From a virus: a DNA stretch of 28,186 bases. The notes below the pieces were generated by a model. The model saw nothing but the letters and a program-made list of their open reading frames with translations, was not told where the DNA came from and ran no database searches. This document shows, piece by piece, positions 1 through 28,186 of this stretch; position 1 is the first letter of the stretch, and each line of letters opens with the position of its first letter. The stretch lies in the IMG/VR virus record IMGVR_UViG_3300033571_001608, positions 1-28,186 of that record, one strand, 5' to 3'. The translations under genes and the position numbers were made by a program.

Positions 1-1
1 G

Positions 2-613
2 CCGTTTGACACAGATTTGTTGCCTTCGGGTCATCCCTTGTCAACAAAAGCAAATAAGGACTCACGAATGAAAAAATTTCGTGATGTTAATGAAGAAGGA
101 GGTGTTGAAGTGGCTGATAACGTAGAGGCCCAAGAACTTGACACCGCTGAAGTTGAAGAGGTCGAATTTGAGGTCGAAGAGTCAGTCGAAGAAGTAGATG
201 AGGCTGACGAAGAACTTGCCAAGGCTGTGGATGCAGAGGATCTGGCCGTTGACACTTCCGAACAAATTGATCTTGAGAAGGCTTTTGGCGAAGTCAAGAG
301 TTTTATAAATGATGCGCTAGCAAAGTCCGCTGAGGCTAGCAAGGAAGGCTTTACTGTAATTTCTGAGTCAATCTCAGAACTACTCAAGTCTTTCGATGAG
401 AAAGTTGGACAACTTAGTGGTAAGTACGAGGAACTTGCCAAGAGTATCGCTGATATCTCTAAGGGAGCAGAAGAACTCGCTGCAAGAGTTGAGTCTGTAG
501 AAGAAGATACAGCAATGAAGAAGTCTGGTGAACTGGAAAACAGTACTCCAGAGCAACCCGTAATGAAGAAGTCATTATGGGGCGGACGTTTCCTCAATTC
601 CGCAGATCTATAA
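2..613 (+). CDS. Scaffold-like protein, probably the C-terminal part of a capsid protease-scaffold (open at left edge)
   Basis: The frame is open from the left edge to TAA 611-613, so the N-terminus may be missing. Three starts are possible inside the window: TTG 17, ATG 68 (AAGGA seven bases upstream) and GTG 110 (perfect AAGGAGGT at 96-103, spacing 6). From GTG 110 the product is 167 aa. It is very acidic at the start (Glu/Asp-rich, first ~55 residues), then a predicted long amphipathic helix, and it ends in a basic Lys/Trp/Arg tail (KKSLWGGRF). An acidic, helical, low-complexity protein with a basic tail directly before the capsid gene is the usual layout of a scaffold; the basic tail would bind capsid protein. 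Because the frame continues upstream, it may be the scaffold domain of an XkdF-like maturation protease, with the internal start giving free scaffold. No protease domain is visible here, so that part is inference. Confidence 0.6.
   Translation, partial: PFDTDLLPSGHPLSTKANKDSRMKKFRDVNEEGGVEVADNVEAQELDTAEVEEVEFEVEESVEEVDEADEELAKAVDAEDLAVDTSEQIDLEKAFGEVKSFINDALAKSAEASKEGFTVISESISELLKSFDEKVGQLSGKYEELAKSIADISKGAEELAARVESVEEDTAMKKSGELENSTPEQPVMKKSLWGGRFLNSADL
96..103 (+). promoter_or_regulatory. Strong internal Shine-Dalgarno deciding the GTG 110 start
   Basis: AAGGAGGT is a full match to the anti-Shine-Dalgarno sequence and lies 6 bases before an in-frame GTG at 110. It sits inside an ORF that is open upstream, so it either marks the true start of a scaffold gene or an internal start within a longer protease-scaffold gene. 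Confidence 0.6.
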
Positions 614-640
614 CAAATTATGAAAGAGAGGTGTAAATAA

Positions 641-1756
641 ATGAGCGATATTATCAATAAGGCTGCTGCCGCTGTTAACGTTGGAACAGGTGCAATCATC
701 TCCGATGTTGCAAACGTCAACATGGAGAACCTAACAACAAACCCAGCAACACAGGCAGGTGGCACGCTACTTCCAGAACAATCTCGTCAGTTCCTTGACT
801 ATGTTTTCGATCAGATGGTCCTCGGTAATGATGGCCGTAGACAAATCATGAGAGCAAACACAGCAGAATTCGACAAGGTTCAGGTTGGAACAAGACTGAT
901 CCGTAAGGCTTCACAGGCATCAGAGAACGTTTTTGATGCAGGATCAGGAGAAGGTGCTTACGTCAACCGTGGTGCTCAGTTCACCAAGGTTGAAATCGTA
1001 ACAACCAAGTTCCGTCTTGATTACGAACTCTCAACTGAGGGTCTTGAGGACAACATTGAAGGGTCAGCCCTTGAAGATCACATTGTACGCCTGATGGCAA
1101 CACAATTCGGTAACGATCTTGAGGACATTGCCATCAATGGTCTCGCTGCTCAGGGCACGGCTTCCTACGCTGGTACAACATATCCATACACAATTGATGG
1201 ATTTGTTAAGTTGGCTGACGGTGCCGCTGGTGGCACTCACTTTGGAACAGCAGCAACAGTAAGCACAGCATCAAACTACTTCACTGCTGCAACAACTGCT
1301 GGTCAGTTGAAGACTGGTTCTGCAATCGTGTTCTTCGAAGCACTTTACAATGCACTTGGACGTAAGTACAAGGCCCGTAGAGGTGAACTTAAGTTCTACG
1401 CTTCAACAAAGAACGTGCAGACACTCCTAACCGATCTCCGTCAAATCGGATCAGGTGGGGTTCCAGAGGACATTGCCTCAGGAGTTCTCCGTGGCACACC
1501 AGCCCGCGTTGGTGGTCCAGCAGGAATGACAACATCCATCTTCGGTATCCCCGTAATGGAAGTTCCACTGTACCCAGATCACTTCGTCGATCTCACATTC
1601 CCACAGAATAGAATCTGGGGATTCCAGAGAGACGTAACTGTTCACCGCGAGTTCAAGCCAAAGAAGGACACAATCGAATACACGGTTTATGTTCGCATGG
1701 GTCTTAACATTGAAGAACTATCTGCAATGGCAAAGGCAAACGCAGTAACAGGCTGA
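641..1756 (+). CDS. Major capsid protein (HK97-fold)
   Basis: This 371-aa protein forms the phage head shell. Length, position between scaffold and connectors, and sequence character support an HK97-fold capsid protein. The N-terminus (residues ~1-60) is Ala/Asn/Thr-rich. The core includes LSTEGLEDNIEG and a following LEDHIVRLMATQFGNDLED stretch (about residues 130-165), which I recall from capsid proteins of actinobacterial siphoviruses. An Ala/Thr/Gly-rich insertion lies near residues 190-225. The ATG at 641 is preceded by GAGAGGTG at 626-633, spacing 7. Codon use differs from the neighbours: many Arg codons are CGT/CGC rather than AGA, and Phe, Tyr and Asn codons are often C-ending, as expected for a very highly expressed gene. 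A strong hairpin follows at 1769-1804. Confidence 0.9.
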   Translation: MSDIINKAAAAVNVGTGAIISDVANVNMENLTTNPATQAGGTLLPEQSRQFLDYVFDQMVLGNDGRRQIMRANTAEFDKVQVGTRLIRKASQASENVFDAGSGEGAYVNRGAQFTKVEIVTTKFRLDYELSTEGLEDNIEGSALEDHIVRLMATQFGNDLEDIAINGLAAQGTASYAGTTYPYTIDGFVKLADGAAGGTHFGTAATVSTASNYFTAATTAGQLKTGSAIVFFEALYNALGRKYKARRGELKFYASTKNVQTLLTDLRQIGSGGVPEDIASGVLRGTPARVGGPAGMTTSIFGIPVMEVPLYPDHFVDLTFPQNRIWGFQRDVTVHREFKPKKDTIEYTVYVRMGLNIEELSAMAKANAVTG

Positions 1757-1768
1757 TAAACCTAGTAA

Positions 1769-1804
1769 GAGAAAGGGGTCGGTCACTAGATCGGCCCCTT
1801 TCTC
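1769..1804 (+). terminator. Strong hairpin after the capsid gene (partial terminator or mRNA 3' stabiliser)
   Basis: The arms 1769-1784 and 1789-1804 form a 16-bp stem with the 4-base loop ACTA. Two of the pairs are G-U wobbles (third and sixth from the loop), so folding is better in the + strand RNA than in the antisense RNA. It starts 12 bases after the capsid stop codon. Only short T runs follow, so it is not a textbook intrinsic terminator. It could attenuate transcription into the connector genes or protect capsid mRNA from 3' decay. Confidence 0.75.
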
Positions 1805-1826
1805 ATTTATCAAATATGTAGTAAAA

Positions 1827-1832
1827 TATAAT
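1827..1832 (+). promoter_or_regulatory. Possible -10 element (TATAAT) before the connector gene
   Basis: A consensus TATAAT lies 22 bases after the post-capsid hairpin and 14 bases before the TTG start at 1847. There is no convincing -35 element, and a transcript starting here would have almost no leader. The surrounding DNA is AT-rich, so chance occurrence is likely. It is listed because the same arrangement recurs at 5262-5267. Confidence 0.25.
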
Positions 1833-1846
1833 TGAGGTGACATTCA

Positions 1847-2761
1847 TTGAACGAATATCTGCGTACCGATTATGACGATCTTACAATTTCTTTTACTGCT
1901 GCTAGCGGCATAACTAGTGTTATTTTTGAAGTGTATGATCTTGATACCGATGAATTTATTCAGTCTGGTACAACATCATCTGCTGCCTCATCAATATTCA
2001 ATGCAACCCTTACACAAGACTCAGTTCAGTACGACAGAAATGTAAAAATAGACTGGACTAGCAGCACCGCTTCTGGGGCAAGTTCTACAGTAGAAATTGC
2101 TTCAATCATTAGGCCATTTGCGACGGCAAGCAGAATTAGATCAATAGCAGACATTGATTCATCAGAAACCGACTCAGCCATCAAAAAGCAAGAAAGAAAA
2201 GCCAGGATGTACATTCAAATACAGACTGGAACAGAGTTCACTAAGAAATATAAGAGTGTTGTAGTTTATGGAAACAACACAGACGTTCTGACCCTATTAG
2301 AACCAATAATTAGACTAGATAAAGTATATAAGGACGATATTCTAATATATGATTCTTTGTCCAGTCCAAGTGTTAATAGTTTAGACTATGCCATAGAGCC
2401 TTCAATATCAAAATACAGAATAAAGGCAATCATTGAAGACAATGAATATGAAAGAGGTCTTCTTGAAAGCCCAGATTTCTCTGTGCTTCCATATGATGGA
2501 ATATTCGAAAAGGATGTTCAGTATAGAATAGTTGGAATCTTTGGATATGCGTATATTCCACCAGACATAGAACAGGCTACAGCCCTTCTTGTAGAAGATT
2601 ATCTGTGTGCCGACGCATCGGTTAGAAATAAGAATATATCTAAACTGTCTAACGATTCTTACGATATAACTTATGCTAGCAATGCCGCCCAGGGTTCTGG
2701 CAATCTCATTGTTGACGCTATTTTGGCAAGGTATCGTCAGCCACGATTTATGGTGATATAA
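1847..2761 (+). CDS. Head-tail connector (adaptor, gp6/gp15-like)
   Basis: This 304-aa protein starts at TTG 1847, supported by GAGGTGA at 1834-1840 with 6-base spacing. Residues ~1-90 look like a beta-rich Ig-like domain (alternating Thr/Ser/Val strands). Residues ~95-304 have the pattern of phage head-to-tail connectors: helices with a charged KKQERKARMYIQ segment, a strand region, then a C-terminal part with PPDIEQATALLVEDYL and a final ARYRQPRF tail close to what I know from actinophage connectors. The protein would sit under the portal and carry the head-closure protein. Arginine is mostly AGA, unlike the capsid gene just upstream. The N-terminal Ig-like part is an addition to the compact adaptor core; its role (virion decoration or interface) is unknown. 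Confidence 0.7.
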   Translation: MNEYLRTDYDDLTISFTAASGITSVIFEVYDLDTDEFIQSGTTSSAASSIFNATLTQDSVQYDRNVKIDWTSSTASGASSTVEIASIIRPFATASRIRSIADIDSSETDSAIKKQERKARMYIQIQTGTEFTKKYKSVVVYGNNTDVLTLLEPIIRLDKVYKDDILIYDSLSSPSVNSLDYAIEPSISKYRIKAIIEDNEYERGLLESPDFSVLPYDGIFEKDVQYRIVGIFGYAYIPPDIEQATALLVEDYLCADASVRNKNISKLSNDSYDITYASNAAQGSGNLIVDAILARYRQPRFMVI

Positions 2762-3199
2762 GTGTCATGCATCGCAAAAAGCGCATATACGATGAAGGCC
2801 GATATCTATCAGCCTACGGTAAGTCAGGACTCTACTGGTGCAGTTGTAAAGACATGGACATTTGAAAAGACAATAGACTGTGTTGCTAGAGGCATCCTTA
2901 GAAAAGGTGTAGGCGAGAATTCTACAGCCGTCGAAATTAATAACTATATAAATACTCTCACTGCTCTTGTAAAAATTAGATCATCTGCCGTCATCGCGTC
3001 CGACAGGCGTGTGGTGCTAATTAGAAATAATGATGAGGTTATCTATAAAGAGAATCAAGATCCGTCAACCGAGGGCGGCTTTCAGAACTCAACAATCTTT
3101 GAGCCAAGAGGTAGCACTCCAATAACCAACTTCGACGGAAGAGTTATAGAATATGAAACTGTTCTTATGAGACAAGAAATTCAAAGGCTGGTTACATAA
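2762..3199 (+). CDS. Head-closure / head-tail joining protein
   Basis: The product is 145 aa and predicted to be mostly beta. It begins at GTG 2762, directly after the connector stop codon, with GGTGAT just upstream; an in-frame ATG at 2792 would give a 135-aa form starting MKADIYQP. Size, order (after the adaptor, before the neck and tail-terminator genes) and features such as the early KADIYQPTVSQDSTG strand-turn and a long central barrel-like section fit the SPP1 gp16 / Phage_H_T_join type of stopper, which closes the portal channel after packaging and docks the tail. Assignment rests mainly on position and fold-like pattern; no catalytic motif is expected. It shares one base with the next gene (TAATG). 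Confidence 0.6.
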   Translation: MSCIAKSAYTMKADIYQPTVSQDSTGAVVKTWTFEKTIDCVARGILRKGVGENSTAVEINNYINTLTALVKIRSSAVIASDRRVVLIRNNDEVIYKENQDPSTEGGFQNSTIFEPRGSTPITNFDGRVIEYETVLMRQEIQRLVT

Positions 3200-3915
3200 T
3201 GGTAACTTTTAGAAAATCAAGAAGAGTTGATACGGGAGGAATGCCAGAAAAGATTATTGCCCTCACTCAGTATGATATGGCCATATTAACAAAACTTCAT
3301 AAGAGCGATGAGAACAAAATAGCAATTGAGCGTGGCGCGGCAAATTTAGTTGCAAACTATTTCGAAAAGTTCTTGGATGCCAGAGCAAGAGCCAACCGAG
3401 AAAGATTCCATCACGTTTATGAATGGGACAGAACTGGAGATAAGGATGCAAGACTTTTTAAAAGAAATATCGCTACGACTGCTCAAGGTAGCACAATAAC
3501 TTTTAAATTTACTAAGAGTAAAGAGCCAAACAGGAATGGTTATATTTTTTATAACAAGGCTAGTGTTATGGAGGCTGGCCAGACGGTAATAATTAGACCA
3601 AGGAATAAAAAGTTTTTGGTCTACACAATCAATAGTCAAATGATCGTTACGACCAAACCTTCTGTTGTTTCTAATCCAGGTGGCATCGCTGTAAAAGGGG
3701 CGTTTGCTGAAGAATGGAAATCATTTAGTGCCTACCAAGCAAGATCGGTACTAAAGCAATTCAGGTACTTTGAGTTGATAAATCAGGCAATCAAAACAAA
3801 AAGAAAGGTTGTCGTTCCCAAAATAAATAGGGGGATGATAACTGGTATGATTGCCCAAGCGGAGGCTGACGCATCAAGTATTGCATCTAAGGCGGTGACA
3901 CTAACAAATGGCTGA
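3199..3915 (+). CDS. Neck / tail-completion protein (HK97 gp10-like position), uncertain family
   Basis: This 238-aa basic protein begins at ATG 3199, overlapping the previous stop codon by one base (TAATG), so it is likely translationally coupled. It has a helical first half rich in Arg/Lys/Glu (RGAANLVANYFEKFLDARAR near residues 50-70), a beta section around residues 95-160, and a helical C-terminus. Its slot between head-closure protein and tail terminator is where siphoviruses encode an HK97 gp10-like neck protein. At 238 aa it is longer than the usual gp10-like protein, and I see no diagnostic motif, so function is inferred from gene order. Codons are AGA- and ATA-rich, as in its neighbours. 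Confidence 0.5.
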   Translation: MVTFRKSRRVDTGGMPEKIIALTQYDMAILTKLHKSDENKIAIERGAANLVANYFEKFLDARARANRERFHHVYEWDRTGDKDARLFKRNIATTAQGSTITFKFTKSKEPNRNGYIFYNKASVMEAGQTVIIRPRNKKFLVYTINSQMIVTTKPSVVSNPGGIAVKGAFAEEWKSFSAYQARSVLKQFRYFELINQAIKTKRKVVVPKINRGMITGMIAQAEADASSIASKAVTLTNG

Positions 3916-4396
3916 TTATACCAAACTTCCAATAGTTTTAATTAATAATTACTTATGGGATCTAGCCAGTGGGTCGGTTTCTGGATATGCAACAATTTCT
4001 AGTGCTGTTTGGAACATTCAGTCATATCAATATAGACCATTTTATCCAGTTAATGAAAACCTGGCCCCAGAATCCTCTACCATGCCATACGTTCTTTATG
4101 ACTACCTATATGATGAGCCAGATGATTCATTCTGGCCCATGCACAAGGAAAAGGCAATATACAGCATAGTCGGAGATATTCCACAGATATTTTATGTAAA
4201 AAACTTCATCTTTGACACCCTAAAAAAGTATGATAAAAGTGCCCAAGAGGTAAACGACTATATAAAAGATCCTACAATAAATTTCAAATGCATTCATGTG
4301 CATCAAAGCAACTTTATTACAGACGAGAAAAGAATAGATAGTTTTAAGCCAAAATATATCACCACTCTAACGCTAACTTACGATTATACAAAATAA
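3908..4396 (+). CDS. Tail terminator protein
   Basis: The 162-aa product overlaps the previous gene by 8 bases and starts at ATG 3908. It is rich in Tyr, Asp and Pro and contains a PYVLYDYLYDEPDDSFWPMHKE segment-type strand pair (about residues 59-80), followed by a helix (FYVKNFIFDTLKKYD) and a final strand (ITTLTLTYDY). This order of strands around one long helix is what tail terminator proteins (lambda gpU, SPP1 gp17) show; they cap the tail tube at a set length and join it to the neck. It lies directly before the tail tube gene, as expected. No sequence motif is decisive, so the call combines position, size and secondary-structure pattern. Confidence 0.6.
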   Translation: MADYTKLPIVLINNYLWDLASGSVSGYATISSAVWNIQSYQYRPFYPVNENLAPESSTMPYVLYDYLYDEPDDSFWPMHKEKAIYSIVGDIPQIFYVKNFIFDTLKKYDKSAQEVNDYIKDPTINFKCIHVHQSNFITDEKRIDSFKPKYITTLTLTYDYTK

Positions 4397-4447
4397 CCCG
4401 TGGCATGATAACATAATTAATGAGGAAACGTCATTTTTCAAAATCTT

Positions 4448-4456
4448 AGGAGGTGA
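4448..4456 (+). promoter_or_regulatory. Strong Shine-Dalgarno for the tail tube gene
   Basis: AGGAGGTGA lies 5 bases before ATG 4462, one of the best ribosome sites in the window, in keeping with the high copy number of the tube protein. The 65-base gap before the ATG (4397-4461) holds no clear terminator; a TGATAACAT resembling a weak extended -10 is present near 4403-4411. Confidence 0.6.
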
Positions 4457-4461
4457 AATAA

Positions 4462-5199
4462 ATGGCAAGAGACTTTAACGCAAAAAATATTATTGTTGGT
4501 GGATCAACATTTTATGTTGGACCATCTGGCGTAGAACTTAGCAAAGTCGGTGCTAGCACACAAACAGATACCCTTCAAGATCCAACAAAGATGACTTCTG
4601 CATCTTGGTATCACCTGGGCTACACACAGAACGGCGTTACAATGAACATTGAGCCAACATACGGTGAGGTGGTTGTTGATCAACTCCTTGACGTAGCAAG
4701 ACTCTTCAAGTCTTCACAGAGAGTAATGGTCGCTACATCACTAACAGAAACAACGCTTGAGAATCTTTACGTTGCAATTGGTGGAAAGACAGGAGCAACT
4801 GGAGATTTTGCGGCCAGTGCAACTGCTTCAGCACTCGTTGCTTCAGCAGACTCCGCCCCATCAACTGGATCAAGACTAACAGCATCAACCTATGTTGATG
4901 CAGGCAATGCTGCTTCTGCAAACGCAATTGCATCTGTTCTTGATATCAACGGTGGCGCACTCGGATATGCCCCAATTGAAAGATCAGTTTGTTTCGTTGG
5001 ACCAGCACCAGCAAGCCTCGGAAGAGCAGAAAGAATTTACATTGGATATAGAGCAGTTTCTATGGACGCTGTAGGCGTAGCAACACAAAGAGACAACGCT
5101 ACTCTATTCCCAGTAAACTTCCGTCTTCTTCCATCAGAAGAGAATGAGGCAGCCGATGGCAACGCAGCATATGGCAGGATCATCGACAGAGTTTACTAA
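4462..5199 (+). CDS. Major tail (tube) protein
   Basis: This 245-aa protein would polymerise as rings to form the tail tube. Evidence: location between the tail terminator and frameshifted chaperones, strong ribosome site, host-adapted codons (more CGT, AAC, TTC and CTT than neighbours), and an N-terminus (ARDFNAKNIIVGGSTFYVGP) typical of phage tube proteins. Residues ~65-105 carry the EPTYGEVVVDQLLDVARLF strand-helix region seen in such proteins. An Ala/Ser/Thr-rich low-complexity stretch covers about residues 110-160 and may be a surface loop or small inserted domain. The C-terminal part returns to beta strands (ERIYIGYRAVSMDAV, TLFPVNFRLLPSEEN). A strong hairpin follows at 5215-5252. Confidence 0.85.
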   Translation: MARDFNAKNIIVGGSTFYVGPSGVELSKVGASTQTDTLQDPTKMTSASWYHLGYTQNGVTMNIEPTYGEVVVDQLLDVARLFKSSQRVMVATSLTETTLENLYVAIGGKTGATGDFAASATASALVASADSAPSTGSRLTASTYVDAGNAASANAIASVLDINGGALGYAPIERSVCFVGPAPASLGRAERIYIGYRAVSMDAVGVATQRDNATLFPVNFRLLPSEENEAADGNAAYGRIIDRVY

Positions 5200-5214
5200 A
5201 ATAACTTAATATAT

Positions 5215-5252
5215 AAAATAAAAGATGTGGCTTAGGCTGCATCTTTTATTTT
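5215..5252 (+). terminator. Intrinsic-terminator-like hairpin after the tail tube gene
   Basis: Arms 5215-5231 and 5236-5252 form a 17-bp stem with loop TTAG. Two G-U wobbles lie third and fourth from the loop, and the right arm ends in an A-TTTTT run, so an intrinsic terminator reading on the + strand is likely. It begins 15 bases after the tube stop codon. Its layout resembles the post-capsid hairpin at 1769-1804. Confidence 0.8.
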
Positions 5253-5261
5253 TGTCTAAGG

Positions 5262-5267
5262 TATAAT
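5262..5267 (+). promoter_or_regulatory. Possible -10 element (TATAAT) before the chaperone gene
   Basis: TATAAT lies 9 bases after the post-tube hairpin and 26 bases before ATG 5294. No good -35 element is seen at the expected distance (that position falls in the terminator arm). It is a candidate restart promoter for chaperone and tape measure expression. Confidence 0.3.
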
Positions 5268-5293
5268 ATTTATATACACAGAAAGGAAAATAC

Positions 5294-5620
5294 ATGGCAA
5301 CTAAGGTTTACGAGTCAATAGAGTTAGAACTTCAGGATGGGACGGTAGTAACAGTAAAGCCTCTCAATCTTAAGACACTGAGACTAGTTATGAAAGAATG
5401 GCAGAACGCACAAAATGTAACAAATGAGGACGAGTTCCTTGGGGTTCTTATCAAATGCACCTCTATTGCAATGAAGCACCTGGCACCAGAAAAGGCTGAC
5501 TCAGTAGAAGAAGATCTTGATCTTCAAACCATGTACAAGATCCTTGAGATCTCCGCAGATATCAGGCTCAACGACCCAAATCTGGTAGCGGCGGCTCAGG
5601 GACAACCTGGGAGGAACTAG
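5294..5620 (+). CDS. Tail assembly chaperone (G-like, zero-frame product)
   Basis: This 108-aa protein begins at ATG 5294 behind AAAGGA (spacing about 6) and ends at TAG 5618-5620. Position between tube and tape measure, small size and helical content (PLNLKTLRLVMKEWQNAQ and following helices) identify it as the short tail assembly chaperone of siphoviruses, which coats the tape measure and recruits tube protein; it is not kept in the virion. The last 12 residues after the slippery site are specific to this unshifted form. Most ribosomes would finish here, with a minority moving to the -1 frame to make the longer G-T protein. Confidence 0.85.
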   Translation: MATKVYESIELELQDGTVVTVKPLNLKTLRLVMKEWQNAQNVTNEDEFLGVLIKCTSIAMKHLAPEKADSVEEDLDLQTMYKILEISADIRLNDPNLVAAAQGQPGRN

Positions 5621-5973
5621 ACTTAGTTCCTATCGTTGCTGAAGTCTTTCTGCTAGGAAACTGGAAAGACTACGATGAACTTGAGTCGTCGCTTTCCATG
5701 CCAGAAATGATGGCTACTCTGAATGCAATTCAGGAGTCAGAAAAAAGGAGAAATAAGTTCATGGCAGCACTACAAGGAGTTGATCTAGATGAACACAACA
5801 GCAATGAAAAAACAACTCAGAGTAGCGGACCAGTGACCTTAGAGCAAGTGCAAGCAAGAGCAGTAGCAAGACTAACTGGAGACCAAAATCTGGCGGGCGC
5901 TATAGAACAGGGCATAACGCCAGAAATGGGGCTAAACTATAACATAGTCTCGGAGGGTACTGAGTTTGGATAG
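5294..5973 (+). CDS. Tail assembly chaperone G-T fusion made by -1 frameshift
   Basis: Reading 5294-5581 in the first frame and then 5581-5973 in the -1 frame gives a fusion of about 226 aa (96 + 130). The -1 frame is open from 5548 to TAG 5971-5973 and has no credible start codon of its own with a ribosome site near the slip; an ATG at 5698 would omit the conserved beginning. The T part starts with a Gly/Ser linker, then TTWEELDLVP, VFLLGNWKDYDELE and LSMPEMMATL, a pattern I know from the T domains of actinophage chaperones. G-T bridges tape measure and tube protein during assembly. The T end overlaps the tape measure start by 8 bases. Efficiency cannot be read from sequence. Confidence 0.85.
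5575..5581 (+). other. Programmed -1 ribosomal frameshift site (CCCAAAT)
   Basis: The heptamer C-CCA-AAT is in the right phase (last base of a codon, then two zero-frame codons) and fits the X-XXY-YYZ rule. It lies inside the window where both the G frame and the -1 T frame are open (5548-5620), and I found no other good heptamer there. Two hairpins follow (5595-5611 and 5612-5631). Confidence 0.8.
5595..5631 (+). promoter_or_regulatory. Two abutting hairpins downstream of the slippery site
   Basis: Hairpin 1: arms 5595-5600 and 5606-5611, six pairs including one G-U, loop GACAA, starting 13 bases after the heptamer. Hairpin 2: arms 5612-5619 and 5624-5631, eight perfect pairs, loop GACT; the G stop codon TAG 5618-5620 lies in it. 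They touch with no gap, so they could stack end to end and act as the frameshift stimulator. Confidence 0.5.
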
Positions 5974-8900
5974 TATCAGAACTACGCTTAGGTATGATGC
6001 AGATCTGGGCGCAGCAATGGCTCAGGTCAAGGCTTTAACAGGGCAGGTAGGTGCTCTTAATCTTGCATTTAATTCTTTAGACAAGAATGCTGTTGGCGTT
6101 AGAAATACTCTTGCTAATACCTTTGCAGCGAATCTTTCTAGCATGGGCGGATTCAGAACAGAGATGGTCAATCTCACTGGCCAAACAGAAAAATTCGGCA
6201 GGGCACTGGCTGCAAATAAATTGTCCATGCGTGAGTACTTTGCTGAAGCATATAGAGGATACACAAGACAGTCATCTATGATGAGGCAACTTGCCAGGGA
6301 ACAGGTTAAATTTCAAGAAGCAATTGCCATTCCAATGGGTAGAAATGCGGCTGGACAGATGCAAGGTCTTATGGCTGTTCCGACACAGGTAGATTTTAAA
6401 AATGCATCAACCAGAATGAAACTGCTTAGTCAAGAATTTAATATCTTTAACCAACTAGTACGCAACGGTGCAGATGAATTAATCAATATGGGTAAGAACA
6501 CACAGTGGACTGGTAGACAGTTGACTGTTGGTTTGACCATGCCAGTCGTTCTATTTGGTGCGACCTTTGCTAAGGTCTTTATGGACATTGACAAGCAAAT
6601 GACAAGGTTCGCCAAGGTATATGGCGAAGATGTAATTGGAACAAGTGCCAGGGCTACCGAAGATATGAAGAAGCAGGTCATGGAACTTGCAGAAACAATT
6701 TCTTCTCAGTTTGGTGTCGCGGCATCAGAAACGGTGGGTCTAGCCGCCGATATTGCTGCAACTGGAAAAGAAGGGCAGGATCTTCTAGATACTGTTGCAC
6801 AAACTAATAAACTTGCTGTTCTTGGTGAAGTAGATAGACAAGAGGCAATGAAAGCAACTCTTGCAATCCAATCCGCATTTAAACAAAATACCGATGAACT
6901 TGCTGAGTCCATCAACTTCCTGAATGCAGTTGAAAATCAGACATCAACTACCCTCAATGATCTTGTTGAGGCCATTCCAAAGGCTGGTCCAGTTGTCAAG
7001 GGCCTTGGGGGATCTATTAAGGATCTTTCTGTTCTAATGGTTGCGATGAAGGAAGGTGGCATTCCAGCAGCCGAAGCAGCAAATGCTATCAAGTCTGGTC
7101 TTGCTTCTCTTATTAATCCAACAAAAAAGGCTTCTGAGGTTGCAAAGCAGTTTGGTGTAGATCTTGTTGGAATAGTAGAGGCTAATAAAGGCCAACTAAT
7201 GCCAACAATTATGGCTGTTCAAACTGCACTTAATGGCCTAGATGCATTTTCTAGATCGAAGATAATTGAAGAAATTTTTGGAAAATATCAGTTTGCTCGT
7301 ATCTCTGCACTATTCAATAACTTGGGCAAGGCGGGGTCGCAGACTCAGCAGGCAATGGAATTGGCTGGTGCCTCTACTACCGAACTTGCTGGAATCGCAA
7401 ACCAAGAACTTAAAGCCTATACAGAATCAACAACTGTTAGATTTCAAAGAATGGTTGAGACTGTAAAGAATCAACTTGTTCCTATGGGTGCCTCACTACT
7501 TGAGATGCTCACTCCAGCACTAGATAAACTATCTGGAATTATTGAAGTTATTAGAAATGCCGTAGGAAATCTTCCAGACTTCCTTAAAGAGCCACTAAAA
7601 ATTATTGGAGCGTTTGCGCTATTCGCTGGACCCATTCTAATGCTTGTTGGCTTGTTTAAAAACTTAATTGGAAATGCCATTAAATTTTCAATGTCTATTG
7701 TTGGACTAGGGGCAAAAATTGCTGGACTAGACGTTAGAAAGTTTGAACTTTTAGACGCGGAAACTGCTGCCGCAACTATGCAAATAGATAACATGTCAAC
7801 GTCTTTTGTTGAGCAAAAAGTGGCACTATCAAATCTAAATGTAGAACTTGGAAAATATATCACGCAACTTAGAACTGTTGCTACTCAAAATCCAAATCTA
7901 TTAGTTCGTGCCCCAGCCTCCCCTCCATTAATTCGTAGATCTGATGGTAGCAGGGGGCCAGAGATAGTACCAGGAGGGTATGGTGGTGGAGACAAGATCC
8001 CAGCCCTATTAGAACCTGGCGAATTTGTTATGAACAAAGAGGCTGCTTCTAGATTTGGCTCAATTCTTAATGCTATGAACAGGGGAACCATTCAAAAGTT
8101 TCAAGAAGGTGGGCTTGCTAGATCACATGTTGAAGAAGTTCTGGTGGACGGTAAGAAACAGTTTGGTGGAGTTATTTCCATTGAAAACCAGGATTATAAT
8201 CAAATACTGAATAGCCATAAAGATCTTTTCCCTGGTAGAAAACAACCAGTAACAATGGCAGATTTTTATGCATCTCTAGCAGCCGCGAGAGCATATGCAC
8301 AAAATAACCAAGTTACGCCATCATTTGCGGCTGGGCTGGCTGCTATGGAGCACGATGCAAGAATTATAAACAATGATGAAAATACATTTAGAAGAATGCT
8401 GGCTGAGAGAATGGCTCTTGGAACGCTTTCTGTCTTGCCTTCATCAGTTGTTACGAGAACAGGGCTAACGGTAGATCAAATATTTAATGCCGAACGAGAT
8501 AGATTCTTAGGCATTTTAACCTCAAATACAGACGCAACTTCTATTAGAGCAGCCCTGGTTGAATCTTCTTCAGGAACATTAAGAGCGAATGGCGTTACAT
8601 ATGCAGGAGAAGGAAGGGAAAGATCACTTTCAAATATTAGAGGTGGGGGTAGAAGAGGAGAGGGAGAAACAAGATATAGTTTGGGTCTAAGTGGGAGACT
8701 AATGCCGCTATATCAAAAAGATGAAAATCGTAGAAATGTACCTTCTTTATCAACGGTAACTCGTCTTGCAAATAGTGCCTTTGCTCCTTTTGCCCCAGAA
8801 TATTTCCGTGGCCCAGGACAAGGACAGCCAGTTCCACCATCTATGGCCCGTCCAGTTGGTCCTGGGCGAAGGCCACTAGTTGGAGTTATGCCAGGAGAAC

Positions 8901-11900
8901 TATTAGTTCCTCCAAGAATGTTTGCCGACAATGGAGCCATCGTTGATGAAAACGGAAGGGTTCGTCCACTTCCACCAGCACATCCAGAATCTCCACTAAT
9001 GCAAAGATTGGCAGCCAGGGCTGGAAGAACAACTAGTTCAATATCAGCACCAGGAACCAGTCAGGCAAGTCAGGCACAGCCCGACGTAGAGCGCAGCAGG
9101 GGATCGCTGATGGGCGGTGGAATGGTCGGCGGAATGTTTGGGCTTTCAATGGCAGGATCAACCATGAGCATGTTTATGGACTCTACTTCCGAAGCAACAC
9201 AAGCATTGTCTAAATTCAGTATGGGGCTTATGGCTGTTTCAAGTATTATGATGATGATGCCAAGCAGAATGCCATCAAATATGCTAGGACTTGGAACGCT
9301 AGGTGGAAGAATGAGTGCAGCAGGAGCATCAAGGGCTGCTGCTGGGGCCACTGGATTGGGAACTTCTGCTCTGCTAAGAGGAGGGGCCGCACTTTCAATG
9401 CTTGGTGGACCAGTTGGAATTGCTGCTGGCATTGGAGTGACTGCTGCTATTGCTGGATTTGTTATGTATAAGAAAGCAGCAGAAGAGGCAAGGCAGAGAG
9501 CAATATCTGCTTTCTCAGATCCAGTAAAGACTGCGGAATATTTTGGGAAAAGAGTAGAAGACGTAACCGATAAAATAAAGCAAAATACACTAGAACTTCA
9601 GGCTGGTGCAGATAGTGTTTCTCAAATTGATGAGTCCTTAAGGGAGGCTATTAGACAAGACTATAGTTCCCTAATAGAAAGGCTAAAGTATTCAGCGGCA
9701 GAGGCTGGCGCAAAGCAGTTGGCTATAGCATTTAATAAAATGGTGTCGTCTGGACTATCAGCAGATGAAGCAAGGTCTGCAATACAGGCCATAGCAGAAG
9801 AATCTGGCACTGCTGGGGGTCAGGCATTCGGAATTGCTATGCGACAAAGTATGCTTAGAGAAATGACTGCCCCAGAACTTATTGCCTCAACCAGATCGCT
9901 TTTTGATCCATCTCAACAAACTGCCCTTGCCGATAGCATGAGAGAACAACAACAGCAGATGAGAACAGAGGCAGGGGCCTTAATGCTTGCAGTGGCTAAG
10001 GAGCAGGCCACATTTCGTGCTGGACTAGAAGATCCAGTCTCAGCAATTGTTAATATGGCTGCAAGGACTGGAAATGTACCGTCTTGGGCAGAGTGGTTAA
10101 TGAGTCCAAATCAGCAGGCCCTAAATGAAAAAAGTAAAGCACTAGAGCAGTTAGCATCCGATCTTGAACAACTATCCGACATTGACTCATCACAACTTAT
10201 AGGAATTACAGAACAATTATTTAGTAATTTTGAAAAGGCCCCAAGAGAGGCAATAAAGGCATTCGATGATCTAGCCGTTGCCGCAAGAGAAAGCGGTGGA
10301 ATAGCGTTTGATCCAGGCCCAGTCGCAGAGTATTTAAAGGAACTTGACGACATTAGTGGACCAATGTTGGCAAGATTTATCCAAAACAATGAAGAAAGAG
10401 CGCAGGCCGTTATGCGAGCAATAACAGCGGGATTAACTCCACAAGAAATCCAAAAGGCCCTTGCAGAAGGTGGCCTAGATGAATTAAATATACGGATAGG
10501 TATCCAAATTGATATTCAAGAGGCAAAAAATAGAGTAGAAGAAGCGGCACAAGCGGTTAAAGATTTAGCATCAGAAACTGGAACTATGACAGAGGCTTTA
10601 ACTAAGGGCCAGCAAAGACTCAGTAACTTAATTCAACAAAGAACAAAGGCAGTTGATCGATTTGAAGCCGACGCCGAAACAATGGCAGAGGCATTTAAAA
10701 TACAACAGCAGGCAGCAGAGGATGAGATTAATGCACTAGAGAAAGAACAGAATCAAATAGAGAAAAGCGCAGATTCATACATTAAATCTATAGAAAATAG
10801 GCGGCAGGCCGACAAGTTCTATGCCGATCAAAGAAGATCCAGCCTAGATGCTTTAAGCGCCCTTGCCGAAGGAGATGTATTTGGATTCCTGACTGCAAGG
10901 AATGAGATGCAGGCTAATGCAGCAGATTATGCCTATGAGCAAGAAATTAATAGAATTGAGGAAAGAAAGAATCTAGAAAACGAGGTGCTTCAGGCCCGCA
11001 TAGATAAAAGACAAGAAGAAATGGATCTTGCATCAAGAGCACATGATGCTGCAATGCAAGCAATGGAAGATGAAAAACAAGCATTCTTTACATCTCAAGA
11101 CGAAAAGATTGCCAAGCAAAAAACTGCTAATGAAGAAATGTCTAAAATGATTGATGGCATAAAAAATGGAGAAATAGAGGCAATAGATGCTGTTAAAACA
11201 TACTTTAGTAAAGCGGCTGCTGCAAAGTATGAAGAAGCCGTAAAGTATCAAATGAAAGAAACATACGCTCTGCTTCAGCAACAAATTCTTAAAGGAGATA
11301 TTACTAAAGAACAGGCAGGAATTCAACTTCAGCAAATGATGCAGGCCCTTTTCCCAAGAGTTCAATCTGGAGCATTTAATGTTTCACAAACCATAGAAGA
11401 AACCTTAAAATATCTTCAACTAACACCATTTCAATCACAGATCCAACGTAGTATAGAAAGTAATATTGGCGATGCCGCTGCTACCGCAGCCGGAGACCCA
11501 CCAGTTTTCCGTGCCGCTGGAGGATATATAAGTGGCCCTGGCACATCAACATCAGATTCAATTCCAGCCCTACTTTCCGATGGCGAATATGTTATCCGCG
11601 CCTCAAGCGTAGAAAAGTATGGGCCAGAATTTTTTGACCAACTTAATGCTGCAAAGTTTGCTCTTGGCGGAATGGTAGAGGGATATGGCGAACAACAGAG
11701 CAGAAGAGCATCTGCAAGATTTGTCGGCAGGACTCCTCTCGGTGGCAGAAGAGGTGGCACTGGAAGAGGCACGGGCACCGATCAAACATCTATGGCTGGC
11801 CAAGGAACAGATGGATTCCTAGCAGTTGAGTTTGCTAAGCAACAACTTGGAGAAGCATATTCTCTATCTCCCAACAATATAAATTCATGGGGATGCTCAA

Positions 11901-12475
11901 GCCTGACGGCAACATCTTGGAATCAAGGGGTTCCAAACGGTAGCAAAAAATATGGAATGGTTTCTTATTCTGCAACTCAAATTGCAAATAGCCGACAAAC
12001 CGCAGTTCGATCTTCTGGGGAGCCAGGAGATGGCAGCGCGCCACCAATACCATATTCAACTATGCGTATAGGAGATATTGTATATTTTAAAAACACGGGA
12101 CTTGCTCCATCTGGACAACATGTGGGACTATATGCAGGCGCTGGCAGAATGATTCATGCAGGAAATCCAGTTGGGTATTCAGATCTTTCATCAGACTGGA
12201 ACAGAAGATATTTTTCATCTGCTGGAACTCCTATTGCTAAATTTGCTAAAGGTGGAATGGTTGGAAGAGCCTTCGGAGCGGGCGGTCTTGCAAAACGCAA
12301 TATGGGCTATAATCTTGGTGGCATGGTCGATGCAAGAACAGTAAATTCCAGCAACCCAATGTATAATATTACTATAAATGCTGATGGCATCAAAGACCCT
12401 GCAATTGTTGCAGAAATGGTGGTTAGAAAGATTAACACAGAAAATTCTAGAAGAAGTCATGGTAGGGTTATATAA
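5966..12475 (+). CDS. Tape measure protein with C-terminal NlpC/P60-type peptidase domain
   Basis: This 2169-aa protein sets tail length and is ejected with the DNA. It starts at TTG 5966 behind GGAGGG (5952-5957, spacing 8), overlapping the T stop by 8 bases. Layout: helical N-terminus; a TP901-type tape measure core at about residues 205-465; hydrophobic segments at about 541-580 and 1146-1170 that could insert in the host membrane; long charged coiled coil at about 1541-1730; and a peptidase domain at about 1950-2110. The peptidase shows Cys1977 (WGCSSLT), His2052 (GQHVGLY) and His2064 (MIHAG), with the two His 12 residues apart as in NlpC/P60 enzymes, so it probably cuts peptidoglycan peptides at entry. 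IPALL..GE motifs occur at ~680 and ~1866, followed by FxxGG(M/L) repeats. By the usual 0.15 nm per residue the tail could reach about 300 nm. Confidence 0.92.
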   Translation: MDSIRTTLRYDADLGAAMAQVKALTGQVGALNLAFNSLDKNAVGVRNTLANTFAANLSSMGGFRTEMVNLTGQTEKFGRALAANKLSMREYFAEAYRGYTRQSSMMRQLAREQVKFQEAIAIPMGRNAAGQMQGLMAVPTQVDFKNASTRMKLLSQEFNIFNQLVRNGADELINMGKNTQWTGRQLTVGLTMPVVLFGATFAKVFMDIDKQMTRFAKVYGEDVIGTSARATEDMKKQVMELAETISSQFGVAASETVGLAADIAATGKEGQDLLDTVAQTNKLAVLGEVDRQEAMKATLAIQSAFKQNTDELAESINFLNAVENQTSTTLNDLVEAIPKAGPVVKGLGGSIKDLSVLMVAMKEGGIPAAEAANAIKSGLASLINPTKKASEVAKQFGVDLVGIVEANKGQLMPTIMAVQTALNGLDAFSRSKIIEEIFGKYQFARISALFNNLGKAGSQTQQAMELAGASTTELAGIANQELKAYTESTTVRFQRMVETVKNQLVPMGASLLEMLTPALDKLSGIIEVIRNAVGNLPDFLKEPLKIIGAFALFAGPILMLVGLFKNLIGNAIKFSMSIVGLGAKIAGLDVRKFELLDAETAAATMQIDNMSTSFVEQKVALSNLNVELGKYITQLRTVATQNPNLLVRAPASPPLIRRSDGSRGPEIVPGGYGGGDKIPALLEPGEFVMNKEAASRFGSILNAMNRGTIQKFQEGGLARSHVEEVLVDGKKQFGGVISIENQDYNQILNSHKDLFPGRKQPVTMADFYASLAAARAYAQNNQVTPSFAAGLAAMEHDARIINNDENTFRRMLAERMALGTLSVLPSSVVTRTGLTVDQIFNAERDRFLGILTSNTDATSIRAALVESSSGTLRANGVTYAGEGRERSLSNIRGGGRRGEGETRYSLGLSGRLMPLYQKDENRRNVPSLSTVTRLANSAFAPFAPEYFRGPGQGQPVPPSMARPVGPGRRPLVGVMPGELLVPPRMFADNGAIVDENGRVRPLPPAHPESPLMQRLAARAGRTTSSISAPGTSQASQAQPDVERSRGSLMGGGMVGGMFGLSMAGSTMSMFMDSTSEATQALSKFSMGLMAVSSIMMMMPSRMPSNMLGLGTLGGRMSAAGASRAAAGATGLGTSALLRGGAALSMLGGPVGIAAGIGVTAAIAGFVMYKKAAEEARQRAISAFSDPVKTAEYFGKRVEDVTDKIKQNTLELQAGADSVSQIDESLREAIRQDYSSLIERLKYSAAEAGAKQLAIAFNKMVSSGLSADEARSAIQAIAEESGTAGGQAFGIAMRQSMLREMTAPELIASTRSLFDPSQQTALADSMREQQQQMRTEAGALMLAVAKEQATFRAGLEDPVSAIVNMAARTGNVPSWAEWLMSPNQQALNEKSKALEQLASDLEQLSDIDSSQLIGITEQLFSNFEKAPREAIKAFDDLAVAARESGGIAFDPGPVAEYLKELDDISGPMLARFIQNNEERAQAVMRAITAGLTPQEIQKALAEGGLDELNIRIGIQIDIQEAKNRVEEAAQAVKDLASETGTMTEALTKGQQRLSNLIQQRTKAVDRFEADAETMAEAFKIQQQAAEDEINALEKEQNQIEKSADSYIKSIENRRQADKFYADQRRSSLDALSALAEGDVFGFLTARNEMQANAADYAYEQEINRIEERKNLENEVLQARIDKRQEEMDLASRAHDAAMQAMEDEKQAFFTSQDEKIAKQKTANEEMSKMIDGIKNGEIEAIDAVKTYFSKAAAAKYEEAVKYQMKETYALLQQQILKGDITKEQAGIQLQQMMQALFPRVQSGAFNVSQTIEETLKYLQLTPFQSQIQRSIESNIGDAAATAAGDPPVFRAAGGYISGPGTSTSDSIPALLSDGEYVIRASSVEKYGPEFFDQLNAAKFALGGMVEGYGEQQSRRASARFVGRTPLGGRRGGTGRGTGTDQTSMAGQGTDGFLAVEFAKQQLGEAYSLSPNNINSWGCSSLTATSWNQGVPNGSKKYGMVSYSATQIANSRQTAVRSSGEPGDGSAPPIPYSTMRIGDIVYFKNTGLAPSGQHVGLYAGAGRMIHAGNPVGYSDLSSDWNRRYFSSAGTPIAKFAKGGMVGRAFGAGGLAKRNMGYNLGGMVDARTVNSSNPMYNITINADGIKDPAIVAEMVVRKINTENSRRSHGRVI

Positions 12476-13026
12476 TGGCCAATGTTACGATTTCCAATAA
12501 GTGGACCCGCCCAGCATTAATCATATTCACCCATAACGAGCCTTCTGCTTCTGTGGCATCTGTTGGGGCCTGGGACATTTCTGGAACTGCTGGTAGCACA
12601 GATGGCTACATTTATCTATCAGATGATAATAGATCAGATCTCCAAGTCTCCCTTGAAAGAATTGAGTATAAGAGAAGAATGATCGACGGAACAATGCGCT
12701 CATATCACGTTGCAGATAAAAGATCTTACTCTCTTTCATGGTCAGAATTTCCCTCTTCTAATGCGTATGTAACAGAAAACATTAAGGCGTACTCTGCTGC
12801 ATGGGCGGCAGGACAAGAAATTCTTAATTGGTACAACGCACATACAGAAAGTTTTTGGATGCTGCTTGTTTATGATACACCAAATAGAGAAGGATCTGGA
12901 AACATACCACTAAGATATGAAATAGAAAAAAGGCATGTATTCTTCGAAAGTTTTTCATACAATGTGACTAGGCGCGGCACCCTTCACGATCACTGGGATA
13001 TCTCTATGTCCCTAGTGGAGGTATAA
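12475..13026 (+). CDS. Minor tail protein in the distal-tail position
   Basis: The 183-aa product starts at ATG 12475, overlapping the tape measure stop codon by one base (TAATG). It is rich in aromatic residues and predicted mostly beta, with notable segments KRRMIDGTMRSYHVADKR (about residues 66-83), a helix around residues 100-118 (IKAYSAAWAAGQEILNWY), and a C-terminal TRRGTLHDHWDISMSLVEV-like strand. The first gene after the tape measure in siphoviruses usually encodes the distal tail (Dit) protein linking tube and baseplate hub. This protein is shorter than typical two-domain Dit proteins (about 250 aa), so it may be a Dit core only. Assignment is from position and general pattern. Confidence 0.55.
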   Translation: MANVTISNKWTRPALIIFTHNEPSASVASVGAWDISGTAGSTDGYIYLSDDNRSDLQVSLERIEYKRRMIDGTMRSYHVADKRSYSLSWSEFPSSNAYVTENIKAYSAAWAAGQEILNWYNAHTESFWMLLVYDTPNREGSGNIPLRYEIEKRHVFFESFSYNVTRRGTLHDHWDISMSLVEV

Positions 13027-16000
13027 ATGATATTTAATGATACGATCAGAGATATCATCAAATCATCACAAACAGTCGATAGCACACACCTAGTTGTTGC
13101 TGAATGGAATATGAATAGATATCAAAAGATCAGTCAGTATGGAATATACAAGGGTGCCGCCGCGAATCTCAACACATCATATTCGTCATCCGACAACAAG
13201 ATAGTTGATGGAAAAACTTTCTATATATATGATGATGACAGCATTGCCGATGGTGCAAATCAAGAATACTATTCAAGCCTAGCGTCTGTATTCCAAGCAG
13301 ATAGGCCAGAGCCTGGCATAATTCTTATGCAAAATTATTCTGGCACTCTGATTGTCGATAAGGCACGGGATTTAAGAGCCTCCAGAATTTCTGTTGACCA
13401 GCCAAGATTTTATCCCTTTACCAAGAATAGGCCATACGACTACTTCAATAGTGGAAAACTTATTGACACATCAATAGCAAGTAAAAATGATAAGGACCGC
13501 TACTCTGGAACATCGACAATTAGCGGTGCCATCAACAATGCCAATCCATTTGTTGTTTATGAAAACTCTTTTCCATGTAACAAAATTCTTATCAGCGTTC
13601 AAGAATATAGATCTGTTCCAAAGACCTTTGCTATAGATATTTTAGATGGTAACACTTGGCAAGAAATATATACAGTCAACTCATCGTCAGTATGGGACGA
13701 TGGCATCCTAGAAATCTATTATAATTCTGGAACGTGGAGCAAGACCGTTTCTAGAGTAACGAATATATATGAAATAGGAACTCCATCGACTCAAACAGTA
13801 GCCATCAAGGGAGTTAGACTAAGAGTAATCGCTATGACCGACGTTCGAACGGTCTTAAACACAAGGGTCAGAGCGTTCAAGGCTTCTTTAGAACTAATTG
13901 AAATATCTCCAAGAATAGAAATGGATGTTTCTGGGATAACAGAGCAGTTCTCATTTGACTCATCCCTGGGAGATAGTGAATTTGGCCTGCCAGTCGGTAA
14001 ACTAGTGTCGTCTACTGGAAATGTAACTTTGTCAAATGAAAGTAAGCAGTTTCTATGGACCAGCAGTGCCGCAAACTTTAATATGATGTCTCCAGATGTA
14101 GAGTTTAGATTTTTTCAAACTGTGCAAGATCCAGTAAGCCTTTCATCATCAAATGTTCCACTTAAAGTTTTATATGCAGATAGTTGGGATGTCGGACAGG
14201 ACTTTAGCGTACAAATTTCTATGTCTGATAAAATGAGAATATTCCAAGAGACCAACGTAACTGACATGGCCTTGATTACAAAAAGCGGTGTTCCATTCTC
14301 AGCGATTGTACTAATGCTTTTAGATAATCTAGGAATCACAGGTTATGAGTTTAAGAAATCTAACAGGGCGAACTCAGACAACGAAGATATCAAAATTACC
14401 AATTTTTTCTGTAATAGAGAGCAGACTCTTGCCGACGTTTTGGATAAATTGGCGGTGGCAACGCAATCCTCTATGTACTTTGATGCAGTAGGAAAACTTA
14501 ATGTTTTAACAAAAGAAAGAATTACATCCTATGAGGCAATAGCAGAATCAACAAGCACAACCAGTGGAAGCACTGACTTCTGGTTTATTTATGATCAAAA
14601 CTATTCTTCGTCGCCAACTGAATTAACATACATCTCTGACTATAAGGCAAATATAATTAGTGCTGAAGAGTCAAAAATAGATCCAGTCACAGAAGGAACT
14701 GTGACATATCATACTTATGGAATCAGAAAGAAGCCAGGGCAGTCTCTACTAGAAGATGCTGTTCCTAAAAATATCCTAGAGGACATGCCAGCAAATTCAA
14801 TTGTTGGAACTGGTTTTCAGTACACACCTAAAATAGTCTGGTCGCCAGGATCAGACAACAATGCAGTTTTGGGTGCGGCGAATCTTCTAAAAGAAGTCTC
14901 CGCGAGTAGACTAAAAGATCTTTTTACAAGCAATATCAATGCTGTAAATGAAGATGGTGCGGTAAGACAAATGGTATCAGATTCCCTTAGCAGCGCACGG
15001 GCATCAGATCTGGAGAAAAGAAAAGCACTCCTCATATATCTTGATAGAAATGAGTTATATACTTTCCCAGAAAAGTCTGGGTATGTCATGATAGACGATG
15101 AAATTATCGCGTACAACGGAGTTGTGTATCTGGCAAATGGTCAGATTAAAGTGGTGTTTACAGATGAGGAACTAAACGAACTTATCAATAGTTCTAATTT
15201 AAGAACTTCAACCATAATTCCAATAGCCTTGGTGGTAGATGTAAAGTTTTTTTGGGTGAGCGCACTCTCAGACGGAACATCAAATTACAGAGTTAACGGT
15301 GATGGACGAGCACAGTTTAATACAGGAGTTGCTAGGCACCAGCAGTTTAATGAGTTTAATACTGGACTAGAGGGATCAGATAGATTTAGTATGGTAATTG
15401 GAGGTAGGCCCAATGCCACCGCCCCAGGAGAGCGACCAAAGGTTACAGTCAACTATGACTTTAGCAAGGCTGGGGCTACCAACAGACTGAAGAAACTTCT
15501 CAGACTTCCAGATGAAAATTACAAAACATATCTCGGCTACCTAAAGATAGCGGGAAATAGATCGCCGCTGGCAGATCGTCGTGCCCTAAATGCATCTACA
15601 GATTCAGAAGTCCTACAACAACAAAATAAGATTAACAAGCAGGTTGACAAACTTGTTCCAGGCAAAAAGTTTGATCCTTATGTTTACACTCTTGGTGAAA
15701 GATTTATTTATGGACAAAAGATTGATCTTGGCTTTGCCCCCAATCTAGTTTCCACTAGAATGCGTCTATATTCTCCAAGAAAAGTCAAGAAGGACAAGAA
15801 GGACATAATGGCCACAAACTCATCCATTGCTGGTATTGGCATCGGGCTGAAAATGCGTAGAGAGAATGGCAAAAACATCATTACCTCTGGCTACTTCCTT
15901 GAGGTAGAAACTATAGGCTCTGGCAAGGATTTTGCCGCCAAGGAATCATTTAAGAACAATTTGAGATTCTATAAACTGGAATCAAAAAATGGACTCATGA

Positions 16001-17061
16001 CGCCAGAACTTTTGGCGGTAGGTCAGGTCAATGCTTTCACCGTATCCAATCTTGATGCGATGGTTATAGCAGATGAAAGTGTTAGTGGAGATCCAGTTTT
16101 CGACCTAGAGATAAGAATTATGCCCAGTGACAAGGGCACTGAATTCAAGATATATTATTCTGGTCAGGATATAAGCCCAAGAGAAAAGATTAGAGATGCA
16201 AATGTAAAACAAAACTATTGGACAAATAACAAAAATCTATTCATGTTTGTTAGAAATGACTCGGAAGCAATTTATGAGCATGTTCTGGCTGTTGCCAAAA
16301 GAGCAGGCGCTCCATCAATTGAAAATGTGTTTAACACAAAGGTAGAGTTTGATCAAAAGATTCCTCGCGGCAGCATTCCACAAACTATTTATGATGCATT
16401 TAGAAAAAACGATTACAGAGTTTATTTCAATGATTTTGCTAAGATTGCTAGACAGGTAAAGAAATATACTCCAAGATACAACTCACCAGTTTTAAAGTCC
16501 ACTCTAATAGATATTTCCAGGGTAAACCCACAATATATGGTTAAGAGTGCTGAGTTTACCGCATTCGGAGCGGAGGTGGTGGTTGCTAATACATCTAATA
16601 CCGCCATCGCCTTATCTGAAGACCTTAATCTTCCTTTATATATTTATGCACCACAGTTGGAAGAACTATCGACTGGAAACGTGGGGCTGACAGAAATATT
16701 TGAAAAGATAGATGACGATGGTAAAAAGATTACAGATTTGCAATTCAATAAGTCAGTTTATGGAATAAAAGGATTCAATATAGATAGCATGTATATTCAG
16801 AATCCAAGTCAGGCTCGTTCCTTAGTTCGGTGGATAATTAGAAATTGTAGTCGCCAGAGATTTAAAATATCTGCTGAGGTATTCGCCAACCCACTATTAG
16901 AACTAGGAGACAAGGTAAGAGTATTCTCTCTTGATAGAGGATATAGAATTGAAAATGCGAAGTTTGGCAACAAAACATTTGTTGTTTCAGAAATCAATAG
17001 ATCGGTAACACAAGAAGGTCCGTCCATGAAAGTAACTCTTGTAGAGGTTGGTGAGAACTAA
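13027..17061 (+). CDS. Large baseplate hub / tail-associated protein
   Basis: This 1344-aa protein starts at ATG 13027 with GGAGGT at 13017-13022 and no gap from the previous stop. Residues ~130-290 look like a beta-sandwich, possibly discoidin-like, that describes binding (KILISVQEYRSVPKTFAIDIL). Residues ~295-560 resemble a tail hub region with an ITNFFCNREQTLADVLDKLA segment, common in phage hub proteins. Residues ~900-1050 look like a LamG/ConA-type sandwich inserted in the chain (GIGIGLKMRRENGK, FLEVETIG). The C-terminus (about 1258-1344) has NPLLELGDKVRVFSLDRGYRI and a final strand, like the closing hub domain of Tal proteins. It would form the tail tip hub and carry binding domains for the cell surface. 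Domain borders are by eye. Confidence 0.65.
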   Translation: MIFNDTIRDIIKSSQTVDSTHLVVAEWNMNRYQKISQYGIYKGAAANLNTSYSSSDNKIVDGKTFYIYDDDSIADGANQEYYSSLASVFQADRPEPGIILMQNYSGTLIVDKARDLRASRISVDQPRFYPFTKNRPYDYFNSGKLIDTSIASKNDKDRYSGTSTISGAINNANPFVVYENSFPCNKILISVQEYRSVPKTFAIDILDGNTWQEIYTVNSSSVWDDGILEIYYNSGTWSKTVSRVTNIYEIGTPSTQTVAIKGVRLRVIAMTDVRTVLNTRVRAFKASLELIEISPRIEMDVSGITEQFSFDSSLGDSEFGLPVGKLVSSTGNVTLSNESKQFLWTSSAANFNMMSPDVEFRFFQTVQDPVSLSSSNVPLKVLYADSWDVGQDFSVQISMSDKMRIFQETNVTDMALITKSGVPFSAIVLMLLDNLGITGYEFKKSNRANSDNEDIKITNFFCNREQTLADVLDKLAVATQSSMYFDAVGKLNVLTKERITSYEAIAESTSTTSGSTDFWFIYDQNYSSSPTELTYISDYKANIISAEESKIDPVTEGTVTYHTYGIRKKPGQSLLEDAVPKNILEDMPANSIVGTGFQYTPKIVWSPGSDNNAVLGAANLLKEVSASRLKDLFTSNINAVNEDGAVRQMVSDSLSSARASDLEKRKALLIYLDRNELYTFPEKSGYVMIDDEIIAYNGVVYLANGQIKVVFTDEELNELINSSNLRTSTIIPIALVVDVKFFWVSALSDGTSNYRVNGDGRAQFNTGVARHQQFNEFNTGLEGSDRFSMVIGGRPNATAPGERPKVTVNYDFSKAGATNRLKKLLRLPDENYKTYLGYLKIAGNRSPLADRRALNASTDSEVLQQQNKINKQVDKLVPGKKFDPYVYTLGERFIYGQKIDLGFAPNLVSTRMRLYSPRKVKKDKKDIMATNSSIAGIGIGLKMRRENGKNIITSGYFLEVETIGSGKDFAAKESFKNNLRFYKLESKNGLMTPELLAVGQVNAFTVSNLDAMVIADESVSGDPVFDLEIRIMPSDKGTEFKIYYSGQDISPREKIRDANVKQNYWTNNKNLFMFVRNDSEAIYEHVLAVAKRAGAPSIENVFNTKVEFDQKIPRGSIPQTIYDAFRKNDYRVYFNDFAKIARQVKKYTPRYNSPVLKSTLIDISRVNPQYMVKSAEFTAFGAEVVVANTSNTAIALSEDLNLPLYIYAPQLEELSTGNVGLTEIFEKIDDDGKKITDLQFNKSVYGIKGFNIDSMYIQNPSQARSLVRWIIRNCSRQRFKISAEVFANPLLELGDKVRVFSLDRGYRIENAKFGNKTFVVSEINRSVTQEGPSMKVTLVEVGEN

Positions 17062-17540
17062 TGGCTTCGGAAGATACAACAAAAGACGGTGCCAGAAAAC
17101 CAAAATCTGGAAATGATAGTGCAAGCAATCTATCGCAGCCCGAAGAGTCTAATGACAGAATTGGCACGCCGAATGTTGATATTCTAGTAAAAGAGGAAAT
17201 AGAAAGACTAACCAAAGAACTAATTGAGGATATTAGAGATATCGTTCTTATGGATGTGTCCTACGACACAATTGACTTCATCCCAGAAGAAGAAATAGAA
17301 ATAGAAAGGCCCGTGGACTACTCCAGAGATCAGTTTAACAATATAATTCAGGATGTCCAGGCTTCCTTGCTCAGGGGCAATGCCCAGTCCACATTCTTTG
17401 ATTATGCTGAATATCTCAAGATGTTCACAGTGCGATATAATAGTACCAATGGAAGACCAGAAATTACACTTACTATAAAACTAGATGGCGCTGGTGTCGA
17501 TGATGCCACTATAAGAAAGATAAAAATAACTAGGAGATAA
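17061..17540 (+). CDS. Small tail protein of unknown function
   Basis: The 159-aa product overlaps the hub stop codon by one base (TAATG), so it is probably translated by coupling. Residues ~1-35 are polar and likely disordered (Lys, Ser, Asp, Asn, Pro). A charged helix follows (LVKEEIERLTKELIEDIRDIVL, about residues 42-63 in part), then an acidic linker (PEEEIEIERP) and a C-terminal strand pair (EITLTIKLDG, IRKIKITRR). I do not recognise the family. Its place among baseplate genes suggests a tail tip or adaptor component linking hub and fibre, or an assembly factor; nothing in the sequence decides between these. Confidence 0.5.
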   Translation: MASEDTTKDGARKPKSGNDSASNLSQPEESNDRIGTPNVDILVKEEIERLTKELIEDIRDIVLMDVSYDTIDFIPEEEIEIERPVDYSRDQFNNIIQDVQASLLRGNAQSTFFDYAEYLKMFTVRYNSTNGRPEITLTIKLDGAGVDDATIRKIKITRR

Positions 17541-17543
17541 ATA

Positions 17544-18521
17544 ATGAATCTAGAAAATATATCTTCTATCGAAGGGATATATAGATTTTATCAAGACGGC
17601 GAATTAATAGGCGAAGGCAAAAATGCCCTCACCGCCGCTGGCAGATCAATCATTGTTAAGTCTCTACTTGGAATTATTCCGAACTTTGTTGACGTTATTG
17701 GATATGGAATAGACTCTAGTGCCAATACCCTAAACTCCGCCTCCACGCTAATCACAAACAATGTTTTAGGATTTGAAATTGGAAGAACTCCTGCGACGGG
17801 TGGCACATTTCAACTTTCTGGAACAAATGACGCCCTTGTATTCTATGGAGAAATAAATGATCCATTCCAATATGAAATACGAGAAGTTGGAGTTTTCCCA
17901 GCAAATAATGTTAACTCAACAATAAGCGTGGATGGCTCAACACTTTTCGACTTCGATCAAATTGATAACTTCACAAAATATGGAACTTCATCTGCGGCCT
18001 CTCTTACCATTTCAGCAAGTGCCAGAATTGGAATCAATGTTCTGTCTATGCCAGGATCTGGGAATCCCACATCAAACTATTTGGAAAATGTTGTTGATGA
18101 CAACTCTCTATCATTTCTGGGAACATATTCTTCTCAAGATCTATTTAAGTTGGCAGTCTTTAAAACACATACAACCTCTGCCACATTTAGAGTTAGATTT
18201 GAAACAGACGCATCCAATCACTACACAGTAGGATTTGATGTTCCGTCCGCTGCTGGATATTATATTGTTAATTCACTCAAGGGATCGGCAAGCATTAGTG
18301 GCAGCCCCACATGGGATAATATTACTTCTGCTAAGTTCTGGAATCCTAGCGCCTCAACAATATTCCTAGATGCAGTAAGAGCAGACGTTGGAACATATCT
18401 TACAGACACTACGTTTGGCATGATCTCCAGGGCGGCGCTCCCATCACCTATCGTTAAGCAGGCATCCGTCCCACTGACTATTGAATATTCTCTTCTTATC
18501 AATTTCAGTGGAGGGATTTGA
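17544..18521 (+). CDS. Minor tail protein, collar-fibre-like N-terminus with beta-sandwich C-terminus
   Basis: This 325-aa protein starts at ATG 17544 with AGGAGA at 17532-17537 (spacing 6). Residues ~1-120 contain an LTAAGRSIIVKSLLG helix and an ALVFYGEINDPFQYEIREVGVF strand section; this 'feature-of-interest, then I.E.G.F' pattern is familiar from N-terminal attachment regions of tail fibre and tail collar proteins. Residues ~130-325 are Ser/Thr/Val-rich and predicted all-beta, like a carbohydrate-binding jelly roll (FRVRFETDASNHYTVGFDV). It may be a receptor-binding or accessory fibre protein. The assignment is structural guesswork without a catalytic motif; the tail context is firm. Confidence 0.55.
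   Translation: MNLENISSIEGIYRFYQDGELIGEGKNALTAAGRSIIVKSLLGIIPNFVDVIGYGIDSSANTLNSASTLITNNVLGFEIGRTPATGGTFQLSGTNDALVFYGEINDPFQYEIREVGVFPANNVNSTISVDGSTLFDFDQIDNFTKYGTSSAASLTISASARIGINVLSMPGSGNPTSNYLENVVDDNSLSFLGTYSSQDLFKLAVFKTHTTSATFRVRFETDASNHYTVGFDVPSAAGYYIVNSLKGSASISGSPTWDNITSAKFWNPSASTIFLDAVRADVGTYLTDTTFGMISRAALPSPIVKQASVPLTIEYSLLINFSGGI
18510..18515 (+). promoter_or_regulatory. Shine-Dalgarno deciding the TTG 18523 start
   Basis: GGAGGG lies 7 bases before TTG 18523 and inside the end of the previous gene. No comparable site precedes the earlier in-frame TTG 18481, so the shorter protein is preferred. Confidence 0.6.
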
Positions 18522-18522
18522 T

Positions 18523-19392
18523 TTGCCTAATATATCAGTAAGTGGAGACGGCAAAGATACTTTCAGCCCCAATGACAAGGTAGAGTTTGTTTTACAGTCT
18601 AATATCTTAGGGGAAATGAGATCTCCATTTATAAGATTTAGAGTGCCTAAATTCCCAAGAAGAATTGATTTTATTAATGTTCAATGTAAAGCAACACCAG
18701 ACACACAAGAAAGATACGATACTACCGCTTACAATATAAAATCATATAAATGTGAACTTGATTTTTCAAACAACACTAGACATATTTTGCAATTAAATTT
18801 TACTACTTTACCAACAACCATAGCGGTCAAAGATAAAATAAAAATTACCTCAACAAGTGGCGCTCTTTCAGCACTTAACAATCTTGAGAGGAACGTATTT
18901 ATAAAAGACAAAAGATATATAAAGATATTTGTCCCAACAACATTTCCTCTCGGAACTGGAACTGCCAATCCAGCAAATAATTATATAAATGAACAAATCC
19001 AGATTGTTGATGGAAAAAGATATAGGGTCAATGTCCCAAACGATTATGTAAAAACCTTTACATATAATGATGTAGTTCGGGATATATTAATATTTACTTT
19101 TAGACAAAGTTCCACCGCGCTAACTCCAGGTATCGTTAAAAAATCAATGCACAATAGCGAAGATATTAATGAAAGCACCCCGCCGACTTATACAACTGCC
19201 TTAAGAGATGCATATGCTAAAAAACAAGCCTACTCAAGATTTCTAGCGAATAGAAATGGCGGATTTGTAGATTTTTATGTGGCAGTGGCAAGGTATACTT
19301 ATAATTACAATACGAGTTCATGGGAGGGTGAGTGGCTACACAAGCGCCCAGACGGTAAAACGTACTGGTCTATTGCGGCAAGGCCAACATAA
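18523..19392 (+). CDS. Minor tail protein of unknown function
   Basis: The likely start is TTG 18523, one base after the previous TGA, with GGAGGG at 18510-18515 and 7-base spacing; this gives 289 aa (MPNISVSGDG...). The longer reading from TTG 18481 would overlap the previous gene by 41 bases and lacks a ribosome site. The product is basic, Asn/Thr/Tyr-rich and predicted mainly beta in its first two thirds; the last third has a helix (ALRDAYAKKQAYSRFLANR) and a Trp/Tyr-rich end (YNTSSWEGEWLHKRPDGKTYW) that could form a sugar-binding or trimer-contact surface. I do not recognise the family. Its place between two fibre-type proteins implies a structural or fibre-connecting role. Confidence 0.55.
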   Translation: MPNISVSGDGKDTFSPNDKVEFVLQSNILGEMRSPFIRFRVPKFPRRIDFINVQCKATPDTQERYDTTAYNIKSYKCELDFSNNTRHILQLNFTTLPTTIAVKDKIKITSTSGALSALNNLERNVFIKDKRYIKIFVPTTFPLGTGTANPANNYINEQIQIVDGKRYRVNVPNDYVKTFTYNDVVRDILIFTFRQSSTALTPGIVKKSMHNSEDINESTPPTYTTALRDAYAKKQAYSRFLANRNGGFVDFYVAVARYTYNYNTSSWEGEWLHKRPDGKTYWSIAARPT

Positions 19393-19397
19393 GATAA

Positions 19398-22300
19398 ATG
19401 TCTGATAACTATGGCATACCAGAGCAAGTTATTAATAACATTCCCATCCTGGGCTATGTTGATGACTCAGGTATTACCAGATTATCAAACAATTCTATAT
19501 CATCAAATAATTTTGATGGATTTATAAATAAAACTGGTGCAAGCGTAGCAGTTTCTGACGTTACTGCTGGTAATGCAATAGGAATTGTTGAATCTGGAAG
19601 TATTTCATTTTATCCAATTATTAGTGTATTTAGAGAAGATCCAGACTTAGAGACGGGATCTTACACGGGCTATCACGAAATACAATATTTGGTTAATGAT
19701 GAATTGTTAACTGCATCATACTCTGCCTCCAACACAGTTGTTCAGGTGCTACAAGAAGATTGGGATAATAAATATTTAGGAACTAGTGGCTGGGTTATTA
19801 CCCAAGAAGGAAATGCAATATTTTCTAATATTGCCGCCCGTGGAAGAATTGAAGCAACTTCTGGATATATTGGAGATGTATATTCTGGATGGGAAATCGG
19901 GGCAAACCTTCTTAGTAATGCAAGTGTTGGATTTTATGCACCATCTGCATTCTCTGGAACGGATATTGCAATATTTTCTGGTTCTCCGTTTGCCAATAGA
20001 GCCACCGCTCCCTTTAGAATAAATTATGCTGGGCAGATGTTTGCTACTGGAGCGTCAATCTCCGGCGCGCTGACTGCCACCACCCTAGATGTAGGTGGTG
20101 CTAATGGAATTATCTACAATGGTAGTGCTGTAACCATTGGAGCCTCTGTTACAATCAATGCCCCAGTTACAGTTAATTCTCTTCAGGTTGGGGCCAGCCC
20201 AACATTACTCCGCATAGCGGACGATGTTCAGGGAACAAATGATGGAATCTATATAAATGCCAACAATTACTGGTATTCAGATGGGCAGTTTAGCGTCGGA
20301 GGTAGTGCCAATAACGCAGTTTGGTCTGGCTCCGCCCTGACAGTTACAGGTGATATTAATGCAACAACAATTACATCTTCCGTTGGCAATATTGCAGGAT
20401 TCATTTTGTCAGATAATCAATTGGGCACCGCATCTGTTATAGTTTCATCATCTGGCGGCCTGCGCCTGGGAAATCCAGTTGTATTCTCTGTTGATCAATT
20501 TGGAAACTTGGTGGCAACTTCTGCCTCTATAACAGGCAACATTACAGCAAATTCTGGTACATTTACTGGATCTATTACTGCTCAACACATTACTGCATCA
20601 ATTGGAGAGATTGCTGGATTTACTTTATCTAAAAGCCAATTGTCAACAGCATCTGTAATTGTTTCTTCATCTGGAGGATTTAGATTAGGAAATCCAACAG
20701 TATTTAGTGTAGACCAATTTGGCAATCTGGTTGCCACATCTGCATCAATAACCGGAGATATAAACGCAACATCTGGATCTTTTAGTGGCAAGATAACCGC
20801 AACTACTGGCACCATAGGTGGATGGGAACTAGGGAGCACCACACTAACCGGAACCAGCGCCTCGCTTGATTCTGCTGGTAAGGTGGTGGTGGGGTCCAAT
20901 CAAAATGTAGCAGCAATGTCTGGAACAGATACAAACAGAATTTGGGCTGGTAGTGCAGTGTCTACCAATGCTCCTTTTAGGGTTTCAGCAATTGGTGGTT
21001 TGGTGGCAACGTCAGCATCTATAATTGGCGATGTTACAGCACAATCTGGTAAATTCACTGGTGGCGTAACCATTGAGACTGGAGGATCGCTGACGGCTGG
21101 AACGGGTGCCCAGAATGTTTCAATTGATAGTACTGGTTTATATGGATATAATCCACAAGGACTTCTAGCGTTTAAAATTCCAACAGATGGAACAGACCCG
21201 CTAATTGCACAATTTAAAATTCTTGAAACTGGTTTGGTTTCTAATACCAGCGAAACCGGAGCAAATCTTATTGTTGGCGACGTTTCTGGAACGGGATCAG
21301 CAGCATCAGTTCAAAGCGGTATTGTTATTCGTGGATATAGGTCGCTAAACGCATCTGTTGCTATTTATACAGTTCAGGGCGGTTCTGCAACTACATATAC
21401 ACAAAATAACGGAATATATCTAGATGAGACCGGAAAATTTAAAATCAAAGGAGCAACTGGTTCAATAGCCTTTGACGGAGATGATCTTTACATTAGTGGC
21501 AATGTTAATGCTAGATCTGGTAATTTTAGTGGATCTATTCAGGCACAACACATAACTGCATCTGTTGGAAGCATTGCTGGATTCACTTTATCAAATAATC
21601 AGATGTCTACAGCATCAGTTGTTGTTTCTTCTTCTGGTGGCTTCAGACTAGGAAATCCGACAATATTCTCCGTCGATCAATTTGGAAATCTAAGGGCCAC
21701 ATCTGCATCTATAACGGGAAATATTACAGCAAATTCTGGACAATTCACAGGATCTGTGGTAGCGCAACACATTACAGCATCTATAGGAAACATCGGGGGC
21801 TGGAACTTGGCAGCCAGCGCATTGACAGGAAATAGCGCGTCACTAGATGCCAAAGGCTCTCTTACGCTTGGTTCTGGACAAACAGTAGTTGCTCTTTCTT
21901 CTACAGATACTAATAGAATTTGGGCAGGAAGCGCAGTGTCAACAACCGCCCCATTCAGAGTGTCTGGCACAGGATTTTTAACTGCAACTGGTGCCTCTAT
22001 AACTGGAAATATCACCGCACAATCTGGCCAATTTACAGGATCGGTCTCTGCACAACATATCACTGCATCTACTGGAACTGTTGGAGGATTTACACTTTCT
22101 AGAGATTCAATATCTGCAACAAATTTATTGATTAGTACTGCCTCTGGTGGTGTTTTCACGGCATCTGGTGCGTCTTCAACATTATCCATTTATACATCTA
22201 GCGGCATAGGCATAATTGATTTTAACACTAAAAATAATAATTATTTATCAGATCCAATAATTTACGCTGGAAAACTTGTCGATACATATCCGTTTATTAT

Positions 22301-23273
22301 TATTACTGGATTTGGAACGTCCTTCTCAGATAATAAGATACCTGATATTCCTACCACATCTCCGTACATAGCAATGACAAGTGACGGAGGATGGACTGGA
22401 GGCCCTAATTCTGCATCAACATCCTACGTTTTGATCGGAGCACCTCGGCCCACATCTGAGGGGTTAGATCCAGAAATAAAAATTGGTGGAGAGTTTGTAC
22501 AGATTTATGCAGATGATGTAAGAATTGGACCACCTCCTGGAGTAGGCACACTCAAAATTGACACTAACGTAGAGGTTATATCTGGTAACTTTGCAGTTGA
22601 CACTAACACCTTGTTCGTAGACGCAACAAATAATGAAGTGGGAATAGGAACTATTACGCCAGCCTCTGCCCTACATGTCGCTGGCGGGCTGTTGGTCAAC
22701 AACAACGCTTCAGTTGGTGGCATATTTAGCACAGCATCAATCAATATAGGAGGTTCTGGTTCAACATTATATGTCGCTGGAAATGCATTCATATCTAATA
22801 ATCTTAATGTGGATAGCGGTGCCCTATATGTAGATGGATCTAATGGCAATGTTGGTATTGGACTTACCAACCCAAATACAAAATTCACAGTTTTGGGTGC
22901 TGCTAGTGTTACTGGAAACTTAAATGTTGGTGGTACAATTACTGGAACATCAACAACACAGTCATCTGGAAACGATACTACTTCTCTTGCCACAACAGCA
23001 TTTGTTTCCAGAATGGTTAAGTATAATGGAGCACCAAGCCCCAACACATCTTCTGTTGCAGGATTCTTTGTTTTAGCAGTAAACCCAGGAACCTCTATAA
23101 ATGGATTTGTTGTTACGCCAAGAGGAACTGCTTCAAGAGTTATAGTCGCGGCACTAGATGTTGGAATTAATGGGGCAGCGTCCGCTGGATATGTTCGCGG
23201 CTATGTTGAAACCAATGCTGGTGTTGCTGTGGCTGTAGGAAACTCTGTTCCACTTTCATATATTGCATGGTAG
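19398..23273 (+). CDS. Modular tail fibre / receptor-binding protein
   Basis: This 1291-aa protein starts at ATG 19398, six bases after the previous stop, with only a weak ribosome site. Residues ~1-140 form an N-terminal attachment region. Residues ~150-915 are built from repeated beta modules: A modules (IAGF.LS, SSSGG.RLGNP, FSVDQFGNL, SASITG) and B modules (IGGW, NRIWAGSAVST, APFRVS), joined by Gly/Ser-rich turns, as in trimeric beta-helical fibres. Near residues 1079 and 1150 are two VGIG(T/L).(T/N)P blocks, the type often found upstream of intramolecular chaperone domains. No S74 chaperone domain follows; the protein ends in a hydrophobic Gly/Val/Ala-rich tip (SAGYVRGYVE...SYIAW). It probably forms the cell-binding fibre. 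Sugar or receptor specificity cannot be told. Confidence 0.8.
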   Translation: MSDNYGIPEQVINNIPILGYVDDSGITRLSNNSISSNNFDGFINKTGASVAVSDVTAGNAIGIVESGSISFYPIISVFREDPDLETGSYTGYHEIQYLVNDELLTASYSASNTVVQVLQEDWDNKYLGTSGWVITQEGNAIFSNIAARGRIEATSGYIGDVYSGWEIGANLLSNASVGFYAPSAFSGTDIAIFSGSPFANRATAPFRINYAGQMFATGASISGALTATTLDVGGANGIIYNGSAVTIGASVTINAPVTVNSLQVGASPTLLRIADDVQGTNDGIYINANNYWYSDGQFSVGGSANNAVWSGSALTVTGDINATTITSSVGNIAGFILSDNQLGTASVIVSSSGGLRLGNPVVFSVDQFGNLVATSASITGNITANSGTFTGSITAQHITASIGEIAGFTLSKSQLSTASVIVSSSGGFRLGNPTVFSVDQFGNLVATSASITGDINATSGSFSGKITATTGTIGGWELGSTTLTGTSASLDSAGKVVVGSNQNVAAMSGTDTNRIWAGSAVSTNAPFRVSAIGGLVATSASIIGDVTAQSGKFTGGVTIETGGSLTAGTGAQNVSIDSTGLYGYNPQGLLAFKIPTDGTDPLIAQFKILETGLVSNTSETGANLIVGDVSGTGSAASVQSGIVIRGYRSLNASVAIYTVQGGSATTYTQNNGIYLDETGKFKIKGATGSIAFDGDDLYISGNVNARSGNFSGSIQAQHITASVGSIAGFTLSNNQMSTASVVVSSSGGFRLGNPTIFSVDQFGNLRATSASITGNITANSGQFTGSVVAQHITASIGNIGGWNLAASALTGNSASLDAKGSLTLGSGQTVVALSSTDTNRIWAGSAVSTTAPFRVSGTGFLTATGASITGNITAQSGQFTGSVSAQHITASTGTVGGFTLSRDSISATNLLISTASGGVFTASGASSTLSIYTSSGIGIIDFNTKNNNYLSDPIIYAGKLVDTYPFIIITGFGTSFSDNKIPDIPTTSPYIAMTSDGGWTGGPNSASTSYVLIGAPRPTSEGLDPEIKIGGEFVQIYADDVRIGPPPGVGTLKIDTNVEVISGNFAVDTNTLFVDATNNEVGIGTITPASALHVAGGLLVNNNASVGGIFSTASINIGGSGSTLYVAGNAFISNNLNVDSGALYVDGSNGNVGIGLTNPNTKFTVLGAASVTGNLNVGGTITGTSTTQSSGNDTTSLATTAFVSRMVKYNGAPSPNTSSVAGFFVLAVNPGTSINGFVVTPRGTASRVIVAALDVGINGAASAGYVRGYVETNAGVAVAVGNSVPLSYIAW
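20379..20597 (+). repeat. Tail fibre module A, copy 1
   Basis: A 73-codon unit running from SVGNIAGF through GLRLGNP and FSVDQFGNL to the next ITA. Nearly the same protein as copies 2 and 3, but with many different synonymous codons. Confidence 0.75.
20598..20801 (+). repeat. Tail fibre module A, copy 2
   Basis: A 68-codon unit beginning SIGEIAGF. Over 20 codons (20700-20759 against 20481-20540) it matches copy 1 at 19 residues, of which 14 use a different codon. Confidence 0.75.
20802..21070 (+). repeat. Tail fibre module B, copy 1
   Basis: Unit beginning TTGTIGGWELG, with the hallmark DTNRIWAGSAVST and APFRVS. The matching unit is at 21780-22067; a degenerate relative lies near 19858-20070 (SGWEIG, RATAPFRI). 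Confidence 0.7.
21561..21779 (+). repeat. Tail fibre module A, copy 3
   Basis: A 73-codon unit beginning SVGSIAGF, separated from copy 2 by module B and a unique linker of about 490 bases. Confidence 0.75.
21780..22067 (+). repeat. Tail fibre module B, copy 2
   Basis: A 96-codon unit beginning SIGNIGGWNLA, again with DTNRIWAGSAVST and APFRVS. A truncated A-like start (STGTVGGFTLS) follows at 22068. Confidence 0.7.
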
Positions 23274-23296
23274 AATATAGAAATCAAGGAGAGATA

Positions 23297-23620
23297 ATGA
23301 ATATAGAATTTGTTGTGCATACAGATTGTGATATACCATGCATTCATATGGTTGTGTCTAAGGACGGCCAGGTGGTTTCTGATCATGAGGCCCCAATAGA
23401 AGATTACATTAATCTAATCTCTCAGGACAAACTAGTAGAATATTCAGCCGCGCTCGCGGCAGGATTTCGAAAAATCGTTGATTTTATAGCAGAAAACAAC
23501 TACAATATAAATAGTTTTAACTCAAAAATACAGGATATGATAGCAATATCTAAGAAAAAGACTGAGGTTGATGCTATACTATATCCGCCACAACAAGAAT
23601 CGGAGAATAATAATGTCTAA
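23297..23620 (+). CDS. Small protein downstream of the tail fibre, unknown function
   Basis: The best start is ATG 23297 with AAGGAGA at 23286-23292 (spacing 4), giving 107 aa; a longer reading from ATG 23267 overlaps the fibre stop and has no ribosome site. The N-terminus (MNIEFVVHTDCDIPCIHMVV) has a beta character with two Cys and two His that might bind metal, followed by two helices (residues ~45-95) and a polar Gln/Glu/Asn tail. I do not recognise the family. Small genes right after a fibre gene are often fibre-assembly chaperones or head/tail accessories, but that is position only. It contains an odd GC-rich hairpin (23447-23460) and overlaps the next gene by 8 bases. Confidence 0.55.
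   Translation: MNIEFVVHTDCDIPCIHMVVSKDGQVVSDHEAPIEDYINLISQDKLVEYSAALAAGFRKIVDFIAENNYNINSFNSKIQDMIAISKKKTEVDAILYPPQQESENNNV
23447..23460 (+). other. GC-rich hairpin inside a coding region
   Basis: GCCGCG and CGCGGC (23447-23452, 23455-23460) form six perfect pairs around a 2-base loop, in otherwise AT-rich DNA. It encodes part of a Ser-Ala-Ala-Leu-Ala-Ala-Gly run, so Ala codons may explain it. Confidence 0.4.
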
Positions 23621-23777
23621 CACACTAGAACTCGTTGTACAGGAACTACAGAATCGTATTGGTCAGATGACTAGCGACTATGAGACAAAGTTGGCGGTGC
23701 TGAAGGCTCAGGCTACTGAACAAATTCAGGCCCGCGACAAGAGAATCATTGAACTAGAGGCACAGGTGGATGAGTAA
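23613..23777 (+). CDS. 54-residue coiled-coil protein
   Basis: The start is ATG 23613, preceded by GGAG at 23602-23605 (spacing 7); the longer reading from 23568 lies wholly inside the previous gene and has no such site. The 54-aa product is almost entirely a predicted alpha-helical coiled coil with hydrophobic heptad positions (LELVVQELQNRIGQM, then KLAVLKAQATEQI and IIELEAQV). It has no membrane segment or signal peptide. It may be an oligomerisation partner of neighbouring tail proteins or an assembly chaperone. It overlaps the gene before by 8 bases and the gene after by 8 bases, so all three are probably translated together. Confidence 0.55.
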   Translation: MSNTLELVVQELQNRIGQMTSDYETKLAVLKAQATEQIQARDKRIIELEAQVDE

Positions 23778-24222
23778 TCTTAGTATAAGCGATGGCGAGC
23801 CAATAACATATGACTTTTTACAACAACTTGTAAAGGTCGTAAACGACCTTGACTCAAAAATCAATGGCAATAGGAGAGCCAACTCACAAAAAATTTCAGT
23901 GGTTGGATCTGGCCTTACCAATCTACAAACAATTACAGTTGTTTGTGATAGTCAAATAATTAATATTGGTGAGAAGCAAACATATAAGGATAACATAAAG
24001 TTTCCTGCCGCCACATTTGGGCAGGTTCCACATATTGTTGCTAGCATCGCGGATCTTGATGCATCAGGACAAGACATTCTTAATGCTCCTTATGCTACAG
24101 TATCTATTGGCAAGGTGTCCAAAGGACAGTTTGAGTGTAGAGTAGATGTCCTAAAGGCAAGTGCCAAGAACACACAAATAAAAGTGAATTATATTGCCAT
24201 CGGAAAAGGTTCGACAACGTAG
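23770..24222 (+). CDS. H-type-lectin-like putative receptor-binding tail protein
   Basis: The 150-aa product starts at ATG 23770, overlapping the previous gene by 8 bases (TAGAGG at 23755-23760 upstream). Residues ~1-45 form a helical, polar section (DFLQQLVKVVNDLDSKI), suited to trimerisation or attachment. Residues ~75-148 follow the H-type lectin pattern: a DNIKFPAATFGQVPHIVASI strand pair, a D-rich loop, VSIGKVSKGQFECRV, and a closing VNYIAIG that matches the lectin's V.W.AIG ending. H-type lectin folds occur in phage tail fibres and bind sugars. Its place after the main fibre suggests a second receptor-binding or side-fibre protein. The match is from pattern memory, not a search, and the exact sugar-binding residues cannot be assigned. 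Confidence 0.5.
   Translation: MSNLSISDGEPITYDFLQQLVKVVNDLDSKINGNRRANSQKISVVGSGLTNLQTITVVCDSQIINIGEKQTYKDNIKFPAATFGQVPHIVASIADLDASGQDILNAPYATVSIGKVSKGQFECRVDVLKASAKNTQIKVNYIAIGKGSTT
23833..23850 (+). other. Hairpin inside the lectin-like gene
   Basis: AAGGTCG and CGACCTT (23833-23839, 23844-23850) pair perfectly over 7 bp around loop TAAA. No T run follows, so it is not an intrinsic terminator. It may be a chance mRNA structure. Confidence 0.35.
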
Positions 24223-24673
24223 CGTTAAGTATGTTATGGTGGAGTCCGACCACCCGAAATCTATCGACGGCAAATACTATGAACACATCCTTGTTGCAGA
24301 AAAACATTTGAATAGAATGCTTTTTGATAGGGAAACAGTTCATCATATAAATGAAATAAGATCCGACAACAGAATAGAAAATCTTTTCGTGTGTAGCAGA
24401 ACGCAGCACGATAAAGCACATGGAATGAAGACGGTATCACGATACCGTCTTTTTCCACATTGGTTATCAAAGAAATGTAAGAAGTGTCATGTGGTATTCT
24501 ATGCACCACCACATGTTATAAAGAATAGATCACGGTGTAGTGTAAACTGCAAGCCAGTAAGAGTTGACAAACAGTGTCATGGTTGTGGTAACATCTTTAC
24601 TGTGCCGATTTATACCCAAGCACAACGAACATTCTGCTCTAGAAGGTGCAGAAGAAAGGTTGATCGTGAATAA
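24194..24673 (+). CDS. HNH homing-type endonuclease with two zinc ribbons
   Basis: The 159-aa reading starts at TTG 24194 and overlaps the lectin-like gene by 29 bases; ATG 24236 is an alternative but removes the first conserved strand (VKYVMVESDHP). The core follows the familiar pattern of small phage HNH proteins: YEHILVAEKHLNR, then His50-His51-x-Asn53, Asp58-Asn59, Asn63, His72 and His76. These would bind the metal and cut DNA. Two Cx2C...Cx3C ribbons follow (Cys95/98/115/119 and Cys128/131/148/152), likely DNA-binding. Such genes act as homing endonucleases or as packaging helpers; here it stands alone between tail and replication genes, favouring a free-standing homing type. A perfect terminator hairpin lies in the linker at 24428-24454. 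Confidence 0.8.
   Translation: MPSEKVRQRSVKYVMVESDHPKSIDGKYYEHILVAEKHLNRMLFDRETVHHINEIRSDNRIENLFVCSRTQHDKAHGMKTVSRYRLFPHWLSKKCKKCHVVFYAPPHVIKNRSRCSVNCKPVRVDKQCHGCGNIFTVPIYTQAQRTFCSRRCRRKVDRE
24428..24454 (+). terminator. Perfect intrinsic terminator hairpin inside the HNH gene
   Basis: AAGACGGTAT and ATACCGTCTT (24428-24437, 24442-24451) pair perfectly over 10 bp with loop CACG, and the right arm runs into TTTTT ending at 24454. It codes for the linker between the HNH core and the zinc ribbons (about residues 79-87). It has all parts of an intrinsic terminator and lies at the border between tail and replication genes. Confidence 0.75.
24514..24522 (+). promoter_or_regulatory. Possible extended -10 promoter (TGTTATAAA) after the internal terminator
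   Basis: TG-N-TATAAA lies 60 bases after the terminator inside the HNH gene, with no clear -35. It could start transcription of the replication genes, but such matches are common in AT-rich DNA. Confidence 0.25.
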
Positions 24674-25421
24674 CGACATAAAGTGGATGATGTGCTCAGA
24701 TGTGCATTTTCCAAGACATGACCCAAGAAAAGTCGAACTATTTCTAAAAGTTATGAAATGGTTCAAGCCACACGCAGTTGATCTGCTTGGCGATATTGAT
24801 GACGCCGACTCAACAAGTAGGTGGGCGGCAGACAAGCCACTAGAAATGTCTGTGTCCCTTGAGGATGGCGGGGTTCGTGAGACCCGTCAGTTTCTCAAGG
24901 ATATTAGAAAGATAGTGCCGAACGCAGACTGCCATTTTCATGACGGCAATCATGGATGGACAAGGCATGGCGACTATCTTGCAAAGAAGGCTCCACAGAT
25001 TCTTGACTATGTAACCCCTCAGTCTCTATATGACTATGAGGGCGCTGGATTCCAGTGGCATCTATATCAAGATCCACCAGTAAAAAGGTTCGGTGATATG
25101 TATGGTCATCACGGAGAATCAATTTCCAAGCATTCTGGAGAGTCGGTTCGTAATGATGTAAACAATTGGGGCGTATCTCTGGTTCGCGGCCATTCACACA
25201 GAATGGGTGCGTACTTTATGACCTATAATCTAACTGGACAAGAGTTGCGCGGATATGAGATTGGGCATCTGTGTGACGAGTCGCAAATGGACTACAGTAT
25301 TCAGAAGAACTGGCAGGCAGGATTCGCCATCGCCCACGTTGTTGATGATTACCCACATATGCAATTAATTCAAATTCATGACTACACATGTGTAGTTGAT
25401 GGTAAGGTTTTCCAGGCATAA
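24666..25421 (+). CDS. Calcineurin-like metallophosphoesterase
   Basis: The best start is GTG 24666 with AAAGG at 24655-24659 (spacing 6), overlapping the HNH stop codon by 8 bases and giving 251 aa. Metal-binding motifs appear in the family order: Asp12-x-His14 (SDVHFPRH), Gly-Asp43-x-x-Asp46 (LGDIDD), Gly-Asn95-His96 (DGNHG), His148 (YGHHGE) and Gly175-His-Ser-His178 (RGHSHR). The enzyme would use two metal ions to cleave phosphoesters; phage relatives include 2',3'-cyclic phosphatases and nucleases. The residue after GNH is Gly rather than the usual Asp or Glu. Context with HNH and helicase genes suggests DNA or RNA metabolism. Substrate is unknown. Confidence 0.85.
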   Translation: MNNDIKWMMCSDVHFPRHDPRKVELFLKVMKWFKPHAVDLLGDIDDADSTSRWAADKPLEMSVSLEDGGVRETRQFLKDIRKIVPNADCHFHDGNHGWTRHGDYLAKKAPQILDYVTPQSLYDYEGAGFQWHLYQDPPVKRFGDMYGHHGESISKHSGESVRNDVNNWGVSLVRGHSHRMGAYFMTYNLTGQELRGYEIGHLCDESQMDYSIQKNWQAGFAIAHVVDDYPHMQLIQIHDYTCVVDGKVFQA

Positions 25422-25612
25422 TGTATTGCAAGAAGTGCGACGGTAGAGTCCTCATTGATAGATCGCTAGGAAGCGAAGTACATGTTGAACTCTACTGCTT
25501 GTGCTGTGGCAAAAGATGGGTCTTTAGACATCCACAAAATCATGGAGCATTTGGAGTATGGATACAGAAGGTAGAAAAGAAGTTTCTTCACCTAAGCAGT
25601 ATGGGGCACTGA
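25421..25612 (+). CDS. Small zinc-ribbon protein
   Basis: The 63-aa product starts at ATG 25421, overlapping the phosphoesterase stop codon by one base (TAATG). Cys3/Cys6 and Cys26/Cys29 (CKKC and CLCCG) form a Cx2C-x19-Cx2C zinc ribbon; the fourth Cys at position 28 sits inside the second pair. The rest is basic with Trp and His (KRWVFRHPQNHG). Short phage zinc-ribbon proteins bind DNA, RNA or host polymerase parts, but none of these is shown here. Its last 55 bases overlap the start of the next gene in another frame. Confidence 0.65.
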   Translation: MYCKKCDGRVLIDRSLGSEVHVELYCLCCGKRWVFRHPQNHGAFGVWIQKVEKKFLHLSSMGH

Positions 25613-26091
25613 AGAAAAAGAAGCATTCTAGAAAAGTTTTCATCAATGGTGAATTGCATGAAAAGATTCATATCAATTTGCCAGCAGATGTCATAACTAC
25701 ATTTAACTATATTCAAGACAAAATAGTTAAGTATCCATATAAGTCTATCAAGCCTTATATGCAAAGAGCCTATACTATTGGAGAGGCTGCAAAAATTATT
25801 AGAAGGCACCCAGATAGAATTAGATCGTATGTAAGTTCTGGTGAACTTCCTCGTCCACAACAGGCAGGCAATTTAGGAAACTGGTATTTCTGTGATGATG
25901 ACATATTAAATTTACAAGACTTTTTTGCCAATGTTCATTTTGGTAGACCAAGAAATGACGGAGCAATCACACCTAAACGAGATTCCGTGACAAAAGAAGA
26001 AGTAGATGCTAGGCTAGGTCGCAGAGAAGTTTTGTATGTACAAAACGATGATGGCGAATTCATACCAGTTTGGAGGACAATAGAATTTTGA
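25558..26091 (+). CDS. MerR/excisionase-like helix-turn-helix DNA-binding protein
   Basis: The 177-aa reading starts at ATG 25558 with GGAG at 25544-25547 (spacing 10), overlapping the zinc-ribbon gene by 55 bases. Residues ~1-35 are basic and polar, residues ~36-65 mixed. Residues ~71-122 form a winged helix-turn-helix of the MerR/excisionase kind: AYTIGEAAKIIRRHPDRIRSYVSSGELP with a following NWYFCDDDILNLQDFF wing and helix. The C-terminus is acidic and polar. Phages place such proteins before DnaB helicases, so it may recognise the replication origin or regulate this operon. It lacks the long dimerisation helix and effector domain of true MerR regulators. No partner integrase is visible, so an excisionase role is not supported. 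Confidence 0.65.
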   Translation: MDTEGRKEVSSPKQYGALKKKKHSRKVFINGELHEKIHINLPADVITTFNYIQDKIVKYPYKSIKPYMQRAYTIGEAAKIIRRHPDRIRSYVSSGELPRPQQAGNLGNWYFCDDDILNLQDFFANVHFGRPRNDGAITPKRDSVTKEEVDARLGRREVLYVQNDDGEFIPVWRTIEF

Positions 26092-26399
26092 TTTTCAAAA
26101 AGAAGAAAAGTAGACAAGAAAGACTGGTTGACTTTATTGGTGATGAAACAATTAGTGGCGACAGCACTCTTATTGCCACTGTGCTTTGTCTAATGGAGAG
26201 TTCAGAACTAGCAATCAAAAACAAAGATATAGATGCCTTGTTAAGAACTGCAAGGGCCTGGTATGATGTGTCCAAAGATTTACTTGGTATTGCAGCGGTA
26301 GAAGAAAATAAAGCACCATTTGGTTTTGGAGTTATGGAACTAGCAGAGGTTGGTGAAGAAGATGGAGTTGAATCCGACAAGAGTTCGCGTCGGTCTTAA
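26088..26399 (+). CDS. Small protein of unknown function in the replication operon
   Basis: The preferred start is TTG 26088, overlapping the previous stop codon by 4 bases, with GGAGGA at 26072-26077 (spacing 10); this gives 103 aa. A longer reading from TTG 26070 has no ribosome site. The product begins with a very basic run (MIFKKKKSRQERL), then two predicted helices (residues ~25-70; LIATVLCLMESSELAIKNKDIDALLRTARAWY), and ends acidic (VGEEDGVESDKSS). The family is not recognised. Charge layout and the gene context suggest a DNA-associated protein, but this is inference. Confidence 0.55.
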   Translation: MIFKKKKSRQERLVDFIGDETISGDSTLIATVLCLMESSELAIKNKDIDALLRTARAWYDVSKDLLGIAAVEENKAPFGFGVMELAEVGEEDGVESDKSSRRS

Positions 26400-26571
26400 G
26401 TTTGTCAAGAACCTTGGAAACTATGAAAGTATCCATGTTGATGTTGGCATAGAAGACTTTGTTCGTGACAAGGAAAGTGTAGATGACGCATTTGAGCGAG
26501 TCTACGCATATGTAGAAAAGAAGTTGGTTGAAAAGGTACAGGACATAGAGGAAGATCTGAATGGCAAGTAA
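26362..26571 (+). CDS. Small conserved-looking phage protein of unknown function
   Basis: The start ATG 26362 gives 69 aa (MELNPTRVRVGLKF...); a TTG at 26350 would add four residues. It overlaps the previous gene by 38 bases. The pattern is two strands (RVRVGLKF and ESIHVDVGIEDFV) followed by a long charged helix (SVDDAFERVYAYVEKKLVEKV). I have a sense of having seen this pattern in small proteins near phage replication genes, but I cannot name a function. It could be a single-domain accessory protein of the primosome. Confidence 0.5.
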   Translation: MELNPTRVRVGLKFVKNLGNYESIHVDVGIEDFVRDKESVDDAFERVYAYVEKKLVEKVQDIEEDLNGK

Positions 26572-26896
26572 GTCCTTCAAGTTAGAGTTTGCCGTGATTG
26601 GCAGGTACGAAGCCATGTATCTTGAAAAGTATGGAAGCAAAGTCGAGATCAACAAATACAAGGAAAAGTGGGCGGTCTCTTCTCTCATAGAAGACTTTGG
26701 ATACGACACGGTTCTCCAGTGCCTTGAGTATTATTTCAAGACAGATAAGGATGGACATCCACTATCCTACTTTTTCTTTAACTTCGAACAACTTAAGAGT
26801 ATCATGAGCGAGAAGATGCGAGACGACGAACTGAGAGCAGAACGCCGCCGCAAGACACAAGAATTGGCTAGGGAGTATTTGAATGGCGTACAGTGA
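26561..26896 (+). CDS. Candidate helicase loader or replication accessory protein
   Basis: The 111-aa product starts at ATG 26561, overlapping the previous gene by 11 bases, and its end overlaps the helicase start by 14 bases. It is helical throughout: RYEAMYLEKYGSKVEINKYKEKW, a LIEDFGYDTVLQCLEYYF section, an aromatic HPLSYFFFNFEQL stretch, and a basic C-terminal helix (DDELRAERRRKTQELAREYL). Small helical proteins encoded directly before a phage DnaB helicase are often its loader or a primosomal partner. There is no Walker motif, so an ATP-using DnaC-type loader is ruled out; an ATP-independent one (as in the lambda P or SPP1 gp39 style) remains possible. Confidence 0.5.
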   Translation: MASKSFKLEFAVIGRYEAMYLEKYGSKVEINKYKEKWAVSSLIEDFGYDTVLQCLEYYFKTDKDGHPLSYFFFNFEQLKSIMSEKMRDDELRAERRRKTQELAREYLNGVQ

Positions 26897-28100
26897 TGAA
26901 GTAGAAGTTATCTCTGCGCTGTGTAAAAATAAGGATATCCACACCATGTATGATAATGGTGCAGACCATCTTATTACGCACTGTGCTGATGTTTGGGGCT
27001 TTATCAAAGACTACTACTCTCAGACCAAGCAGGTTCCAGATTCAGACTTGGTTGCTACTAGATTTAGAGATTTTGATCCAGTCGATGCTGGCCCCACAAT
27101 CTATCACATTGACAAACTGCGGTCGTCGTATCTTGATGAATCTATGCGTAATGCTGTGCGAACTGCCGCTACGCTTCTGCAAAATAATGAATCAGCACGG
27201 GCGCTACAAGAACTTACTAGCAGTATTTCTTCTATTGCCAGGGTTACTTCAAAGGCCCGCGATATCGATGTAACTGATATTGATGATGCAGTCTCCTACT
27301 TTGAAAAACTAAAGGAGTCTGCTGAGAATGGATGCGTCGGTATCAAGACCAATATCGCAGCATTTGATGCCTGCCTTCCAATGGGAATATCCAAGGGACA
27401 GTTGGGTGTCTTGCTTGCATACCCAGCAATTGGTAAATCTTGGCTTGCACTTTACTTTGCTGTGCAGGCTTGGCGTGTAGGTAGAACACCTATGATTATC
27501 AGTCTTGAGATGACTGAGCATGAGGTTCGTAATAGAGTTTTCACCATTCTTGGCAATGGAAGATTTTCTCACCGTGCAATGAGTGCTGGCAGGCTGGATG
27601 AAAGTGACTTTCGTGATTGGGCAGACCGCGAACTCAAGAATAAGCCACCATTTAAAATCATCTCAAATGAGATTGGCTCAGAGACAACGCCGAATCTTAT
27701 TGCCTCAAAGATTGAGCAATACAAGCCAGATATAGTATTCATTGACTACCTACAGTTGATGAGTGACAACGCTGGCACTACCAGTAATGAGACTGTAAAG
27801 ATTAAGAATCTTTCTAGAGAACTTAAGATGCTCGCTATAACTCAGGAGATTCCAGTTATTGCAATTGCGTCTGCCACCCCAGACGACGCATCTGACTTGG
27901 AATCTGTTCCACAGTTGGGTCAGGTGGCGTGGTCAAAGCAGATTGCCTACGATGCAGACTTCGTTCTTGCTCTTGGCAGGAAACAGAATAGTGACGCTAT
28001 TGAGGTTGCATTTAGGAAGAATAGAAATGGCTTTCTGGGAGACTTCATTCTAGTAGCAGACTTTGACTCTGGCAGATTCAAGGAATACAACGACCTATAA
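26883..28100 (+). CDS. dnaB: DnaB-like replicative DNA helicase
   Basis: This 405-aa RecA-fold ATPase would unwind DNA at the phage replication fork. Residues ~1-130 match the helical N-terminal domain that contacts primase. The ATPase domain holds a Walker A-type P-loop at residues 179-186 (AYPAIGKS), ISLEM near 212, Walker B ending at Asp288 (VFIDYLQLM), and a late basic FRKNRNG motif that fits the arginine-finger/beta-hairpin region of DnaB proteins. The first residue of the P-loop is Ala instead of the usual Gly. Length is slightly shorter than bacterial DnaB (about 450-470 aa) but normal for phages. It starts at ATG 26883, overlapping the previous gene by 14 bases, and is the last gene of the operon before a promoter-like site. 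Confidence 0.9.
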   Translation: MAYSDEVEVISALCKNKDIHTMYDNGADHLITHCADVWGFIKDYYSQTKQVPDSDLVATRFRDFDPVDAGPTIYHIDKLRSSYLDESMRNAVRTAATLLQNNESARALQELTSSISSIARVTSKARDIDVTDIDDAVSYFEKLKESAENGCVGIKTNIAAFDACLPMGISKGQLGVLLAYPAIGKSWLALYFAVQAWRVGRTPMIISLEMTEHEVRNRVFTILGNGRFSHRAMSAGRLDESDFRDWADRELKNKPPFKIISNEIGSETTPNLIASKIEQYKPDIVFIDYLQLMSDNAGTTSNETVKIKNLSRELKMLAITQEIPVIAIASATPDDASDLESVPQLGQVAWSKQIAYDADFVLALGRKQNSDAIEVAFRKNRNGFLGDFILVADFDSGRFKEYNDL

Positions 28101-28102
28101 GT

Positions 28103-28111
28103 TGCTATAAT
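28103..28111 (+). promoter_or_regulatory. Extended -10 promoter (TGCTATAAT)
   Basis: TG-N-TATAAT, a full consensus extended -10, lies 3 bases after the helicase stop codon; no clear -35 is seen. It is the first gap of more than 30 bases after a long run of overlapping genes and would drive the next gene, whose first codon may be ATG 28154. Confidence 0.45.
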
Positions 28112-28153
28112 AACCATGTGGATAATCTTTTTGTTGGACATAAAAGAATAGTA

Positions 28154-28186
28154 ATGTTTCAAATCGATGGACAAATCGATACGGAC
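28154..28186 (+). CDS. Start of a gene cut by the right edge
   Basis: ATG 28154 opens a frame with no stop up to the window end, coding for 11 residues (MFQIDGQIDTD). A weak AAAAGAA purine run lies about 6 bases upstream. Its position behind a helicase and a promoter suggests another replication gene, but 11 residues cannot show this. Confidence 0.35.
   Translation, partial: MFQIDGQIDTD

Follow-up and report, generated by a model that had tools for sequence, protein, structure and literature searches.

The question raised by this locus is what a stable hairpin followed by a -10-like hexamer does directly behind two particular virion genes, those for the major capsid protein and the major tail (tail tube) protein. 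The window, i.e. the whole stretch of DNA analysed, is a 28,186-base virus contig in which the gene order protease, capsid, connectors, tail tube, chaperones and tape measure is that found in Stanwilliamsviridae records. A scan of bacterial and archaeal genomes gave no relative of the capsid protein, and consequently no host is named here. The two genes and the hairpins that follow them are:

641-1756, + strand: major capsid protein gene, from tblastn to annotated capsid proteins (best identity to named phages 45%, Streptomyces phage Wakanda) and PHROG 1623, head and packaging
1769-1804, + strand: hairpin 1, predicted intrinsic terminator after the capsid gene, 16 pairs, loop ACTA
4462-5199, + strand: major tail (tail tube) protein gene, from tblastn to annotated major tail proteins of Streptomyces phages (at most 38.5% identity) and PHROG 2175
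5215-5252, + strand: hairpin 2, predicted intrinsic terminator after the tail tube gene, 17 pairs, loop TTAG

Both stem-loops are present as a preliminary description of this DNA had them: hairpin 1 reads GAGAAAGGGGTCGGTC-ACTA-GATCGGCCCCTTTCTC and hairpin 2 reads AAAATAAAAGATGTGGC-TTAG-GCTGCATCTTTTATTTT, each with a 4-base loop. Folded as sense RNA, the whole post-capsid gap has an MFE of -34.5 kcal/mol (z -7.06, equalled by none of 200 shuffles) and the whole post-tail-tube gap an MFE of -23.0 kcal/mol (z -4.93, equalled by one of 200), and the antisense strands fold more weakly (-22.2 and -18.4 kcal/mol, respectively). Each cassette carries, as expected of an intrinsic terminator, a stable RNA hairpin just 3' of the gene. 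On its 3' side the stem likewise has a U-rich tract, although this is modest in part of the post-capsid set; in the window the best 8-nt stretch holds 5 T for stem 1, where the tract reads UUUCUCAUUU, and 7 T for stem 2. Rfam returned no match, and a simple consensus scan of the window picked up neither the two promoters nor the two terminators described here, since its terminator rule needs a run of T after the stem, which in these hairpins lies partly within the stem, and its promoter rule needs a -35 element.

The simplest alternative is chance, i.e. that AT-rich gaps readily yield hairpins and TATAAT words. The word counts in the window fit such a view, as TATAAT occurs 26 times against a mean of 24.9 in shuffles, and consensus promoter scans found promoter-like sites no commoner than in shuffled sequence. 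With TATAAT at chance level, the promoter half of the arrangement cannot be judged from the window sequence alone. Relatives of the capsid protein were collected at 80 loci and relatives of the tail tube protein at 63; at least 90 nt followed the stop codon in 74/80 and 60/63 of these, so that 6 and 3 loci were dropped, and merging of identical 100-nt gaps left 45 distinct post-capsid and 35 distinct post-tail-tube gaps. As the loci are mutually related, the counts that follow do not represent independent events.

In every one of the 45 distinct post-capsid gaps GTANAAT follows a stem whose energy is -16.4 kcal/mol or lower, and in all 35 distinct post-tail-tube gaps TATAAT lies 3' of the hairpin. 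A simple finder placed post-tail-tube stems at -12 kcal/mol or better in 31/35; the remaining four have an inner mismatch, and three of these, when folded, do form the hairpin (whole-gap MFE -27.9 to -30.8 kcal/mol, z about -3). The distance from hairpin to box is about 1-26 nt, mostly 9-25 nt. The comparison with related phages proposed in the preliminary description therefore finds hairpin and box together in all 45 and 35 distinct gaps. That description had also read the shared layout of two unrelated sequences as convergent selection; in its simple sense this does not hold, each cassette being an inherited element conserved at its own site.

The stems also bear the marks of selection as sense RNA. 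Alignments were built with one locus per distinct gap (A1 and A2, 26 and 21 rows), and across the 26 aligned post-capsid gaps stem 1 has 12 consensus pairs with 99.0% of cells paired; ten of the 12 pairs have changed on both sides, a result matched by none of 500 shuffles, and shifting the partner by 1-3 columns abolishes the pairing signal. Among 71 distinct hairpins, 35 G-U pairs stand against a single A-C, both wobble types being treated alike, and the sense strand is the more stable one in 58, the antisense in 3 and neither in 10. The earlier statement that G-U wobbles favour folding of the sense RNA is borne out by this count and by the more stable fold of the sense strand in both gaps. 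The consensus fold of stem 2 is weak (-2.5 kcal/mol, RNAalifold) owing to a poor alignment, as MAFFT misaligns stems of unequal length; the single sequences fold on their own.

The combination of hairpin and box is also nearly confined to the two genes. With a hairpin threshold of -15 kcal/mol or lower, 2/26 ORFs of the window are followed by both elements, namely capsid and tail tube only, and the same two genes account for the two cases among 126 ORFs in a 96-kb relative and the two among 138 in a 107-kb relative. In G006, a 104-kb contig that is more distant, there are four among 143, capsid and tail tube included. The ORFs in these counts come from a greedy picker (at least 60 aa), not a gene finder. 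Conservation, covariation and restriction to two genes contradict the chance explanation, to which we attach a vanishingly small probability. In combination, the arrangement is real and well conserved, its parts being ordinary, and each cassette very probably marks a boundary between transcription units, formed by an intrinsic terminator and then by a -10 promoter with no recognisable -35.

The same hairpins might instead act mainly as a shield against exonucleases for the 3' ends of the abundant capsid and tail tube mRNAs, or mark processing sites, within a longer transcript, with the boxes as secondary promoters. Stable sense-strand stems immediately behind the stops of the two virion genes in heaviest use are what this view would predict, and it also accords with the U-tracts, which are modest for several post-capsid stems (best 8-nt stretch with 4-5 T, within a range of 4-7 across the relatives). 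However, the post-tail-tube stems lead into clear T-rich stretches, with 5-7 T of 8 in most, and protection alone leaves the conserved downstream -10-like box unexplained, whereas such a box is expected if transcription stops there. As the main function, protection thus appears distinctly improbable, although termination and 3'-end protection by the same hairpins can both be true.

A unit boundary of the kind favoured here also calls for a promoter in each gap, and the elements on which that prediction rests are:

1819-1828, + strand: conserved box TAGTAAAATA after the capsid gene, invariant in 26/26 distinct close relatives
1822-1827, + strand: predicted -10 hexamer TAAAAT of the first gap, with a start of transcription predicted near 1834-1835
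1827-1832, + strand: TATAAT of the preliminary description in the first gap, its register not conserved (5/26 relatives)
1834-1840, + strand: GAGGTGA, ribosome-binding site of the gene that follows, whose TTG start codon is at 1847, from the sequence
5261-5267, + strand: conserved box GTATAAT after the tail tube gene, with TATAAT after the hairpin in 35/35 distinct relatives
5262-5267, + strand: predicted -10 hexamer TATAAT of the second gap, with a start of transcription predicted near 5274

The preliminary description had named TATAAT as the box in both gaps, at 1827-1832 and 5262-5267. The second of these is conserved and stands. The first was rejected as a -10 box, as its register is kept in only five of the 26 close relatives whereas the box that is invariant is TAGTAAAATA (locus L089 was not placed by the pattern in this comparison), and also since the start derived from it would fall inside the ribosome-binding site. 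The 5' end formerly expected near 1839 indeed sits within GAGGTGA. With the usual spacing from -10 to +1, TAAAAT would place the start at the edge of this ribosome-binding site; GAGGTG lies at a constant distance from the first-gap box in part of the relatives. Where the capsid relatives are 54-57% identical, a G precedes a hexamer that reads TATAAT, TAAAAT or TACAAT, and this variation farther out is what would be expected of a -10 hexamer.

A -10 hexamer of the housekeeping-sigma type (TANNNT) is present in all distinct relatives. The TG of an extended -10 (TGN-TANNNT) is absent from the two cassettes of the window, which for this reason are not filed as extended -10 promoters. Neither the post-capsid sets nor the close tail-tube set has a conserved -35 element like TTGACA at 16-18 nt; in the distant tail-tube set TTGTCT occurs at roughly this spacing.

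Named phages were chosen, nine out of 175 records matching the capsid protein, comprising seven Stanwilliamsviridae and the Rhodococcus phages Trina and Peregrin. All nine have the post-capsid hairpin (gap z -2.4 to -6.4; for Coruscant, whose next annotated CDS overlaps the capsid stop, an ATG 3' of the hairpin was taken as the end of the gap). An extended -10 lies within the post-capsid gap of 8/9 and within the post-tail-tube gap of 8/8 phages examined, at an expectation from shuffles of 0.05-0.31 per gap. In Peregrin the post-capsid TGGTAAAAT extends into the start codon, and no hairpin was found after the gene annotated as major tail protein, where the gap is 9 nt. The cultured Streptomyces phages (Stanwilliamsviridae) carry hairpin and extended -10 box after both genes. 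Farther out the pattern frays: Stenotrophomonas phage Summit has a hairpin only after the capsid gene, Agrobacterium phage JP1 after neither the capsid nor the tail gene, and Vibrio phage 1.215.B after both, with a weaker hairpin following its capsid gene and a clear one its tail gene.

These data also bear on how the boxes would be read. They could constitute a phage-specific class of late promoters, recognised with the help of a phage-encoded factor rather than by host polymerase and housekeeping sigma alone, and the late promoter PL1 of Bacillus phage SPP1, described in a section of PMC6316719 as having an atypical -35 and requiring an early phage factor, offers a precedent. In the clade of the window the 10-base TAGTAAAATA is invariant in 26/26 while both -35 and TGN are lacking, which points the same way. 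Still, TAGTAAAATA occurs only once in the window, once in G001 and three times in G002, and is hence not a broad late-promoter class. Furthermore, the cultured Streptomyces relatives have TGN-TANNNT at the same place, a motif readable by host sigma factor alone, and we regard the involvement of a phage factor as rather unlikely. The terminate-then-restart model of the preliminary description is supported by the conserved pair, the covariation of stem 1, the sense-favouring wobbles and the extended -10 of the Streptomyces relatives, and is not supported with regard to the exact box and start site of the first gap.

The tail tube gene appears to have, in addition, a promoter of its own:

4406-4414, + strand: predicted extended -10 promoter TGATAACAT of the tail tube gene, TGNTAANAT invariant in 21/21 rows
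4422-4430, + strand: conserved leader element GAGGAAACG near the predicted 5' end of the tail tube mRNA, GAGGRARCG in 21/21 rows

The leader element has a counterpart, GAGGAAG, in 7/7 Stanwilliamsviridae. A covarying leader hairpin was dropped for the clade of the window, as RNAalifold gave no consensus pairs in the tail tube leader. Inspection of the short gap upstream of the capsid gene revealed no box like that at 4406-4414, and the capsid gene is therefore probably the last of a unit that also includes the protease, the tail tube gene probably being a unit by itself.

As judged from anatomy and conservation, RNA polymerase arriving from either of these very highly expressed virion genes would halt at the intrinsic (Rho-independent) terminator directly 3' of it. 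Transcription, which the preliminary description took to restart weakly for low-copy genes, would resume at the new -10 boxes, running from the post-capsid one into the head-tail connectors and from the post-tail-tube one into the tail chaperones, the tape measure and further genes; with its predicted promoter at 4406-4414 the tail tube gene would form a one-gene unit. The purpose may be to set the output of capsid and tube protein apart from that of low-copy parts. A more far-reaching version, which is speculative and which we consider unlikely, is that the late region is split at these two genes by fused terminator-promoter elements, in which the 3' arm and U-tract of the terminator occupy the place of the missing -35 and the two events may be coupled, e.g. 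if polymerase released at the terminator were to start again at the neighbouring -10, whereby abundant and scarce virion proteins would have their ratio set locally.

Terminators of this kind are already known. In phage T7 one follows capsid gene 10, the virion gene of highest abundance, and promoters lie nearby; T7 differs in using its own single-subunit RNA polymerase, and it is in layout that it resembles the window. The record of Summit annotates a terminator right after the capsid gene, at 6308-6338, and differs from the window in that the 16-nt gap behind its major tail gene holds no hairpin. The capsid protein of Summit is a distant relative of that of the window. For SPP1, Tables 2 and 3 of PMC6316719 list predicted terminators at the same two places as the cassettes: one, at 8775-8815, immediately behind capsid gene 13, whose stop is at 8777, and another, at 11,255-11,304, where tail tube gene 17.1* ends (stop 11,279). 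By the coordinates of that paper, however, the capsid terminator and the next gene, at 8828, are just about 12 nt apart, which would hardly accommodate a box like that of the window, and no late promoter related to PL1 was found there (PMC6316719). Cluster O mycobacteriophage Corndog has a terminator after the major tail gene, but the passage concerned names neither a post-capsid terminator nor a promoter directly after the tail terminator (PMC4351075). In mycobacteriophage L5, late transcripts are reported, in the relevant part of PMC5712189, to end at the gap between genes 32 and 33. The terminator passages on phage rV5 hold nothing specific to capsid or tail tube genes (PMC3606486), and a term search of the Coruscant genome paper for 'terminator' and 'promoter' gave neither word (PMC7650747).

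What is added here to such known terminators, and to parts that are ordinary in themselves, is a predicted terminator-plus-promoter conserved at both genes across the group, which the search made did not find in print; in titles and abstracts no description of these cassettes was recognised for this phage family. The predicted start site after the capsid gene has been corrected, and a -10 box too common to be meaningful in one genome has, after comparison of relatives, become a firm prediction. The result is a testable map of how late transcription may be divided at the capsid and tail tube genes in a large and mostly uncultured group of phages, for which cultured relatives such as Coruscant on Streptomyces venezuelae exist for checking.

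The leader of the tail tube gene carries a predicted extended -10 promoter and a second element.

4397-4461, tail tube gene leader: TGNTAANAT box followed by a GAGGRARCG element, conserved among relatives

In 21 of 21 relatives the TGNTAANAT box (4406-4414) is conserved, with GAGGRARCG shortly 3' of it, well upstream of the true ribosome-binding site (4448-4456). All seven Stanwilliamsviridae have GAGGAAG at the corresponding leader position, where most of them also share CTAGCCA. The GAGG element could be a second Shine-Dalgarno or standby site, a guess based on complementarity to 16S rRNA.

Several loci in related phages also carry hairpins.

2700-2764 of MT711976 (L146): region after the Coruscant capsid gene
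Near 85974 of G006 (L170) and near 3306 of G006 (L166): hairpin plus box after an ORF
Near 47343 of G001 (L157) and near 65006 of G002 (L163), both minus strand: strong hairpin 3' of a gene of about 218 aa

In Coruscant, the annotated start of the post-capsid CDS overlaps the capsid stop and the CDS crosses the hairpin; an ATG lying 3' of both the hairpin and the TGCTACAAT box seems a more plausible place for the gene to begin. Neither additional site in G006, a more distant 104-kb contig, lies behind a capsid or tail tube gene. The hairpins in the long relatives G001 and G002 share the core GTAGGATATACTC and similar downstream sequence, and no -10 box was found after either.

The window also contains two tail chaperone frames.

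5294-5620: tail chaperone frame 1, overlapping frame 2
Open to 5973: tail chaperone frame 2, overlapping frame 1 (pair, 5294-5973)

This overlap resembles that in phages with programmed frameshifting, and a -1 shift near 5600-5620 would join both frames.
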